DNA of 64,000 bases from Aquabacterium sp. Its GTDB lineage: Bacteria > Pseudomonadota > Gammaproteobacteria > Burkholderiales > Burkholderiaceae_C. The stretch's first letter is position 1. Every line of letters starts with the position of its first letter. The DNA is taken from assembly GCF_016195855.1 (NCBI RefSeq), contig NZ_JACPYU010000005.1, positions 1-64,000 on the forward strand. The letters run 5' to 3'. This document shows positions 1 to 64,000 of the stretch, piece after piece. Below the pieces are notes generated by a model. It worked only from the letters and a program-made list of their open reading frames with translations, made no database searches and had not been told where the DNA came from. The translations under genes were made by a program, and so were the position numbers.

Positions 1-2450
1 GGCCCGAGGCCAGCCCGCTCACGCTGATGTCGTCACCCACGAGGAAGCCGTTGCGCGTGGCCGCGCCCTGGGTCTGCGTGCTGCCGTTGTAGGTCGAATT
101 GCTGGCGGTGCCGCTGACCGATGCGCTGGCGCGGTTGACCACGCTGGCCGTGTTGTCGACCAGGCTCACGGTGTAGTTGTTGCCGCTGTTGCCGTCATTG
201 ACGGTGTAGCCGGTGACGCTGACGGTCTTGCCCGAGCCCGCGTTCTTGTTGAGATAGGCCTGGAGCAGGCCGCTGACGCTGTCGCTGCCTTGCAGGCCGC
301 TGACGGTGGGCGTGGCGCCCGCCGTGGTGTTGCCGTCATAGGTCTTGGTGTTGGCCGTGGCGGTCAGCGTCAATGGCGCAGGTGTGATGGCACCGATCGA
401 CCCGCTCACGGATGTGGGCAACTGGTAGTTGGCCAGCACGGTACCGCCGGTTGGCGAGTAGTCGCTGTTGCTCAGGGACACCGTCACCGTCTTGCCTGTG
501 CCCACATTGGCGTTGTCATAGGTGCCGGTGGTCTTGGTGACGGTGGCACCGTCAGCGCCTACCCAGCCGCTCAACAGGAAGTTGCCCGACACCAGAGAGG
601 CGGTGGTGCTGGCGTTGTAGACCTTGCTGGTGCTGCCTGTCAGGCTGCCGGTGATGACGGTGAGGGATGCCGGCGAGATGGTGAGTGTGCCGTTGGCAAA
701 GGTCAGCGCGTAATTGGCTGCACTCAGGCCTGTTGGGGTGATGGCGTACCAACCTGCATTGGTGGCGCCCTGGCTGGTGCCGCCATAGCCCAAGGCGCCC
801 GTCAGCACGCTGCTGGTGTCGCCATTGACGAAGCCGCTGTAGCTGACGCCGTGGCCGCCACTATAGGCGTTGCCGTCATAGACCTTGCTGTCGTTGTTGG
901 CGGTGACCGTCAAGGGGGCGGGCGTGACGCTCAAGGCGCTGCTGTTGCCCGCGGCTTGTGCAAAGCTGTAGTTGCCATGGTTGGCGCTCAGGCCGCTGCC
1001 CGTCAGGCCGTAGCTGCCCACGCCGCTGCCGGTGTTGGCGCTGGTCGAGAACGCCAGTGAGCCGGTGGTGGCGCTCGCCAGCGTCTCGCCGTTGACGAAG
1101 CCCGTCACCGATCCACCGAAGCTGGGGTTGGCTGCGCCATAGGTGCGGCTGGCGCTGTTGGCCACGATCGTCAAGGTGGCGGGGTTGATCGTGAGGGTGC
1201 CGCCGCTGTAGCTCAACGTGTAGTTGCCAGCGCTCAGGCCTTGCGGCGTGAAGGTGTAGCTGCCTGCGTTGACCGCGCCCTGGCTGTTGCCGCTGTAGGA
1301 CAAGGTGCCAGTCAGCAGGCTGCTGGTGTCGCCATTGACGAAGCCGCTGTAGCCAACGCCATTGCCACCTGTCCAGGCCTGGCCATCGTAGGTCTTGCTG
1401 GCGTTGTTGGCCGTCACCGTCAAGGGGGCGGGGGTGATCGTCAGGGCGGCACTGTTGCCCGCGGCTTGCACGAAGGTGTAGTTGCCGTTGTTGGCGCTCA
1501 GGCCGCTGCCATTGATGGCATAGGTGCCCACATTGCTGGACGAGGTGGCAGCGCTGCTGAAAGCCAGCGTGCCTGTGGTGACGTTGGCCAGCGTCTCGCC
1601 ATTGACCAGACCACTGACCGAGCCGCTGAAGCCGGGGTTGCTGCTGCCATATTGGCGGCTGGCGGTATTGGCCGTCAGTGTCAAGGTGGCCGGGTTCACC
1701 GTCAGCACACCGTTGGCGTAGCCGATGGTGTAGTTGCTGGATGTCAGCCCGGCCGGTGTGATGGTGTAGCTGCCCGCGTTCACCGCGCCTTGGCTGTCAC
1801 CCGAGTACGAGAGCGTGCCACCCAGAACCGATGTGGTCTCGCTGTTGACAAAGCCGCTGTAGCTGACGCCATTGCCGCCGCTGTAGGTGCTGCCGTTGTA
1901 GGTCTTGCTGGCGTTGCTGGCGGTGACCGTCAACGGGGCAGGGGTGATGTTGGCCGTCGTCGAGATCGAGCCACCACCAGAGACCAGGTAGTTGCCTGCA
2001 TCGGCGCCACTCAAGGACACGCCCGAGACATTGACCGTGATGTTGTTGCCCACGTTGGCGCTGGCAAAGCCGCCGGTGGCGTTGATCGTGACGGCATCAC
2101 CCGTGACGATGCCGCTGCCGGTCACGCTCGCCGCCGTGGTGCCGTCATAGACCTTGTTGCCAGCCGAAAAGCTGTTGATGGTCTTTTGGGTGATGGTGTA
2201 GGTGCCCTGGCTGTAATAGGCCACGGCGTAGTCGGTGCCACCGCTGGTGTAGGTGTTGGGGTTGCCCGCAGCGCCCGTCAGCGTGGTGTAGGCCCCCACG
2301 TTCTTGCTGGGTGTCGTGAAGTTCACCGACCCCAGGTCGCCCATCACGAAGCCGTTGGGCCCGCCAAGCGATGTCAGAGGCAGGCCCGTGGCGTTCGTGG
2401 TGCCGTCATAAACCCGGGAGGCATCCCCGCTGAAAATGTAGAGCGGGGTC
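1..2450 (-). repeat. Coding tandem repeats of MBG/YDG modules in the adhesin
   Basis: The same nucleotide phrase (forms of gtgaccgtcaagggggcggg) returns near 360, 905, 1415 and 1925. This gives a period of roughly 510-540 bp, about two MBG units of 85 residues. The copies near 905 and 1415 are nearly identical for some 60 bp on each side. Repeats this similar can recombine and change protein length between strains. Borders are approximate, and the array continues past the left edge. Confidence 0.75.
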
Positions 2451-4471
2451 ATGGCCATGTTGACCACGTTGTAGCCGGCCGAGGTGTAGCTCTGGTTGCC
2501 GCCAGGGATCACCATGGTGCCGCAATTGGGGTAGCCGGGGTTGCAGGGCGGGCTCTGCGTGAAGGTGGTGGCCTTGTTGTTGCCGTTGATGCGGAAAAGC
2601 ATGTGTGCCACGCTGGGCGCCCAGAACTGTACGCGGGCCTGGCTACCGTTGTTGACGAGGCCCAGCGCACCCAGTGCGTTGGTCGTGTTCTGCGCATCCA
2701 CAACGATGGCGCCTGTGGTGCTGGATGTCTTGAAGGTGGTCACGGTGCCGGAGTTGGCCTCCACACCAAACCCGAAGACCTTGTCGGCACCCGAGCCCGC
2801 GCTGATGCCGCTCATGTACAGCATGCCGCCGCCGGTGTCGACCGTTGCGCCCGACAGCACGTAGATGCCGCCCTTGGTGGCCGAGTAGGAGCCACTGTTG
2901 GTTGCGGCACTGCGCCCGTTGATGGTGATGTTGCCGCCCGCTGACTGGATGGACACATTGGTGCCGATCTGCACAGCGGGCGTGCTGGCCGTGGCATTGA
3001 GCGCGTAGCCAATGCCGTAGCTTTGCGCGGTGGTCTGGTTGCCTCCGGCGCCACCAATCAGGATGCGGCCGCCGTTGGAGCCCAGGTTGGCCGCCACGTT
3101 GACGCCACCCAGGCTGCTGCTGGCATTGTTGGCCGCGCTCAGCGTGATGCCCAGTTGCCCGGTGGTCGAGGTGATGGCGCTGTTGACGTAGATGCTGCGG
3201 TCTGCCTGCAGCGTCAGCGTGGCATTGCCGCCAGCGGTCTTGGTGATGGCGCTGGCCACCGTGATGTCACCGCTGCCGGAGCCGGTGCTGCCATACGAGG
3301 TGTTGTTGGCCTGCGTGGTGACGGTGACGCTGGTGCCGCTGTTGAGGGCCGTGGCAATGTTGGTGGCCGCCGTGGCATTGATCGTGTAGTCATACGGGTC
3401 GATCAACCAGGTACCACCCTGGCCGAGGCGCGAGCCCGCATCAACAGACAGGCCCACGGCCGTGTCCACGTGGGCCGCAGAGGTCTCGATGTGGCCACCG
3501 TCTCCGCCGTTTGGTGCACTGGCATCCAGTTGCCCGCCCACATTGAGCTGCCCATGGTCCATGTCGCCCAGCAGGTCGATTTCGCCACGTGCACCGGTGC
3601 TCAGCGTGCGTGCCCGGATCACCCCGGTCTGGTTGATGACCGAGCGGCTCAAGGCATCGGCCGCCTGGGCAGTCAGGATCACATGCCCGCCGTCGGCGCG
3701 GATGGCGCCACCGTTTTCAATCAGCGAATCAAGCGCACCACGCTTGATCTGCACAGGCACGGCGCCGCCCAGGTCCAGCGTCACCTCGCTGGCAGACACC
3801 AAGGCCACCGTGCCGCCGTCGCCTTGCAACTCACCACGGTTGACCACCTTGGCGGCCACCAGCGCCAGGCCAGCACCGTTGCGGGTGAGGATCTGGCCTT
3901 CATTGATCACGGATGCAGTGCTGTCACCGCTGAGGCGATAACGGCCCGCCATGAAGTCCGCATCGCTCATCGACAGCGTGGAGGCCAGCAGGCCGCCGGT
4001 TTCTACACGCGCGGTCGAGCTGAACAGCACGCCATTGGGGTTGAGCAGGAACACCTGGCCGTTGGAGCGCAAGGCGCCCTGGATGGTCGAGACCTCGCCA
4101 CCCAGCACGCGGTTGAGCGCCACCGCACTGGCCGATGGCTGGTTGAACTGCACCGTGTTGCCCACACCGATGTTGAAGCTTTGCCAATTGGTGACCAGCT
4201 TCTGGGTGGCCTGGTTGATCGTCAGGGTGTTGGCGGTCAGGCTGATGCTGCCGCTGCCCTGGACGATCTGCGCACCTGTTGGCAAACCGCTGCTTCCCCC
4301 AGCCAGGGCCGACATGCTGGCCAGCGTCAGGATGGCGGCGGCCACGCGCGTCGCAGTGCCTGCGCGCCCACGTTTGCCGCGGCCAGAAGTCCCCTCGGGT
4401 ACAGGCACCCAGGTCAACAAATGATCGGACCAGACCAGGCGAAAGACGTGGTTCAGCGAGGCGCCATGCAT
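1..4471 (-). CDS. Two-partner-secretion adhesin (TpsA/FhaB-like) with MBG/YDG repeats, 3' end outside window
   Basis: Very large exported surface protein; about 1490 residues are visible and the C-terminus lies beyond the left edge. The start at 4471 has GGAG about 8 nt upstream. Residues 6-26 look like an extended signal peptide region (LNHVFRLVWS, then TWVPVPE). A hydrophobic stretch at about 43-57 ends in SALA. The TPS secretion domain follows, with the hallmarks NWQSFNIG (95-102) and LLNPNGVLF (142-150). A beta-helical G/N/S-rich region comes next, and from about residue 680 onward MBG/YDG repeats (TYDG or TYNG, SGFVNGDT, GNYTL). Such proteins are exported through a TpsB/Omp85 pore and act in adhesion or biofilm. 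No tpsB is visible. The family call is firm; the ligand is unknown. Confidence 0.9.
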   Translation of the reverse strand, partial: MHGASLNHVFRLVWSDHLLTWVPVPEGTSGRGKRGRAGTATRVAAAILTLASMSALAGGSSGLPTGAQIVQGSGSISLTANTLTINQATQKLVTNWQSFNIGVGNTVQFNQPSASAVALNRVLGGEVSTIQGALRSNGQVFLLNPNGVLFSSTARVETGGLLASTLSMSDADFMAGRYRLSGDSTASVINEGQILTRNGAGLALVAAKVVNRGELQGDGGTVALVSASEVTLDLGGAVPVQIKRGALDSLIENGGAIRADGGHVILTAQAADALSRSVINQTGVIRARTLSTGARGEIDLLGDMDHGQLNVGGQLDASAPNGGDGGHIETSAAHVDTAVGLSVDAGSRLGQGGTWLIDPYDYTINATAATNIATALNSGTSVTVTTQANNTSYGSTGSGSGDITVASAITKTAGGNATLTLQADRSIYVNSAITSTTGQLGITLSAANNASSSLGGVNVAANLGSNGGRILIGGAGGNQTTAQSYGIGYALNATASTPAVQIGTNVSIQSAGGNITINGRSAATNSGSYSATKGGIYVLSGATVDTGGGMLYMSGISAGSGADKVFGFGVEANSGTVTTFKTSSTTGAIVVDAQNTTNALGALGLVNNGSQARVQFWAPSVAHMLFRINGNNKATTFTQSPPCNPGYPNCGTMVIPGGNQSYTSAGYNVVNMAMTPLYIFSGDASRVYDGTTNATGLPLTSLGGPNGFVMGDLGSVNFTTPSKNVGAYTTLTGAAGNPNTYTSGGTDYAVAYYSQGTYTITQKTINSFSAGNKVYDGTTAASVTGSGIVTGDAVTINATGGFASANVGNNITVNVSGVSLSGADAGNYLVSGGGSISTTANITPAPLTVTASNASKTYNGSTYSGGNGVSYSGFVNSETTSVLGGTLSYSGDSQGAVNAGSYTITPAGLTSSNYTIGYANGVLTVNPATLTLTANTASRQYGSSNPGFSGSVSGLVNGETLANVTTGTLAFSSAATSSSNVGTYAINGSGLSANNGNYTFVQAAGNSAALTITPAPLTVTANNASKTYDGQAWTGGNGVGYSGFVNGDTSSLLTGTLSYSGNSQGAVNAGSYTFTPQGLSAGNYTLSYSGGTLTINPATLTIVANSASRTYGAANPSFGGSVTGFVNGETLASATTGSLAFSTSANTGSGVGSYGLTGSGLSANHGNYSFAQAAGNSSALSVTPAPLTVTANNDSKVYDGNAYSGGHGVSYSGFVNGDTSSVLTGALGYGGTSQGATNAGWYAITPTGLSAANYALTFANGTLTISPASLTVITGSLTGSTSKVYNASTTASLVSGNFLLSGWVGADGATVTKTTGTYDNANVGTGKTVTVSLSNSDYSPTGGTVLANYQLPTSVSGSIGAITPAPLTLTATANTKTYDGNTTAGATPTVSGLQGSDSVSGLLQAYLNKNAGSGKTVSVTGYTVNDGNSGNNYTVSLVDNTASVVNRASASVSGTASNSTYNGSTQTQGAATRNGFLVGDDISVSGLASG

Positions 4472-4649
4472 GTGAGGACTCCAAAGTGCAATCGATGCAC
4501 AAGGATCGCCACTCAGCACCCCAGCATTTCACCTTGCGGCAAACACCCGCCGAACTCCTTGCCGATTCGACCGAGGCGATCGTGTTGTTCGGAGCCCGGT
4601 CTTTGACAGGGCAACCCGCTCGCGCACGATTCGTTACACGGTGTTATCG

Positions 4650-4720
4650 GAAGAGATAAATAACTCTTTAGATGGTGTGACAGCGTATTTATGGATATAT
4701 ATGGCCATATGATGCCAATT
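4650..4720. promoter_or_regulatory. AT-rich region with a 12-bp palindrome upstream of the adhesin
   Basis: The gap 4472-4749 between the adhesin and the next gene holds no ORF with a recognisable product. Its AT-rich core, unusual for this GC-rich window, includes ATATGGCCATAT at 4699-4710, a perfect palindrome. The position fits a promoter or operator for the adhesin, which is transcribed leftward. No -35/-10 pair can be assigned with confidence. Confidence 0.3.
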
Positions 4721-4749
4721 TATTCGCTTGACTGGGCAGGTTTGCCCAC

Positions 4750-5547
4750 TCAATCTTTGTCTTTGGACCGAAGTGGCCTGCGCTCCTGGTCGCGGTCATC
4801 TTCCCGGCCGCGGTTCTTCTCCCGTCCTGGCCCTTGGTCATGGCCTAGACCTTGGCCTTGACCGTGCAATCGTTCGGGCTGCTCACGCCGCGTGGCATCC
4901 GGGTACGGCGCTTGTCTGGGGCGATCGGGTTCGGGCGCTCTTTGCAGCTCGGGCGGCCGCTGCTGGTACTGGCGCACAACCGGGTCACGCGGCTCATAGC
5001 GGTAATGCTCCTCGCGGAGTGATCGTTGCTGCGGCACCTGCTGGGGGTAGCGCTCGCCGGAATAGGGGCGTTGGTAGTTAGGCAGTGGTGCCGGTGGCGG
5101 CGCAGTGCGGCGGTTCCATTGGTCCCACCCTGGCCGGCCTCGCGCCCAGTCATGCCCCCAGTGCTCGCCCCAGCGTGGCGGTGCATCGTCTCGCCAGTCA
5201 CGGAAGTAAGGGGGCTGCACCCGGTAGTAGCGAACCGGCACACGCAGCACGAACACCGGCACGTAATAGGGGTCAACATAGTCCCATGGCCCGTTGTACC
5301 AGGCGCTGGCGTACCAGTTGTCGTCCTGGAAGACCCAGTACATGCCGTCGTAGAAAAAGAAGTTCGCGTCAACCTGCGGCGCGTAATACACCGGGTAGCC
5401 CGGCACGCGCACCAGATCCGGGTAGAACGGCAGGTTGATGCCAATGCTCAAACCCGGCATGCTCATGCCGATGCCCACGCTCACTTGTGCCGGCGTCGAC
5501 GCCACAGCGCCGCACACCAAGCAAAAGCCAATGATCAGCTGGCGCAT
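4750..5547 (-). CDS. Exported Tyr/Trp-rich protein with a Pro/Arg/Gln-rich C-terminal half
   Basis: 265 residues. A signal peptide (hydrophobic core LIIGFCLVCGAVAS, cleavage near residue 20) is followed by a Tyr/Trp/Phe-rich region at about 48-115 with phrases such as YYAPQVDANFFFYDGMYW and WYNGPWDYVDP. Many exported proteobacterial proteins of unknown function have this pattern. The last 120 residues are charged and low-complexity (RRPPELQRAPEPDRP type), probably disordered. It is followed on the same strand by two small stress-type genes. Function unknown; likely periplasmic. Confidence 0.75.
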   Translation of the reverse strand: MRQLIIGFCLVCGAVASTPAQVSVGIGMSMPGLSIGINLPFYPDLVRVPGYPVYYAPQVDANFFFYDGMYWVFQDDNWYASAWYNGPWDYVDPYYVPVFVLRVPVRYYRVQPPYFRDWRDDAPPRWGEHWGHDWARGRPGWDQWNRRTAPPPAPLPNYQRPYSGERYPQQVPQQRSLREEHYRYEPRDPVVRQYQQRPPELQRAPEPDRPRQAPYPDATRREQPERLHGQGQGLGHDQGPGREKNRGREDDRDQERRPLRSKDKD

Positions 5548-5586
5548 GCGGCCTCCTTCATGGTGACCATGGGGCTGGCTTGAAGG

Positions 5587-5733
5587 CTAGGCGCGCCGGC
5601 CCTGGATCAGGTTGACCAGGAAGACCACGACGGCGATCACCAGCAGGATGTGGATCAGGCCACCCATGGTGTAGGAGGTAACCAGCCCCAACAACCAGAG
5701 TACGAGCAGGATAACGGCGAGGGTCATGAGCAT
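5587..5733 (-). CDS. Small membrane protein, lmo0937-like
   Basis: 48 residues. The start MLMTLAVILLVLWLLG gives one hydrophobic helix; after a short turn (SYTMGGLIH) a second helix ends in LVNLIQGRRA. This matches the lmo0937-type family of tiny two-helix membrane proteins, often found beside CsbD and other general-stress genes, as here. Good ribosome binding site (AAAGGAG about 8 nt upstream). The role is unknown, probably envelope stress. A longer reading frame over the same bases is a shadow. Confidence 0.8.
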   Translation of the reverse strand: MLMTLAVILLVLWLLGLVTSYTMGGLIHILLVIAVVVFLVNLIQGRRA

Positions 5734-5772
5734 GGTGGCTCTCCTTTTGCCTGGCAGTGAGCCAAGCGTGAA

Positions 5773-5991
5773 TCAACTCTTCTTGAACCACGAGCTGGCC
5801 TTGCGCTCCCACTCCGCCAGTTGCTTTTCGGCTTCTTCCTTGGCGATACCGTAACGCTCCTGCAGCTTGCCAGTGAGCTCGTCACGCCGCCCGGCAATGA
5901 CCTTCATGTCGTCATCGGTCAGCCTGCCCCATTGCGCCATGGCCTTGCCGGTGGCCTGTTGCCAATTGCCTTTGATTTGATCCCAGTTCAT
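5773..5991 (-). CDS. CsbD-family stress protein
   Basis: 72 residues. The N-terminal MNWDQIKGNWQQATGKA and the following W..L...D....G.R..L.G..Q..YG pattern are diagnostic of CsbD, a small hydrophilic general-stress protein abundant in stationary phase. The start is set by GAAGGAG about 7 nt upstream; a longer frame to 6054 lacks such a site and adds non-conserved sequence. The C-terminus WERKASSWFKKS is lysine-rich. Molecular function in the family is not established. Confidence 0.88.
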   Translation of the reverse strand: MNWDQIKGNWQQATGKAMAQWGRLTDDDMKVIAGRRDELTGKLQERYGIAKEEAEKQLAEWERKASSWFKKS

Positions 5992-6296
5992 GTTGAACTC
6001 CTTCGTGGTGTGGGGGCAAACGTGCGCGGATGGCTCGTTCTTGCCCGCCTTCATGACAGGGAGACTAAGTGGCGCGCGTCGCGGCTTCTGTGCGGTAGCT
6101 CACACAGTGGCACGATGTATCCGATGCGTCAATTCCCCCCTGTCCCGCAGGCTGCAAGCGGTGCGATGGGTTTCAAAGGGCGGCCCGCATTCAATTTGTG
6201 GCTCATAAATTAGCCATTCGTGCCGATAAGTGAGTGCCATGTCAAATCGCCCAAAGTTTCGGGCCGAAGGACTCGCGCCATTTTGGAGCTGTAAAC
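5992..6296. other. Intergenic region between divergent csbD and chemotaxis receptor
   Basis: About 305 bp with no convincing ORF. An AT-richer patch near 6185-6215 (caatttgtggctcataaatt) may hold the promoter of the chemoreceptor. No repeat or RNA gene is recognisable. Confidence 0.4.
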
Positions 6297-8042
6297 ATGA
6301 AAAACTTCACGGTCAAGAAGCAGCTATTGCTTGCGTTTGGCCTGCTTGCCGTCATTGTGTTGCTCGTGAGCGCCCTTGCTTTACGCGATCTCAGCGTGGC
6401 AAACGAGCGCTTCAAGGATCATGTCAACGGCGCGGCAGAGCGCGAGAGCCTGGCCACCGATGTGCGCACTTTTGCCAACCGACGTGCCATCGGCGTGCGT
6501 GACATGGTGCTGGTCAAGACGGATGCCGATCGTGAGTCAGCAAAAGCCATGGCCGTTCAGGCCAATGGCGATCTGCAGGCCAGCCTCAAGGCCTTGAAGG
6601 GTGCCGTTGCCAGCACAGCCGACGTGAGCGATCGGGATCGTGCACTGGTTGCCGCGATCGACAAAGTCGAATCGCAATACGGCCCAGTCGCTGTGGCCAT
6701 TGTTCAACTGGCCGCATCGGGGATGCAGGATCAGGCCATCGAAAAAATGAATGCTGAGTGCAGACCCTTGCTGGCCTCATTGCTGGCGGCGGCCAATGAC
6801 TATGTCAGCTACAGCAAGGAGCAGGCCAAAGTCAGCGTTGAAGAGGCTTCCACCACGTACACCACGCAACGCGCCTTGTTGCTTGCACTCAGTGCATTTT
6901 CGTTGGTGACCGCCGTTGCGCTGGGGTGGCTGATCACGCGGCGTCTGCTGGCCTCACTCGGTGCAGAGCCAGTGGACCTCAGCGAGGCCGCACAGCGCGT
7001 GGCCCGAGGTGATCTCAGCCCGGTGCAGGGCGTAGATGCGGCCCCGGTGGGCAGTGTGCTGGCATCAATGGGTGCCATGCAGGCGCAATTGGTCGGACTG
7101 ATCGGGCAAGTGCGCACGTCTGCCGACAGCATCGCCACGGCCAGCGCCCAGATCGCACAAGGCAACAGCGATCTGTCCAGCCGCACCGAAGAGCAGGCAT
7201 CGGCCCTGGAAGAAACCGCGGCCTCCATGGAACAGCTCAGCTCGACCGTCAGGCAGAACGCCGACAACGCCCGTCAGGCCAATGAACTGGCCCAAGGTGC
7301 CAGCACCGTCGCCGTCAGAGGCGGCGCGGTGGTGGGGCAGGTTGTCGAGACGATGAAGGGTATCAACGACAGCTCCAAGAAGATCGCCGACATCATCACC
7401 GTCATTGATGGCATTGCCTTCCAGACCAACATCCTGGCGTTGAATGCCGCCGTGGAAGCCGCACGTGCGGGTGAGCAAGGGCGAGGCTTTGCGGTTGTGG
7501 CGTCAGAGGTGCGCAACCTGGCAAGCCGCTCGGCAGAGGCTGCAAAGGAGATCAAGAGCCTGATCAATGCCAGCGTGGAGCGTGTTGAACAGGGCTCTGC
7601 GCTGGTGGACCAGGCCGGCGTCACCATGTCGGAAGTCGTTGGTGCGATCCAGCGCGTGACAGACATCATGGGTGAGATCAGCACGGCCAGCGTCGAGCAA
7701 AGCAGCGGGGTTGCGCAAGTGGGTGAAGCCGTGAGTCAAATGGACCAGGCCACGCAGCAGAATGCGGCGCTGGTCGAAGAAAGTGCCGCCGCAGCGGAGA
7801 GCATGAAGCTGCAGGCACAACAGCTGGTGCAGGCGGTGGCCTTGTTCAAGCTCCACCATGCCGACCTCGGCCATGCCACGGCCAGGACACCAACCTCGCA
7901 CGCCAGGCACAATCCAGGCGCCACAAGGAGCGTGAGCCCCTCGGGCCTCAAAGCCAGGGCAACCCAGTTTGCCGCAGCCAGCAACGCGCCCCAAGTGGCC
8001 GCACCACCCAGGACGGGCACTGACAACTGGGAGTCGTTCTGA
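6297..8042 (+). CDS. Methyl-accepting chemotaxis protein with C-terminal NWESF tether
   Basis: 581 residues. Transmembrane helix 1 ([20 protein letters not shown], about 10-29), a helical periplasmic ligand domain of the four-helix-bundle type to about 190, helix 2 (about 191-213), HAMP, then a long coiled-coil signalling domain. The conserved hairpin tip is at about 371-408 ([30 protein letters not shown]). The last five residues are NWESF, which fits the pentapeptide that recruits CheR/CheB adaptation enzymes. The ATG at 6297 is preceded by TTGGAG; a frame extending to 6234 adds a non-conserved leader. Ligand unknown. Confidence 0.93.
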
Positions 8043-8141
8043 GCGCGGTTGACCAAGCCATGTGACACGCAGCAGGGCCATGTGGTCATCGAGTCGGGCA
8101 GGCTGTACATTGCCAAGGTGCGGTCAGCACGGAGGACGCAG

Positions 8142-9542
8142 ATGCTGCAGATGCCACTTGGACAGGCGGCTCAGCTCAAGTGCTTGCTGTTTGTGGCCTT
8201 GCTTTGCCTGGCCGGCTGCAGCAGCCTGCCCACCATCGTCCCCGATCTGGCCCGCGCGCCGCGCCAGCCGGTGCAATTGCAAGGGGTGCATGGCCCCCTG
8301 ACACCCGCCCAAAGCAAGGCCATCCTTGAGGGGCTGGGGCGCCATGGCCAGGAGACGGGCATCTTTGATCGCCATCTGGCGCGCGAGGAGGCCATCGTCG
8401 GCAGCCCGCTCACCACCGGCAACCGCGTGCTGCTGCTTCAGAACGGCCCGGCCACTTACGGCGCCATGCTGGAGGCCATCACCGCGGCACGCGACCACAT
8501 CAACATGGAAACCTACATCCTCGAAGATGACGAAGTCGGCCAACGCTTTGCACAAGCCCTGATCGACAAACAGCAGCAGGGCGTTCAGGTCAACCTGATC
8601 CGCGACAGCGTCGGTACTCGGGGCACCCCGGCGTCGTTCTTCCAGAAGCTGGCTGATGCCGGCGTGCGCGTGCTCGAGTTCAACCCCATCAACCCCTTTG
8701 TGGCGCGCAAGGAGTGGGAGCTGAACCAGCGTGATCACCGCAAGCTCCTGATCGTGGATGGGCGCAAGGCCTTCCTGGGCGGCATCAACATCAGCAGCGT
8801 GTATGCCAGCGGCTCTGCCAAACAAGGGCGGCGCGTGCAAGATGCCGACGGCCCCACCTGGCGCGACACCGATCTGCAACTGGAGGGGCCAGTGGTGGCC
8901 GAGTTGCAAAAGCTCTTCCTGGCCACTTGGGCGGCACAAAAGGGCGACCCACTGGCCACCAGGCGTTACTTCCCGCCCACCCAAGCCGTGGGGCAAGAGG
9001 TGGTGCGCGCCATTGGCAGCTCACCAGACGAGGCCTACAGCCTGATCTACGCCACGCTGCTGTCGGCCATTGGCAGCGCCCAGACCAGCGTGCTGTTGAC
9101 CAATGCTTACTTCGTGCCTGACCCGCAACTGCTCGCTACGCTGGAAGCCGCCGCCGCCCGTGGTGTGGACGTGAGGCTGATCCTGCCCAGCCAGACGGAC
9201 TCATGGCTGGTGTTCCACGCCGGCCGCGGCTACTACGAGCAACTGCTGCGTGCGGGCGTGAAGCTCTACGAGCGCCGCGGCGTCATCTTGCACTCCAAGA
9301 CGGTGCTGGTGGACGGCGTGTGGGCCACGGTGGGCTCCACCAACCTGGACTGGCGCAGCTTTCTGCACAACCACGAGCTGAACGCCGTGGTGCTGGGTGC
9401 GGATTTCGGCAAGCAGGTGCAGGCCATGTTCGAGAAGGACCTGGCCGAGTCTGATGAGATCACGCTGGCTCAGTGGCAGAAGCGGCCGATCAAGAACCGC
9501 CTCAAGGAGTACCTGGCCAGGATGTGGGCTTACTGGCTGTGA
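8142..9542 (+). CDS. Phospholipase D/cardiolipin synthase-type lipoprotein
   Basis: 466 residues. The lipoprotein signal LLFVALLCLAGCSS has Cys as the expected lipidation site. Two HKD motifs define the PLD superfamily: HRKLLIVD near residue 198 and HSKTVLVDG near 384, the latter followed by GSTNLDWRSF. Two-motif envelope proteins of this size include cardiolipin synthases ClsB/ClsC-like enzymes and other phosphatidyltransferases. Start at 8142, supported by GGAGGA 5 nt upstream; an upstream in-frame start at 8049 would put about 31 extra residues before the signal peptide. Substrate not determinable. Confidence 0.85.
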   Translation: MLQMPLGQAAQLKCLLFVALLCLAGCSSLPTIVPDLARAPRQPVQLQGVHGPLTPAQSKAILEGLGRHGQETGIFDRHLAREEAIVGSPLTTGNRVLLLQNGPATYGAMLEAITAARDHINMETYILEDDEVGQRFAQALIDKQQQGVQVNLIRDSVGTRGTPASFFQKLADAGVRVLEFNPINPFVARKEWELNQRDHRKLLIVDGRKAFLGGINISSVYASGSAKQGRRVQDADGPTWRDTDLQLEGPVVAELQKLFLATWAAQKGDPLATRRYFPPTQAVGQEVVRAIGSSPDEAYSLIYATLLSAIGSAQTSVLLTNAYFVPDPQLLATLEAAAARGVDVRLILPSQTDSWLVFHAGRGYYEQLLRAGVKLYERRGVILHSKTVLVDGVWATVGSTNLDWRSFLHNHELNAVVLGADFGKQVQAMFEKDLAESDEITLAQWQKRPIKNRLKEYLARMWAYWL

Positions 9543-9554
9543 AGGGGCAACAAG

Positions 9555-9851
9555 TCACGCAGGGGGCAGGGGCCACCGCTGCTTGCGCTCGGCGGTGTAG
9601 TGCCACCAGGGGTGCGGTGCCTCGCCATCCATGAAGCGGGTGATGGAGATGAACACGTCCAGCACACACGGGTCATGCCGGGTGTTCGTTGCCGTGCAAA
9701 GGCGCTCGTACAGCTCATATGGGCACAGGCCGATCAGCTGTGCGGGCTGCGTGATCCCCAGGCGCACCAGATCGGCCGCCATGGCGGGGCCGATGTTGGG
9801 CAGGTCGGTCAGGCGGGTGACTTGCTCGCGGATGACTTTGCTGGGGTGCAT
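9555..9851 (-). CDS. Helix-hairpin-helix (Cdd1/pathogenicity-locus type) protein
   Basis: 98 residues. LTDLPNIGPAMAADLVRLGI is a helix-hairpin-helix of the sort found in small Cdd1-like proteins. The following LCPYELYERLCTATNTRHDPCVLDVFISITRFMDG also fits that family, which has no assigned function but resembles DNA-binding HhH units. Third gene of a leftward operon, 12 nt after the GNAT gene. Confidence 0.8.
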   Translation of the reverse strand: MHPSKVIREQVTRLTDLPNIGPAMAADLVRLGITQPAQLIGLCPYELYERLCTATNTRHDPCVLDVFISITRFMDGEAPHPWWHYTAERKQRWPLPPA

Positions 9852-9863
9852 GGCGGGCGCCTT

Positions 9864-10313
9864 TCAAATGCCGTTGCCTTGCATCGCAGTGGCCTTTGCC
9901 ATGAGGACGTAAGGCCCCTCTGGCCCAACGTCTTCCCGAATGGCAACCCACCCCTGGGTCTTGTAGAACTGTATGGCGTTCACATTGGCTTGAAGGCACT
10001 TGAGCGTTGGCGTTTTGGTGAAGTACCTGGCGCAACTGGCCAGCAGCGCCTGGCCCACGCCCTGGCGCAGGGCAGAGGGGTGAACAAAGAGGTTGTGTAC
10101 GAAGCTGTCTGGCTCCCAGATGGAGGCAAACCCAAGCACCTTCGAGCCCCTGACGGCCACCAGGACGCGCTCACCCTCGGTGTGCAGGTCAAAGTCAGAT
10201 GCCTGGTGCGAACCGGCAGAGGCCCAGGTGAAGGTGGCGTTGCGAGACGCGACGTACAGATCGCGCAGGGCCTGCCTGTCGGCTTCTTCAAACTCGCGTA
10301 CGAGGCTGTGCAT
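9864..10313 (-). CDS. GNAT-family N-acetyltransferase
   Basis: 149 residues from MHSLVREFEEADRQALRDLY. The acetyl-CoA loop is NLFVHPSALRQGVGQALLASC (Q-G-V-G in place of Q/R-x-x-G-x-G/A), followed by LQANVNAIQFYKTQGW, the usual N-x-x-A-x-x-F-Y motif. The start at 10313 lies 5 nt after the stop of the upstream gene, which suggests translational coupling. An ORF reading further upstream overlaps that gene and is not conserved. Substrate unknown. Confidence 0.82.
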   Translation of the reverse strand: MHSLVREFEEADRQALRDLYVASRNATFTWASAGSHQASDFDLHTEGERVLVAVRGSKVLGFASIWEPDSFVHNLFVHPSALRQGVGQALLASCARYFTKTPTLKCLQANVNAIQFYKTQGWVAIREDVGPEGPYVLMAKATAMQGNGI

Positions 10314-10318
10314 GGTGA

Positions 10319-10636
10319 TCAGCTGCCCGAAGTAGCCAAGCCTGGGCCGGCCACTTGCTCGTAGTGCAGGACCGTTGGGGAAGGATCGTAGAAGTGATGC
10401 AGCAACTTGCGCCACGCTTGATAGCCCGCGGATTGGCGAAACCCGATCTCATGGTGTTCGACGGACGCCCAGCGAACCAGCAGCATGTAGTGGTCAGCCT
10501 TCTCAACGCACTTCTGAAGCTCGTGGCCGAGATAGCCGGGCATGGACGAGATGATGGCCTGGGCGACGCGGAACGCTGCTTCAAACTCGGCGCCTTGGCC
10601 TGGTCGGACTTGCAGTTGGGCGATTTCGAGGATCAT
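10319..10636 (-). CDS. Antibiotic biosynthesis monooxygenase (ABM) domain protein
   Basis: 105 residues. MILEIAQLQVRPGQGAEFEAAF, HELQKCVEKADHYMLLVRW and the C-terminal FYDPSPTVLHYEQV fit the dimeric alpha+beta barrel ABM fold. The family is used for small oxygenases and quinone or haem-degrading enzymes, many without known substrate. First gene of the ABM-GNAT-HhH operon. Confidence 0.82.
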   Translation of the reverse strand: MILEIAQLQVRPGQGAEFEAAFRVAQAIISSMPGYLGHELQKCVEKADHYMLLVRWASVEHHEIGFRQSAGYQAWRKLLHHFYDPSPTVLHYEQVAGPGLATSGS

Positions 10637-10792
10637 GGGTGTTGATTTAGACGGGGCCCTATGCCAGCGTTAACGGGCGGCGCTGCGAAGCGGCGAATGG
10701 GATGCATATTCATCAGTAGGTCATCGTGCCCACCAAAGGCGGGCAAGCTTCGCGTCCGTGTTGAACCGCCAGTTGGGCCGATTACCGCGAGA

Positions 10793-11893
10793 TTAGTCTG
10801 CTTTGCAGCTTCTTCTGGAAAGCAATAGTGCAGCCAAGCCAAGAAGCATTAATGGATATGTCCCAGGCTCCGGGACGGATGGAGTTATCAGCACAGCGCG
10901 ACTTGAAAATGTTCGTGAGTTGAATGCGTTGCCGACAATGATGCCTTGGTCATTGATGTCTGTCGCACCTTGTATTTCCCAGCCATCATTTTTCAGCGAT
11001 GTGTCGAGAAACGAGTTGAGGTCAAGGGCTATTGCCTTGTCCCACAAAACTGCATGATTGCCGCCGCCAGCTACTTGGCTACCACCAACTATTACACCAT
11101 TGCTATTAATCGCGCTGGCCCAACTGGTGTTAGCTGGAGATTCAAGTGCGCCAAGATCGATTGCAACGTCACCATTCCATAGCGTGGCATGCATCGCGCG
11201 ATTGCCGGCAACACTGGCCCACCCAATAATTTGTCCAGCATTGTTTATTCCATACGCATAGCTTTCTTGGCCCCCGAGCGTGCCTAGGTCAGTCACTGTT
11301 CCATTGCTCCACAAAGTGGCATGACCGACGCCCGCAGATGTGTACGAATACCCAACAACCTGACTCCCATCGTTGATTGCTCTCGCTTCACTGCGATCTC
11401 CACCTGGAAGGGTCCCTAAGTCAGTAGAAGTGCCGTTGCTCCATATAACGGCATGATATGCGGCGAAATTGTTTGTGTATGCTCCGCCAACGATTTGGCC
11501 AGAGCTATTTATCGCTAGTCCTTCACTGGTGTTGCCCCCAATAGTACCTAAGTCAGTTCGTGTATTCTGGCTCCAAATGGATGCGTGAGATTGCTGATTA
11601 ATATTTGCGTCGGATGTGCCTGAAATTAGACCCGTATCGTTAATAGCAGAAGCTCTACTGCTGCCTAGATCATATGTTGCAGCGCCATCCCAGAGGATGG
11701 CATGTTGCGCCCCACTGGCTGTCAGCAACCAGCCAACGGCCTGTCCTTGATTGTTAATGCCGGCGCCAACACTTTTGCTTCCACCTAGGTCATCAAGGAA
11801 CGTGATGCTATACCCAGTAGCTCCAAAGGACGTTGCGCAAAAAAATAATGAAGCCAAAGAAGTTAAAACTGGCTTAATTTTAGTGAAGTACAT
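10793..11893 (-). CDS. HAF-repeat protein with PEP-CTERM sorting signal
   Basis: 366 residues. After a signal peptide (LTSLASLFFCATSFGA) come about six repeats of the HAF type, each reading roughly HAVLW.NG...DLGTLGG..S.A..IN..GQIVG. Beta-propeller-like surface proteins often carry these. The C-terminus VPEPGTYPLMLLGLAAL followed by SRR is a PEP-CTERM signal: motif, helix, basic tail. This implies exosortase/EpsH-type processing; no exosortase lies in the window. The gene is visibly richer in A+T than its neighbours, which suggests later acquisition. Confidence 0.88.
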   Translation of the reverse strand: MYFTKIKPVLTSLASLFFCATSFGATGYSITFLDDLGGSKSVGAGINNQGQAVGWLLTASGAQHAILWDGAATYDLGSSRASAINDTGLISGTSDANINQQSHASIWSQNTRTDLGTIGGNTSEGLAINSSGQIVGGAYTNNFAAYHAVIWSNGTSTDLGTLPGGDRSEARAINDGSQVVGYSYTSAGVGHATLWSNGTVTDLGTLGGQESYAYGINNAGQIIGWASVAGNRAMHATLWNGDVAIDLGALESPANTSWASAINSNGVIVGGSQVAGGGNHAVLWDKAIALDLNSFLDTSLKNDGWEIQGATDINDQGIIVGNAFNSRTFSSRAVLITPSVPEPGTYPLMLLGLAALLLSRRSCKAD

Positions 11894-12278
11894 TTAGATC
11901 CCTGTTAAATTTGGCTGATAGGTAAGTTTTATTCTATGTCTAAGGCTTATTCTGTCGCGATCCTACTTTGGAGGGGCTGAAGTTGACTTTGGCCCGTGTG
12001 CTTTTGGATGCATGTGCCCCCCCCTGAGCTTTTGCGCCTCCTTATCGTCGCGCAGCCCAACTGAGAGCGGACGCGCTAGCTAACTTGATAGCTATTGAGA
12101 CACGCATGTCCCATAACTGATCTTGTTTGGACAGGTTGCGCTGCTTCTTGACGTCATCTTGTACGTGCATCTCACCAACCTCCCCAGTTGTTCATTGATG
12201 CTTGCTCAACAAACTATAACCGTACCGTCCAGAACAAGAAACGCCTGTTTGCAGGTGCCGAAATAGCGTCACCAGCAG
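11894..12278. other. Intergenic region upstream of the PEP-CTERM gene
   Basis: About 385 bp with no supported ORF. The part next to the PEP-CTERM gene is AT-rich and probably carries its leftward promoter (around 11900-11945). A run of nine C (12010-12018) is the only low-complexity tract. Short ORFs here have no recognisable features. Confidence 0.4.
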
Positions 12279-12488
12279 ACCCCAGCCCCAGCGGCCTGAA
12301 AGGGCCTCTGTGTCGCTGAGGAGCGGAGGGCTCACCTGGTTCGGCCCGCAGGGCCGATGGGTAAGCTGTTTGAGCCGCCGAAGGACGGCGAGTTTGCGCA
12401 CCCAAAGGTGAGCCTGAGCACCGCAAGGGAGTCGGTGCCGCAGGCGCCGACCGGCACAGTGAACCGCTCAGGCCGCTGGGGCTGGGGT
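12279..12488. repeat. 210-bp element bounded by perfect 21-bp inverted repeats
   Basis: The left arm at 12279-12299 (begins accccagcccc) and the right arm at 12468-12488 are exact reverse complements. The interior has no convincing gene but contains smaller dyads, such as ggcccgcagggcc near 12344. The size and terminal inverted repeats resemble a MITE or another non-coding interspersed element. Immediate target-site duplications are not obvious. Confidence 0.65.
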
Positions 12489-12545
12489 TTGCCTGCTCGG
12501 TCTCCGCATGTATGACGAACCACAGCCTAGGCAAAACCAAGTGTT

Positions 12546-12563
12546 CACAATGTCAACATTGTG
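12546..12563. promoter_or_regulatory. 18-bp palindromic operator upstream of the oxidoreductase
   Basis: CACAATGT-CA-ACATTGTG is a perfect dyad of two 8-bp arms about 47 nt before the start at 12611. It sits where an operator for a dimeric repressor (TetR- or MarR-like) would be expected. No regulator gene is adjacent, so the cognate protein is unknown. Confidence 0.5.
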
Positions 12564-12610
12564 TGCTTAAATCCACCCCATATACAGCCACCACCGATGG
12601 GGAGCCCCAC

Positions 12611-14290
12611 ATGAGCCACGCCAAAGCCGACAAAGCCAACTGCCCGCGCATCGGCACCCGCTACCGCGACTGGCGCCTCAACGGCCCTTATGACGCGCTC
12701 ATCATCGGCTCCGGCATGGGCGGCCTCACCACCGCCGCCTTCCTGTCTGAACTGGGCTGGAAGGTGGCCGTGCTCGAGCAGCACTACACCGCCGGCGGCT
12801 ACACCCACAGCTACGAGCGCGAAGGCTATGAATGGGATGTTGGCCTGCACTACGTGGGTGACATGGGCGCGCCCACCATGCCGCGCAAGCTGATGGACTT
12901 CCTCACCGGCGGGCGCCTGCAATGGGCCGCCATGGCCCAGGCTTATGACCGCTTCTTCATCGGCGACAAGGTGTTTGACGCCCTGGCCGGCAAGCAGGCT
13001 TACCGCGATGAGTTGGTGCGCCGCTTCCCGCAAGAGGCCAAGGCCATCGACACCTACCTGGCCCGCCTGGCCGAGGTCAAGAAGTACGTGCCGCTGTTCA
13101 CCATGGCCCGCCTGCTCAAGCCCTGGCAACGCAAGCTGGCCCAGCCCCTGCTCAACATGCTGCTGCCCCGCAGCTTCAGCATGACCACGGGCGCCGTGCT
13201 GGCCGAACTCACGCGCGACCCCGATCTGCTCGCCGTGCTCACGGGCCAGTGGGGGGACTATGGCATGTCACCCAATCAGTCGTCCTTCATCATCCATGCG
13301 CTGGTGGCCAGCCACTACATGCATGGCGGCTACTACCCCGTGGGTGGCAGCTGGCGCATTGCCGAAGCCATCCTGCCCAAGATCCGCGCGGCCGGTGGCG
13401 AGGTGTTCACCTATGCCCGCGTCAAGCAGATCGTGGCCGAGCAGGGCCAGGTCAAAGGCGTGTTGATGGAAGACGGCACCCGCATCGATTGCGCCTGCGT
13501 GGTCTCCAGTGCCGGTGTCTTCAACACCTTCGAGCACCTGCTGCCCCCGGCCGAGGTCAAGCGCGCCGGTTATGACAAGCTGCTGCCCAAGGTCAAGCCC
13601 AGCGCGGCCCACCTGGGTGTCTACATCGGGCTCAAGCAGACAGCCGAAGAGCTGGGCCTGCCCAAGACCAACTTCTGGGTCTACCCCGGCAACGATTTTG
13701 ACGGCATCACCCAGCGCTTCACGGATGACCCGGATGCACCGTTCCCTGTGGTCTACATCTCCTTCCCCTCGGTCAAGGACCCGGACTTTGCGCGGCGCTA
13801 CCCGGGCAAGGCCACCATCGAGATCGTGGCCCCGACCAACTACGCCTGGTTCGAGAAGTGGGAAGACACCATCTGGGGCAAGCGCGGGCAGGACTACGAA
13901 GCCGTGAAGGCCCAGTGGGGCGAGCGCCTGATGGCGGTGCTGTACGACAAGCTGCCACAACTGCGCGGCAAGGTGGATTACTTCGAGGTGTCCACGCCCT
14001 TGTCGACCAACTGGTTTGGCGGCTACCAGCGCGGCGAGCTGTATGGCCTGGACCATGACCCGCAGCGCTTCCAGCAAGAGTGGCTGAGCCCGCGCACGCG
14101 CATCGAGGGCTTGTGGCTGACGGGGCAGGATGTGCTGTCTTGCGGGATTGTGGGCGCCATGATGGGCGGGGTGCTGACGGCCACCGCCGTGGCGGGCCTG
14201 CGCCAGATAGGGCCGGTGCTCAAGGGCATCATGCAGGCCAAGGCGCTTGCCCCTGGCGAGGTGGCGGCGGACCACATTGGCGCGCATTGA
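12611..14290 (+). CDS. FAD-dependent phytoene-desaturase/RetSat-like oxidoreductase
   Basis: 559 residues from MSHAKADKANCPRIG, preceded by GGGGAG. The N-terminal dinucleotide fold ALIIGSGMGGLTTAAFLSELG (about 28-48) ends in VAVLEQH; GGYTHSYEREGYEWDVGLHYVG and the C-terminal GLWLTGQDVLSCGIVGAMMGG are typical of the CrtI/retinol saturase family. Members desaturate, isomerise or reduce polyenes and other lipids; the substrate is not determinable here. Single gene behind a palindromic operator. Confidence 0.85.
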   Translation: MSHAKADKANCPRIGTRYRDWRLNGPYDALIIGSGMGGLTTAAFLSELGWKVAVLEQHYTAGGYTHSYEREGYEWDVGLHYVGDMGAPTMPRKLMDFLTGGRLQWAAMAQAYDRFFIGDKVFDALAGKQAYRDELVRRFPQEAKAIDTYLARLAEVKKYVPLFTMARLLKPWQRKLAQPLLNMLLPRSFSMTTGAVLAELTRDPDLLAVLTGQWGDYGMSPNQSSFIIHALVASHYMHGGYYPVGGSWRIAEAILPKIRAAGGEVFTYARVKQIVAEQGQVKGVLMEDGTRIDCACVVSSAGVFNTFEHLLPPAEVKRAGYDKLLPKVKPSAAHLGVYIGLKQTAEELGLPKTNFWVYPGNDFDGITQRFTDDPDAPFPVVYISFPSVKDPDFARRYPGKATIEIVAPTNYAWFEKWEDTIWGKRGQDYEAVKAQWGERLMAVLYDKLPQLRGKVDYFEVSTPLSTNWFGGYQRGELYGLDHDPQRFQQEWLSPRTRIEGLWLTGQDVLSCGIVGAMMGGVLTATAVAGLRQIGPVLKGIMQAKALAPGEVAADHIGAH

Positions 14291-14452
14291 CCACTTTTCA
14301 AGGGTTTTGTTGCGCCTGAGGGCCTGCAAATCGTGCTTTTGCGTGCAATTTCTCCGCATTCATATCCAGCTCGCCTACTAAGATCAGGGTGACGTAATGG
14401 GTTCGAGCGGCCCGCTGCCTGGGCGGCTGCTTGCATCTCTGGAGGGTCACTC

Positions 14453-15706
14453 TTGGAGCTGGACGCGGCATCGGCAGACAACCAGGCGCTGGTCGATCAG
14501 ACTTTGGCGGATGGGTTTCGCTGGCTGCGGTTTCCGGCGAAGCTGGAGCGCGCCTTTGTCGAGCACCATGGTGAAGAGCGTGCGGTCAAGCTCAGCCTGG
14601 CCGCGCTGAGTTCCTTCATCGTGTATGGCGGCGTCCTGATCTCTGATTACCTGATGTACCGCCCGGACATGGGCTTTGCACTGGCCCTGCGCGTTGGCGT
14701 GTACGTGCCCTTTGTGCTGATCGTGCTGGCGGTGTTGCGCCAGCTGAACCGCGCCGCGCTCAATGAATGGGTGGTGCCGCTGGTGGCCGGGGTGGCCTGC
14801 GTCATCTCCGGGCTGATCGCGCTGACGGGCTCCCACCCCATGGTCTATACCAAGGTGGTCGAGCTGCTGCTGATCGTTTGTTATGCCACGGTGTTTGCAC
14901 GTTTCAGGCCTATGGTGGCGCTCAGCGTGGGCGCGGCCCTGGTGCACACGACCGTCATCTTCACGGCGGTGGACACGCTGGGCACGCTCAGGCTGGGCGC
15001 CAGCTTCCTGCTGCTCACCACCGTGTCGTTTGCGCTGTATGCCTGTTATGTGCGCGAGCACAACGACCGGTTGGCTTACCTGCTGGATGTGCGTGAGCAG
15101 GGCTTGCGTTCGTCCTTGAAGGCCACCAACGAGCGGCTTGAAACCGCGGCCCTCACGGATGCGCTCACGGGCACCGCCAACCGCCGCGCTTTTGACGAGT
15201 TCCTGACCCAGAGCTGGGCGCGCTGCCACGCCGAGAGCCAGCCGCTGTCTTTGTTGATGGTGGACGTGGACCACTTCAAGGCCTTCAACGACCGCTATGG
15301 CCACCAGGCCGGTGACCGTTGCCTGCAGACCGTGGCCGAAGCCATTGGCACGTGCCTGCGCCGGCCGGTGGACTTGCTGGCACGCTGGGGTGGCGAAGAG
15401 TTTGCCGTGGTGATCACCGATGCCGATGCGCAGGCCGTGGCCCAGGTGGCGCAGCGCATCCGCCAGGCGGTGGAGGCCTGCGCTTTGCCGCATGCGGCCT
15501 CCAGCTGCGCGAGCGTGGTCACGGTCAGCATCGGGTTGGCGTCGATGCGGCCAGCTGAGGGGGACCAACCCCAGGCCCTGGCGCGCCAGGCCGATCAAGC
15601 GCTCTACAAGGCCAAGGCGGGTGGCCGCAATCGGGTCTGCGTGGGCGATGAGCCGGTGGCGCAGGCTGTGGGCAGCGAAGCGGGGCAGCGCGAGGTAGCC
15701 GCATGA
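14453..15706 (+). CDS. Membrane diguanylate cyclase with intact I-site
   Basis: 417 residues starting at TTG (14453), chosen because GGAGGG lies 6 nt upstream and no ATG fits. About five to six transmembrane helices fill residues 40-200, then a short coiled coil (LRSSLKATNERLETAAL) leads to the GGDEF domain: LTDALTGTANRR, LMVDVDHFKAFNDRYGH, and RWGGEEF near residue 310. The RPVD just upstream fits the RxxD inhibitory site. Makes c-di-GMP. Overlaps the next gene by 4 nt (ATGA). Confidence 0.92.
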   Translation: MELDAASADNQALVDQTLADGFRWLRFPAKLERAFVEHHGEERAVKLSLAALSSFIVYGGVLISDYLMYRPDMGFALALRVGVYVPFVLIVLAVLRQLNRAALNEWVVPLVAGVACVISGLIALTGSHPMVYTKVVELLLIVCYATVFARFRPMVALSVGAALVHTTVIFTAVDTLGTLRLGASFLLLTTVSFALYACYVREHNDRLAYLLDVREQGLRSSLKATNERLETAALTDALTGTANRRAFDEFLTQSWARCHAESQPLSLLMVDVDHFKAFNDRYGHQAGDRCLQTVAEAIGTCLRRPVDLLARWGGEEFAVVITDADAQAVAQVAQRIRQAVEACALPHAASSCASVVTVSIGLASMRPAEGDQPQALARQADQALYKAKAGGRNRVCVGDEPVAQAVGSEAGQREVAA

Positions 15707-16962
15707 GCGGGGCCAGCGCCCAGCCCATCACGCTGCTGTCGGCCTTGCGCGAGATGCGCGCGCTCTACATGCGCGGCCTGCGTTTCGAGCCCGAGCTGGA
15801 GGCGCGTTTCAACCAGGCCAGTGCCCCGGGCCGCATGCTGCACATGCAGATCACCGCGGCCACGGCATTGCTCCTGTTCAACCTGTTCCTGGTGTCGGAC
15901 TGGTACATGATCCCCGATGCCTTCATGCTGTCGGTGAAGCTGCGCCTGTTCACGCTGACACCGCTCGTGCTGGCGCTGGTCATCTTTGGCTTCGTCGTGC
16001 GTGACTGGTGGCTGAGCCATACACCACCCTGGTTGACGGATGTGATCGCCATGGTGGGCACCATGCTGGTGGCGGGCTGCCTGGGTGTGGTGCTGATGGC
16101 CAGCAACAGCCCACAGGTCTCGATCTACCGGGCTGGCCTGATCCCGGTGCTGATCTTTGGCAACCTGGTGCAGCGCTTGCGCTTTCCACGTGCGCTGGCG
16201 GTATCGGCTTTCATCTTGGGCCTGTTCATTTACACGACCGTGGCGCGCCAGGGCGAGTGCCGGCCCTACGCGATCATCGAGGCCCCCATGGGTTTGCTGA
16301 TCATCGTGGTGACGCTCTACACGCTGATCTCGAACTTCAACCTGGAGCTGGACGAGCGGCAGCGCTTTTTGCAGAACGAACGCGGGCAGTCACTTCGCTC
16401 AGAGCTGGAGCAGATGAAGCGCGGCCTGGAGGACCTGTCCAACCTGGATCCGCTCACCGGCCTGCCGAACCGGCGCTGTTTTGATGGTTACCTCAAGGAG
16501 CTGTCCTCGCAAGACGGGGCGACCACCGCAGGGCAGGGCATGGCGCTCTTGCTGATCGACGTGGACCATTTCAAGGCCTTCAACGACCGCTACGGCCACC
16601 CGGCTGGCGACCAGTGCCTGCGCCAGGTGGCGCGGGCCATGCGCTCGCGCCTGGGTGAAGGGCGTGGGTTGCTGGCCCGCTGGGGCGGCGAAGAGTTCGT
16701 GGTGGTGCTGCCCGGCGCCACGCCCCAGGCGGCCATGGCCGTGGCCGAGGACTTGCGCCAGGCCGTGGCCGCGCTGGCCATGCGGCATGAGGCGTCCACC
16801 ACCTCGGAGCACGTGAGCATCAGCGTGGGCGTGGCAGACCCCAGCCAGGCCGGCGCCGATGAGCGGCCGCTGGTGGACCGGCTGGTCAGCCGCGCTGACG
16901 AGGCGCTGTACCGGGCCAAGCAGGACGGGCGCAACCGCTGCGTGCTGGCCGGAGTGGCCTGA
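15703..16962 (+). CDS. Second membrane diguanylate cyclase, I-site absent
   Basis: 419 residues. Six or so hydrophobic helices (about 45-215) precede a GGDEF domain with NLDPLTGLPNRRCFDGY, LLIDVDHFKAFNDRYGH and RWGGEEFVVV. It is clearly paralogous to the upstream gene and translationally coupled to it. Where the partner has RPVD, this protein has EGRG, so the canonical RxxD product-inhibition site is missing. The active-site GGEEF is intact. Confidence 0.92.
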   Translation: MSGASAQPITLLSALREMRALYMRGLRFEPELEARFNQASAPGRMLHMQITAATALLLFNLFLVSDWYMIPDAFMLSVKLRLFTLTPLVLALVIFGFVVRDWWLSHTPPWLTDVIAMVGTMLVAGCLGVVLMASNSPQVSIYRAGLIPVLIFGNLVQRLRFPRALAVSAFILGLFIYTTVARQGECRPYAIIEAPMGLLIIVVTLYTLISNFNLELDERQRFLQNERGQSLRSELEQMKRGLEDLSNLDPLTGLPNRRCFDGYLKELSSQDGATTAGQGMALLLIDVDHFKAFNDRYGHPAGDQCLRQVARAMRSRLGEGRGLLARWGGEEFVVVLPGATPQAAMAVAEDLRQAVAALAMRHEASTTSEHVSISVGVADPSQAGADERPLVDRLVSRADEALYRAKQDGRNRCVLAGVA

Positions 16963-17056
16963 TCTATTTTGAGCTGATCGCGCACTTTCCTTGTCACCTT
17001 TCCTGGGCTGCTCACGTCTAATGACAAGACAAGCCGCAAACAGGAAGATCGACACC

Positions 17057-17791
17057 ATGCCAACCCCGGACATCAGCATCACATTGCCCGAGCCCCCACT
17101 GAGTCAGGTGGACCAGCTGGTGGACAGCGAGCTGGTCCGGCTGGCGACACAAGGTGACCCGCTGGCCTTCACGGCCATCATGCGCAAGTACAACCGCCTG
17201 ATGTTCCGCAGCGTGCGTGGCGTGGTCCATGACGATGCCGAGGCGCAGGACGTGGTCCAGGAGGCCTATCTGCGTGTGTTCACCTCGATTCGCCAGTTCA
17301 AGGCCGATGCCGCATTGGGGACCTGGCTGGTGCGCATTGCCATCAACGCTGCGCTGGATGGGCAGCGCAAACGCGGGCGCTACATCCGCATCGACGACAT
17401 GGCCGAGCCGGAGCGCCTGTCGCTGGATGAACGCATGGCGGCCCAGCCCGATGCGATGAGCCAACCCGATGCCCTGGCCGAACGGGGCCAGATCGGCGTC
17501 TTGTTGCAGCGGGCCGTAGACAGCCTGCCACCCATCTACCGCAGCGTGTTTGTGCTGCGTGCGGTGGAGGACATGAGTGTGGAAGACACCGCCGCCTGCC
17601 TGCAGGTCAGCGAGGCGGTGGTCAAGACGCGTTACCTCAGGGCACGCGCCATGTTGCGCGATGCACTGGGCGCCCAGCTGGAGCCGCACATCCCCGGCGT
17701 GTATGCCTTTGCAGGCGCACGTTGCGAGGCTGTGGTGCGCCACGTGCTGGGGCAACTGAAGCGGCTGGGTCGGCTTGCGCCACCCATCTGA
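17057..17791 (+). CDS. ECF-type RNA polymerase sigma factor
   Basis: 244 residues. Region 2 is recognisable as DPLAFTAIMRKYNRLMFRSVRG and DDAEAQDVVQEAYLRVFTSIRQFKADAALGTWLVRIAINAALDG. Region 4 is LPPIYRSVFVLRAVEDMSVEDTAACLQVSEAVVKTRYLRARAMLR. Start at 17057 with AGGAAG upstream; the frame extends further but without conserved sequence. It leads an operon with a ferritin-like protein and a cytochrome c. No anti-sigma gene is adjacent. Confidence 0.92.
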   Translation: MPTPDISITLPEPPLSQVDQLVDSELVRLATQGDPLAFTAIMRKYNRLMFRSVRGVVHDDAEAQDVVQEAYLRVFTSIRQFKADAALGTWLVRIAINAALDGQRKRGRYIRIDDMAEPERLSLDERMAAQPDAMSQPDALAERGQIGVLLQRAVDSLPPIYRSVFVLRAVEDMSVEDTAACLQVSEAVVKTRYLRARAMLRDALGAQLEPHIPGVYAFAGARCEAVVRHVLGQLKRLGRLAPPI

Positions 17792-17858
17792 CGCTGCATG
17801 ACGTGGCTGACGGCCGCGTTTTCAACTTTCGTTTTTTCAACCAAGCAAGGAGATGGCC

Positions 17859-18449
17859 ATGAGCGGTCAGAGCAAACTGTTGTCTGAAATTTTGTCGCCC
17901 CTGTCACGCCGCATGGCGCTCAAGGGCTCGGGGGCGGTGCTGTCTGCCGGGGCCGTGGCCCTGCTGGGCGGGCGTGATGCGCTGGCCGCCAGCACCAAAG
18001 GCCAGCCGGGTGATGCGGGCAGTGATGTGCGCATCCTCAACACCGCCCTGGGCGCCGAGCTGGAGGCCGTGGCGGCTTACCAGGTGGGGGCCGAGAGCGG
18101 CTTGCTGAGCAAGGACGTGCTGGCACTGGCGCTGGCCTTCCAGGGCCACCACAAGGAGCATGCCGAGGCCCTGGCCGCCACCGTGCGCAAGCTGGGCGGG
18201 CAGGCGCTGGAGCCCAAGGCCAAGTACAGCTTCCCGGTGGACAAGCTCAAGAACCAGGCCGACGTGCTGCGCTTTGCAGCCGGGCTGGAAAAGGGCGCCA
18301 TCTCGGCTTACCTGGGCGCGGTGTCCTTGTTTGGCGACAAGGCCCTGGCCCAGGTGGCTGCCAGCATCCTGGGTGACGAGGCCATGCACTGGGCGGTGCT
18401 GCGTCAGGCACTGGGTGAGGCCCCGGTGCCAACGGCCTTCATGTCATGA
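17859..18449 (+). CDS. Tat-exported ferritin-like domain protein
   Basis: 196 residues. The N-terminus has a twin-arginine signal (SRRMALKGSGAVL) followed by SAGAVALLGGRDALAA. The mature part shows paired helices with metal-ligand-like Glu/His: LGAELEAVAAYQ, FQGHHKEHAEAL, GLEKGAISAYL, LGDEAMHWAVLRQ. This matches the ferritin-like DUF4439/PF13668 group. Start at 17859 because AAGGAG is 6 nt upstream; the ATG at 17853 directly abuts that site. Four-base overlap with the next gene. Probably metal or oxidative-stress related. Confidence 0.88.
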   Translation: MSGQSKLLSEILSPLSRRMALKGSGAVLSAGAVALLGGRDALAASTKGQPGDAGSDVRILNTALGAELEAVAAYQVGAESGLLSKDVLALALAFQGHHKEHAEALAATVRKLGGQALEPKAKYSFPVDKLKNQADVLRFAAGLEKGAISAYLGAVSLFGDKALAQVAASILGDEAMHWAVLRQALGEAPVPTAFMS

Positions 18450-18856
18450 GCGCCCGCCTGATTGGCCTGCTGGTGGCTGGCTTGTCCACGTGGTCGATGG
18501 CCGCCCGCGCGGCTGATCAGGCCGAGTGGATGCAACGCGGGCAAGCGGTGTACGAACGCTGCCAGGCCTGCCATGCCATCGAGCAGCATCGCACGGGGCC
18601 TGCGCACTGCGGGCTGTTTGGCCGCAAGGCTGGCTCGGCACCGGGCTTTGAGGGCTACTCGGCAGCCATGCGCCAGTCCGGCTGGGTGTGGACGCCCGCC
18701 ACGCTGGACCGTTTCCTGAAAGCACCGATGCAGGCCATGCCCGGCACCAGCATGGGCTATGCCGGGGTGAAGGACGATGGCGAGCGCGCCGCCTTGATCG
18801 CCTGGCTCAAGCTGGCCACCCAGCCCGGGCGCAGTTGCCAACTGCCCCAGCCGTGA
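18446..18856 (+). CDS. Periplasmic class I cytochrome c
   Basis: 136 residues. Signal peptide to about residue 23 (SMAARA), haem-binding CQACH at 39-43, GLFGRKAGSAPGF (typical of mitochondrial-like cytochrome c), and an axial Met in PGTSMGYAGV. The C-terminus ends in a helix LIAWLKLATQ. Coupled to the ferritin-like gene by ATGA. Likely an electron acceptor or donor for the Tat-exported partner. Confidence 0.9.
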   Translation: MSARLIGLLVAGLSTWSMAARAADQAEWMQRGQAVYERCQACHAIEQHRTGPAHCGLFGRKAGSAPGFEGYSAAMRQSGWVWTPATLDRFLKAPMQAMPGTSMGYAGVKDDGERAALIAWLKLATQPGRSCQLPQP

Positions 18857-18867
18857 ACGAACGGGGA

Positions 18868-19356
18868 TCAGGCACTGGCCCCTTTGATCAGGGCTTCGAT
18901 CACCTCGGAGCCCGTGCCGCCTTGCGGGTCCAGCTCCTGCACCTTGCTCAGATAGGCCCGGGCTGATTCAGGGTCCTTACGGCGCAGCCGGATGAAAGCC
19001 AGCGCCTTGAGCGTGAAGGCCCAGAAGCGGGCAGGGCCCGGCGTGAGGAAGTCGGCCATGTCCGGCGTGACGATGCGCCAGTCATCCGGCAGGCCGGCTT
19101 GTTCGGCGGCCACCTCCAGCCCTTTTAGCGCGGCCAGCTCGGCCTGTTCAAAGTCCGCATGCCGTGCATGGAACTTGTAGAGCAGGTAGTACAGCGAGGG
19201 GCAGTTGGGCGCGCAGACCTGCGCTGTCCACAGCAGGGCCAGCGCGCGCTCGGGCGTCTCGGCCGTGCGCGCCTGTTCGACCAGGGACTTGACCTGCGGT
19301 GGCACATCGCCACCAAACAGGTCCGTCGATGATTCGCCGGTGAGGATGTTCACCAC
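18868..19356 (-). CDS. Helical-repeat (TPR-like) nif-operon protein, copy A
   Basis: 162 residues, last gene of the nifV operon, overlapping the upstream ferredoxin by 7 nt. Alternating helices (ERALALLWTAQVCAPNCPSLYYLLYKFHARHADFEQAELAALKGLEVA) look like TPR units. The C-terminal RFWAFTLKALAFIRLRRKDPESARAYLSKVQELDPQGG strongly resembles the 57712-58359 protein in the other nif block, so the two are paralogues. Function unknown; likely a protein-protein adaptor. Confidence 0.75.
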   Translation of the reverse strand: MVNILTGESSTDLFGGDVPPQVKSLVEQARTAETPERALALLWTAQVCAPNCPSLYYLLYKFHARHADFEQAELAALKGLEVAAEQAGLPDDWRIVTPDMADFLTPGPARFWAFTLKALAFIRLRRKDPESARAYLSKVQELDPQGGTGSEVIEALIKGASA

Positions 19357-19673
19357 GACCCCGCCGAGGCCGCCAGGCGTGTCACCACTTCGCCACCCAA
19401 GAGGTGCTTCTCGAAAATCTCGGGTATGTCTTCAGGCTTGACGCGGCTGTAGAGCACGCTGTCGGGGAAGACGACGACGTTGACGCCGCCATCACAAGGG
19501 CCCAGGCAGCCGGAGTAGGTCACGCCGACCTGTTCATAGGCATTGCGGACCTGCAGCTCCTTCCAGAAGGCCTGCAGCACGGCCTGGCTGCCCTGTGCGG
19601 CGCAGCAGCCCCGAGGGTGCCCGGGCGGGCGTTGTTGAGAGCACACGAAGACACTGCGTTCGGGGCGGGACAT
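19350..19673 (-). CDS. Thioredoxin-fold [2Fe-2S] ferredoxin
   Basis: 107 residues from MSRPERSVFVCSQQRPPGHP. Cysteines follow the pattern of thioredoxin-like (Shethna-type) ferredoxins: Cys in VFVC, GCC about 12 residues later, then GCLGPC in VTYSGCLGPCDGGVNVVVFP. Such proteins occur in nif clusters as electron carriers or protective ferredoxins. Follows fixX by 13 nt. An upstream extension to 19742 overlaps fixX and is rejected. Confidence 0.87.
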   Translation of the reverse strand: MSRPERSVFVCSQQRPPGHPRGCCAAQGSQAVLQAFWKELQVRNAYEQVGVTYSGCLGPCDGGVNVVVFPDSVLYSRVKPEDIPEIFEKHLLGGEVVTRLAASAGSW

Positions 19674-19686
19674 TGGGGGTTTCCTT

Positions 19687-19986
19687 TCAACCGAACTTGA
19701 ACAAGATGCCGTGGCCGCCGCGCGGGTACTCCCACGCCACATTGCTGTGCTCGGAACAGATGATGCGGCAGCTGCCGCATTCCAGGCAGCCGTCGGTGAT
19801 GAGCGTCACCGCGCCGTTGCCTTCGGTCTTGTAGCAGGAGGCGGGGCACACGAAGGTGCAGGAGCGGTCCTTGCATTCGCTGCGGCAGACCTCGGCATCC
19901 TTGATCTGGATGTGGGGGCGGCCGGCGTCGACCTTGTAGCGGTTCTGGAAGAGTTTCTCTTCCACGTTCACATTGATGGGGATCAT
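19687..19986 (-). CDS. fixX: FixX ferredoxin-like protein
   Basis: 99 residues. CRSECKDRSCTFVCPASCYK and CLECGSCRIICSEHSNVAWEYPRGGHG are the FixX/ETF-QO ferredoxin signature. Works with FixABC to pass NADH electrons to quinone and to ferredoxin or flavodoxin for nitrogenase. Good AGGAG upstream of ATG 19986; lies 46 nt after fixC. Confidence 0.96.
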   Translation of the reverse strand: MIPINVNVEEKLFQNRYKVDAGRPHIQIKDAEVCRSECKDRSCTFVCPASCYKTEGNGAVTLITDGCLECGSCRIICSEHSNVAWEYPRGGHGILFKFG

Positions 19987-20032
19987 GGTGTCACTCCTGA
20001 GTCAAGGGGTGGAAGGGCCGTGCAGACAAGCT

Positions 20033-21340
20033 TCAACGGAAGGCACGCCACAGCTTGAAGGCGTCGCCCACCAGGCCGCTGAAGGTCCGGGCTGTCTTGA
20101 AGCTGGAGAAGATCTCGCGCTCCTTGGTCTTCTTGTCGATGTTGTCCACCGTGACCATGGTGCGGGCGGCTTTGTTGAGCAGCTCGGGGTAGGTGGTGAA
20201 GAACTGCGGGTTCTCGTGGAAGACCTTGGGCATGTCGCGGTACTTCTTGAGGTCCTTCATCACGAAGGACTCGTCCAGCGCCTTCTGGTAAGCCTTGAGC
20301 GTGGATTCGTTGAAATCCTTGCCGGCGGCCTTGGCGTTGATCACCGTCTCGGCCGCCAGGCGGCCTGTGGTCATGGCCAGGTTGGAGCCCTCGCGGTGCA
20401 CGGCGTTGACGAAGCCACCCGAGTCACCCACGATCATCCAGCCATTGCCATACACCTTGGGCACGGCGAAGAAACCGCCTTCGGGGATCAGGTGGGCGCA
20501 GTACTCCTTCATCTCGCCACCCTGGATCAGCGGGGCCACGGAGGGGTGCTGCTTGAGCTGCTCCAGCAAGGTGTAGGGCGAGGTCTTGTTCTCGTTCTTC
20601 TTGAAGTCCGACAGCATGCAGCCGATGCCGATGGTGAGCGAATCCTTGTTGGTGTAGAGGAAGCCCGTGCCCATCATGCCGTCGGTGATCTTGCCCACCA
20701 TCTCGATGACCACGCCTTCTTCGTCCTTGATGTTGAAGCGCTGCTGGATCAGCTCTTCGGGCATGAAGAGGATTTCCTTGACGGCCAGGGCCACGTTGTT
20801 GGCCTTGATCTCGCCATGGAAGCCCGCCTTGCGGGCCAGCGTGCTGTTGACGCCATCGGCCAGGATGACCACATCGGCGAACACATCACCGGCTTCGCGG
20901 TCGCAGCGCACGCCCACCACCTTGCTGCCGTCCATGATCAGCTCTTGCACGGTGGTCTCGCAGATCAGCAAGGCGCCGGCTTCGCGCACCTTGGAACTGA
21001 ACCACTTGTCGAACTGCGCGCGGATGATGGTGTAGCGGTTGTAGGGCGGCTTGTTGTAGTCCTCGCTGCGGAAGTGGCTGCCCACGAACGACGCGTCATC
21101 GAGCACCCACATGCGCTGCTCGATGATGTGGCGCTCCAGCGGCGCATCGTCGCGGAAGTCGGGGATGATACGCTCCAGCGCGTCGGCATACAGGATGGCG
21201 CCTTGCACGTTCTTGGATCCGGGGTATTCGCCCCGCTCGATCTGCAGGACCTTCAGGCCGGCCTTGGCCGCTGTGTAGGCCGCCGCGTTGCCAGAAGGGC
21301 CTGCGCCCACGACGATCACGTCAAAATCTTTCTTGCTCAT
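20033..21340 (-). CDS. fixC: FixC flavoprotein (ETF-quinone oxidoreductase-like)
   Basis: 435 residues, usual length. N-terminal FAD fold DVIVVGAGPSGNAAAYTAAKAGLKVLQIERGEYPGSKNVQGAILY; later GDSGGFVNAVHREGSNLAMTTGRLAAETV, which binds the flavin. Quinone-reducing arm of the electron-bifurcating FixABCX complex. AGGAG 8 nt upstream. Downstream of fixB by 31 nt. Confidence 0.96.
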   Translation of the reverse strand: MSKKDFDVIVVGAGPSGNAAAYTAAKAGLKVLQIERGEYPGSKNVQGAILYADALERIIPDFRDDAPLERHIIEQRMWVLDDASFVGSHFRSEDYNKPPYNRYTIIRAQFDKWFSSKVREAGALLICETTVQELIMDGSKVVGVRCDREAGDVFADVVILADGVNSTLARKAGFHGEIKANNVALAVKEILFMPEELIQQRFNIKDEEGVVIEMVGKITDGMMGTGFLYTNKDSLTIGIGCMLSDFKKNENKTSPYTLLEQLKQHPSVAPLIQGGEMKEYCAHLIPEGGFFAVPKVYGNGWMIVGDSGGFVNAVHREGSNLAMTTGRLAAETVINAKAAGKDFNESTLKAYQKALDESFVMKDLKKYRDMPKVFHENPQFFTTYPELLNKAARTMVTVDNIDKKTKEREIFSSFKTARTFSGLVGDAFKLWRAFR

Positions 21341-21371
21341 GTCAGTGCTCCTGATCGGTCCATGGGGAGGG

Positions 21372-22469
21372 TCAAGCCACGCGCTTGATGCGCTGGTCGA
21401 TGTGGGCCTGGAATGCTTGGGTCAGCGCGGGCAGCACCTGCATGGCATTGCCCACGATGCCGTAGTGCGCAAAATCAAAGATGGGGGCGTTGGGGTCGGT
21501 GTTGATGGCCACGATCACGTCCGAGGCCTCCATGCCCACACGGTGCTGGATGGCGCCTGAGATACCCGCCGCGATGTACAGCTTGGGGCGCACCGTCTTG
21601 CCCGTCTGGCCCACTTGGCGATCGGCCTCGACCCAGCCGGCCTGGACGCAGGGCCGTGTGGCGCCTACCTCGCCACCCAGCACCCGCGCCAGGTCGAACA
21701 CCAGCTTGAAGTTGTCGGGGTTCTTCAAGCCCTTGCCCCCGCTGACGATCACGTCGGCATAAGGCAGGTTGATCTTGTTGGAGTTGGCGTCTGCGATGAA
21801 GTCCAGCAGCTTGGTGACGATGTTGGTTTCGATCAGGCCCAGCGCGTCTTCGCTGATGGTGCCGGTGCGCTCGGCTTCGGCACGCGGCATGGCCATCACG
21901 CGGGGGCGGATGGTGGCCATCTGCGGGCGGTAGGCCAGGGTCATGATCGTGCACAGCAGCGAGCCGCCAAAGGTGGGGCGGGTGGCGGCCAGCGCGCGGG
22001 TGTTGGGGTCGATGGCCAGCTCGGTGCAGTCGGCGGTCAGGCCTGTCAGCAAGGTGGTGGCCACGGAGCCGGCCAGGTCACGGCCTTGGCTGGTGGCGCC
22101 CAGCAGCACGATCTCGGGCTTGTACTTGTTGACCAGGTCCGTCAGGCCCTTGGTGAAGGGCTCGTTGCGGTAGCCGTTGAGCACGGTGTCGCGCATGATG
22201 TAGACGTGGTCGGCGCCAAAGGTGTGAGCCTCCTTGGCGAACTCGTCCAGGTTCTCGTCGGGGCCACCCAGCACCACGCCGCACAAGGGCGAGCCCAATT
22301 GGTCAGCCAGCTTGCGGCCTTCGCCCAGCAGTTCCCATGACACGCTGTGCGCGTGGCCGCGCTCGTGCTCGATGAACACCCACACGCCCTTGTAGGCCTT
22401 GAGTTCTTCAGACAGTTCCAGATTGCGACCGCGTCCGGCGGGTTTCAAGGCAGGTTTGGCTTCACTCAT
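21372..22469 (-). CDS. fixB: FixB, electron-transfer flavoprotein alpha subunit
   Basis: 365 residues. The N-terminal domain ([30 protein letters not shown]) and the C-terminal FAD-binding ETF-alpha signature [44 protein letters not shown] are complete. It binds the low-potential FAD and pairs with FixA. The 64-nt gap to fixA has no promoter-like sigma-54 site. Confidence 0.96.
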
Positions 22470-22533
22470 GATGATGCTCCGGGGTAGGTGATGACAGCGT
22501 GGTGGACGGGGCTTGTATGAGGGGGCGCATGCG

Positions 22534-23382
22534 TCAGGCGCTGAACTTCTCGACCAGGTCCTGCTCCAGCGTGGGGTGGACCGTGAAGATGGACTGCAAG
22601 AGGTTGAGCGAGATGTCGCGCAGGCTGGAGGTTTCGAGGTTCACCATCTCGGCCTTCTCGGAGCGCGGGGTGGGGCCGAAGACGCGGCTCACCACCGTGG
22701 GCGAGCCCTTGAGGCCGATCTTGCTGATGTCCTCGATGCCGGCATCGTCCTTGTTCCACTTGCGCACCTGGTAGGCGGCGGCGTGGATCATCGATGGCAG
22801 CGAGGCAAAGCGCATCTCGTTGGTGTTCTCCAGCATGGTGATCAGGCAGGGCAGCGCCGTCTTGAGGATCTGCACACCACCTTCACCACGACGCTCCACC
22901 GTGATCGTGCCGGCCTCCAGATCGGTCTCGACAATGCGAGACACATAGGTCAGCAGTTGCAAGCCCATGCGCTTGGCGATGCCGGGGCCCACTTGCGCCG
23001 TGTCGCCGTCGATGGTTTGCTTGCCTGTGAAGACCATGTCCACCTTCTGCTCGCTGTTGAGCTTGCGGATGGCGGCAGCCAGCGCGTAAGACGTGGCCAG
23101 CGTGTCGGCGCCGGCAAAGGCGCGGTCGGTCACCAGCACCGCGTCATCGGCCCCGAAGGACACGCACTTGCGCAAGGCCTCTTCGGCTTGCGGTGGGCCC
23201 ATGCAGATCACGGTGACCTTGCCGCCGAACTTGTCCTTCAGGCGCAGGGCTTCTTCCAGCGAGAACAGGTCATACGGGTTGACGATGGCCGGCACACCCT
23301 GGCGCATGATGGTGTTGGTGACCGGGTGCACGCGGATCTGGGCCGAGTCCGGGACCTGTTTGATGCAGACGACGATGTGCAT
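22534..23382 (-). CDS. fixA: FixA, electron-transfer flavoprotein beta subunit
   Basis: 282 residues. [50 protein letters not shown] is typical; the ETF-beta signature [27 protein letters not shown] contains the bifurcating-flavin site. Takes electrons from NADH. AGGAGAG precedes the start. 39 nt after nifW. Confidence 0.96.
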
Positions 23383-23421
23383 GGTGCTCTCCTGCGAGGC
23401 GGGCTTGTGTTGTTGTGTTGA

Positions 23422-23811
23422 TCAGGCAGCGTGCGGTGCGGCGGGCACGGCAGGCACGGTGTAGGACGGCACAGAGCCGCTTTGCGATGGCAGCGTGGCC
23501 TTGAGGTTCTGCAGCGTCACGTGCTGATGGCCGTCCACATCCTGGAAGACCTTGAACACCTTCTCTTGCGCCGGTGTGGACTTGACGAAGTCACCATAGG
23601 CCTTGATCAGCAGGGTGCGGTAGCACTGGTAGAGCGCCTGCTCGTTGTCTTCGGGCAGATTGGGCTCTTGCCGGATGTACTGGTAGAAGCGCTTGAGGAT
23701 GTGCAGGCGGCTGACGTTGACGACGGCCTTATCGTGGGGCACGCCAAAGAATTGCAGGAAGTCATCAGCTGAGGAGAGCTGACGCAGTTGGGCGGCAAAG
23801 GTGTCGGTCAT
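23422..23811 (-). CDS. nifW: NifW, nitrogenase-stabilising/protective protein
   Basis: 129 residues from MTDTFAAQLRQLSSADDFLQFFGVPHD, with VNVSRLHILKRFYQYI and YGDFVKSTPAQEKVFKVF conserved in NifW. It associates with the MoFe protein and limits oxygen damage. Start at 23811, 2 nt after cysE stops, with GGAG upstream; the frame extends further only inside cysE. The Ser/Pro/Ala tail is not conserved. Confidence 0.93.
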   Translation of the reverse strand: MTDTFAAQLRQLSSADDFLQFFGVPHDKAVVNVSRLHILKRFYQYIRQEPNLPEDNEQALYQCYRTLLIKAYGDFVKSTPAQEKVFKVFQDVDGHQHVTLQNLKATLPSQSGSVPSYTVPAVPAAPHAA

Positions 23812-23813
23812 GA

Positions 23814-24650
23814 TCAGGCTCCGTTCGTGGGTCTGGGGGACAGGCTGAAGGTGGGTTGCGAGCAGGTGTCGTCGCATGTATGGCAAACGGACTCCACAGC
23901 GGCATCCTTGGCGGCAAGGCCCTTGATGAGCTTGAGTTCTTGTTCAAGGTCGCTGATGCGGTCCAGCAGGCAGCCAATGGCCTTGCCGACCGGATCGGGG
24001 ATGAGGTGGTGGTCGAGGTTGATGTCGCGGCCGGCCTTGCTGGTGCTGGCGGGCGCCTGGCGCACCACCACGCGGCCGGGGATGCCCACCACGGTGGCGG
24101 CATCGGGCACGTTGTCGATGACCACGGAGTTGGCGGCCACACGGGCCCGCTCGCCCACGGTGATGGCGCCCAGGATCTTGGCGCCGGCGCCCACGACCAC
24201 GCCATTGCCCAGCGTGGGGTGGCGCTTGCCGGGCCGCCAGGTGGTGCCGCCCAGGGTCACGCCGTGATAGAGCGTGACGTCGTCACCGATCTCGGCCGTC
24301 TCGCCGATCACGACGCCCGCGCCATGGTCGATGAAGAAGCGCCGGCCAATGCGCGCGCCGGGGTGGATGTCGACATTGGTGAAGCCACGGGCCATGAAGG
24401 ACAACCAGCGCGGCAGGTAGCGCCAGCCGCGCGCCCACAGCGCATGGGCCATGCGGTGCAACGCGACGGCCTGCACGCCGGGGTAGATGGTCCAGACCTC
24501 GAAGCGGCTACGCGCGGCCGGGTCACGTGCCAGCACGCAGGCCACGTCCTCTTTGAGGCAAGCCCACCAAGATGGCTGGGCGACTGGGCCAGGGGTGTGG
24601 AGGGCGGCCATGGCTTGGAGCGCTTCCAATGCGGGGTCTTCGCGTTTCAT
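23814..24650 (-). CDS. cysE: Serine O-acetyltransferase, nif-linked
   Basis: 278 residues. N-terminal helical domain, then left-handed beta-helix hexapeptide repeats: [43 protein letters not shown], followed by [20 protein letters not shown]. It acetylates serine for cysteine synthesis; in nif clusters (called nifP in Azotobacter) it supports the high Cys demand of Fe-S assembly. Overlaps nifV by 4 nt (ATGA). The Cys-containing C-terminal tail is longer than in housekeeping CysE. Confidence 0.93.
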
Positions 24651-25783
24651 GATGGCTGCCCCTGTGCGGCCGAGGCTTCCAGGAAGAAGCGCTGCAGGTC
24701 GTCAGACGTGGGCGCCTGCTTGGTGTTGACGGCGTGTGTGCGGATGCGCTCCAGCAGCGAGGGCACTTGCGGGTCGATCACCGGCAGGCCCAGCGCCTGG
24801 TAAGCCACGCGCACCGCCCGTGAGCCCGAGTGCTTGCCCAGCACCGTGCGGCGCTCGCGGCCCACCTCGGCAGGGTCGAAACCTTCGTAGTTGCTGGGGT
24901 TCTTGAGCAGGCCGTCCACATGGATGCCCGATTCATGGGTGAACACGGCCTCGCCCACGATGCTCTTGTTGGCGGCCACCGGGCGCCCCGATGCACGCGC
25001 CACCAGTTGCGAGATCGCGACCAGGTCGGTGGTGCGCACGCCGCAGTCCAGCCCGTGCAGGTGGCGCAGGCTCATCACCACTTCTTCCAGCGCGGCGTTG
25101 CCGGCACGCTCACCCAGGCCGTTGACGGTGGTGTTGGCGTGCGTGGCGCCGGCACGCAAGGCTGCCAGTGTGTTGGCGGTGGCCAGGCCCAGGTCATTGT
25201 GGGCATGGATCTCGATCTCGATGTCCACCACGGCGCGCAGGCGGGCGATGGCCTCATACGTGGAGAACGGGTCCAGCACGCCGAGCGTGTCCGCAAAGCG
25301 GATGCGGCGTGCGCCTGCGAGCTGTGCCTGTGCTGCCAGTTGCGAGAGGAAGACCGGGTCGGCACGCGAGGCGTCTTCAAAGCCGACAGACACTTCATGG
25401 CCCGCTTCATGCACGGCGCTCACGTAGTAAGCGACTTGATCCAGCGCCCATTCACGGGTCTGTTGCAGCTTGTGTTGCAGGTGGATGTCGGACGCGGGGA
25501 TGGACAGGTGGATGATGTCCACATCACATTCGAGTGCGGCGGCAATGTCAGCCTCGCACATGCGGCCCCACACCATCAGGCGGCTGCTCAGGCCCATGGC
25601 CGCGATGCAGTTGATGGTCTCGATCTCGGCCTGGCCCATGGTCGGGATGCCGACCTCCAGCTCGGGCACGCCAGCGTCTGACAAGGCCTTGGCGATGGCG
25701 CACTTCTCGGCCACGGTGAAGGCCACGCCAGCGGTTTGTTCGCCGTCGCGCAGTGTCGTGTCATTGATGATCGCGCTGTGCAT
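24647..25783 (-). CDS. nifV: Homocitrate synthase NifV
   Basis: 378 residues from [22 protein letters not shown]. The TLRDGEQ metal/substrate loop, the [16 protein letters not shown] motif and [21 protein letters not shown] are characteristic. It condenses acetyl-CoA and 2-oxoglutarate to homocitrate, the organic ligand of FeMo-co. The start at 25783 gives the family's length; an in-frame extension to 26014 crosses the sigma-54 promoter and is not coding. Lead gene of the nifV-cysE-nifW-fixABCX operon. Confidence 0.96.
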
Positions 25784-25831
25784 GGTGGGTGTCGCTGGCT
25801 GGGTGGAGGGCAACTTGTCTGATGCTTGAAC

Positions 25832-25847
25832 TGCAAGCGGTGTGCCA
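25832..25847 (-). promoter_or_regulatory. Sigma-54 (-24/-12) promoter of the nifV operon
   Basis: On the minus strand TGGCAC-ACCGC-TTGCA matches the RpoN consensus TGGCAC-N5-TTGCA exactly. The -12 end lies about 48 nt upstream of nifV. It should serve the whole nine-gene operon, as downstream gaps are short. I found no perfect TGT-N10-ACA NifA site in the 200 bp upstream. Confidence 0.88.
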
Positions 25848-26047
25848 GCGCATTTGGCGGCGCCAGAAAGCGCCAAGCCTTTGATTTGATTCAGCTTTTG
25901 CGTGCGTTTGGAATGTCCGGGTGGCGCGTTTGGGGCTGTCGGGTTTACGCCATTTCCCACACAGCGCCTGGTTGGGCGCCGCGGCCAAGGCGGGGCATGG
26001 GCAGCCTCTGTCACACTGCCGAACCTTCAAACGCCTGCCCTTGCCAC

Positions 26048-26263
26048 ATGAACCCCGAAGACCTGCAGAAGCTGGCCACCATGACCATGCCGTTTGGCAA
26101 ACACAAGGGTGTGCTTCTGGCCGACCTACCCGGTAACTACCTTGGCTGGTTTGCGCGTGAGGGCTTCCCCAAGGGCGAGATGGGGCGACTGCTGGCGCTG
26201 ATGTATGAGCTGGACCACAACGGGTTGCGTGAGTTGTTGAGGCCGTTGCGAGGTGGCAGGTAG
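26048..26263 (+). CDS. DUF3820-family small protein
   Basis: 71 residues. MTMPFGKHKGVLLADLPGNYLGWFAREGFPKGEMGRLLALMYEL is the DUF3820 core (sometimes called quorum-sensing-regulated virulence factor-like). Function unknown. Divergent from nifV. The start ATG 26048 is the first Met before the conserved block. Confidence 0.85.
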   Translation: MNPEDLQKLATMTMPFGKHKGVLLADLPGNYLGWFAREGFPKGEMGRLLALMYELDHNGLRELLRPLRGGR

Positions 26264-26272
26264 TGCGGATCA

Positions 26273-26368
26273 AGTTGGTGGGGCGTTCTGCTCCGCTCAT
26301 GTCCCCCGGCATTGGCCGAAAGCCAATGCCTCCTCCTTGACTTCGCTATGCAGAACGCCCCACCAACT
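26273..26368. repeat. Nested inverted-repeat element downstream of the DUF3820 gene
   Basis: Perfect 19-bp arms lie at 26273-26291 and 26350-26368. Inside is a 9-bp hairpin, ggcattggc-cgaaa-gccaatgcc (26309-26331). It could act as a strong terminator for the DUF3820 gene or be a small mobile palindromic element. The rest of the 344-bp gap 26264-26607 holds no supported gene. Confidence 0.6.
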
Positions 26369-26607
26369 GGATCTTGCGTGGCGGCGTGGGTTGCGTGACT
26401 CATTGCGGCGTCAAACGAGTCTCATTCAGCGCAGCCTTCTTCAGCTTGTTGATGCAAGCTTGATTCTCGTCAAATGTGCAATATGCACATGTATTTTGGT
26501 CGGCAGGATTTGTCGCTAGGATCGCTCGTCAGCGGTGGATCTGAGGCGGTGTTGCCTTGGTCTGGCCGCCACGGCGAACCACGCGATCCATCACTGAGGA
26601 CCAAGAC

Positions 26608-27306
26608 ATGTCACACCCCCAATTTCTGCTCCTGGCATCGGCCACGTTCATGGCTGCGACCGGGTTGAGCGCCTCGGCGTTGGCGGCCACCACCGTGCAA
26701 ATCGGCAGCAGTGGCAAGACCTTCGCCTCAACGGCTGCCCAGTGCGCCATCAGCCCGGCTACCGGCTTGAATGCGCCCAAGGTGCAAGCTGGTCTGTTCA
26801 ACCCCACGGTGCGTACTGAGGCCGATGTGCTGCTCAATGGCGTCAAGATCAATCACGTTCTGGCTGCCGCGCCGGTGGCCGATGTGTGGCTTGCCGATGG
26901 CAGTAACGCGGTTTCGGTGGTGTTGAGCAAGAAGGTGGCCGACACCTATGTCTTTTCGGTGACCACTGGCCAGTGCAGCCAGCCAGCTACCTCGGGCAAC
27001 TACTTCAGCACGGACGGCACACTGGAATACGCCGCAAGCGGCAAGTCGTACATGACCGTGACGCCTGGCTGCGCGCTGAATGGGGCTACGGGCCTGACGC
27101 AACCGTTTGTGAACCTGTTCGACAACGGCAGCTTCCTGCTCAATGTGTCGGTCAACGGCGTACCGCTGACCCAGCTGAGCGCGCTCAGGCCGCACACACC
27201 CGTCTTCCTGCGCGCGGGGCAGAACATCATCACCGCCGCCAATGGCACCTTGTCGACAGACACCTATGTCCGCGATGGTGGCACCGGCAGTTGCGTTTTG
27301 CCTTGA
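26608..27306 (+). CDS. Exported protein with an internal tandem duplication
   Basis: 232 residues. Signal peptide with core LLLASATFMAATGLSASALA. The mature part consists of two similar units, about 28-123 and 138-229. Shared pattern: SGK(T/S)(F/Y), a Cys, ATGL..P.V..LF, NGV, G.N, TYV, TG.C. Each unit has two Cys (46/123 and 155/229), probably disulfide-bonded in the periplasm. GAGGA precedes the ATG. I do not recognise a named family. Confidence 0.75.
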   Translation: MSHPQFLLLASATFMAATGLSASALAATTVQIGSSGKTFASTAAQCAISPATGLNAPKVQAGLFNPTVRTEADVLLNGVKINHVLAAAPVADVWLADGSNAVSVVLSKKVADTYVFSVTTGQCSQPATSGNYFSTDGTLEYAASGKSYMTVTPGCALNGATGLTQPFVNLFDNGSFLLNVSVNGVPLTQLSALRPHTPVFLRAGQNIITAANGTLSTDTYVRDGGTGSCVLP

Positions 27307-27401
27307 ACCTTGAAGTAAGGTGCGTCCAGATCAAGCTACCATCTTGCCAGCGGCTGGTGCGCCAACTCACTGCGCCGCCAAGTTTCACAAGGTGTCGCCT
27401 G

Positions 27402-27959
27402 ATGAAAATGGACGCAAGGCCGTATCTCCTGCTTGCACTCGGCATCCTGGGTGGCTGTGCCGGCACGCCGCCGCCTGACAAGCCTTCCACCCAAGAGCGC
27501 TGCTACAGCCATGGCGAGATCCGGACCTGCACGGCCTACCCGGCGCCATCTCGCCAGCAAATCGCTGAGGTGAAGAAGCTGCGCCCACCGCCGGTTGGTG
27601 TCAGCCGCCTGGTCCTGGTTCGCAATGATTGGCGTGACGCCTACGGGCAAGCCCAGCTTGTGCTCGATGGCACGAATTTGCCCACCCTCATTCCCTGCTC
27701 GGTCGTGGGGGTGGACGTCAAACCGGGAGAGCACCAACTGCAGATGGGCTACATGGCTGCCGCAGCATCACCGCTGCGTGTCACGTTGAAGCCGCGAGAG
27801 GTGGCCGTGGTCAGCGTGAAGCGCATGCCGCCTGGTACCGGGCCTCGTGGCTTCAGCCTGCTGCCCCTTGAGCGGGCCGACGCCATGGCCTTGATTCAGG
27901 AATGCGCCGTGGTGGGCTTTCTTGATCAGATGGCCACTGGGGGAGGTGAGGCGCGATGA
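27402..27959 (+). CDS. Putative lipoprotein
   Basis: 185 residues. MKMDARPYLLLALGILGGCAGTPPP carries a lipobox (LGGC). The rest includes a DUF2846-like pattern of a PEGA-type beta domain: LVLVRNDWRDAYGQAQLVLDGTNLPTLIPCSVVGVDVKPGEHQLQMGY. Coupled by a 4-nt overlap to the flavin reductase gene. Outer-membrane anchored; function unknown. Confidence 0.7.
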   Translation: MKMDARPYLLLALGILGGCAGTPPPDKPSTQERCYSHGEIRTCTAYPAPSRQQIAEVKKLRPPPVGVSRLVLVRNDWRDAYGQAQLVLDGTNLPTLIPCSVVGVDVKPGEHQLQMGYMAAAASPLRVTLKPREVAVVSVKRMPPGTGPRGFSLLPLERADAMALIQECAVVGFLDQMATGGGEAR

Positions 27960-28501
27960 TGAAGCCGCTTCCACTGAGCAAAGCCTTTACCCTGCTGGAG
28001 CCGGGCCCGGTCGTGCTGGTAACCACGCGCAGCGCGCAAGGCTGCAACGTCATGACCATCTCCTGGACCATGGTCATGGACTTCACGCCGCGGTTCACCC
28101 TGACCACAGGCCCCTGGAACCACTCCTATGCCGCGCTCAAGAAATCGAAGGAGTGCGTGATCGCCATCCCCACTGTCGACCAGATCGATCAGGTTGTGGG
28201 CATCGGCACGTGCACTGGCGCCGACACGGACAAGTTCAAACAGTTCGGTTTGACCCCGCTTGAAGGGCAGATCGTCAAAGCCCCTTTGATCAAGGAATGC
28301 CTGGCCAACATCGAATGCAAGGTGGTCGACATCGTGAGCAAGCACAACATCGTCGTGCTCGAAGGCGTGGCAGCCTACCTGGACACCACCCGCAAGGAAA
28401 AGCGAACGCTTCACGCCGTTGGCGATGGCACCTTCATCGTGGACGGCGAACGCATCAACCGCAAACGCCTGATGCGCAGCAAGCTGCCGCCCGGCGTCTA
28501 G
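27956..28501 (+). CDS. Flavin reductase-family (FMN-binding split barrel) protein
   Basis: 181 residues. LLEPGPVVLVTTRSAQGCNVMTISWTMVMDFTPRFTLTTGPWNHSYAALKKSKECVIAIP is typical of flavoredoxin/flavin reductase-like proteins that bind FMN. GGAGGTGAGG precedes the ATG. It overlaps the lipoprotein stop codon. Confidence 0.85.
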   Translation: MMKPLPLSKAFTLLEPGPVVLVTTRSAQGCNVMTISWTMVMDFTPRFTLTTGPWNHSYAALKKSKECVIAIPTVDQIDQVVGIGTCTGADTDKFKQFGLTPLEGQIVKAPLIKECLANIECKVVDIVSKHNIVVLEGVAAYLDTTRKEKRTLHAVGDGTFIVDGERINRKRLMRSKLPPGV

Positions 28502-28539
28502 CCTTGAAAACGGTCTTCCCCGACCACCACCGTCCCCAG

Positions 28540-28639
28540 ACAGGGCACTTGGGTGTTCAGCGCAGCGAAGTAGAGGAGGAGGGGCCAGCGCAGCTGGACA
28601 CGGGGGACATGAGCGAAGTTGAGCACCCAAGTGCCCTGT
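28540..28639. repeat. Inverted-repeat element between convergent genes
   Basis: Perfect 16-bp arms acagggcacttgggtg (28540-28555) and their reverse complement (28624-28639) flank 68 bp, which contains a smaller dyad ccagc-gca-gctgg. It lies between the 3' ends of the flavin reductase and fdx genes, so it may serve as a bidirectional terminator. The long, GC-balanced arms without a T-run resemble an interspersed palindromic element more than a simple terminator. Confidence 0.55.
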
Positions 28640-28651
28640 CCCGCTCAACCC

Positions 28652-28987
28652 TCAGCGCTCCCGCGCATGGTTCCGGCTGAACTTGGGAAGCTCCACAGTG
28701 ATGTCTCCGCCCTTCACCCGCACACTGCAAGCCAGCCGCGAGCAAGGCTCCAGCCCCCAGGCATTGTCCAGCTGATCGTTCTCATCATCATCCGGCTCAT
28801 CCAAGCTCTCAGAACCAGCCCGAACCAGCACATGGCAGGTGGCACAAGCCGCCACCATGTCACACGCATGCTCAATGGCCACGCCATGCTTGAGCAGCGC
28901 CTCACACAGCGAAGCACCCTTCTTGACGTCAAACTGCTGGCCCTCTGGGCACAGCTCATGGTGGGGCAGGACAGTGACCAGGGGCAT
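28652..28987 (-). CDS. fdx: Isc-type [2Fe-2S] ferredoxin
   Basis: 111 residues from MPLVTVLPHHELCPEGQQFDVKKG. Ligands follow the adrenodoxin/Isc pattern: CDMVAACATC (C-x5-C-x2-C) and a later Cys in CSRLACSV. It supplies electrons for cluster assembly on IscU. Last gene of the nif-linked isc operon, 31 nt after hscA; the upstream ORF extension overlaps hscA and is not used. Confidence 0.9.
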   Translation of the reverse strand: MPLVTVLPHHELCPEGQQFDVKKGASLCEALLKHGVAIEHACDMVAACATCHVLVRAGSESLDEPDDDENDQLDNAWGLEPCSRLACSVRVKGGDITVELPKFSRNHARER

Positions 28988-29018
28988 GGCAACAACTCGG
29001 TGAAGACAAGAAATCAGA

Positions 29019-30875
29019 TCAGGAAATGGTGTCCAGCACACGCCCCGTGAGCGCCTTGCGGATGCTGGCGTCCATGCGGCGGGCCGCGAAGCTCGACGTG
29101 ATCACATTCAGCGTCTGGCACACCGCCTTGACCGTGTCGGTATCGGCCTCGGTCTCCAGCGCATCGGCCACCAGGTTCATCGCATCCTGAATGTGCGCAC
29201 GCTCGGCGGGCGACAACAATTCCTGCCCATCTTCCGCCAAGGCAGCCTCGGTCGCATCCAGCAAGCGCCGCGCATCCACCTGGGCTTCGCGCAGCATGCG
29301 CAACTGCATGTCCGCCTGCGCGCGACCCACGCTGTCTGTCAGCATCTGGGCGATCTGGTCGTCGCTCAAACCGTAGGAGGGCTTGACCTCGATGTGTGCC
29401 TGCACGCCCGTGCTCTGCTCACTGGCCCACACCGACAACAAGCCATCCGCATCAATCTGGAACGTGACCCGGATGCGCGCCGCACCGGCCACCATGGGCG
29501 GGATGCCCCTCAAGTCAAAGCGCGCCAGCGAGCGGCAATCATTGACCGCTTCACGCTCGCCCTGCACCACATGGAAGGACATGGCCGTCTGCCCGTCCTT
29601 GAAAGTGGTGAAGTCCTGCGCGCGGGAGGTGGGCAAGGTCGAGTTGCGCGGGATGATCTTTTCGACCAGGCCGCCCATGGTCTCGATGCCCAGGGACAGC
29701 GGCGACACGTCCAGCAGCAGCCACTGCCCGTCGCTGCCGGCATTGCCTGCCAGCACATCGGCCTGCATGGCCGCGCCCAGCGCCACCACCTCGTCCGGGT
29801 TGATGTCCGTCAGCGGCTGTTTGCCAAAGAACTGCGCCACGGCGTCACGGGCCACAGGCATGCGGGTGGAGCCGCCCACCATGACCACGCCGTCTACCTC
29901 GTCAATGCTCAGGCCGGCATCTTTCAGGGCACGGCGCGTGGCCGACATGGTTCGCTGCACAAGGGCCTGCGTACATTGGGCAAACACCTCACGCGTCACC
30001 GTGACACCTGCCACATCCACCGCATCAAAGCTGGACAGCGCTTCCTTGCCGGCACGCGCCGATGTCAGCAGGTGCTGTTGCTCGGTGGGGTTCAGTGCAG
30101 ACCAGATTTGCTGGGTCTGCTCGGCCAGCCACAAGGCCAGGGCACGGTCGAAGTCATCACCGCCCAGGGCCGAGTCACCGCCGGTAGACAGCACCTCGAA
30201 CACCCCGCGCGACAAGCGCAGGATGGAGATGTCGAAGGTGCCGCCACCGAGGTCGTACACGGCAAATACGCCTTCTGCAGCCTTGTCAAGGCCATACGCA
30301 ATGGCGGCAGCCGTGGGTTCGTTGAGCAGGCGCAGCACGTGCAGGCCGGCCAGGCGCGCGGCATCCTTGGTGGCCTGACGCTGGGCGTCGTCAAAGTAGG
30401 CCGGTACGGTGATGACCACGCCGGTCAGTTCACCACCCAGCGAGGCCTCGGCGCGGGCCTTCAATGCGCGCAGAATGTCGGCCGAGACCTCCACCGGGCT
30501 CTTGACGCCGGCCACCGTGTCCACCGACACCATGCCGGGGCCGTCCACCAGCTTGTAGGGCGGCGAGCCCGCCTTGAGTGCATCGGCCATGGACCGGCCC
30601 ATCAGGCGCTTGACGGAGGCAATCGTGTTGAGCGGGTCTTGCGCCTGCAGGGCCAGGGCAGGGTAGCCCACCAGGGGCGGCTCGCTGGTATCGGCGGTGT
30701 AGTGCACCACGGAAGGCAGCAGCACCTGATCGGACATGTCCACCAGGGCACGCGGCACGGCGCTTTGCACGCTGGCAATCAGCGAGTTGGTGGTGCCCAG
30801 GTCGATCCCCGCCGCCAGCCTGTGCTGGTGGGGGACCGCGCTTTGCCCGGGTTCGGCAATCTGCAGCAGTGCCAT
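29019..30875 (-). CDS. hscA: HscA, Hsp70-type chaperone for Fe-S cluster transfer
   Basis: 618 residues, the usual length. [66 protein letters not shown] and [11 protein letters not shown] are the Hsp70 ATPase motifs. The short C-terminal lid is HscA-like rather than DnaK-like. It releases clusters from IscU by binding its LPPVK motif, which is present in the IscU here. Its J-domain partner HscB is not encoded beside it. Confidence 0.95.
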
Positions 30876-30887
30876 GGTGGGCCTCTT

Positions 30888-31211
30888 TCAAACAGCAAAG
30901 CTTTCGCCGCACCCGCACTCGGCCTTCGAGTTCGGGTTGTTGAACTTGAAGCCCTCGTTGAGGCCTTCGCGCACGAAGTCCAGTTGCGTGCCATCCAGAA
31001 AAGGCAGGCTCTTCTGGTCGACCAGCAACTGCAGGCCATGGGTCTCAAAGGCGATGTCTTCGGGCGAGGTTTCGTCGGCGAACTCGATCGCGTAGGACAA
31101 GCCCGAGCAGCCGCTGGTCTTCACGGCCAGGCGCAGCCCCACGCCCTTGCCGCGCTTGTTGATGGACTTCTGAACATGGCGGGCCGCCGCCTCGGTCATC
31201 GTGATCGCCAT
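30888..31211 (-). CDS. iscA: IscA, A-type Fe-S carrier
   Basis: 107 residues from [40 protein letters not shown]. Three conserved Cys: SGCSG and the C-terminal CGCGESF. Accepts or delivers Fe-S clusters downstream of IscU. Lies 12 nt upstream of hscA, where hscB is normally found after iscA. Start chosen at the conserved MAITMT; the longer frame overlaps the next A-type gene. Confidence 0.93.
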
Positions 31212-31219
31212 GGCGGGCC

Positions 31220-31594
31220 TCACATCGAGAAGGAGCTGCCGCAACCGCAGGTGGTCTGCGCATTGGGGTTGTGGATCACGAAGCGCGAGCCTTCCAGACC
31301 GTCTTCATAGTCAATGTCGGCGCCCATCAGGTACTGCAGGCTCATGGCGTCCACGACCATGGTCACGCCGTCGCGGTCGATGCGGGTGTCGTCTTCGTTG
31401 AGCTGGTCGTCAAAGGCAAAGCCATACGAGAAGCCCGAGCAGCCGCCGCCGGTCACATACAGGCGCAGCTTGAGGTTGGGGTTGCCTTCGTCGGCGATCA
31501 ACTCGCTGACCTTGGCTGCAGCGGTGGCGCTGAAGCTCAGGGGGGCGGGTGGGGGCATATCGTGGCCCACAGAGGCGGTCATGGTCGATTCCAT
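31220..31594 (-). CDS. ErpA-like A-type Fe-S carrier
   Basis: 124 residues. After a non-conserved 20-residue leader, [43 protein letters not shown] and [15 protein letters not shown] carry the three ligand Cys; ErpA-type features are GGGCSGF and the Asp/Glu-rich middle. AGGAG 7 nt upstream of ATG 31594. It gives the operon two consecutive A-type genes. It could be the genome's only ErpA or an extra nif-dedicated copy. Confidence 0.9.
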
Positions 31595-31645
31595 CTTCTT
31601 GCTCCTTGTGCGGTTGACAATGAAAAGCGGGTCGGTTCGGTGCGA

Positions 31646-32083
31646 TCAATTCGGCGCGCATACCGGCTGGTCGGCCAGCGTGGTGGAGGCGGTTTCGCCT
31701 TGTGCGTGCTTGTTCTGGTAGTCAGCCACCGCAGCCTTGATGGCGTCTTCAGCCAGGATGGAGCAGTGGATCTTCACGGGCGGCAGCGCCAGCTCTTCGG
31801 CGATCTGTGTGTTCTTGATCGACAGGGCTTCGTCCAGCGTCTTGCCTCGCACCCATTCGGTGACCAGCGAGCTCGATGCAATGGCCGAGCCGCAGCCATA
31901 GGTCTTGAAGCGGGCGTCTTCGATCACGCCGGTGGCGGGGTTGACCTTGATCTGCAGCTTCATCACGTCGCCGCAGGCGGGCGCGCCCACCATGCCGGTG
32001 GCCACACCCTCTTCGTCGGCCGCAAAGGCGCCAACGTTGCGCGGGTTTTCGTAGTGGTCAATCACCTTGTCGCTGTATGCCAT
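31646..32083 (-). CDS. iscU: IscU Fe-S scaffold
   Basis: 145 residues. The three cluster ligands are in APACGDVMKLQIKV, YGCGSAIASSS and KIHCSILAEDAIKAA, and the HscA recognition motif LPPVK is present. The NifU C-terminal domain is absent, so it is IscU rather than NifU. A variable 20-residue Ala/Thr tail follows. GGAG 7 nt upstream. Separated from iscS by a 110-nt gap with a hairpin. Confidence 0.95.
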   Translation of the reverse strand: MAYSDKVIDHYENPRNVGAFAADEEGVATGMVGAPACGDVMKLQIKVNPATGVIEDARFKTYGCGSAIASSSLVTEWVRGKTLDEALSIKNTQIAEELALPPVKIHCSILAEDAIKAAVADYQNKHAQGETASTTLADQPVCAPN

Positions 32084-32163
32084 CTTGCTTCTCCAGTTTC
32101 AGTTAGCGAGGGCGGGGTCAGCGCCGGGCCGCCCCAAGCGTCCGGCCCCGCACCCCCGTGGGG

Positions 32164-32183
32164 GGCTGCGGTACCCCGCAGCC
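32164..32183. terminator. GC-rich hairpin between iscS and iscU
   Basis: GGCTGCGG-tacc-CCGCAGCC is a perfect 8-bp stem with a 4-nt loop, flanked by runs of C and G that allow alternative pairing. There is no T-run, so it is more likely an RNA processing or stability element (setting the iscS to iscU ratio) than a full terminator. Confidence 0.5.
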
Positions 32184-32193
32184 GGGGGCGCCT

Positions 32194-33423
32194 TTAATGC
32201 GCGGCCCATTGGATGCTGTCGAGATCGATACCGGCCTGGACCATGTCCCACAAGGGACTGAGTTCACGCAGTCGGTTGACGACTTCGGTCACGCGGGCGA
32301 TCGCAAAGTCGATCTCTTCCAGCGTGGTGAAGCGGCCGATCGTGAAGCGCACCGAGCTGTGGGCCAGTTCGTCGCTGCGGCCCATGGCGCGCAGGACATA
32401 GCTGGGTTCCAGGCTGGCCGAGGTGCAGGCCGAGCCCGAAGACACGGCGATGTCCTTCATGCCCATCAGCAGCGATTCGCCTTCGACGTAGTTGAAGCTC
32501 ACATTGAGGTGGTTGGGCGTGCGGCGCTCCAGGTCGCCATTGAGGTGGACCTGGTCGATGCGCGACAGGCCGGCCCACAGGTGGTCGCGCAGGCTGCGGA
32601 TGCGCTCCAGCTCGGGGCCCATCTCTTTGGCGGCCAGGTGGTAGGCCTCGCCCATGCCGACGATCTGGTGGGTGGGCAGGGTGCCCGAGCGCATGCCGCG
32701 CTCGTGGCCACCACCGTGCATCAGGGCCTCGATGCGCACGCGCGGCTTGCGGCGCACATACAGGGCGCCCACGCCCTTGGGGCCGTAGCTCTTGTGGGCC
32801 GACATGGACATCAGGTCGATGGGCATCACGCTCAGGTCGATGTGCACCTTGCCGGTCGCTTGCGCCGCGTCCACATGGAAGAACACGCCCTTGCTGCGGC
32901 AGATGTTGCCCAGGGCCTCGATGTCCTGGATGACACCGGTTTCGTTGTTGACGAACATGACCGATGCCAGCACGGTGTCAGGGCGGATGGCGGCCTTGAA
33001 CAACTCGATGTCGACCAGGCCGTTGTCCATCACGGGCAGCACGGTGACCTCCCAGCCCTCGCGCTCCATTTCGCGCATGGTGTCCAGCACGGCCTTGTGC
33101 TCGGTGGCCAGCGTGATGAGGTGGCGGCCCTTGGTCTTGTAGAAGGTCGCGGCGCCCTTGATGGCGAGGTTGTTGCTCTCGGTGGCACCCGAGGTCCACA
33201 CGATTTCACGCGGGTCGGCGCCAATCAGCAAGGCCACTTGTTCGCGGGCCAGTTCAACCGCTTCTTCGGCAGCCCAGCCATAGGCATGCGAGCGGCTGGC
33301 AGGGTTGCCGAAGCGTTCGCTCAGGTAGGGAATCATCTTGGCGGCCACGCGCTGGTCCACGGGCGTGGTAGCTGCATAGTCCAGGTAGACGGGCCGGTTG
33401 GGCTGCACGATCAACGTCGTCAT
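32194..33423 (-). CDS. iscS: IscS cysteine desulfurase
   Basis: 409 residues. [13 protein letters not shown], the PLP lysine in [19 protein letters not shown] and the catalytic-Cys loop [21 protein letters not shown] identify group I IscS/NifS; the loop length and C-terminal tail are IscS-like. It gives sulfur from cysteine to IscU. First gene of the operon; iscR is absent. AGGAG precedes the start. A second desulfurase, NifS, is at 54647-55858. Confidence 0.95.
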
Positions 33424-33481
33424 GAGGGCTCCTTGTTCTGCGCGGTCGGTATCGACTGAGGGGGCGCTTGCAAGGGCTCAT

Positions 33482-33497
33482 TGCAACTTGGGTGCCA
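33482..33497 (-). promoter_or_regulatory. Sigma-54 promoter of the isc operon
   Basis: Minus-strand TGGCAC-CCAAG-TTGCA matches the RpoN consensus fully. The -12 end is about 58 nt before the iscS start. This ties expression of iscS-iscU-A-iscA-hscA-fdx to nitrogen fixation rather than to IscR. No perfect NifA upstream site was found in the next 150 bp. Confidence 0.88.
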
Positions 33498-33550
33498 ACT
33501 TCCAGGCTTTTCTTAAGTGATTGATTTCATTTGATAAATGTCAAAGTGAC

Positions 33551-33715
33551 CCTTGTCGTTGTAGTGAAATCGTCGCGACAAGGCCATGTGGTTTTTGTCG
33601 GATTTGTTGTGAGCGTGGGGGCTTGCCTTCCCGCTGATCTCTACCTGCGGCACCAAGGGCATTGATCTTGCAAAGTGCTCGGGTATTGAGTGAAACAGGG
33701 TCGCCTTGTCGACAA
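33551..33715. promoter_or_regulatory. CCTTGTCG inverted repeats before fmdB
   Basis: CCTTGTCG (33551-33558) is mirrored by CGACAAGG (33576-33583), and a perfect palindrome TTGTCGACAA occurs at 33706-33715, six bases before the fmdB start. The shared TTGTCG half-site suggests binding sites for one regulator acting on fmdB and possibly isc. Otherwise the 298-bp gap 33424-33721 contains only the sigma-54 promoter. Confidence 0.35.
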
Positions 33716-33721
33716 CCCACC

Positions 33722-33958
33722 ATGCCCATCTACGAATACCACTGCCCCGCTTGCGACAAGCACTTCGAGCTGCTGGTGCGCAGCAGCACCGTCCCGGCTT
33801 GCCCGCAATGTGGCTCGACCGTGCTGGACAAATGTGTGAGTGCGCCGCAGCCACCCGGCAAGAGCGCCGGCATCATCAAGCGGGCGCGCGCGCGGGCGGC
33901 TGCGGAAGGGCACATGAGCAACTACAGCCAGGCCGAGCGCAGCAAGCTCACGTCGTAG
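33722..33958 (+). CDS. FmdB-family zinc-ribbon protein
   Basis: 78 residues. MPIYEYHCPACDKHFELLVRSSTVPACPQCGS has the CxxC...CxxC zinc ribbon that defines FmdB. The tail RARARAAAEGHMSNYSQAERSKLTS is basic. Function is poorly known; proposed regulatory. Its 3' end overlaps the convergent PepSY gene by 11 nt. Confidence 0.88.
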   Translation: MPIYEYHCPACDKHFELLVRSSTVPACPQCGSTVLDKCVSAPQPPGKSAGIIKRARARAAAEGHMSNYSQAERSKLTS

Positions 33959-35156
33959 CCAGCCTGAGGCGCCTGGCGGTGTGACGGGCCTTGCGCTTGC
34001 GGGCCCAGATGAGCACACCGGTCAGGCTTAGCGCAGCGATGCACAGCCCCAGCGCCGACATCAGCACCCGGCCGGGCAAGCCGATGATGCGGCCCGAGTG
34101 CAAAGGGAACATGGCCTGCATGAAGACGTCTCCCGTCGAGCCGGTACCGGGCACGTCCTGGCCAAGGAGTGCGCCTGTTTGTGCGTCCACATACAGCCAG
34201 GTGTTGCCCAGGCCACCGTCACCATGGCTGGCGCCAGGCTTGAACAGGCCCACGCCCCATGCGGCCTGCTGCGGCAGGTGGAACAGGCCGCCCAGCGGCG
34301 TGACCCAGCCCTGGCGGCGGGCTTCCTGGCTGGCCACATCCAGCACGGCTTGCCGCGAGATGCCCGCGGTCACATGGCCCTTCACGTGGCCCTGATCTGC
34401 GGCGGCGCGGCCCTCCAGCGGGGGCGGCGTCAAGGAGGACAGGCTGTTGACCAGGGGCTTCATGACCGGCTCGCGCAGGTTCATGGCCACCGAGGTGATG
34501 GCCACCATCAGCACCAGCAGCCACAGCCAGACCCCACCTGATCGATGCAGATCGAACACGAGCCTGGGGCCGCCTGCCCGCCAGCGAAAGGCCAGCGAGC
34601 GGCGCCATTGCCGGGGGGCGGGAAAGGAGATCCACAAGGCGATGAGGCAGTCCAGTACCCAGGCCATGGCCAGCAGGCCCATCAGCCAGATGCCCAGGTC
34701 CACCCCGCCTACCTGGGGCAGGTGCAGCGAGTAGTGGAGCTTGTAGATGAAGGGCATCAGGTTCTGTGGTGCGAGCGAGAAGGCCCCCCATTGCCGGCAG
34801 CCCTGTACGGCACCCGTGACCGGGTCCAGGGCGACCTGGTCATAGCCCAGCTCAAAGGGCCGGCCGGTGGCCGGATCGACACGGGGCCGCACGCCAAGCA
34901 GCAAGGCGTCACCGGTTTCGATGGCCAGCGGCAGCCAGGTCACCATCAGGCGTGGCTCGGCGCGCTCCAGGCCTTCGGCCAGGGCCAGGCTGCTCAGGGG
35001 CTGACCTGGTGTCTGTGCACGGTAGAGCTGTGGGCTGATCAAGGCGTCCAGCTCGTGGTCCCAGGAGATCAGGGCACCAGTCAGGCCGGCCATGAACAGG
35101 AAGGCCGCTGCGCTCAGGCCGAACCAGCGGTGCAGGCGAACAAGAAGGGCGCGCAT
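33948..35156 (-). CDS. PepSY-associated membrane protein (siderophore-iron reductase type)
   Basis: 402 residues from MRALLVRLHRWFGLSAAAFLFMAGLTGALISWDHELDA. Four transmembrane helices (about 12-32, 180-205, 230-250, 370-395) and paired His (LHRWFG, LHYSLHLP, LHRSGGVW, LHSGRIIG) are the pattern of PepSY_TM proteins that reduce ferric siderophores or anchor haem. It starts 2 nt after the TonB-receptor stop, so it is coupled to that gene. Confidence 0.87.
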   Translation of the reverse strand: MRALLVRLHRWFGLSAAAFLFMAGLTGALISWDHELDALISPQLYRAQTPGQPLSSLALAEGLERAEPRLMVTWLPLAIETGDALLLGVRPRVDPATGRPFELGYDQVALDPVTGAVQGCRQWGAFSLAPQNLMPFIYKLHYSLHLPQVGGVDLGIWLMGLLAMAWVLDCLIALWISFPAPRQWRRSLAFRWRAGGPRLVFDLHRSGGVWLWLLVLMVAITSVAMNLREPVMKPLVNSLSSLTPPPLEGRAAADQGHVKGHVTAGISRQAVLDVASQEARRQGWVTPLGGLFHLPQQAAWGVGLFKPGASHGDGGLGNTWLYVDAQTGALLGQDVPGTGSTGDVFMQAMFPLHSGRIIGLPGRVLMSALGLCIAALSLTGVLIWARKRKARHTARRLRLATT

Positions 35157-35158
35157 GG

Positions 35159-37300
35159 TCAGAAGGTCCAGCTCAGGCTGACTTCGCCATGGCGAGGGGC
35201 ACCGTAGTAGGCCTGATCCCAATACAGGCTGTTGAGGTACTTCTGGTTGCCCAGGTTGCGGACCTGGGCCGATGCCTTCCAGTGCGGGCTCAATGCGTAG
35301 CTGGCGCCCACGTCCAGCAGTGCATAGGCCGCCTGGCGAGCCACGGCACCGTTGCTGCTTGAGTAGATGGCCGATTGCCAGCGCAGGCTGGCTGTGGTGC
35401 TCAGGCGGTCGGTGGGCTTGTAGCGCAGGCCCACGCGCACGGTGTCGCGTGGCACGAAGGTGCGCGCCTGCTGGCCATCGGCGGTCTGGAGCGACAGGTG
35501 GGTGATGCTGCTGGTGATCTCCAGCCGTTCATGCGCCTGGCCCGTCAGCTCCAGCTCGATACCCCTGCTGCGCGTGTCCACACCCTCGTAGGCGGTGTAG
35601 CCAGGCTGGGAGCCGGAAGGCGCGACATAGCTTGCATTGCCTGCCAGGCCATTCTGGCGTGTGTCGAACACGGCCAGTTGGGCCGCCAGCGCCTTGTTCA
35701 GCAGGTCGGCCTTGATGCCCAGTTCCGTGTTGCGGCCCTGGATGGGGGCCAATACCTGGTGCTGGGCGTCGAGTTCGGTCTGCGGCTTGAAGATCCGGGT
35801 GGCACTGCCATACAGGCTCACGTTCGCGCCCAGATCCCAGACTGCGCCGATGTAAGGCGTGGTCTGGCTGTGGCTGTAGGTGTGGTCCGAGCCGTAGTTC
35901 TGGCCTTGCGAGCTGATGTGAGTAAAGCGGCCCCCGGCCAGCAACTTGAAGGTGTCGCTCAGGTTCAGGCGCGTGCCGCCATAGACGGCCATGCTGTTGG
36001 TGCGGAAGTCCGATCCGTTGTAGGACGCGTTGAATGCAGGCTTGGTGATCTGGCCGTTCCAGTTACTCAGGCTGAACCCCAGTGGCTGGCCTGTGATGCT
36101 GCTGTAGCCGGACTGCTCCCAGGCGTCTTCATGGGCCCAGCTCGCACCCAGGGTCAGTTCATGCTGGCGCCCGGCCAGCGAGTAGGGGCCGCTGGCCTGC
36201 ACATTGAGCATGTCCTGCACATAATGCCCAGCGAAGGCCGACGGGTAGATGAACAGGCCTTGCCCCGTGTCCCGGTCGGGCGTGCCATACAGGTAGAGCA
36301 GTTCGGAGTCTGTGTTCATTTCCCGGTGGGTGAGCACGGTGCGCAGATCCCAGCCATTGGTGAAGGCGTGTTGCAACTCGGCGTGCACACGCTGGTCACG
36401 GTTGTTCCACCAGGCCCAGTCTGCTGCGGTGCTGGTCGACGCGTCGTAGTTGGTCTGTGAGCCGTCGGTGTAGTTCATGGGCAGGGCGCCCCACAGCGGG
36501 CTGCGCGCGCGCGTCTCCTGTGTCAGCAGGCCAAGCGACAGCATGGTGGCCTCACCCAGGTCCATGTCCACCACGCCATACAGCGTCTGCCTGGCTCGGC
36601 CGTATCGGTCCAGATAGCTGTCCTTGTCCTCGACCGCACCCACGAGCCTGGCACGCACGGAGGCATCGGCATTGAGCGCACCGGAGACGTCGGCCTGCGC
36701 GCGCTTGAGATTCCAGGAGCCCAGGGTGAGCTCGGCAGAAGACTGGAATTTAGCCGTGGGTTTCTTGCGCACGAAGTTGACCGTGGCCGAGGGTTGGCCG
36801 GTGCCGGTCATCAGGCCATTGGCGCCGCGCAGCACATCGATGCGGTCATAGATCACCGTGTCCAGATCGCCCCATTGCGCACCGTTGGTGAAGGGCATGC
36901 CGATGCCATCAAGCTGGAAGTTGTCGATGTCCAGGCCGCGTGAGGCGTAGTAGGTGCGGTCGGTCTCGACCTTCTCGACGGTGACGCCCGGTGCCATGGC
37001 CAGCGCGTCGTTGACCGAGGTCAGCCTGAAGTCCTGAAGCTGGCTGTGGGTGATGGTGCTGATGGCTTGTGGTGTTTCGCGCGGTTTGAGCGCCAGCCCG
37101 GTGGCGGTGCTGCTGCGCTGGGCCTTGTAGCTTGGACGGCCTTCGCTGGGGTCTGCTGTGGGCAGCGTGTCGGTCACGGTGACGTCGGGCAGTTGTGGGG
37201 CGGCCTCTGCAGGGGGTGTCGGGGCCTGGGCCTGGGCGCCATTGGCCAGGGTGAACAAGGCCAGCGCAAGGCAGGAAAGACGGGGGGATGTGGACTGCAT
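35159..37300 (-). CDS. TonB-dependent siderophore receptor (FhuE/FpvA-like)
   Basis: 713 residues from ATG 37300; a GTG at 37354 is possible but lies before the signal peptide. Signal LALALFTLANGAQAQA, plug domain (TPQAISTITHSQLQDF, ALAMAPGVTVEKVETDRTYYASRGLDIDNFQLDGIGMPF, RIDVLRGANGLMTGTGQPSATVNFVRKKP), then the 22-strand barrel ending in EVSLSWTF with terminal Phe. Imports ferric siderophores, probably hydroxamate type. Operon DUF2325-receptor-PepSY under a Fur-type box. Confidence 0.92.
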   Translation of the reverse strand: MQSTSPRLSCLALALFTLANGAQAQAPTPPAEAAPQLPDVTVTDTLPTADPSEGRPSYKAQRSSTATGLALKPRETPQAISTITHSQLQDFRLTSVNDALAMAPGVTVEKVETDRTYYASRGLDIDNFQLDGIGMPFTNGAQWGDLDTVIYDRIDVLRGANGLMTGTGQPSATVNFVRKKPTAKFQSSAELTLGSWNLKRAQADVSGALNADASVRARLVGAVEDKDSYLDRYGRARQTLYGVVDMDLGEATMLSLGLLTQETRARSPLWGALPMNYTDGSQTNYDASTSTAADWAWWNNRDQRVHAELQHAFTNGWDLRTVLTHREMNTDSELLYLYGTPDRDTGQGLFIYPSAFAGHYVQDMLNVQASGPYSLAGRQHELTLGASWAHEDAWEQSGYSSITGQPLGFSLSNWNGQITKPAFNASYNGSDFRTNSMAVYGGTRLNLSDTFKLLAGGRFTHISSQGQNYGSDHTYSHSQTTPYIGAVWDLGANVSLYGSATRIFKPQTELDAQHQVLAPIQGRNTELGIKADLLNKALAAQLAVFDTRQNGLAGNASYVAPSGSQPGYTAYEGVDTRSRGIELELTGQAHERLEITSSITHLSLQTADGQQARTFVPRDTVRVGLRYKPTDRLSTTASLRWQSAIYSSSNGAVARQAAYALLDVGASYALSPHWKASAQVRNLGNQKYLNSLYWDQAYYGAPRHGEVSLSWTF

Positions 37301-37402
37301 GGGAAAGCGAGAACGAGTGGATGAAAAATGGGCGGACAAGGCGCTGCCCGACACGAGCGGTCTCGCGCCTTGTTGTCAGTAGGGAGGGGGAAGCCTGGCG
37401 GC

Positions 37403-38071
37403 TCAGTCGGTCCGGGCTTTGGGCTTGGCCCGGGCCAGTTGAAGCACGGCGGGCGGGCATGGCGCCGCTTGCGTCTCCTGACTCAAGCTGCCCAAAGCCT
37501 TTTGCAGGGCCGCCTTGCTGGGCGTGTCCACGAACGCACAGCGCTTGCCGGTGCGTTTGCAATGCTCTTTCACGCGCCAGTAGGCATCGTGGCTGATGCA
37601 GCCGGTCTGGCAGATGACCAGATCGGCCGCCGCCAGGGTGGTGTCGAGCTTGCTGATGCAGTGGTGCTCGCCGCCATCGTGATGGAGGAAGCGGCCCCCC
37701 GTGCGCTCGATGACGTAGCGGTAGAGGGGCACGGCGGCCGTTCTCCCCCCTACGCACAACACAGTCTGATTGGTCAGGGGCGTGGCGTCCTTGGCCTGTT
37801 CCGCAGCAGGGGCGGGCTCCGACGCGGCCACCGACCTGCCGGCCTCCATGCGGGCCAGTTGTTCCTGTAGCCTCGCCTTGTCGGTCTCGCTGCGGATGAG
37901 GTCACCTCTGAGCCGCACGAGCGTGGCTTCCAGCGTCTGAATTCGCTGGGCTTGCGCCTGCGCGATACAGGTGCTGCGCTTTTGTGCCGAGGCCAGTTCA
38001 CGGGCCAGCACGGCGTTTTCATCCATCAGGGCGGCAAGATGGGCCTGATGCTGATCGAGGTGGTGTGGCAT
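37403..38071 (-). CDS. DUF2325 protein with N-terminal coiled coil
   Basis: 222 residues. Residues 1-80 form a coiled coil (HLAALMDENAVLARELASAQKR, LRGDLIRSETDKARLQEQLARME). From about 100 the DUF2325 domain: TVLCVGGRTAAVPLYRYVIERTGGRFLHHDGG, then DLVICQTGCISHDAYWRVKEHCKRTGKRCAFVD. Family role unknown; often near iron or metal genes. It heads the leftward receptor operon right behind a Fur-like site. Start at 38071 rather than 38113 because the extra residues cover that upstream region. Confidence 0.82.
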   Translation of the reverse strand: MPHHLDQHQAHLAALMDENAVLARELASAQKRSTCIAQAQAQRIQTLEATLVRLRGDLIRSETDKARLQEQLARMEAGRSVAASEPAPAAEQAKDATPLTNQTVLCVGGRTAAVPLYRYVIERTGGRFLHHDGGEHHCISKLDTTLAAADLVICQTGCISHDAYWRVKEHCKRTGKRCAFVDTPSKAALQKALGSLSQETQAAPCPPAVLQLARAKPKARTD

Positions 38072-38109
38072 GGGACGTGCGCCGCGGTGCGCCTGGTTTG
38101 CGATGCTTA

Positions 38110-38132
38110 TCAATGTAAATAAGAATCATTCG
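38110..38132. promoter_or_regulatory. Fur-box-like site before the DUF2325/receptor operon
   Basis: tcaatgtaaataagaatcat and the next bases fit betaproteobacterial Fur boxes (AATAAGAATCATT half-sites related to GATAATGATAATCATTATC). It lies 39 nt upstream of the minus-strand start at 38071, in the divergent gap to the quinone reductase gene. Confidence 0.7.
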
Positions 38133-38287
38133 CAAATGCAAGCAAGGCACGCAACAAACCTGATGCCATCGTGGTTGTTCGAGTGTGGCCGCTCGCCGGC
38201 CACGCGGGCGGGGCGGTTTAGTGTTGGCGCATGAGCACGTTGCGCCTTATCAAAGGGCAAAGGTCTGGCTGACCAGATCATGGAAAC

Positions 38288-38878
38288 ATGAACAAGCGCA
38301 TTCTGATCATTCAAGGGCACCCTGATGCAGCTGGCGGCCAGCATCTGTGCCATGTGTTGGCCCAGGCCTACGCGCAAGGGGCGATCACCGCCGGCCACGA
38401 GGTGCAGGTGGTGGATGTGGCCACGCTGGACTTCCCTCTGCTGCGAAGCCAGCAGGAGTGGGAGGAGGGTGCGGTGCCGCCCGCGTTGATGGCTTCGCAA
38501 AAAGCCATTGCCTGGGCAGATCACCTCGTGCTGTTCTTTCCCTTGTGGCTGGGTGACATGCCGGCCTTGCTCAAAGGCTTTCTGGAGCAGGTGGCGCGGC
38601 CCGGTTTTGCCTTGAGCAAGGGCGGGGAAGGGCGCCTGCCTGCCAAGCTGTTGACGGGGCGCTCGGCCCGCGTGGTGGTGACCATGGGTATGCCCGCCTT
38701 GATCTACCGGTGGTACTTCCGGGCCCACAGCGTGAAGGCGCTGGAGCGCAACGTTCTGGGTTTCGTGGGCATCGCACCCATCCGCGAGACCTTGATCGGT
38801 GGTGTCGATGGCCTGGGCGAGGCAGGCGTCGCCACCTGGTGTGGCAAGTTGAGCAAGCTGGGGCGAAGGGCGTATTGA
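38288..38878 (+). CDS. NAD(P)H:quinone reductase, flavodoxin-fold
   Basis: 196 residues. ILIIQGHPDAAGGQHLCHVLAQAYAQGA, then DHLVLFFPLWLGDMPALLKGFLEQVARPGFAL, are the FMN-binding elements of the NQO1/MdaB family; VTMGMPALIYRWYF follows. Two-electron reduction of quinones, or possibly a ferric reductase role given the iron-gene context. Divergent from the receptor operon. Confidence 0.85.
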   Translation: MNKRILIIQGHPDAAGGQHLCHVLAQAYAQGAITAGHEVQVVDVATLDFPLLRSQQEWEEGAVPPALMASQKAIAWADHLVLFFPLWLGDMPALLKGFLEQVARPGFALSKGGEGRLPAKLLTGRSARVVVTMGMPALIYRWYFRAHSVKALERNVLGFVGIAPIRETLIGGVDGLGEAGVATWCGKLSKLGRRAY

Positions 38879-38970
38879 GTCGCCTGTTGAGCCACCTGAT
38901 AGGGGGCAGACGTGGTGAATCGTCACCAATTCACGGGGGATACGGGCTGACGCGTCTTGATCTGCATTGA

Positions 38971-39016
38971 AATGCGAATCATTCTTGATTACAATGAATT
39001 AACAATGATTCGCATT
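38971..39016. promoter_or_regulatory. Double Fur-type palindrome before tonB
   Basis: AATGCGAATCATT (38971-38983) and its exact reverse complement (39004-39016) flank cttgattacaatgaattaac. The half-site GCGAATCATT is the same as in the Fur-like site at 38110. It ends 10 nt before the tonB start, so binding would block transcription of the whole tonB-exbB-exbD-hemP-fiu-piuC operon in iron-replete cells. Confidence 0.75.
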
Positions 39017-39026
39017 TGCAGTAAGC

Positions 39027-39734
39027 ATGCCAGCCCAACTTGCCATCCACGGTGGCCAGCCTTCCGCCTTCAGGATCTCGCCAACAGCCATGGCGATGGT
39101 TGTGGCGGCGCACGTGGGTGTCGCGCTGCTGCTGACGGTCTCCCGCACCTTGCCGATCACGCCGCCTCGGCCGCCATTGATGGTCGAGGTCATCACGGCC
39201 AAGGCGCCCACGCCGCCGGCACCCAAGGCCCCCGACATCACGCCGCCCAAGCCCAAGCCCGTGGCCAAGCAGGAGCGGGTGACCCGTGCGCAAGACGTGC
39301 CAGTGCTGGCTGCCAAGCCCATGGCGCAGGAGCCCGTGGCCAACGAAGCCAAGACGCTGCCGCCCGCACCCTTGCCGCCCATTCAGACCCCGCCGGCTCC
39401 CGCGCAGGCCGCACCGGCCGCGCACGCCGTGCCGGTGCCCGCCGCCACACCCCTCCCCCCCAAGTTCGACGCCGACTATCTGGACAACCCCAAGCCGGTC
39501 TACCCGCCTATCTCGCGCCGTGAACGCGAGCAGGGCAAGGTGCTGCTGCGTGTGCATGTCGAGGCCTCTGGCGCAGCCGGCAAGGTGGAGCTGGGTACCA
39601 GCTCCGGCTACGAACGGCTCGACAAGGCCGCTTTGGCTGCGGTGAGCCGCTGGCGCTTCGTGCCCGCCCGTCAAGGATCTGAAGCCGTGGCCGCCTGGGT
39701 CACCGTCCCCATCATCTTTAGTCTCAAGGATTGA
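39027..39734 (+). CDS. tonB: TonB energy transducer
   Basis: 235 residues. One N-terminal membrane anchor (AMAMVVAAHVGVALLLTVS), a long Pro/Lys/Ala-rich periplasmic span (about 45-150), then the C-terminal receptor-contacting domain KPVYPPISRREREQGKVLLRVHVEASG...SGYERLDKAALAAVSRWRFVPAR. Couples the proton-motive force from ExbBD to outer-membrane receptors. No strong ribosome site. Starts the iron operon. Confidence 0.93.
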   Translation: MPAQLAIHGGQPSAFRISPTAMAMVVAAHVGVALLLTVSRTLPITPPRPPLMVEVITAKAPTPPAPKAPDITPPKPKPVAKQERVTRAQDVPVLAAKPMAQEPVANEAKTLPPAPLPPIQTPPAPAQAAPAAHAVPVPAATPLPPKFDADYLDNPKPVYPPISRREREQGKVLLRVHVEASGAAGKVELGTSSGYERLDKAALAAVSRWRFVPARQGSEAVAAWVTVPIIFSLKD

Positions 39735-39740
39735 ACTGCC

Positions 39741-40502
39741 ATGAACGAGTCACTTGACCTGGCCCACTTCTGGGCGCATCTGGACCTGGTTGCCCGCTTT
39801 GTGCTGGCGATCCTGCTGTTTGGCTCCATCACCTGCTGGTACCTGATCGTCACCAAATCGGTTCAGGTCTACCGCACCAGCCAGCGCAGCCGCCGCTTCC
39901 TCAAGGCCTTCTGGGATGCGCCCAATCTGGACGCCGTGGCACGCGACATCAAGGCACAAGGCTCTTCTGACCCGTTCTCGCATCTGCTGCACCACGGCTT
40001 CACGGCCTTGGACCACCTCAGCCGCCGCGAAGAGGCCGCCAGCCTGATCGACGCCGGTGCCCCCGACGAGATGCTGACGCGCGCCCTGCGCCGTGCCATC
40101 GAGGAAGACAAGGCCAGCATGGAGTTCGGCCAGTCCTTCCTGGCCACGGTGGCGTCAAGCGCCCCCTTTGTCGGCCTGTTCGGCACGGTCTGGGGCATCT
40201 ACCACGCGCTGGCGGCCATCAGCCTGACGGGGCAGAGCACGCTCGACAAGGTCGCCGGCCCCGTGGGCGAGGCCCTGATCATGACCGGCATCGGCCTGGC
40301 TGTGGCCATCCCCGCGGCCATTGCCTACAACTCGTTTGCCCGTGTGAACCGCAACGTGATGTCCCGGCTGAACTCCTTTGCCTATGACGTCTTCAACTTC
40401 ATGGCCACGGGCATCAAGGCGGCACCCCGCATGGCTGGCAACCTGGCCGGCGCGGACAAGGTGATCGACCTGCCGCGCGCTCAAACGCACGCAGTGCGCT
40501 GA
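39741..40502 (+). CDS. exbB: ExbB proton-channel subunit
   Basis: 253 residues. Three membrane segments (LDLVARFVLAILLFGSITCWYLIV near residue 12-35; SFLATVASSAPFVGLFGTVWGIYHALAAI; GEALIMTGIGLAVAIPAAIAYNSFARVN). The second and third carry the MotA/TolQ/ExbB signature. Part of the motor that energises TonB. 6 nt after tonB. Confidence 0.94.
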   Translation: MNESLDLAHFWAHLDLVARFVLAILLFGSITCWYLIVTKSVQVYRTSQRSRRFLKAFWDAPNLDAVARDIKAQGSSDPFSHLLHHGFTALDHLSRREEAASLIDAGAPDEMLTRALRRAIEEDKASMEFGQSFLATVASSAPFVGLFGTVWGIYHALAAISLTGQSTLDKVAGPVGEALIMTGIGLAVAIPAAIAYNSFARVNRNVMSRLNSFAYDVFNFMATGIKAAPRMAGNLAGADKVIDLPRAQTHAVR

Positions 40503-40516
40503 TCGGGAGCACGAAC

Positions 40517-40951
40517 ATGGCATTCGGAAGCCTGGAAGGCGAAGAGGACAACGCCCCTCTGGCGGAGATCAACATGGTGCCGCTCATTGACGTGATGCTG
40601 GTGCTGCTGGTGATCTTCATCGTCACGGCGCCCATGCTCACGCATGCGGTCAAGGTGGACCTGCCCAAGGCAAGTTCTTCCCTTAATGTGACCAAGCCGG
40701 ATCACGTGCAACTGGCCATCGATGCCCAGAGCCACCTGTACTGGAATGGCGCCCCCATCGAAGCCGATGCGCTCAAGGTGCGCCTGCATGACTCGGCGGC
40801 CTTGCAACCTCAACCCGAGCTGCACATCCGTGCTGATCGCACCACGCCATACGAGAAAGTGGCGCAGGTGATGTCCATGGCCGCCAGTGAAGGCCTGGGC
40901 AAGATCGGCTTCATCACCGACCCAAGCACGCCTGCGCCGTCAGCACCATGA
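40517..40951 (+). CDS. exbD: ExbD
   Basis: 144 residues. EINMVPLIDVMLVLLVIFIVTAPMLTHAVKVDLPKA holds the single helix with the proton-carrying Asp (LIDVMLVLL). The periplasmic domain follows. GGGAGC 8 nt upstream. Overlaps hemP by 4 nt. Confidence 0.94.
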   Translation: MAFGSLEGEEDNAPLAEINMVPLIDVMLVLLVIFIVTAPMLTHAVKVDLPKASSSLNVTKPDHVQLAIDAQSHLYWNGAPIEADALKVRLHDSAALQPQPELHIRADRTTPYEKVAQVMSMAASEGLGKIGFITDPSTPAPSAP

Positions 40952-41142
40952 GCACCACCATGGACAGCAACCCGGCCGAGGACAACACCCCGGCCTTGTC
41001 GATGCGCCAGCCCTTGCCCCCACCGCCCCGCGTGGACAGCCAGCAGCTGTTCGAGGGCCAGCGCGAGCTGATCATCCAGCATCAAGGCGAGGAATACCGC
41101 CTGAGGATCACGCGCCACGACAAGCTGATCCTCACCAAGTAA
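40948..41142 (+). CDS. hemP: HemP haemin uptake protein
   Basis: 64 residues. The C-terminal core SQQLFEGQRELIIQHQGEEYRLRITRHDKLILTK is diagnostic of HemP, a small Fur-regulated protein needed for haem or siderophore-receptor expression in Burkholderiales. The N-terminal 30 residues are low-complexity. Coupled to exbD by ATGA. Confidence 0.92.
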   Translation: MSTTMDSNPAEDNTPALSMRQPLPPPPRVDSQQLFEGQRELIIQHQGEEYRLRITRHDKLILTK

Positions 41143-41247
41143 TTCCCCCGACCGTTTCAGACCACTGATTCACCGCAGCCAGCCAGTCGCCATGATGTGC
41201 ACAAGCCAGCCAGCCTCCATGACTTCACCATTCAGGATTGACTGACC

Positions 41248-43440
41248 ATGTCTCATTGCAAGAAAAAACGTGCAGGCCACCAGAACCTGCTGCCATTGGG
41301 CGCACTCATGATGGCCGGCCTGGCGCCCCTGTCTCAACAGGCACTGGCTGAAGAGGCCACACCGGCCAAGGCCAAGGAACTGGCGCCTGTCAATGTGCAG
41401 GCCGATGTCGACAAACCCGATGGCGCCCGTGCCACCACCACCCGCGTGGGCAAGGTGCTGCAGGACCCGCATGACGTGCCCCAGGCCGTGACCACGGTGA
41501 CCAAGAGCATCATGGAGCAGCAGCAGGTTGGTTCCTTGAAAGAGGCGCTGCGCAATGTGTCCGGCCTGTCGTTCAACGCCGCCGAAGGTGGCCGCTCTGG
41601 CGACAACATGAACCTGCGCGGCTTCTACACCTTCGGGGACATGTACCTCGATGGCATCCGCGACACGGCGCAGTACAACCGCGAGACCTTCAACCTGGAG
41701 CAGATCGACGTGCTGCGTGGTGCAGGCGCCATGCTGTTTGGCCGCGGCCAGGCCGGCGGCGTGATCAACCAGGTCAGCAAGACCCCGTTGGCCCGCGACC
41801 AGTACAAGCTCACGGGCAGCGTGGGCACGCATGGCTACCAGGAGGCCACGGCCGACCTCAACAAGGTCATCAACGAGCACACGGCCATTCGCATCAACGC
41901 CATGCAGCGCGATGAAGGCAGCTGGCGCAGCAACCCGACGACGGGCAGTGAGCCCGAGGTCCATCGCACCGGCCTGGCTGTGAGCCTGGGCTTGAACCTC
42001 AACACGGACAACCAGTTCTGGCTGAACCATTACACGGCCTATGGGCGTGACAACCCGGACTATGGCAACTCGTTTGATGCGTCCACGCGCAAGCCGGGCG
42101 AGCGTCTGCCGGCCAGCACTTACTTTGGCAACGAGAAGACCTTTGACGACAGCGACACCAACATCACCACGCTGGTCAACGAGTACCGCATCACGCCGAG
42201 CACGCAGTTGCGCACGCAGTTGCGCAGCGCCGACTACAAGCGCAGCTACTGGGCCAAGACGCCCAACCTGACCACGCTGCCTGACGCCGTGGGGGCCGTC
42301 GGTGGCAACGTGGCGCGAGTACTGGACTACCGCACCATCACGCTGCAGTCGGACTTGTCCACCAAGTTCGAGCTGGCGGGCATGAAGCACGAGGTGATCA
42401 CCGGGCTGGAGTTGCTGCGCGAGGACAGCTTCCGCAAGGCCTTGCAGAACTACGGCACGAACACCGCGCCTGACTATCGCCCCTATGAGGAAGCGACCAC
42501 CGGCACGGCCACAGCCTTCACCAGTGATTCGTATGCCTACTATGTGCAGGACACCGTGGAGTTCATCCCCAAGTGGAAGGCCACGCTGGGCGTGCGCCGC
42601 GACCAGATGGACGCCGAGTACAGCAGTGCCACCTCGCCCAAGTTGAAGTACGGCGAGAACAGCTACCGCAGCGCCTTGTCTTACCACCCCACGGACGACA
42701 CCCACTACTACCTTGGCTGGAGCGACTCCTTCAGCCCGACGGCCGACCTGTATCAGCTGACGGTCAAGCCTCAACCCCCCGAGCGCAGCGACGTGCTCGA
42801 ATTGGGTGCCAAGTGGCTGGTGATGGAAGGTGACCTGGCCTTGCGTGCCGCGGTCTACCAGGCCACGAAGAACTGGGAGCGCAATGGCGACCTGGAGTCC
42901 ACCGCTGCCATCCTGACCAAGAAGCGCCGCACACGGGGCATCGAGCTGGAAGCCGCTGGCCGCATCAATGAAGACTGGGAAGTGTTTTCCGGCCTGGCGC
43001 TGATGAACGCCAAGATCCTGGAAGTGGCAGAGAACGTGAATGCCACCACCGGGGCCATCACGGTGGCCAACCCCGAATACACCGGCAAGCGCGCCCGCAA
43101 CACGCCCGAGTACACCTTCAACCTGTGGTCGACCTACCAGCTCAACTACCAGTGGAAGGTCGGTGGTGGTGTCGAGGCCAAGGGTGACCGCCAGGCGGTG
43201 AACCCCAGCGGTACCGGTGCCGTGCCCACACTCAATGGGGTGTACTACCCCAATACCGCGCCGTCGTATGTGCGCTGGGATGCCATGGTCGAGTTCGAGC
43301 CGACCAACAAGTGGCTGTACCGCGTCAACGTCAAGAACCTGTTCGATAAGGTCTACTACGAATCGGTGTATGACAACGGTGGCTTTGCGGTGCCCGGTCC
43401 TCGTCGTACCGTCACTGTGACGGCCGAGTACAAGTTCTGA
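41248..43440 (+). CDS. fiu: Catecholate-type TonB-dependent receptor (Fiu-like)
   Basis: 730 residues. Signal peptide (LLPLGALMMAGLAPLSQQALA), plug region DVPQAVTTVTKSIMEQQQVGSLKEALRNVSGLSFNAAEGGRSGDNMNLRGFYTFGDMYLDGIRDTAQYNRETFNLEQIDVLRGAGAMLFGRGQAGGVINQVSK, and barrel ending VTVTAEYKF with terminal Phe. Similar to Fiu, which takes ferric catecholates. Next to piuC, its usual partner. The symbol reflects similarity and context. Confidence 0.9.
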   Translation: MSHCKKKRAGHQNLLPLGALMMAGLAPLSQQALAEEATPAKAKELAPVNVQADVDKPDGARATTTRVGKVLQDPHDVPQAVTTVTKSIMEQQQVGSLKEALRNVSGLSFNAAEGGRSGDNMNLRGFYTFGDMYLDGIRDTAQYNRETFNLEQIDVLRGAGAMLFGRGQAGGVINQVSKTPLARDQYKLTGSVGTHGYQEATADLNKVINEHTAIRINAMQRDEGSWRSNPTTGSEPEVHRTGLAVSLGLNLNTDNQFWLNHYTAYGRDNPDYGNSFDASTRKPGERLPASTYFGNEKTFDDSDTNITTLVNEYRITPSTQLRTQLRSADYKRSYWAKTPNLTTLPDAVGAVGGNVARVLDYRTITLQSDLSTKFELAGMKHEVITGLELLREDSFRKALQNYGTNTAPDYRPYEEATTGTATAFTSDSYAYYVQDTVEFIPKWKATLGVRRDQMDAEYSSATSPKLKYGENSYRSALSYHPTDDTHYYLGWSDSFSPTADLYQLTVKPQPPERSDVLELGAKWLVMEGDLALRAAVYQATKNWERNGDLESTAAILTKKRRTRGIELEAAGRINEDWEVFSGLALMNAKILEVAENVNATTGAITVANPEYTGKRARNTPEYTFNLWSTYQLNYQWKVGGGVEAKGDRQAVNPSGTGAVPTLNGVYYPNTAPSYVRWDAMVEFEPTNKWLYRVNVKNLFDKVYYESVYDNGGFAVPGPRRTVTVTAEYKF

Positions 43441-43461
43441 TCTTTGCCACATGGAGGGGCC

Positions 43462-44148
43462 ATGCTCATCACGATCGACGATGTTCTGACGACGCAAGAG
43501 CTGGCCACCGCCCGCGACCTGCTGGCCCGCTCCCAATGGCAAAGTGGTGCCATCACGGCGGGGCCTCAGGCCGCCCAAGCCAAGAACAACCAGCAGTTGC
43601 CCGAGAGCGCCGAGCACCTGACGGCCTTGCGGCAACTGGTACTGGGGGCCTTGAACCGGTCCCCCCTGTTTTTCGCGGCAGCCTTGCCACTCAAGGTCTT
43701 GCCGCCTTTTTTCAACCGCTACGGCGGTGATGCCAATACCTACGGTTTTCACACCGATTGCGCCATGCGCCTGTCGCCGCAGCGCGGCGAGGGCTATGTG
43801 CGCGCCGATGTGTCGGCCACGCTCTTCTTGTCCGAGCCCGAGGAATACGACGGCGGCGACCTGACCATCGAAGACACCTTTGGCACGCACGGCGTGAAAC
43901 TCAAGGCGGGCAGCCTGGTGCTGTATCCCTCGTCCTCGATCCACGCCGTGACACCGGTGACACGGGGGCAGCGTCAGGCATGCTTCATGTTCATCCAGAG
44001 CATGGTGCGCGATGCAGGGCAGCGCCGGCTGCTGTACGACATGGACATGGCCTTGCTGCAATTGCGCCAGGAGGTGGGCGAATCCGACCCGGTGGTGCGC
44101 CTGACGGGCACCTATCACAACCTCCTGCGCCGTTGGGCGGACAGCTGA
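43462..44148 (+). CDS. piuC: PiuC-type Fe(II)/2-oxoglutarate dioxygenase
   Basis: 228 residues. The double-stranded beta-helix has iron ligands HTD (YGFHTDCAMRL) and a distal His in SSSIHAVTPVTRGQRQACFMF, with the 2-oxoglutarate Arg (RGQR). FLSEPEEYDGGDLTIEDTFG is typical of the PiuC/YbiX family found beside Fiu/PiuA receptors. Start at 43462 set by GGAGGGG 5-6 nt upstream. Confidence 0.93.
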   Translation: MLITIDDVLTTQELATARDLLARSQWQSGAITAGPQAAQAKNNQQLPESAEHLTALRQLVLGALNRSPLFFAAALPLKVLPPFFNRYGGDANTYGFHTDCAMRLSPQRGEGYVRADVSATLFLSEPEEYDGGDLTIEDTFGTHGVKLKAGSLVLYPSSSIHAVTPVTRGQRQACFMFIQSMVRDAGQRRLLYDMDMALLQLRQEVGESDPVVRLTGTYHNLLRRWADS

Positions 44149-45206
44149 TGAGCTTGCCGCTGATTGACCGCGCAAGCGACTACATGCCTTTGGCGCGCGA
44201 GCGCCTGGACGAGGCCACCTGGCGCTATCTGCAGGACGGCGACGGCACGGGCAACGAGCATGCGCTGTCCGAGGTGCGCCTCATGCCCCGGCCTTTGAGC
44301 GCCGTGGCGGGCGGGCACACGCGCCTGCGCTTGTTCGGACAGGATCTGGCCCATCCCTTCTTGCTGGCACCGGTGGCCTACCAACGCCTCTTTCACGCCG
44401 ATGGCGAGGTGGCCACCGCCATGGCCGCAGCAGCACAAGGCGGCCAGCAGCTGATCAGCAGCCTGGCCAGCACGGACATCCAGACCATCGTGCAGGCGGC
44501 CGTCGAGGGCGGTGGCCTGGCGCCCTGGTTTCAACTGTATTGGCAGCGCGACCGGCAGCGCACGCAGCGCCTCTTGCGCAAAGCTGTGGACGCAGGATGC
44601 TCGGCCATCGTGTTCACCGTCGATGCGCCCGTGAAGCTGGCGACCATGCGCCTGCCTGCTGACATCCGCGCGGTCAACCTGGAAGCTGAGGCCCATGCGG
44701 CCGTGCCTGTGGAGGGCGGGAGCCTGGTGTTTGATGGCTGGATGGTCCAGGCGCCAACCTGGGACGATGTGGCCTGGTTGCGAGCGCAGACGACGCTGCC
44801 CTTGTTGATCAAGGGGGTGTTGCACCCGGACGATGCCATGCGCGCCCTGGACCTGGGCTGCGATGGCGTGGTCGTCTCCAACCATGGTGGCCGCGTGCTG
44901 GAAGGCGCAGCCCTGAGCCTGGCAGCTTTACCGCGTGTGGTGGCGCGTGTGGCAGGCCGTGCGCCCGTGTTGTTTGACAGCGGTGTACGCGGTGGCCGCG
45001 ATGCCCTGGTGGCCATGGCCCATGGTGCGGCGGCCGTGTTGCTGGGGCGGCCTTATATCTGGGGCCTTGCCAGCCACGGCGCCCTGGGTGTGGCCCATGT
45101 GATCCGCCTGATGCGTGACGAGCTGGAGATGACGATGGCGCTCACGGGATGTGCCACGCTGGCTGATGTCACCGCTCAGGTACTGGACGCAGGTCAGCCT
45201 CTCTGA
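44148..45206 (+). CDS. FMN-dependent alpha-hydroxy acid oxidase (lactate-oxidase-like)
   Basis: 352 residues. Conserved FMN/active-site features: APVAYQRLFHADGE, WFQLYWQRDRQRTQRLLRKAVDAGCSAIVFTVDAP, LLIKGVLHPDDA, the catalytic His-Gly in VVSNHGGRVLEGA, and VLFDSGVRGGRDALVAMAHGAAAVLLGRPYIWGLA. Oxidises a 2-hydroxy acid, probably lactate. Its ATG overlaps the piuC stop (TGATG), so it belongs to the iron operon. An upstream extension of the frame runs inside piuC and is spurious. Confidence 0.92.
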   Translation: MSLPLIDRASDYMPLARERLDEATWRYLQDGDGTGNEHALSEVRLMPRPLSAVAGGHTRLRLFGQDLAHPFLLAPVAYQRLFHADGEVATAMAAAAQGGQQLISSLASTDIQTIVQAAVEGGGLAPWFQLYWQRDRQRTQRLLRKAVDAGCSAIVFTVDAPVKLATMRLPADIRAVNLEAEAHAAVPVEGGSLVFDGWMVQAPTWDDVAWLRAQTTLPLLIKGVLHPDDAMRALDLGCDGVVVSNHGGRVLEGAALSLAALPRVVARVAGRAPVLFDSGVRGGRDALVAMAHGAAAVLLGRPYIWGLASHGALGVAHVIRLMRDELEMTMALTGCATLADVTAQVLDAGQPL

Positions 45207-45240
45207 GGCTGCAGGGATGGCAGCTGGGACGGCCGGGTGC

Positions 45241-46455
45241 TCAGGCCAGGGCCATGACCAGCTCGCACAGGCGGGCCAGGTTGCCTTGTTCGTCTTCCAC
45301 GGTATGCCGCTGAGAGACCGCTTGTGCATGCATGCGAAAGTGAGGGTCATCGATCAGTGCATGCAGGGCTTGAACGCCCGTGCTGTCGATTTCATGGGGC
45401 TGTAGCGCGATGCCTGCGTTCAGCTCGCAAGCACGATAGGCAACGAGCCATTGCTCGATGTGGGCTGGCAACAAGAGCAATGGTTTGCCGCGCGACAGCG
45501 CAGAAAACACCGTGCCCGAGTTGCCCTGGCAGATCACCACGGCAGCTTGCGCGATGGCCTCGGTCATGTTGATCGGCGCCCGTACCGTGTGGATGTGGGC
45601 ATGCGCCTGCAGCTTTGCCAGGTGTTCGGGCGTGGCTTCGGGCAGAACGAGCAAGGTCGGCAAGCGGGCCGCCATCAGCATGGCCAGGATGGCGTCGATC
45701 CCGGGGTGGCTCGCCTTCACATAGGCCAGGCATGTTGGCGGCGCCTGACTTGGCCAAGCCCCCGATCGAGAGACCAGGGGTGGCGGCAGCGGCCCGGTGA
45801 AGGTCTGCCTTGGTGAGGCCCTTGGGCCGTAATGGTGCAGTTCCGGCCAGGTCAGCAGGGCATCCACGTCGGTCTGCAGCAGCTCGGCCAGGCTTGGTAG
45901 CGGCTCGATCCCGCAAGCGCCTTGCGCAGACTGGCAATGCGCCAGCAAGGTGGCTTCATCAGCAGGGTCGACGGGGCTGGTGTCCCAGAAACGGAAACTG
46001 GGAAATGGGTTGCCCGTTGGCGGCTGGAAATAGCCGTTGCCGACTTGCGCCGTGCGCATGCCGGGCATGCCCTTGGCCGCAAGCAGCGCTGTAGGGGCGT
46101 GGTCGGTGACCAGCACTTTGGGTTGAATCTCGCGCAAGAGATCCAGCCATGCCTTGACGTGGCCGCGCAAGAACGGTGCATCGAGGTAGCCACAAAAGCA
46201 CAGCAACTCCGCATAGGTACGCGCAGCCGCTGGCATGCCCGGTGCGTTGGCAGCGCCCCGCCAGCTTGGTGCGCGCCACAGGCGCAAGCCGGGTTCGTCG
46301 AGCAGATCGCCCAGGCAGCTGTTGACGGCGCTCAGATCACGCCAGACCAGGTCCACTTCATGGCCGTGTTTCAACAGTGTTCTGGCGAGCTGGGCCAGCG
46401 TGGCAGCATGGCCCATGCCCCCACCTTGTTCCCAGGCCAGTGCAAAGCGGGCCAT
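45241..46455 (-). CDS. Glycosyltransferase of the UGT/MurG fold
   Basis: 404 residues. The N-terminal ALAWEQGGGMGHAATLAQLARTLLKHGHEVDLVWRD corresponds to the acceptor domain start; the C-terminal donor site has VVICQGNSGTVFSALSRGKPLLLLPAHIEQW, an atypical version of the HGG..T..E.l..G.P.....P....Q motif with Q-G-N in place of H-G-G. This suggests a nucleotide-sugar transferase with a changed donor site. Convergent with the oxidase gene. Confidence 0.75.
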   Translation of the reverse strand: MARFALAWEQGGGMGHAATLAQLARTLLKHGHEVDLVWRDLSAVNSCLGDLLDEPGLRLWRAPSWRGAANAPGMPAAARTYAELLCFCGYLDAPFLRGHVKAWLDLLREIQPKVLVTDHAPTALLAAKGMPGMRTAQVGNGYFQPPTGNPFPSFRFWDTSPVDPADEATLLAHCQSAQGACGIEPLPSLAELLQTDVDALLTWPELHHYGPRASPRQTFTGPLPPPLVSRSGAWPSQAPPTCLAYVKASHPGIDAILAMLMAARLPTLLVLPEATPEHLAKLQAHAHIHTVRAPINMTEAIAQAAVVICQGNSGTVFSALSRGKPLLLLPAHIEQWLVAYRACELNAGIALQPHEIDSTGVQALHALIDDPHFRMHAQAVSQRHTVEDEQGNLARLCELVMALA

Positions 46456-46488
46456 GTCAGCCAGCGCGCGCCGGTTCGCTGCTGGCGG

Positions 46489-47709
46489 TCACAACTCGCT
46501 TCGCACGCCCAGGGTGAAGCGCCAACTGCTGACGTTCTTTTGAGCAAAACCCGTGTCGTAGTCAGTGAACAGGGTCAAACCGCGCTGGAGGATGGCCGAG
46601 GCACCCAGGCCGAACTGGCCATATTGGCGGTCAATGGCCCATGGGTTCGGTGTGGGCAGCGGCCCCGTACCAGCGGCATAACTCATGCCGGATTCACCCT
46701 GCAGGTGCCAGCCTGTGATGTGCGTGAATTCGAGGCGGGCGTGAGGCGCGATCAACCCCCAGCTGGTGGGGATGCTGGTCTGGAGCTGGGAGCCGGCACT
46801 GACCGAGCCACTGCGGGCCGTGGTCGAGCCAGCGCCATCCCCAAAGCTGCCGATGCGGCTGCTTATTTCATCGGCGCGCGCGTAAGGGGAGAGGGTCCAG
46901 GCGCCCAGGTTCAGGTCATAGCCGGCAGACAGGCTGATGCCCAGGCTGGTGCCGCTGGCGCGATCCTGGGCGCCACTGGCCGCGTCGGTAGACCGCACGG
47001 TGTAGTGGGTCTTCTCGGTGCTGATGGCCAGGGCCACATAGCTGGCGGGGCTGGGGCTCCAGCTGCCATAGCCGGTGAGGTTGCCGCTGTTGCCGTCCAC
47101 TTTGGCATCGTCGCCAAAATAGCGCATCCGCGTGCGGCCCAGGCCCAGCGACGCACCCGCAGTCCACTGGTCATTGAACCGGTAGTCGGCGCCCACGGTG
47201 ATGTCCACCCTGCTGACGCGCAGGGCCGACGAGCCTGATGCCGCATCACCACCTTCTCTGCGTGATTGGTCAGAGCCAAGCGCATACAGGTTCAGCGGTG
47301 CCGAGTCCGTCGATCGAGGTTGCAGACGCAACTGCGCGACACGGCGCAGCGTGCTGTCCAGGCTCGCGCGCGTACGGTGTGCGCCTTGTGCTGCCAGCGG
47401 TGCGCCAAAGGCCTCGGACGTGCAGGCGGTGACGTCGTTGAGCGCGGTCGCGGTGGCCGCCGCTGGCGAGGCGTTGGTGCCGGCCGCCTGGGCGGTCAGG
47501 CGATTGCGCCCGGTCTGAATGGGGGGCAGTCCACCTTGGAAAAGGTTGTCGCTTGCGCCGCCATATGCGACGTTGTCGTCAATGGGCGCAGGGTCCTGGA
47601 CCGACGTGACGTTGGCCGAGCAGGCTGCGTGGCCTTCTGATGGCGTGAGGGCTGATGCGCCGGCGAGCGCGACGCCCACGGAAATCAGCGGAATGGTAGT
47701 TTTGAACAT
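46489..47709 (-). CDS. Outer-membrane autotransporter beta-barrel protein
   Basis: 406 residues from MFKTTIPLISVGVALAGASALTPSEGHA (signal peptide). A short passenger (about 30-150) has little structure. The barrel at about 160-406 shows repeated alternating segments (VDITVGADYRFNDQWTAGASLGLGRTRMRYFG; GISLSAGYDLNLGAWTLSPYARADEI) and ends SWRFTLGVRSEL. Frames that begin further upstream (to 48342) run through the hydrolase gene and are not coding. Ligand unknown. Confidence 0.83.
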   Translation of the reverse strand: MFKTTIPLISVGVALAGASALTPSEGHAACSANVTSVQDPAPIDDNVAYGGASDNLFQGGLPPIQTGRNRLTAQAAGTNASPAAATATALNDVTACTSEAFGAPLAAQGAHRTRASLDSTLRRVAQLRLQPRSTDSAPLNLYALGSDQSRREGGDAASGSSALRVSRVDITVGADYRFNDQWTAGASLGLGRTRMRYFGDDAKVDGNSGNLTGYGSWSPSPASYVALAISTEKTHYTVRSTDAASGAQDRASGTSLGISLSAGYDLNLGAWTLSPYARADEISSRIGSFGDGAGSTTARSGSVSAGSQLQTSIPTSWGLIAPHARLEFTHITGWHLQGESGMSYAAGTGPLPTPNPWAIDRQYGQFGLGASAILQRGLTLFTDYDTGFAQKNVSSWRFTLGVRSEL

Positions 47710-47937
47710 AGGTGCACCAGCGAGTTTTATGGCCTGCGCGCGGTCACCAAGAGCTGGCACGCGGCCGAGCCCCCTTGATACCCCCTGGTATCTCCCCTGT
47801 TTGATGTGACGCACGCGCTTGGTAGGCGGCTTTATGGTGCGGATTGTTCCACACGCGTGGTGGCGGGCACCCCCCCTTCTTGGTGGGGGCTGGCTTGGCT
47901 GACAATGCCGCCGAAGGGCTTTCGCGATGCACAAGTG

Positions 47938-48720
47938 ATGCACAAGATGATGTTGATTCATGGCGGCAATGGCGTGCCAGCGGGCATGGCCCTGCTGGCC
48001 GAACAGTTGCGGCCATATGCCGACGTGTGGTTGCCAACCATGCTGGGGCATGGGGGGCGGCCCTTGCCACCTGCCTTGTCCGTGCCCGCCATCGCGGCGG
48101 ACTTGCTCGCCCAGATGGATGAGCGGCGCATCGAGCGCTGTTTTGTGGGCGGGTACAGCTTTGGCGGCCTGCTGGCCTTGTACCTGGCCCGGCAGCACCC
48201 GGCGCGGTTCTGTGGCGTGTGGACCTTGGCGGCCAAGGTCATCTACGACGCCAAGGCGGTATCGCATGTGGTGCATTTGACCTCCCCGCAGCGCGTGAGC
48301 CGGTTGAGCAAAGCGTATGCGAAGGATGTCCGTCAGCGGCATGCACCACAGGATTGGCGTGCGGTGATGTTGCTCAACCAGGCGATGTTCAAGTCATTGG
48401 AGGGGGTGCCACTGCTGGGGGAGGACGCCTGGCCGGCCAGCGAGATGCCGGCCCTGGTCATCTCCGGCGAGCTTGACCCATTGGTGTCGGCCGATGAGAC
48501 CAGGCGTCTGGGGGCCTGGCTGCAAAGTCCGGTGCTGATGTTCCCGGGGGCGGCCCATCCTTTGACGGCCGTGCCGGTGCAGGCCCTTGCACACGATGTG
48601 AAGGCCTGGATGGATTGGGTCAGTGCAGCGCCTGAATCAGGCCTTGGGGTCAGAGGCCAGCTTGCCGGCCAGCAGCAAGGCCATCAGGGGGATGAACTCC
48701 GCAAAGATGCGGATCTCTGA
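47938..48720 (+). CDS. Alpha/beta hydrolase
   Basis: 260 residues. MHKMMLIHGGNGVPAGMALLAEQLRPY, nucleophile elbow GGYSFGGLLALYLARQHP (G-x-S-x-G), VISGELDPLVSADETRRLG (Asp) and GAAHPL (His) complete the triad. An in-frame ATG at 47905 is an alternative start; neither has a clear ribosome site. The 3' 84 nt overlap the convergent membrane-protein gene. Substrate unknown. Confidence 0.78.
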   Translation: MHKMMLIHGGNGVPAGMALLAEQLRPYADVWLPTMLGHGGRPLPPALSVPAIAADLLAQMDERRIERCFVGGYSFGGLLALYLARQHPARFCGVWTLAAKVIYDAKAVSHVVHLTSPQRVSRLSKAYAKDVRQRHAPQDWRAVMLLNQAMFKSLEGVPLLGEDAWPASEMPALVISGELDPLVSADETRRLGAWLQSPVLMFPGAAHPLTAVPVQALAHDVKAWMDWVSAAPESGLGVRGQLAGQQQGHQGDELRKDADL

Positions 48721-49614
48721 CAGGTTGCCCACCACCATCATGCCCAGGAAGAAGGGGATGAAGCACAGCATCATGTTGCGCAGGCGCGTGTCCGCCTTGC
48801 CGCGCATGAAGAGCAGCGCCCAGGCGAAGCCGAAGGCAAAGAACACATTGGCCGTGCCGCGGTACTCTGGCCCCAGCCAGGCGAAAGCGAAGTTGTAGTA
48901 CAGGCGCAGGAAGCCGGGTACGTGGTAGAGCGAGACCATGTCATCGCTGGAGGCGTTGAGCAGTGTCGAGATGATGACCTTGACGGCCACGCTCACGGCC
49001 AGCATGGCGAGGAACGGCCGCCACACGGCACGCCAGGCTGGCCAATGGAAGGCCAGGTAGAAGAAGGGCAGGAGGATGGCCGTTTCCCGGTTCATCATCG
49101 CGGGCACGCAGAACGCGAGCAGCATGAGCCAGGGTTGCTTTGACACGATCATCCACACACCGATGGCCATGAAGGCCAGCGAGGTCATGTCATACGGGTA
49201 GTAGTAATTGTTGTAGCTCGACACAACAAAGGTCGCGAACAACTGCCACCAGAACAGGAAGAACATGGTCAGCAGGCTGCCCTTGTTCTTGCCCATGGCA
49301 GACCAGGCCTTCCACACGAAAATGAAGGCGATGACGGTCGCGGTGAAGTCCATGGCCATGAACAGGAAGGCCAGGCCCCGGTCGCCCAAAGGGTGAAGCC
49401 TGTCGACGCCATTGGCGATCATGAAGGTCAGCACGCGGGACTGGAATGGCTGTTCGCCATCGAAGTCGACCAGGAAGCGCCACTTGAACAGTACCCGGCT
49501 CTTGGCCGCGTGGCTGAAGGTCAGCATGGCTGCGAGCAGCACGTTGACCATGGCGATCAGCAAGATGTGGATCTTCTTGGGCTGGCTTGTTGTGCCGCTT
49601 GCTTCCATTTGCAT
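48637..49614 (-). CDS. Polytopic membrane protein of unknown function
   Basis: 325 residues from MQMEASGTTSQPKKIHILLIAMVNVLLAAML. About nine hydrophobic segments; conserved-looking polar pairs include VSSYNNYYYPYDM and CVPAMMNRETAILLPFFYL. The layout recalls EpsG- or glycosyltransferase-C-like polymer or sugar-transfer proteins, but no motif is decisive. A longer frame to 49698 has no better start. Confidence 0.7.
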   Translation of the reverse strand: MQMEASGTTSQPKKIHILLIAMVNVLLAAMLTFSHAAKSRVLFKWRFLVDFDGEQPFQSRVLTFMIANGVDRLHPLGDRGLAFLFMAMDFTATVIAFIFVWKAWSAMGKNKGSLLTMFFLFWWQLFATFVVSSYNNYYYPYDMTSLAFMAIGVWMIVSKQPWLMLLAFCVPAMMNRETAILLPFFYLAFHWPAWRAVWRPFLAMLAVSVAVKVIISTLLNASSDDMVSLYHVPGFLRLYYNFAFAWLGPEYRGTANVFFAFGFAWALLFMRGKADTRLRNMMLCFIPFFLGMMVVGNLSEIRIFAEFIPLMALLLAGKLASDPKA

Positions 49615-49698
49615 GACTGGGTGTGGGGTGAGCCGGATCCGGCTGAATGTAGCACCCGCTTCATGCAGGACAGGGGCCGGGTAAATGCCCGGAGCCAC

Positions 49699-50058
49699 TC
49701 AAGTCGGGGTCATCCTGAACCACTGGGGGTGTTGCTGGCGGTAAACCCGCAGCCACATCATCAGGGCGGGCGTCAGCGCGCGTGCACCGAACACCAGGGC
49801 GTCGTCCAACTCGCGCCCACCGGGGCCCGCAAGGGCTTGCCCGGCCACGGCGGTGCCGGCCCAGTCCACCTCGGGCATGCCTTCGCGCAGCTCGGGGGGC
49901 AGGGCGGCGGCCGCTTCCGTGAGCAGACGCAACTGCCGCGCCACCTCCTGCCGGGTCAGGCGTGAGGCCAGCAACTCGCTGTCTTGCAGGCCTTCGGTGA
50001 GGGTCAGCACGGCAACGCCGGCCTCTTCGATCGTCTTGAGCAGGGCGGCGCCAAACAT
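49699..50058 (-). CDS. Unrecognised small protein at the end of the nif operon
   Basis: 119 residues, beginning MFGAALLKTIEEAGVAVLTLTEGLQDSELLASRLTRQEVARQL and ending ALTPALMMWLRVYRQQHPQWFRMTPT. Predominantly helical, no Cys and no membrane segment. It starts 8 nt after the amine-oxidase stop, so the two are probably co-translated. It resembles no family I know; a partner or maturation factor for the oxidase is a guess. Confidence 0.65.
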   Translation of the reverse strand: MFGAALLKTIEEAGVAVLTLTEGLQDSELLASRLTRQEVARQLRLLTEAAAALPPELREGMPEVDWAGTAVAGQALAGPGGRELDDALVFGARALTPALMMWLRVYRQQHPQWFRMTPT

Positions 50059-50066
50059 GGTCTGTC

Positions 50067-51659
50067 TCAGTGGGCTTGAAGGGCGCGGCTGCACAACAGG
50101 TCGTTGGTGGCCCAGGCGAATTCCACCCAGGCGGCAGCCAGGTCGGCGGTGATGGCGCGCAGGTAGTCCCCGTCGGGCTTGTGCTCGTCGGGGAAGTTGG
50201 ACAGCGCGCAGGACTTGGCGTTGAAGACAAGCGCGTCGGCCACCAGCTCCTTGCTGAAGCCGGCAAACGTGGCCAGCACCGGCGGCGTCAAGGCGTGGCG
50301 GCCTGACGCGTGCCCAGGCTCGGCGGGCTCGCTGGCGCACAGGTCCAGGCTGGCCAGTTGCTCCAGCGCGCGAGTGTAGGTCTGCTCGACGGCGGCCAGC
50401 ACGGCTCGTTGGGTGAGCTGCTCGCGGTCCTGTCTGGACAACATCTGTTTGACGTGTTGCTGGTAGCGGGGCATGGCTTGTTCGCGCTCGGCTGCCACCC
50501 ATTGTTGAAAGCGGGCCAGGGCTGCATCTCCCTGCAAAGACTCGGGCGCGCGGCTTGCCGGCACGGGGCGCAGAAAATCGGCCAGGCGGGCGGCGGACTC
50601 CAGCGCGCCCTCCATGTGGCCTGCGGCCTGCCTGGCCGTTTCCGTGCCGCCGAAGAAGAGGCGACCGGACCAATGCGGGCGGCGCAAGACCGGGTCGGCT
50701 TGAGGTGGGGCACCAAGCTGGTCGGTGCGGTCCAGGTCGCTGCAGGTCAGCGGGTCAGTGGCCCAGTCCTGTGTGGTGATGGTGTCGGCCTGTGCTTCAA
50801 GACCGAACAGTTGCGCGAACTGGCTGGACACCAGCAGGGGCATGCTGCGCTCGAAGCTGGCGCGGGCGTCGGGTGGGATGGCGTGAAAGCCGGCCAGGGC
50901 CGCACCGTGTTCGTCACTGGCATCCCACACTTCGCGCAACACGGCCTGCACATGGCCCACGAAGGCGCTGCCTGACCAGCCGTGCTGGAGCCAGAAAGGC
51001 TGGTCATAGCGCGCAATGGATTTGGCCTCGCGTGCCATCCAGGTCGAGACGGCGTTCATCGCGTCCACCGTGAAGGCCGGCAGCGGGGGCTCGAACCGGA
51101 TGCCCTGGGCCATCAGCCTGGGCGGCACGGCCAGCACGACACGCCTGGCCTGCACCTGGGTCAATTCGGTCACAGTGCCTTGGGTATCGGGTGTGGTGCC
51201 ACTCAGGCGCAAGGCGATGTGGTCGCCCTGGTCCTGAAGCGACACCAGTCGCTGGCCCAGTTGCACCGTGCCCTCAGGCAGGTGTCCTGCAAGGGTGCGC
51301 GCCAGTTGCTGCATGCCGCCCGACAAGCGGCGGGCGCCACCATGGATGCCTTCGGCGTCCAGTGGCTCGGGGGCGCGGCTGGCGTCGGGCAGGTTCAGCA
51401 CGACGCCGCTGTCTGGTTGGGGAAAGGAGCGCAGGCCCAAGGATTCGACGAGCGCGGTGATGCGGGGCTCGGTGTCGGGCCAGTACCAGCTGCCACCGAG
51501 GTCCACGGCGGCCCCGCCTTGTGTGGGCACATCGGTGAGGATGCGCCCACCCGCTCGCGAGCGGGCATCGAACACGGCCACACGCAGGCCCTGCAGGTGC
51601 AGTTGCCTGGCAAGCGCCAGCCCGGTAAGGCCGGCTCCAACAATGGCGACATCGATCAT
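50067..51659 (-). CDS. FAD-dependent amine oxidase-like protein with a C-terminal helical extension
   Basis: 530 residues. The FAD fold is complete: VAIVGAGLTGLALARQLHLQGLRVAVFDARSRAGGRI, VVLAVPPRLM and GRLFFGGTETARQAAGHMEGALESAARLADFL. The oxidase part ends near residue 365. The remaining 165 residues, rich in Gln/Ala helices and with the phrase LVFNAKSCALSNFPDEHKPDGDYL, have no counterpart in ordinary flavin amine oxidases that I know. Position in the nif operon, 41 nt after a [2Fe-2S] ferredoxin, suggests a redox role in nitrogen fixation; substrate unknown. Confidence 0.78.
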   Translation of the reverse strand: MIDVAIVGAGLTGLALARQLHLQGLRVAVFDARSRAGGRILTDVPTQGGAAVDLGGSWYWPDTEPRITALVESLGLRSFPQPDSGVVLNLPDASRAPEPLDAEGIHGGARRLSGGMQQLARTLAGHLPEGTVQLGQRLVSLQDQGDHIALRLSGTTPDTQGTVTELTQVQARRVVLAVPPRLMAQGIRFEPPLPAFTVDAMNAVSTWMAREAKSIARYDQPFWLQHGWSGSAFVGHVQAVLREVWDASDEHGAALAGFHAIPPDARASFERSMPLLVSSQFAQLFGLEAQADTITTQDWATDPLTCSDLDRTDQLGAPPQADPVLRRPHWSGRLFFGGTETARQAAGHMEGALESAARLADFLRPVPASRAPESLQGDAALARFQQWVAAEREQAMPRYQQHVKQMLSRQDREQLTQRAVLAAVEQTYTRALEQLASLDLCASEPAEPGHASGRHALTPPVLATFAGFSKELVADALVFNAKSCALSNFPDEHKPDGDYLRAITADLAAAWVEFAWATNDLLCSRALQAH

Positions 51660-51700
51660 GGCGGGCCTCCCGTGGGCTTGCTGGCCGGTTCAGCGTGGGG

Positions 51701-51997
51701 TCAGACGAAGCTCAGCAGCTCGACCGTGACGGGCTCTTCGCCCAGCGTGGCCTGACAGGCCAGACGCGACTTGGAGCTCACGCCCACCAGGGCATCGAGC
51801 TTTTCGTTCTCGGTGCGCTGGATCTTGGACAAGCTCTTGCAGCCTTCCTGGATGAAGACATGGCAGGCGCCGCATTGGGCCTTGCCTTCGCACTTGCTCA
51901 TGATGGCAGCGCCAGCGGCCTTGATGGCGGCCATCAGGGTGGTGCCGGGGGCCGCGTCGAAGGTGATGCCGGCGGGCAGGATGGTCAGGGTGGTCAT
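51701..51997 (-). CDS. Plant-type [2Fe-2S] ferredoxin, nif-linked
   Basis: 98 residues. Cluster ligands SKCEGKAQCGACHVF (C-x5-C-x2-C) and a later Cys in SRLACQATLG. Similar short ferredoxins recur in nif clusters. A wider spread between clusters (EGCKSLSKIQRTENEKLDALVGV) matches the nif-type variant. Lies between SIR2-like and amine-oxidase genes, so it could serve the latter. Confidence 0.9.
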   Translation of the reverse strand: MTTLTILPAGITFDAAPGTTLMAAIKAAGAAIMSKCEGKAQCGACHVFIQEGCKSLSKIQRTENEKLDALVGVSSKSRLACQATLGEEPVTVELLSFV

Positions 51998-52054
51998 GGT
52001 GCTACTCCTTTGTGGTGGTCAGCGGTTGGCGGGAAACAGAATGAACGGGATGGG

Positions 52055-52924
52055 TCAGGACGCGCACAGCAGCGCGGCCACTTCAGCCAGGCTCAGGTCG
52101 ATGCGCGTCACGTTGTTTTCTTCCAGGAAGCGCGCTTCCATGCGGGTGGGCTCGTTGGGCAGCACCGCCCAATGGCGCTCGCCGGAGCGCTTCATGATCT
52201 GGCGGGCAAAGCTGCGCGTGAGCTGGTCGTTGAAGCGGCAGCCCATGAACAGGAAGCCTTTGCCTTTGCGCAACGCCTGCACTTCGGCGGGGATCGGGGT
52301 CTGGATGTCGATCTCGGTCAGCACCTCGACATAGTCCGAGTCCGACACCAGGTAGTTGCTGGCCGGCGAGCGGCCGCCGATAGGGCGGTAGACCAGGGCC
52401 TTCCACGCGGGCGAGCAGCTCTCGGCCAGTTGGCCGTCCGCATCGTAGAAGGCCGTCCAGGTGCCGAAGTGCTCGGACTGGGACAAGCCCTGCACCTGCC
52501 CCCAGTCTTTGGCGGGGCGTTGGGCGGCATAGGCCTTGACCAGGGTGTCGTCATACCAGCTCTCGACCACCAGCGGTGGGGCCAGCCTGGCGATCCAGTC
52601 GTGCAAGGGGCTGGCCGTGGGGACCTTGGCGAACGCCTCGTCCATCTGGCCCACCACGCTCTTGCGGTGCTTGAAGTTCTCGATGTACTGCGCGGCCTGC
52701 GTGAGCCGGTTGCGGATCTTGTGGGGCACGGTGACCTTGGCGGTCAACTGCGCCACCAGGGCTTCGGGTGTGGAGGGCACGGGGCAGTCGGGGATCAGGT
52801 CCAGCAGGCCGGGGCCCAGGTAGGGCACGACGCGGCCTTCCTTGAGGCCCCCGACCAGCTCGGGCAGCCACTCGTTCACGTTGGCGGCGGCAAGGGGCTT
52901 GTTTTGGGCTTCGATGACGGGCAT
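52055..52924 (-). CDS. SIR2-like domain protein, apparent pseudo-enzyme, nif-linked
   Basis: 289 residues from ATG 52924 (GGAG 6 nt upstream, so TTG at 52930 is not the start). The SIR2_2-like pattern is visible: GRVVPYLGPGLLDLIPD (31-46), LVVESWYDDTLVKAY (118-132), ALVYRPIGGRSPASNYLVSDSDYVEVL (176-202), GFLFMGCRFNDQ (223-234). In active members the second block reads TTNYD and the third KLHG. Here the Asn position is Trp123 and the His position Ile182, so NAD hydrolysis is unlikely. Probably a binding or regulatory role. Alignment by eye. Confidence 0.72.
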   Translation of the reverse strand: MPVIEAQNKPLAAANVNEWLPELVGGLKEGRVVPYLGPGLLDLIPDCPVPSTPEALVAQLTAKVTVPHKIRNRLTQAAQYIENFKHRKSVVGQMDEAFAKVPTASPLHDWIARLAPPLVVESWYDDTLVKAYAAQRPAKDWGQVQGLSQSEHFGTWTAFYDADGQLAESCSPAWKALVYRPIGGRSPASNYLVSDSDYVEVLTEIDIQTPIPAEVQALRKGKGFLFMGCRFNDQLTRSFARQIMKRSGERHWAVLPNEPTRMEARFLEENNVTRIDLSLAEVAALLCAS

Positions 52925-52951
52925 GTTCAACTCCGATGTGTTCGGTTCGTG

Positions 52952-54145
52952 TCAGTAGATGGCGGCACCTGCGCCCACATTGACGGAGGCGTCCTTGAGC
53001 GTCTTGACGATGTACTTGACCTCGTCTTCGTCCAGGTGGGTGTGAAAGGGCAGGGTGAGCGAGCGGTCGGCGATGCGCTCGGTGTTGGGCAGCAGGCCGC
53101 GGTGCCAGCCGCTTTGCTGGTAATGGAACTGCTGGTGCAAGGGCACGCAGTAAATGGCGGACTCCACCGAGTTCGAGTCCATGTCCTCGATGATCTGGTT
53201 GCGTGCACTGCCGGTGAAGCGCTTGCCCAGATGGATCTTGTAGAGCATCCAGTGCACCTCGTCGATGTTCTCGGCGAGATAAGGCGGCTTGATGCCTTCA
53301 AAGCTTTGCATCTGCGTGTGGTACCAGGACTCGACCTGCTTGCGCTTCATCAGGATCTCGTCGATGCGCTTGAGCTGGGCCAGGCCAATGGCCGCGTCCA
53401 GATCGCTCATGCTGGCCTGCCAGGGCACGCGGCTGCCCACCGACACCGAGTTGCGGTCGCTGATGCGGCGCTCGCGCAGGTAGCCCAGCTCGCTGGCGAT
53501 CTTGGGGGCGTCGGTCAGCACCATGCCGCCCTGGCCGCAGCACAGGGCCGAGGGCTGTGAGAAGTCGAAGATGGCCACATCACCAAAGCTGCCGGTGAGC
53601 TGGCCCTGGTAGCGTGAGCCAATGGCTTCGGTGCTGTCCTCAATCAGCTTGAGACCGTGCTGGTCGGCCAGGGCGCGCAGGCCTTGCCAGTCGGCCGGGT
53701 GGCCGTTGACGTTGCTGGCCAGGATGGCCTTGGTGCGCAAGCTGATCTTGTCGGCGGCCTTGGCGGGGTCGATGCAACCGGACCAGTAGTCGATGTCGGC
53801 CAGGATGGGGGTGGCGCCCACGATGGTGATGGCGTGCGCGATCTGGTGCCAGGCGTAAGCCGAGGTGATGACCTCGTCACCCGGGCCGATGCCCATCACC
53901 TTCAAGACCAGGCAGGCACCCAGTGTGCCGCTGGCCACGGCCGCGGCGTGCTGGCGCCCGATGTAGTTGGCCATGGCCTGCTCGAAGCCGGTGACCAGGG
54001 GGCCGGCCGACAGCTGGTTGCTGCGCAAGGTCATCACCACGGCTTCGAGTTCATCGGTGGTGATGTCGGGGTCCGAGAGGACAAGCCAGTTATCTGGCCC
54101 TTCGTCCGTGGTGTTGGCGGCTTCGGTTTGCGTTGGGGTTTCCAT
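52952..54145 (-). CDS. DegT/DnrJ/EryC1-fold protein lacking the PLP lysine, nif-linked
   Basis: 397 residues. Fold type I aminotransferase features: SDPDITTDELEAVVMTLRSNQLSAGPLVTGFEQAMANYIG, ASGTLGACLVLKVMGIGPGDEVITSAYAWHQIAHAITIVGATPILADID, LIEDSTEAIGSRY (Asp170 equivalent to the ring-N Asp). The Schiff-base block, normally SFhxTK...GEGG, reads DFSQPSALCCGQGG, with Ser199 in the lysine position. So it is unlikely to be a normal transaminase. 15 nt before the small orf upstream, 27 nt before SIR2-like. Confidence 0.8.
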   Translation of the reverse strand: METPTQTEAANTTDEGPDNWLVLSDPDITTDELEAVVMTLRSNQLSAGPLVTGFEQAMANYIGRQHAAAVASGTLGACLVLKVMGIGPGDEVITSAYAWHQIAHAITIVGATPILADIDYWSGCIDPAKAADKISLRTKAILASNVNGHPADWQGLRALADQHGLKLIEDSTEAIGSRYQGQLTGSFGDVAIFDFSQPSALCCGQGGMVLTDAPKIASELGYLRERRISDRNSVSVGSRVPWQASMSDLDAAIGLAQLKRIDEILMKRKQVESWYHTQMQSFEGIKPPYLAENIDEVHWMLYKIHLGKRFTGSARNQIIEDMDSNSVESAIYCVPLHQQFHYQQSGWHRGLLPNTERIADRSLTLPFHTHLDEDEVKYIVKTLKDASVNVGAGAAIY

Positions 54146-54160
54146 GGCGGGCCCTTCAGA

Positions 54161-54427
54161 TCAGGCGTTCTGCGTCAGCACGAAGGCCGAGGCCTGCTGG
54201 GGTTCGGCGGTCACCGTCCAGCAATGGCCATCGGTGGACATGAGGTAGATGGCGCGCTCGGGCGTCACCTGCATGGCGGGTTGTTCGCCGCGCATGTCGA
54301 AGGCGTCCAGCACCAGCGCACGCAGCGGCGCAAAGCGCTCGCGGATGGTGGCCGCGGCCGCGCGCACCGTGGCCGACTGGCCCAGGATGCTGGCGGCTTC
54401 ACTCAACTGTTCGCTGGAGATGGCCAT
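54161..54427 (-). CDS. Uncharacterised nif-operon protein
   Basis: 88 residues: MAISSEQLSEAASILGQSATVRAAAATIRERFAPLRALVLDAFDMRGEQPAMQ, then VTPERAIYLMSTDGHCWTVTAEPQQASAFVLTQ. Helical N-terminal half, beta-rich C-terminal half. Only 1 nt separates it from nifT. I do not recognise the family; comparable small genes occur beside nifT in nif clusters, but its role is unknown. Confidence 0.7.
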   Translation of the reverse strand: MAISSEQLSEAASILGQSATVRAAAATIRERFAPLRALVLDAFDMRGEQPAMQVTPERAIYLMSTDGHCWTVTAEPQQASAFVLTQNA

Positions 54428-54428
54428 G

Positions 54429-54650
54429 TCACACCTCCTCGCCGGTCGTGGTGCGCTTGGCCTCGACCGTGATGGGCAGCCGGGTGTCGTCGGGCATCTC
54501 GGGCAGGGCCAGTTGCCAGCCATTGGCCATGGTCACCAGGCCACCCCACATCGTGGGCCGCTCCATGGACACGATGGGCTCTTCCAAGTCCTTCTTGGGG
54601 ATGTAGACAGACAGGATGCCGTCGGCGCCCTTGCGGATCATGACTTTCAT
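54429..54650 (-). CDS. nifT: NifT (FixU-like)
   Basis: 73 residues. MKVMIRKGADGILSVYIPKKDLEEPIVSMERPTMWGGLVTMANGWQLALP is clearly NifT. Small protein of unknown biochemical role that travels with nif genes. Overlaps nifS by 4 nt. The tail TVEAKRTTTGEEV is usual. Confidence 0.95.
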   Translation of the reverse strand: MKVMIRKGADGILSVYIPKKDLEEPIVSMERPTMWGGLVTMANGWQLALPEMPDDTRLPITVEAKRTTTGEEV

Positions 54651-55858
54651 GCAAATACTCCAGTTGAGACTTGGGAAGGGCTTGCCAGCGCTGCACCAGC
54701 AGCAGCGCGTTCGGCCATGAGGGGCGCGAGCTCAAGCGGCAGGCGCTCGATCACGGTCTGGATCTGTTGGGCGGTGGTGTGGGTCGACAGGCTCAGCCGC
54801 ACGGCGCACAAGGCTTCTTCACGCGTGAGGCCCATGGCCATCAACACAGGCGAGGGCTCGTTGCCGCTGGCCGAACAGGCCGCACCGGACGAGGCCATCA
54901 CGCCCATGCGGTCGAGCTTGTGGAGCACCACATCGGCGTGCACATGGCCGAAGCGCAGGTAGCAGGTATTGGGCAGGCGGGCGGCCTGCGCCCCGAAGAT
55001 GACGGTGCCAGGCAGGGCGGCCAACAGGCCTTGTTCCAGCGTCAGGCGCAGGCGGGCTTGCGTGGCCGTGTGCGCCAGCCAGGCCTCGGGCGTCATGGTG
55101 AGCTTCTCGGCGGCGGCGCCCAGGCCCAGGATGCCGGGCAGGTTCTCGGTGCCGCCGCGTCGTGCGCGCTCCTGCGTGCCCATGAAGAGCGCGGGCCAGT
55201 TCAGGCCCTGGCGCACCAGCAGCGCCCCCACGCCTTTGGGTCCATGAAACTTGTGGGCAGACAGGGATACCAGGTCTGCACCGGACTTGGCAAAGTCAAA
55301 GGGCAGCTTGCCGATCAGCTGGGTGGCATCCACGTGCAGCAGGGCGCCTTGTTCATGCGCGAGGCGGGCCAGCTCGCCAATGGGCATCAACACGCCCGTC
55401 TCGTTGTTGGCCGCCATCACCGATACCAGGGACACCTGGGGCGTGATGAGCTGGCGGGCTTGTTCGATGTCGAGCGTGCCGTCCGGCATGAGGCCGATCC
55501 AGTCGACCGCGACCTGCTGGCGTTGTTCCAGATGGCGGGCCAGCTTTTGCACGCCCGCATGCTCGCCTGCGCTCAAGACCAGGCGCTGGCGGCCATTGAA
55601 ACCCACCGCACCGCGCAAGGCGATGTGGTTGGCCTCGGTGGCACCGCTGGTGAACACGACTTCGGCTGGCTTGCAGTTCAGGAAGCGGGCCACCTGTCCG
55701 CGTGCCATGGCCAATGCCTGCTTGGCTTCCTGGCCCATGGCGTGGGAAGACGAGGCATTGGCCCAGGTCTGGCTCAGTGCCAGTGCGATGGCCCCGACCA
55801 CGCCGGTAGACGGTGCCGTGGTCGCGTTGTTGTCCAGGTAGATCCAGTCTGGGTTCAT
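54647..55858 (-). CDS. nifS: NifS cysteine desulfurase
   Basis: 403 residues. WIYLDNNATTAPS, PLP lysine in [20 protein letters not shown], catalytic Cys in SSGAACSASGNEPSPVLMAMG. It makes persulfide for nitrogenase Fe-S clusters. The active-site loop sequence (SSGAACSA.NEPS) is NifS-like and distinguishes it from iscS in the second block. Ends in an Ala/Ser-rich tail. Confidence 0.95.
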   Translation of the reverse strand: MNPDWIYLDNNATTAPSTGVVGAIALALSQTWANASSSHAMGQEAKQALAMARGQVARFLNCKPAEVVFTSGATEANHIALRGAVGFNGRQRLVLSAGEHAGVQKLARHLEQRQQVAVDWIGLMPDGTLDIEQARQLITPQVSLVSVMAANNETGVLMPIGELARLAHEQGALLHVDATQLIGKLPFDFAKSGADLVSLSAHKFHGPKGVGALLVRQGLNWPALFMGTQERARRGGTENLPGILGLGAAAEKLTMTPEAWLAHTATQARLRLTLEQGLLAALPGTVIFGAQAARLPNTCYLRFGHVHADVVLHKLDRMGVMASSGAACSASGNEPSPVLMAMGLTREEALCAVRLSLSTHTTAQQIQTVIERLPLELAPLMAERAAAGAALASPSQVSTGVFA

Positions 55859-55887
55859 GATTCACTCGTGATGGACAGGGCTTGCAA

Positions 55888-56238
55888 TCAAGGCCAGAAC
55901 ACCCGCATGGGGTCCACGCAGATTTCGTCGAGCAGGGGCTGCAGGTGCCGGGACTCGTCATGCAACACCCAGCGGTCGTGCACGTGGTCCTTGAAGTACA
56001 GGGCCCAAGCGTCTTCCACTGGCTCCACCCAGGCAATGTCGATCACGCCGCCATTGGGATCGATGTTGCGCGAGCAGCAGGGGCTGGTGATGACCCAGCC
56101 ACCCCACTCGGATCGCTCGATCTGGGGCTGCACATAGCGGTAGCGCACACGGTGACGCAGGGCACGCTCGATGCGCACGCGGTCCATGTCGTGAATGCGG
56201 GCCGCTTGCCTGGCCTGGGGGATGGGCATGGTGTTCAC
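55888..56238 (-). CDS. Uncharacterised nif-operon protein, DUF3024-like
   Basis: 116 residues from GTG 56238, chosen because GGAGGG lies 7 nt upstream; ATG 56229 is the alternative. RVRIERALRHRVRYRYVQPQIERSEWGGWVITSPCCSRNIDPNGGVIDIAWVE, then WALYFKDHVHDRWVLHDESRHL. Cys-Cys and several His suggest metal or cluster binding. A weak likeness to DUF3024 is noted; not certain. Co-transcribed with nifS and nifZ. Confidence 0.65.
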   Translation of the reverse strand: MNTMPIPQARQAARIHDMDRVRIERALRHRVRYRYVQPQIERSEWGGWVITSPCCSRNIDPNGGVIDIAWVEPVEDAWALYFKDHVHDRWVLHDESRHLQPLLDEICVDPMRVFWP

Positions 56239-56262
56239 GGCTGGGCCCTCCAACGTTGTGGC

Positions 56263-56598
56263 TCAGGCAGTGGCCGTGTCCGGGCTGCTGTCGCTCAGCA
56301 AGCTCAGCTGACCACTTGTTTGCCCCCGTGCATCGGCGAGCATCTGGTCCAGCTCCATGCACAGCAGGATCTCTTCTTCCAGGCAACCGATGACCAGGCC
56401 TCCTTCGAACTCGACCATGTAGACGGGCTGGTTGAGTTCATCGTGGCGGCCCACCTGCACGATTTCGCCTTCGCTGCCGGTCTCCACCAGCACCTCATCG
56501 GGCGCGCGATCGGGGTAGGTGCCGTCATTGACCAGGTCAACCAGGGCCACGACTTGCTGGCCCCACTGGTATTGGGGTTCACGGGGTTCGATCATCAT
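56263..56598 (-). CDS. nifZ: NifZ-family protein, second copy
   Basis: 111 residues. YQWGQQVVALVDLVNDGTYPDRAPDEVLVETGSEGEIVQVGRHDELNQPVYMVEFEGGLVIGCLEEEILL is the NifZ domain. Acts in late P-cluster formation on the MoFe protein. Starts 12 nt after the other nifZ. The tail (SGQLSLLSDSSPDTATA) is variable. Confidence 0.9.
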   Translation of the reverse strand: MMIEPREPQYQWGQQVVALVDLVNDGTYPDRAPDEVLVETGSEGEIVQVGRHDELNQPVYMVEFEGGLVIGCLEEEILLCMELDQMLADARGQTSGQLSLLSDSSPDTATA

Positions 56599-56610
56599 GG
56601 TGGGTCCTTA

Positions 56611-56943
56611 TCAAAGTTCTTTGAGCGCGCCGGCGCGTTCGCCCAGCTGTGCCAGGACGTCGTCGGGCAGGTTGTCCAGGGTCATCAGCTCCTTGGCCCG
56701 CATGCCCACGCGGTAGCCGTATTCGGTGAACTCGACCGCGTAGATGTAGAACTGCTGCAAGAAGGTGCCGATCGACACCACGTAGCCGATGTCGCCCTTC
56801 TTGACCAAGACATCGCCGATGTCCTTGCCGTTGAAGGTGCCGTCGTTGCGGATGGTGGTGCGGCTGACCACGCGTTCGCCAAACACGAAGCGCGGTGGCT
56901 CGGCCACCTCGATCACATCGTCATCTCGGTTGATGTCAGCCAT
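56611..56943 (-). CDS. nifZ: NifZ-family protein, first copy
   Basis: 110 residues. PPRFVFGERVVSRTTIRNDGTFNGKDIGDVLVKKGDIGYVVSIGTFLQQFYIYAVEFTEYGYRVGMRAKELMTL is NifZ-like; the FGERVVSRTTIRNDGT element aligns with QWGQQVVALVDLVNDGT of its neighbour. Start at 56943 overlaps the LRV gene's stop by 8 nt. Confidence 0.9.
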   Translation of the reverse strand: MADINRDDDVIEVAEPPRFVFGERVVSRTTIRNDGTFNGKDIGDVLVKKGDIGYVVSIGTFLQQFYIYAVEFTEYGYRVGMRAKELMTLDNLPDDVLAQLGERAGALKEL

Positions 56944-57715
56944 GAGGGATTCCGGTGTCGTTGAGGCGTTGCAGCACGGCGGCGCGGACTTCGCTGTCCT
57001 CGTCGTGGCGCATGCGCTGGAGCAGGTCGGGCAGGGCACGCTGGACGGTTTCCCAACGCACGATGAGGTCGTCGTCAAAGGCCAGCCGCTCAAGCAGGCC
57101 GACGGGCAGGCGTTGTGCGACGATGCGGCGCACCTCCGGCGCGGGGTCGTCGATCAGGCGCATCAGGGCGGGCATCTCGATGCGCTGGGCCACTTCCTGG
57201 CGCACCACGGATTCGGGGTCGCTGGCCAGCACGGCCAGCAGCGCGGTGGGCAAGCGGCGCGCCACCCATTGGCGCACGCCATAGTCCTCGTCGTGAACCA
57301 TGGCGGGCAGCTTGTCCGTGTCCAGGCGCTGGGCCACACGGATGCGCACTTCGCGGTGCGGGTCCTGGATCAGCTTTTGCAGCGCACGTTGCGGCAGGCG
57401 CAGGGCCAGTTGCAGGCGCACGGTTTCATCGGGGTCCGCCAGCATGCCGGGCAGGTGGAAAACATCGGCATAACGGGCCGAGATGGCACGCACCTCGAAG
57501 TAGGGGTGGTGCAACTGCTCTTTGGCCAGCTCGGGGTGCCAGCGGAAGAAACGGTCGATGCGGCGCGCGTAGCCGTCCTGCATGCAGGCGTGGCCGATCT
57601 CGCAGCCGCCCTGGGCCTTCAGCGCCTGATACGGGCAGGTGCTGCAATCGATGGGCTGGCCATGCCAGTCCATGGCGACGATGTCGCCGGCAGGGGCGCG
57701 TGTGGCGGCCATCAT
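56936..57715 (-). CDS. LRV protein with N-terminal 4Fe-4S motif
   Basis: 259 residues. The N-terminal CSTCPYQALKAQGGCEIGHAC (C-x2-C-x10-C-x5-C) matches the 4Fe-4S region of leucine-rich-variant proteins. About eight LRV/HEAT-like repeats follow: VRQWVARRLPTALLAVLASDPES, VVRQEVAQRIEMPALMRLIDDPAPE and similar. Such proteins recur in nif clusters with nifB/nifZ; function unknown, perhaps as an Fe-S-sensing scaffold. Overlaps the upstream gene by 4 nt. Confidence 0.88.
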   Translation of the reverse strand: MMAATRAPAGDIVAMDWHGQPIDCSTCPYQALKAQGGCEIGHACMQDGYARRIDRFFRWHPELAKEQLHHPYFEVRAISARYADVFHLPGMLADPDETVRLQLALRLPQRALQKLIQDPHREVRIRVAQRLDTDKLPAMVHDEDYGVRQWVARRLPTALLAVLASDPESVVRQEVAQRIEMPALMRLIDDPAPEVRRIVAQRLPVGLLERLAFDDDLIVRWETVQRALPDLLQRMRHDEDSEVRAAVLQRLNDTGIPHG

Positions 57716-58359
57716 GCGCTCCCCCAGCCGCGGTGGGGCAGGCGGCCTTGCGAGCGGGCGCGGGCGTCGTAGTCCTCTTCGGCGTCATCACCAGGATCGT
57801 CGCCGTATTCAGATTGACCACGTTCGGCGCGGGCCAGCACCACGGCGAGCACGGCACCTCCCACGCGGTCTTGCGGATCGAGCTGGCGCAACTCTCCCAG
57901 TGCGGCACGGCCGACCTCGATGTCACCCAGGCGCAGGTTCAGGTAGGCAAAGCCTTTGAGCGTGAACAGGTAAAAGCGCACAGCGGCATCAAAGCGGGCC
58001 TGCTCGTCCGAGATGGGCGGCAGGTCCGCGGCGACCGGGTCCGGATGGCCTGCGGGCAGCAAGGCCGCACGGGCAATGCCCAGTGACTCGCGCGCCACCT
58101 CACGGGCCTCGCGCAGGCGGTGCCCGTAGAAGTGGAAGCGGTACAGCGCGATCAGGGTGGCCGGGTGCGTGGGGGCCAGCGCCCGGGCCTTGAGCAGCAG
58201 GGGCTCGGCCTGGGCGCGGTCCTGCCTGACCAGGCCGGCTGCGGCGATCAGGGCTTCAACCTCGGTGGGCAGGCCTCGGCCCAGCACCGCGCTGTCGAAG
58301 CCCTGCTCGTCCATGAGCGTGACGCCGGGGCCAGTGTCGGGGGCGGCGGTCGCGTTCAT
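57712..58359 (-). CDS. Helical-repeat (TPR-like) nif-operon protein, copy B
   Basis: 215 residues. Helical repeats (QAEPLLLKARALAPTHPATLIALYRFHFYGHRLREAREVARESLGIARAALLP) and RFYLFTLKGFAYLNLRLGDIEVGRAALGELRQLDPQDRVGG. The second block aligns with RFWAFTLKALAFIRLRRKDPESARAYLSKVQELDPQGG of the 18868-19356 protein, so each nif block carries one member. Probably an adaptor for nitrogenase maturation. 19 nt after iscAnif. Confidence 0.75.
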   Translation of the reverse strand: MNATAAPDTGPGVTLMDEQGFDSAVLGRGLPTEVEALIAAAGLVRQDRAQAEPLLLKARALAPTHPATLIALYRFHFYGHRLREAREVARESLGIARAALLPAGHPDPVAADLPPISDEQARFDAAVRFYLFTLKGFAYLNLRLGDIEVGRAALGELRQLDPQDRVGGAVLAVVLARAERGQSEYGDDPGDDAEEDYDARARSQGRLPHRGWGSA

Positions 58360-58378
58360 GTGGGCCTGCCGGTCTGGA

Positions 58379-58801
58379 TCAAGCCAGTGGCCGTGTGGCC
58401 GGGCTCAGCTTGATCGAGCCAATGTCGATCTTGGACACCGAGGGCGGCGCCGAGCTGGCCGCGTCACCGCTGCTGCTGCACGCGCAAGGTGCCGCACCCG
58501 GGTTGACGAAGGTCAGGCCCGACTTGGTCGGGGTGTCGGCGAAGTCCACGATCACGCCATCCAGCAAGGTGCAGGTGTCTGCAGGCATGAAGACCTGGAT
58601 CCCGTTCACTTCGGCGATGGTGTCCCCCGCAGCGGGCTGGGCCTCCACCGTGAACTCCGAGTTGTAGCCGGAGCATCCACCAGGCGTCACGGTGAGGCGA
58701 AAGCCTGCCGTTTCTGGCAGACCTGAAAACTTCACCATGCGCCGAATGAATTTTTCGGCAGCGGGAGACACGGTCCAATTCACCGATGTGATGGGTAGCA
58801 T
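58379..58801 (-). CDS. Nif-specific A-type Fe-S carrier (IscAnif)
   Basis: 140 residues from MLPITSVNWTVSPAAEKFIRRMVKFSG. Ligand Cys: TPGGCSGYNSEF and the C-terminal CACSSSG, the A-type pattern. It may feed clusters to NifB or other nif proteins. The C-terminal 25 residues are an unusual extension (VSKIDIGSIKLSP). Between fdxN and the TPR gene, as in other nifB clusters. Confidence 0.9.
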   Translation of the reverse strand: MLPITSVNWTVSPAAEKFIRRMVKFSGLPETAGFRLTVTPGGCSGYNSEFTVEAQPAAGDTIAEVNGIQVFMPADTCTLLDGVIVDFADTPTKSGLTFVNPGAAPCACSSSGDAASSAPPSVSKIDIGSIKLSPATRPLA

Positions 58802-58815
58802 GATCGTGTCCTTCC

Positions 58816-59010
58816 TCAGACCTTGACGATGCAACCGTCAACCGGGCACACGGCCAGGCATTGGGGCGAATCGAACTGGCCTTCGCACTCCGTGCACTTG
58901 GCCGGGTCGATGATGAAGGTGCCGCCCTTTTCACGGATGGCAACGTTGGGGCACTCGGGTTCACAAGCGGAGCAGCCGGTGCAGGTGGAGGCGATGATCT
59001 TCAGGGACAT
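58816..59010 (-). CDS. fdxN: FdxN 2[4Fe-4S] ferredoxin
   Basis: 64 residues. [12 protein letters not shown] and [18 protein letters not shown] give eight Cys for two clusters, with the longer second loop typical of NifB-linked ferredoxins. Supplies electrons to NifB for NifB-co formation. Lies 59 nt after nifB. Confidence 0.95.
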
Positions 59011-59069
59011 GGTGGTTCTCCTTCAAGGGCTGTAGGGCAGGGGGCGACGCCGTGAGGCGTCTGGGGGAT

Positions 59070-60656
59070 TCAAGCGGCTTCAGCGGTGTAGGCACCCTGG
59101 CGGATCGAGGCATCGCCGCGAGGCTGATGGGTGATCTCGCCGCGGGCGATGCGGCCGGTGTAGTCGGCAAACCAGCTCAGTGCGGCCTTCTCGATGAACT
59201 CGTGGGCAAAGGCGTCTACTGGTTCGATGCCGGCGGCCTTGAGCTCGTCACGCGGGCAGGCACCGATCTTGGCCACCAGCACGGCGTGGCAGTCGTTGAT
59301 GGCCTTGACGATGGAGGGCAGTTGCTCGTCTTCGCCATAACCGCCCTGGCAGTACAGGTCCACACGGCGGTGGCCGACGAACAGGGCTTCGGCAGCCGAG
59401 ACCTCGAAGATCTGGAACTCGGTGGCGTGCCCGAAGTGCAGGTTGACGCGACCGTGGCCTTCGGTGGCCACCGCCACGAGCACCTTCATGTCGGGGGCCA
59501 CTTCACCCATCTGGGCCTTGGCGCTTTCCAGGGCTTCGATCTTGGCGGCGTGCTGCGACTGGCGCTCTTCTTCGACCTTGTCCTGGTAGCTCTTGCGCTT
59601 GTCCAGGTCGTAGACGATTTCCATCTCTTCGATCTTGTCGAGCGTGAACTCTTCAGAGCGGTCTTCACCCAGCAGGCCCACCGCGTCCGCGCGGCATTGC
59701 CTGCAATGGCGCATCAGATTCGCGCCGCCCATGCAGGCGTCCTGCACGGCCTTGAGCTCCTGCGCGGTCGGGCCACGCTGGCCGGTCAGGCCGAACACGG
59801 TGCCGTGCTCGGCTTCCGAGATCAGCGGCATGATGTTGTGCAGGAAGGCCCCGCGCTTCTTGACTTCGCGGTTCACCTCGATCAGGTGCTCGTCGTTGAT
59901 GCCGGGGATCAGCACCGAGTTGATCTTGGTGAGCACGCCGCGTGCGGTCAGCATTTCCAGGCCAAGCATCTGGCGCTCGTGCAGGATCCGGGCGGCTTCG
60001 TAGCCCGTCACGCGCTTGTGGTCCCAGAAGATCCAGGGGTAGATCTTCTCGCCCACGGCCGGGTCCACCATGTTGATGGTGATGGTGACGTGGTCGATGT
60101 TGTACTTGCAGATCTCGTCGACCAGGTCGGGCAGGGCCAGGCCATTGGTGGAGATGCACAGCTTGATGTCCGGGGCCGATTCCTGCAGCATGCGGAAGGT
60201 GTCGAAGGTCTTCTTGGGGTTGGCCAGGGAGTCGCCAGGGCCTGCCACGCCCAACACCGTCATCTGCGGGATCTCGCTGGCCACGGCCAGCACCTTCTTG
60301 ACGGCCTGCTCGGGCGTGAGCTTTTGCGAGACCACACCGGGGCGCGACTCGTTGGAGCAGTCGTACTTGCGGTTGCAGTAGTTGCACTGGATGTTGCAGG
60401 CCGGGGCCACGGCCACGTGCATGCGGGCATAGTGGTGGTGGGCCTCTTCGGAGTAGCAGGGATGGTTCTTGACCTTGTCCCAGATCTCTTGTGGCATGTC
60501 ATCGGGCCCGCCCGACGAGCCGCAACTGGCCTTGCCTTCGCCGCCGGTGGTGCCGCAGCCTCCTCCGGATGAAACTGGTTCGACTGGTGCGCCCAGGGGG
60601 CGGATTTGACCGATGCCGATGAAGGCCGTTGAGGCCAGTGATGACGATGCGTCCAT
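59070..60656 (-). CDS. nifB: NifB, radical SAM FeMo-co biosynthesis protein
   Basis: 528 residues. Radical SAM Cys motif [15 protein letters not shown] (C-x3-C-x2-C); NifB-specific Cys near [16 protein letters not shown] and at the CRQC patch. The C-terminal NifX-like domain has [28 protein letters not shown]. Builds NifB-co, the 8Fe-9S-carbide core. The N-terminal Cys/Gly-rich stretch ([18 protein letters not shown]) is a variable leader. Lead gene of the third nif block. Confidence 0.97.
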
Positions 60657-60702
60657 TTGGTTTCCCCGTCAATGGGCCGAGGGCCCGGAATGAAGGGCCT
60701 TT

Positions 60703-60718
60703 TGCCATTTCCGTGCCA
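60703..60718 (-). promoter_or_regulatory. Sigma-54 promoter of nifB
   Basis: Minus-strand TGGCAC-GGAAA-TGGCA, one mismatch to TGGCAC-N5-TTGCA with the invariant GG and GC kept. The -12 end is 46 nt before the nifB start. It would drive the whole nifB-to-amine-oxidase series, as gaps are short throughout. Confidence 0.8.
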
Positions 60719-60813
60719 CCTTTCTCAGCACGGAAAATCAAGCACTTAGCGGGCTTTTGACGTCAATGGATGGGATGCGTGAATGCTTTGGTACATGCCT
60801 TGTCGCAAGGCGC

Positions 60814-60829
60814 TGTCATGCTTCTGACA
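60814..60829. promoter_or_regulatory. NifA upstream activator site (TGT-N10-ACA)
   Basis: TGT-catgcttctg-ACA is an exact NifA-type UAS. It lies about 95 bp upstream of the nifB -24 element and about 43 bp upstream of the nifQ one, so one bound NifA could serve both divergent promoters. Confidence 0.8.
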
Positions 60830-60871
60830 AAGCTGACATGGCTGGCATGACGCTTTGTTGTGCATCGGGCT

Positions 60872-60887
60872 CGGCACGTGTCTTGCA
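60872..60887 (+). promoter_or_regulatory. Sigma-54 promoter of nifQ
   Basis: CGGCAC-GTGTC-TTGCA has one change (C for T at the first base) from the RpoN consensus. Its -12 end lies 46 nt upstream of the nifQ start. Confidence 0.75.
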
Positions 60888-60933
60888 CGTTCTTCAGGTG
60901 TCTTACAGCCGCACGCACGGCCGGGAGTTGCAC

Positions 60934-61371
60934 ATGGGCGCGATCAGCATTCCACTCAGTCAGTTAGAACCCCGCTTGACGCTGCCCGCACAGGCGCGGG
61001 AGCCGCTTTCACAGCCGGTCTTGAGCTGGCAAGCCGATGCAGGCGGCCAGCACGACGATGAAATCGAAGACCTGGTGGCGCTGCTGATGGAGCACGCCAC
61101 GTACCCGGGTGTGTTGTCGCGCCATCTGGCGCGGGCCCTGGCCGAGGCGAGCATGGGCTCCAATCACCTGTGGGAAGACCTGGGCCTGGTCAACCGCGTG
61201 CAGCTCAATGAGCTGATGCAGGAGCACTTCACTTCCCTGAGGGTGCTAAACGTGAACAACATGCGCTGGAAAAAGTTCTTCTACCGCATGCTATGCGAGC
61301 GCGCGGACATCCTGATCTGCAAGTCACCACACTGTGAGCAGTGCGAGGACCAGCCACAGTGTTTTGAGTGA
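60934..61371 (+). CDS. nifQ: NifQ, molybdenum donor
   Basis: 145 residues from MGAISIPLSQLEPR, with CGGGAG 7 nt upstream. Conserved NifQ parts: HLWEDLGLVNRVQLNELMQEHFTSLRVLNVNNMRWKKFFYRMLCERAD and the C-terminal CKSPHCEQCEDQPQC (C-x4-C-x2-C-x5-C), which binds a Mo-Fe-S cluster. It brings molybdenum for FeMo-co. Shorter at the N-terminus than many NifQ; the frame extends upstream to 60757 but over the promoter. Confidence 0.94.
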   Translation: MGAISIPLSQLEPRLTLPAQAREPLSQPVLSWQADAGGQHDDEIEDLVALLMEHATYPGVLSRHLARALAEASMGSNHLWEDLGLVNRVQLNELMQEHFTSLRVLNVNNMRWKKFFYRMLCERADILICKSPHCEQCEDQPQCFE

Positions 61372-61406
61372 GTCCTTGAATGAACTACTGGGTGATGATT
61401 GGGTGA

Positions 61407-61646
61407 TCAATTGGGTTTGCGCAAGGCCGCGTCCAGCTGGTCTACGACCTCGGCCCAGTCGGCATCCTCAAGCAGTTCTTCCCTCAGGAGGGCAGCCTGT
61501 GAAGGCGACCAAAAGGGGGCATCGGCCAGCGTCACAGTGGGCGCCAGCCGCGCGTGCGTGTTCAGAAAGCGCGCGATGCCGAGCTCGTCGTTGGGCAGGC
61601 CCAGTTGGGCAAACAGCTCTGAAAGTCGGTGAAACGAAGGGGTCAT
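61407..61646 (-). CDS. DUF2789 family protein
   Basis: 79 residues. HRLSELFAQLGLPNDELGIARFLNTHARLAPTVTLADAPFWSPSQAALLREELLEDADWAEVVDQLDAALR is the DUF2789 signature. No function is known. Convergent with nifQ (35-nt gap) and divergent from pirin. The 194-bp gap to pirin has no further gene. Confidence 0.9.
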   Translation of the reverse strand: MTPSFHRLSELFAQLGLPNDELGIARFLNTHARLAPTVTLADAPFWSPSQAALLREELLEDADWAEVVDQLDAALRKPN

Positions 61647-61840
61647 GGCAACACCTCTTTTCTCTCGTGGATGGGCGAGCGGCGGGCCGCATGGGCCCAG
61701 ATCCCCATCATCATTGAAACGGGCGGGCTTGTCAGCCTTTGTGGGGCTTCACCCTCCTGACGTCGAAGCAGGGCGCACGGCAAGGCGGGCCAGGCGCATT
61801 GAATGCACAATGACCTGCTTCGACACAGGAGAGTCTCAAC

Positions 61841-62719
61841 ATGGATGCACGCCTGACCTTGAGCGGCCACGTCAGCGACCTGGGTGGCGGTTTTGTGGTG
61901 CGACGCCTTTTGCCTGCTGCGCGGCGTCAGGCGGTGGGCCCCTTCATCTTCTTTGATCATTTTGGGCCGCTGGTTCAGCAGCCTGACGCGCAAACAGACG
62001 TTCGGCCGCACCCGCACATCGGCCTGGCCACCGTGACCTACCTGTTCGAGGGCGCCATGATGCACCGCGACAGCCTGGGCTCGGTGCAGCGCATCGAACC
62101 CGGCGCCATCAACTGGATGACGGCGGGCAGCGGCATCGTGCATTCCGAGCGCACACCCGATGATCTGCGCCACGTGACGCGTGCCATGCATGGCCTGCAG
62201 CTGTGGGTGGCCCTGCCTCAGGCGCTGGAGGAGGTCTCACCCAGCTTCGCGCATACACCGGCCGACGCGATTCCCGAGGTCACGCTGGCTGGCTGCCGCA
62301 TTCGCTTGCTGGTGGGCCAGGGCTGGCAGGTGAGCTCGCCGGTCAAGGCCGCATCCCCCACCTTGTACCTGGACGTGCAACTGGAGGCCGGTTGCAGCCT
62401 GGATCTGCCGGCACTGGCCCCGGAGATGGCGGTCTATACCGTGGCACAGCCCCTGACGCTGGACGGCGAGGCTCTGCCGGCGCAAACCATGGCGATGCTG
62501 ACAGGTGCCACCCGCATCACCAATGACAGCGATGCCCCGGCGCGCTTTGTGGTGATTGGCGGTGAGCCGCTCGACGGCCCGCGCTTCATCTGGTGGAACT
62601 TCGTGTCCAGCGACAAGGCGCGCATCACCCGGGCCGCGCAAGACTGGGCCGACGGGCGCTTTGCCAATGTGCCGGGCGAAACCGAGCGCATCGAGTTGCC
62701 GGCTAAGCGGCCTTGGTGA
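61841..62719 (+). CDS. Pirin-family protein
   Basis: 292 residues. The cupin metal site is seen in VRPHPHIGLATVTYLFEGAMMHRDSLGS (two His and Glu/His ligands), GAINWMTAGSGIVHSERTP, and LQLWVALP. Pirins bind Fe(II) and act as quercetinase-like or redox-sensing proteins. The C-terminus overlaps the convergent TPR gene by 17 nt. Confidence 0.92.
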   Translation: MDARLTLSGHVSDLGGGFVVRRLLPAARRQAVGPFIFFDHFGPLVQQPDAQTDVRPHPHIGLATVTYLFEGAMMHRDSLGSVQRIEPGAINWMTAGSGIVHSERTPDDLRHVTRAMHGLQLWVALPQALEEVSPSFAHTPADAIPEVTLAGCRIRLLVGQGWQVSSPVKAASPTLYLDVQLEAGCSLDLPALAPEMAVYTVAQPLTLDGEALPAQTMAMLTGATRITNDSDAPARFVVIGGEPLDGPRFIWWNFVSSDKARITRAAQDWADGRFANVPGETERIELPAKRPW

Positions 62720-64000
62720 ACAGCTGGTCGAGGTCGGCCCGCACCGTTTGCAGCATACCGGCCCAGTCACCGGGCTTGCCTTGCCGGTAGAGCTTGAGGC
62801 TGGGGTACCAGGGGTTGTCCTGGCGGTCTTGCAGCCAGCGCCAGTCGGCGCTGTGGGCCAGCAGCATCCAGGTCGGTTTGCCCATGGTGGCGGCCAGGTG
62901 CGCCAGGCTGGTGTCCACGGCGATGATCAGGTCCAGCAATTCGCAGATGGCGGCTGCGTCGGTGAACACCTTTTGGTCGGCACCAAAATGCCGGATGGCC
63001 GGGTGTGAGGCCAGCACAGCCTGGTCGGACGCCCGCACGTCCTTGTGCAGGCTGATCCATTCGATGTCATCGCCCAGGATCTGCGCAAAGTCCTGCAAGG
63101 GGATGCTGCGCTTGTAGTCGTCCACGTGCGAGGGATTGCCGCTCCAGACCAGGCCGACGCGGGGCTTGCGTTTCTCGCCCAGCAGGGCCTGCCAGGTGGC
63201 TCGTTGGGTGGGCTCGACACGGATCACGTCGGGCGGCGGGGGCATGTTGCTCAGATCGGTCTTGACCAACATGGGCAGGCTCATCAGCGGGCAGTGGAAG
63301 TCGTGTGCGGGTGGCTCGCTGCCTTGGGCGATCAGCTCGACCGAGGGCAGGTGCTGGAGCAGGTCCATCAGCGCAGGCTGGACTTCAAACACCACGCGCG
63401 CGCCCATGTCGGCCAGCAAGGGGGCGTAGCGGCAGAACTGGATGGTGTCGCCCAGGCCTTGCTCGCTGCACACCAGCACGGTCTTGCCCGTCAGCGGCTC
63501 GGCGCCGGTCCACATGGGAGCCGCATAGCTGTCCTTCAGGCCCAGGGCCTGGGGGCGCTTGAGCCGCCATTCGCTTTCCAGCCAGCCTTGTTCGAATTCA
63601 CCCAGACGCAGCAGCAGCATGCCCAAGTTCCAGTGCGCGTCCACCGATTCGGGGTTGAGCTCGATGGCGCGGTTCAGGCTGGCACGGGCTTCTTCATAGC
63701 GCAGCAGGTCACTCAGCACGGTGGCGCGGTTGTTGTAGGCCGCGAAGTAGACCGGGTCCAACTCGATGGCCTTGTCGAAGTCCTGCAGGGCTTCGTCCAG
63801 GCGGTTGAGCTTGCCCAGCGTGTTGCCCCGGTTGTTGTAAGACTTGGGGGCCTTCGGGTCCAGTGAAATCGCCTTGTTGTAGTTCAGCAAGGCCAGGTCG
63901 TACTGGCGCAGCTCCATGTAGGCGGCGCCGCGGTTGTTGAGCGCACTGACGCTGTCGCGGTCGATCTTGAGGGCCCGGGTGATCAGGTCAACGGCCTTGT
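62703..64000 (-). CDS. TPR protein with C-terminal glycosyltransferase-like domain, 5' end outside window
   Basis: Read leftward from beyond the right edge; 432 residues are visible. At least four TPR units (LNNRGAAYMELRQYDLALLNYNKAISLDPKAPKSYNNRG, and so on) are followed by a domain with LVCSEQGLGDTIQFCRYAPLLADMGARVVFEVQPAL and GKPTWMLLAHSADWRWLQDRQDNPWYPSLKLYRQ. This pair occurs in family-9-like glycosyltransferases used in protein or flagellin glycosylation. Confidence 0.85.
   Translation of the reverse strand, partial: KAVDLITRALKIDRDSVSALNNRGAAYMELRQYDLALLNYNKAISLDPKAPKSYNNRGNTLGKLNRLDEALQDFDKAIELDPVYFAAYNNRATVLSDLLRYEEARASLNRAIELNPESVDAHWNLGMLLLRLGEFEQGWLESEWRLKRPQALGLKDSYAAPMWTGAEPLTGKTVLVCSEQGLGDTIQFCRYAPLLADMGARVVFEVQPALMDLLQHLPSVELIAQGSEPPAHDFHCPLMSLPMLVKTDLSNMPPPPDVIRVEPTQRATWQALLGEKRKPRVGLVWSGNPSHVDDYKRSIPLQDFAQILGDDIEWISLHKDVRASDQAVLASHPAIRHFGADQKVFTDAAAICELLDLIIAVDTSLAHLAATMGKPTWMLLAHSADWRWLQDRQDNPWYPSLKLYRQGKPGDWAGMLQTVRADLDQLFTKAA

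Follow-up and report, generated by a model that had tools for sequence, protein, structure and literature searches.

A DegT-like and a SIR2-like protein encoded side by side in a conserved nif operon as putative pseudoenzymes

In an Aquabacterium genome, the nif operon headed by nifB encodes a DegT-like protein followed by a SIR2-like protein, and both appear to have lost residues on which catalysis by their families depends. The two genes are conserved and yet lack these catalytic residues, which suggests that their products have been reused as non-catalytic parts in nitrogen fixation. On balance, we think that both are probably nif-specific pseudoenzymes, serving as non-catalytic, protein-binding parts of nitrogenase maturation, although the role itself is one that we infer. 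The pair was first singled out by an initial annotation of the window, by which we mean the whole 64,000-nucleotide stretch of DNA analysed here. That annotation regarded the two proteins as apparently dead enzymes, probably retained for ligand binding or scaffolding, and as a candidate for an undescribed module; parts of this view have held up and parts have not, as laid out below.

The gene pair within the nifB-led operon

The operon is closely packed on the minus strand in the order nifB, IscA/HesB-like, TPR-like (a name transferred from the counterpart in a related locus, L002), LRV-FeS, NifZ, DUF3024, NifS-type, NifT, an 88-aa protein, DegT-like, SIR2-like and 2Fe-2S ferredoxin (Table 1). 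Within it, the reading frames of the DegT-like and SIR2-like genes are both open and uninterrupted. Two promoter patterns, one sigma-54-like and one NifA-type, sit at the place expected before nifB, and the frequency of such patterns in the window is not above chance.

Table 1. Features of the nifB-led operon and its upstream region (positions in the window)
Feature	Position	Strand	Basis or remark
NifA-type TGT-N10-ACA palindrome upstream of nifB	60814..60829	.	pattern alone not above chance in window
Sigma-54 -24/-12-like site, about 48 bp before nifB	60704..60718	-	one mismatch; pattern alone not above chance in window
nifB, first gene of the operon	59070..60656	-	TIGR01290, 1.3e-203
IscA/HesB-like protein	58379..58798	-	profile match
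LRV protein with 4Fe-4S cluster domain	56936..57715	-	profile match
NifZ	56263..56598	-	profile match
DUF3024 protein	55888..56253	-	profile match
nifS-type cysteine desulfurase	54647..55858	-	TIGR03402, 3.5e-111, under that model's cut-off
nifT	54429..54650	-	TIGR02934, 1.2e-32
88-aa small protein, the usual gene between nifT and DegT	54161..54427	-	two relatives match DUF6129
DegT-fold putative pseudo-aminotransferase, 397 aa	52952..54145	-	Ser199 codon 53549-53551 at PLP-lysine position
SIR2-like (PF13289) putative pseudo-NADase	52055..52924	-	Trp codon 52556-52558 at Asn position; Ile codon 52379-52381 at His position
2Fe-2S ferredoxin, next gene of the operon after SIR2-like	51701..51997	-	profile match and usual gene order

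Searching genome contigs with the DegT alignment gave 315 relatives, of which the best 80 were examined. As named in their records, these 80 come mostly from betaproteobacteria (Aquabacterium, Paraburkholderia, Zoogloea, Azohydromonas and others), among them free-living, non-pathogenic diazotrophs with both genes such as Azohydromonas australica and Derxia gummosa, and the closest relative found is an Aquabacterium protein of 88% identity, records very near the window's genome having possibly been left out. At every one of the best 80 loci, a SIR2-like gene lies downstream of the DegT-like gene on the same strand, across a gap of 6 to 464 bp (median 20 bp; 150 bp or less in 74), and the usual order among them is nifS-nifT-(small protein)-DegT-SIR2-ferredoxin. 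A nif gene is in view at 79 of the 80, the remaining locus (L068) beginning at the small protein before DegT. The DegT-like and SIR2-like genes are closely linked to each other and are conserved as part of an operon with nifB, nifS, nifZ and nifT; the initial description of two adjacent genes inside a nif operon was sound, and the two are intact, conserved and travel together.

There is some variation on this theme. At two loci (L106 and L112) a ferredoxin gene stands between DegT and SIR2, and the same operon is present in Paraburkholderia pBN1 and in Methylococcus, there with both a ferredoxin gene and a small gene in that place. Two loci from other classes (L170 and L172) carry the DegT-like and SIR2-like genes within one nif region, but apart. 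On the symbiotic plasmid of Rhizobium etli, the SIR2-like gene follows nifT with no adjoining DegT. Among plasmid records, 75 carry the SIR2-like protein, and 4 of the 20 listed matches have the nif DegT at more than 50% identity.

Active-site residues and predicted folds

By profile, the DegT-like protein belongs to the DegT/DnrJ/EryC1/StrS family (PF01041, E=6.2e-90). Its AlphaFold2 model (pLDDT 92.3) superposes on perosamine synthase K186A (3dr4) with Z 50.3 and an rmsd of 1.6 over 362 residues at 32% identity, and it also matches ArnB. In a phmmer alignment, Ser199 falls on the catalytic lysine of GDP-perosamine synthase (PDB 3bn1; FFGNKIITTGEGG against DFSQPSALCCGQGG), and two lysine-bearing DegT proteins of the same genome, included as alignment controls, have K in the Ser199 column; both comparisons agree with the original assignment of Ser199 to the position of the PLP Schiff-base lysine. 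Across an alignment of 96 rows (93 distinct, some genes being represented twice), the lysine is present in both controls and in none of the 94 nif-type rows, where its place is taken by Ser (67), Gly (12), Leu (7), Ala (5), Gln (2) or Cys (1). The phosphate side of the pocket is altered as well: Asp194, at what we take to be the position of the phosphate-binding Ser before the Lys in DegT aminotransferases, is found in all 94 nif-type rows, and both controls have Ser. Asp170, presumably the counterpart of the Asp that holds the pyridine nitrogen in these aminotransferases, is kept in 94 of 94, and so are Glu173 and, together with Asp194, the clade-specific residues Asn145, His149 and Trp153. 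Position 99 is aromatic in 93 rows (Trp in 91, Phe in 2, with a gap in 1), and the C-terminal tail NVGAGAAIY is nearly invariant. These counts come from a residue table that omits rows shorter than 200 aa, for example L155-L159, a 157-aa SIR2 frame of L129 and a DegT remnant of L035, that retains the short SIR2 frames L115 (203 aa) and L112 (233 aa), and that leaves the split DegT gene of L160 outside. The DegT-like protein has the fold of a sugar aminotransferase, no Schiff-base lysine and an altered phosphate pocket.

The SIR2-like protein (PF13289, SIR2_2, E=3.4e-20) has the predicted fold of the defence-type NADases. Its AlphaFold2 model (pLDDT 94.1) matches ThsA, DSR2 and KomC with Z of about 20 and an rmsd of 3.1-3.5 over about 248 residues, and it matches the deacetylase-type Sir2 1ici with Z 14.2, under the ThsA and DSR2 scores. 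A profile of its close family (A2) matches ThsA in the PDB (7uxt, E=4e-8; 6lhx, E=6e-6), whereas PDB searches with the single window sequence and with a profile of a second branch of the family, described below, found no SIR2, only the window-branch profile doing so. In the A2 profile, WYDdt pairs with TTNYD of ThsA, which places Trp on the catalytic Asn, and in a second, weak segment YKPlG pairs with YKLHG, which places Ile on the catalytic His. A canonical SIR2 protein (L032) aligns to the SIR2-like proteins in the same register. The initial annotation had put Trp123 and Ile182 on these two positions, and the ThsA profile alignment and L032 concur; the residues are numbered 125 and 184 when counted from the TTG at 52930 (P0002), the likelier start being the ATG at 52924. 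An alignment artefact as the source of the missing residues, in either protein, was rejected after comparison with the lysine-bearing DegT controls of the same genome, with L032 and with known structures.

In an alignment of 128 SIR2 rows (124 distinct, with L032 as the one control), Asn and His occur together in 0 of the 127 nif-type rows, and the control has both. The nif-type rows form two branches. Trp stands at the Asn position in all 104 rows of the window's branch, so that this residue is fixed rather than drifting, and the 23 rows of the second branch keep Asn and have Met (21) or Leu (2) at the His position. The SIR2-like protein also has conserved KRS and GCRF patches. His is kept in 6 of the 127 rows, each of which has Trp in place of Asn; they come from genomes in the window's phylum but outside its class, by likeness Alphaproteobacteria, and they make the loss of both residues less than universal. 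Loss of Lys, Asn and His in every nif homologue, as raised at the outset, therefore holds for Lys in the rows aligned and fails for Asn and for His when each is considered separately, the two never being kept together. With Lys in none of 94 DegT rows and Trp in 104 of 104 window-branch SIR2 rows, the losses are not a matter of chance. In a rough motif scan, both SIR2 motifs turned up at 13 of 21 generic SIR2_2 loci and at none of 8 nif loci; the generic set includes L178, which is the same gene as L032, and at least 2 of the 13 matches (L174 and L186) are off a clear TTNYD, yet L174 has TTNYD and KMHG.

The first Gly of the GxG loop is retained in 103 of 104 window-branch rows and in all 23 second-branch rows; the second Gly remains in 66 of the former and 18 of the latter. 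The Ala-to-Pro change in this loop is not peculiar to nif proteins, since the generic SIR2_2 protein L190 also has a GPx loop. Retention for binding rather than catalysis, the function first suggested for the pair, thus divides in two. The dead appearance of both catalytic sites is borne out at the level of sequence. Retention for binding NAD or PLP is not: simple sensing of either ligand seems disfavoured because phosphate-binding residues are altered, as in the incompletely conserved second Gly and the invariant Asp194, though Asp170 is kept throughout. We accordingly set aside NAD or PLP sensing as the main reading, the residues of the phosphate loop and the phosphate pocket not being conserved as such.

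Distribution, ancestry and constraint

Among 369 genomes of the window's class, 28 of the 33 with nifH have the SIR2-like gene, as against none of the 336 that lack nifH (Fisher p 2.7e-37). Under the strict nifH cut-off there are 31 genomes, 26 of them with the SIR2-like gene, and two more SIR2-like genomes have a truncated nifH; a 29th match in the class is the canonical L032 and was not counted as nif-type, and five nifH genomes of the class are without the gene. In this class sample, the SIR2-like gene is restricted to diazotrophs, and its neighbourhoods tie it to nif genes. A sample of 250 genomes of the order contains it in 40, 29 with the window's branch and 11 with the other (one further weak match was set aside), and 37 of these 40 have nifH above the cut-off. 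The nif DegT gene, searched for in the same 250 genomes with its last 138 residues, is found in 22 of the 29 window-branch genomes (as partial pieces on two separate contigs in G864 and as a 141-aa frame in G959) and in 0 of the 11 second-branch genomes. By the order and class counts, the DegT-like gene accompanies the SIR2-like gene, and not vice versa, in the samples examined. Some conserved genes of nitrogenase assembly still have no assigned role, and nif clusters are engineered without knowledge of which ones are needed; the SIR2-like family, with the distribution just described, is one of these, and labelling it a deacetylase or an NAD enzyme seems mistaken.

In a 44-row tree, each of the two nif branches groups (97/98 and 100/99), and the two join (98/95) to the exclusion of 12 generic SIR2 proteins. 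These generics are L032 and 11 of the 20 other generic loci, several of them on long branches, and a single origin is provisional on account of the long branches. If the tree holds, one recruited SIR2 ancestor may have been disabled in two ways, through replacement of Asn by Trp in one branch and of His by Met or Leu in the second. Such a double disabling of a defence-type NADase fold after its entry into nif clusters would, if true, be a clear example of pseudoenzyme recruitment. The second branch has a setting of its own: of 11 of its loci viewed widely, 8 have nifH in view, running divergently to the SIR2-like gene, other nif genes are in view at a ninth, and at two the reference set recognises few genes.

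Relative to the nearest relative, dN/dS is 0.10 for the DegT-like gene, 0.14 for the SIR2-like gene and 0.21 for nifS. Over ten loci it reaches up to 0.48 (DegT) and 0.61 (SIR2) in distant pairs, with nifB lower, and this climb indicates that constraint on the two genes is weaker than on nifB. Protein distances of DegT correlate best with those of NifS (r 0.94, partial 0.45), and SIR2 comes second by partial correlation (r 0.89, partial 0.28). The correlations cover 47 of the best 80 loci, those with all 11 genes, and genes of one operon share their history; the ties of DegT to NifS and then to SIR2 amount to no more than a weak hint.

Possible roles and likeness to known systems

How might two such proteins act together? 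The DegT-like and SIR2-like proteins may bind each other, as their linkage suggests, and in the maturation of Fe-S clusters or FeMo-co they could serve as a scaffold, a chaperone or a regulatory subunit. In that case the DegT-like protein would be a later addition to an older SIR2-like protein, working with it and perhaps also with the NifS of the same operon. A fuller version, which we offer tentatively and regard as rather doubtful in its entirety, is that nitrogenase maturation in many proteobacteria relies on a subcomplex of two retired enzymes: a SIR2 NADase domain of the phage-defence type would have been recruited once into nif clusters and disabled independently in two lineages, each at its own active-site residue, a sugar aminotransferase would have been added later in part of one of them, and the result would be a docking platform for NifB, NifS, NifZ and NifT.

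Several other roles have to be weighed against that of non-catalytic, protein-binding parts. Solved relatives of the SIR2-like fold bind NAD or ADP-ribose derivatives, according to their entry titles, and in the second branch the gene lies less than 2.5 kb from draT on the same strand in 7 of 9 draT genomes (within 250 bp in four), as might be seen if the protein were an NAD- or ADP-ribose-binding accessory of nitrogenase switch-off, sensing NAD or ADP-ribosylated NifH with DraT/DraG. We judge this role unlikely: draT is present in 13 of the 28 SIR2-like genomes versus 4 of the 5 nifH genomes without the SIR2-like gene (Fisher p 0.34), the draT of the window's genome is on another contig, and only 66 of the 104 window-branch rows have the second Gly of the loop. 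A general partnership with DraT is unsupported overall by this co-occurrence, and the nearness to draT is a local feature of the second branch. A similarly low probability attaches to the idea that the pocket of the DegT-like protein, and perhaps that of the SIR2-like protein, is a site repurposed for another small molecule or another chemistry rather than an empty scaffold. The invariance of Asp170, Glu173, Asn145, His149, Trp153 and Asp194 and the near-invariance of Trp99 are what one would expect of such a site, but these residues may instead serve folding or a protein partner, and the Schiff-base position is variable and, in the 94 nif-type rows, never occupied by Lys or His.

The remaining alternatives have far less to recommend them. 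In Zymomonas mobilis, ZMO1821 is up under N2 fixation and has been proposed, from the SIR2 family name, to be a deacetylase (available text of PMC8600466; see also PMC8594446), from which one could suppose that nif SIR2-like proteins are lysine deacetylases regulating nitrogenase. This is very improbable, because the catalytic residues are missing, Asn and His never occurring together among the 127 nif-type rows, and because the window's model scores higher against the ThsA/DSR2 NADases, with Z up to 20.4, than against 1ici; the argument from residues would apply to ZMO1821 itself if its sequence agrees with these rows. The ThsA/DSR2 fold of the model and the weak matches to ThsA in the PADLOC library, made by 11 of 13 members with E 4.6e-6 at best, might instead point to a phage-defence SIR2 gene that sits in nif islands by happenstance. 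Such an accident would be extremely surprising for a gene embedded in a nif operon, without the NADase residue pair and confined in its class to genomes with a full or truncated nifH. Least credible of all is that the two genes are decaying remnants, for which one could cite the broken or shortened copies in some relatives and the high dN/dS of distant pairs; dN/dS towards the nearest relative is below that of nifS for both genes, each clade has invariant residues, and the frames are open in nearly all loci.

The reading of the pair as non-catalytic parts of nitrogenase maturation also has to be placed beside published work on SIR2-like genes of nif clusters, which the open-licence literature, as far as its accessible text goes, names as hypothetical or SIR2 family. 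The Rcc03262 protein of Rhodobacter capsulatus is present in wild type and absent from a nifA1-nifA2 mutant (accessible part of PMC6925177). The cluster that contains msi351 of Mesorhizobium loti has a NifA-regulated promoter, and an msi351 insertion mutant is fully effective in nodules (excerpted text of PMC3538637), which means that the SIR2-like protein is not essential there. The gene is listed after nifT in Rhodovulum (PMC9412634, in part), and the SIR2 family protein PST_1325 is listed beside nifH in Pseudomonas stutzeri A1501 (PMC11332353, in part), while the accessible portions of two papers on Azoarcus BH72 (PMC9769520 and PMC3916325) mention neither gene. The claim of an undescribed module must accordingly be narrowed: SIR2-like genes are already listed in the nif clusters of model diazotrophs, and it is for the DegT partner and the lost SIR2 active site that the accessible open-licence literature on SIR2 or DegT with nif gave no account. 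The folds, the nif setting and the presence of SIR2-like genes in nif clusters are known; the broader and better-supported core of this work is a putative nif-specific family of SIR2 pseudoenzymes.

Compared by description rather than by alignment, Msi351, Rcc03262, ZMO1821, PST_1325 and the Rhodovulum protein share with the SIR2-like protein a like position (near nifT/fixU, between nifA and nifH, or beside nifH) and the family name; neither residue loss nor a DegT partner is described for them in the available texts. The DegT-like protein has its fold in common with GDP-perosamine synthase and ArnB and differs from both in having no Schiff-base Lys, Asp in place of the phosphate-side Ser, a nif operon as its setting and the tail NVGAGAAIY. 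The SIR2-like protein shares its predicted fold over nearly the whole chain with ThsA (of Thoeris), DSR2 and KomC, as in the comparison of its model with ThsA 8btp (VIA-align Z 20.4, rmsd 3.1, 248 residues; best Foldseek E about 2e-10). Unlike these three, it has no Asn and His pair, is about 280-290 aa long with no further domain recognised, and occurs with nitrogenase genes. A more distant parallel is offered by human FAM118A and FAM118B, ThsA-like SIR2 proteins that act with a partner (PMC12700824, in the portion available), the FAM118B fold scoring Z 14.5 against the SIR2-like model. In contrast to the nif protein, FAM118A and FAM118B both have and need Asn and His, and the partner in their case is a second sirtuin (same portion of PMC12700824).

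C-terminal tail of the DegT-like protein

The nif-operon pseudo-aminotransferase (DegT-like) ends in NVGAGAAIY, and this ending is nearly invariant right up to the last residue of the chain. Such near-invariance is unusual among C-terminal tails, and the segment is likely to serve as a contact site.

Features located in the window
Feature	Position	Strand	Remark
DegT-like C-terminus NVGAGAAIY	52955-52981	-	near-invariance to chain end
Small operon protein, 88 aa	54161-54427	-	no Pfam match over cut-off

Relatives with one gene apparently damaged

In locus L035, a remnant of the DegT C-terminus (8448-8684) precedes the gene for the SIR2-like pseudo-NADase, which shows that loss of the DegT partner can occur with the SIR2-like gene retained. 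On a Bradyrhizobium sp. BWA-3-5 plasmid (L160), the nif DegT gene is split between two frames (11988-13116) and lacks annotation; a full SIR2-like gene lies elsewhere within the same nif region.

Apparently shortened or broken SIR2-like genes were seen in Paraburkholderia, with a match of ~93 aa on a P. sprentiae plasmid (L161, 9094-9372) and a frame of 157 aa in P. tuberum STM678 (L129). Both loci have a full-length DegT-like match. The nifS annotation on the P. sprentiae plasmid is likewise short.

Neighboring genes

For the 88-aa protein usually encoded between nifT and the DegT-like gene, the Bradyrhizobium relative matched DUF6129 (1.5e-5); the match of the Methylococcus relative (0.0028) was under the cut-off.

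In G084, G125, G184, G343 and G318, genomes of the class sample, a SIR2-like gene of the second branch, which keeps the Asn and has Met or Leu for the His, lies within ~170-560 bp downstream of draT and shares its strand.
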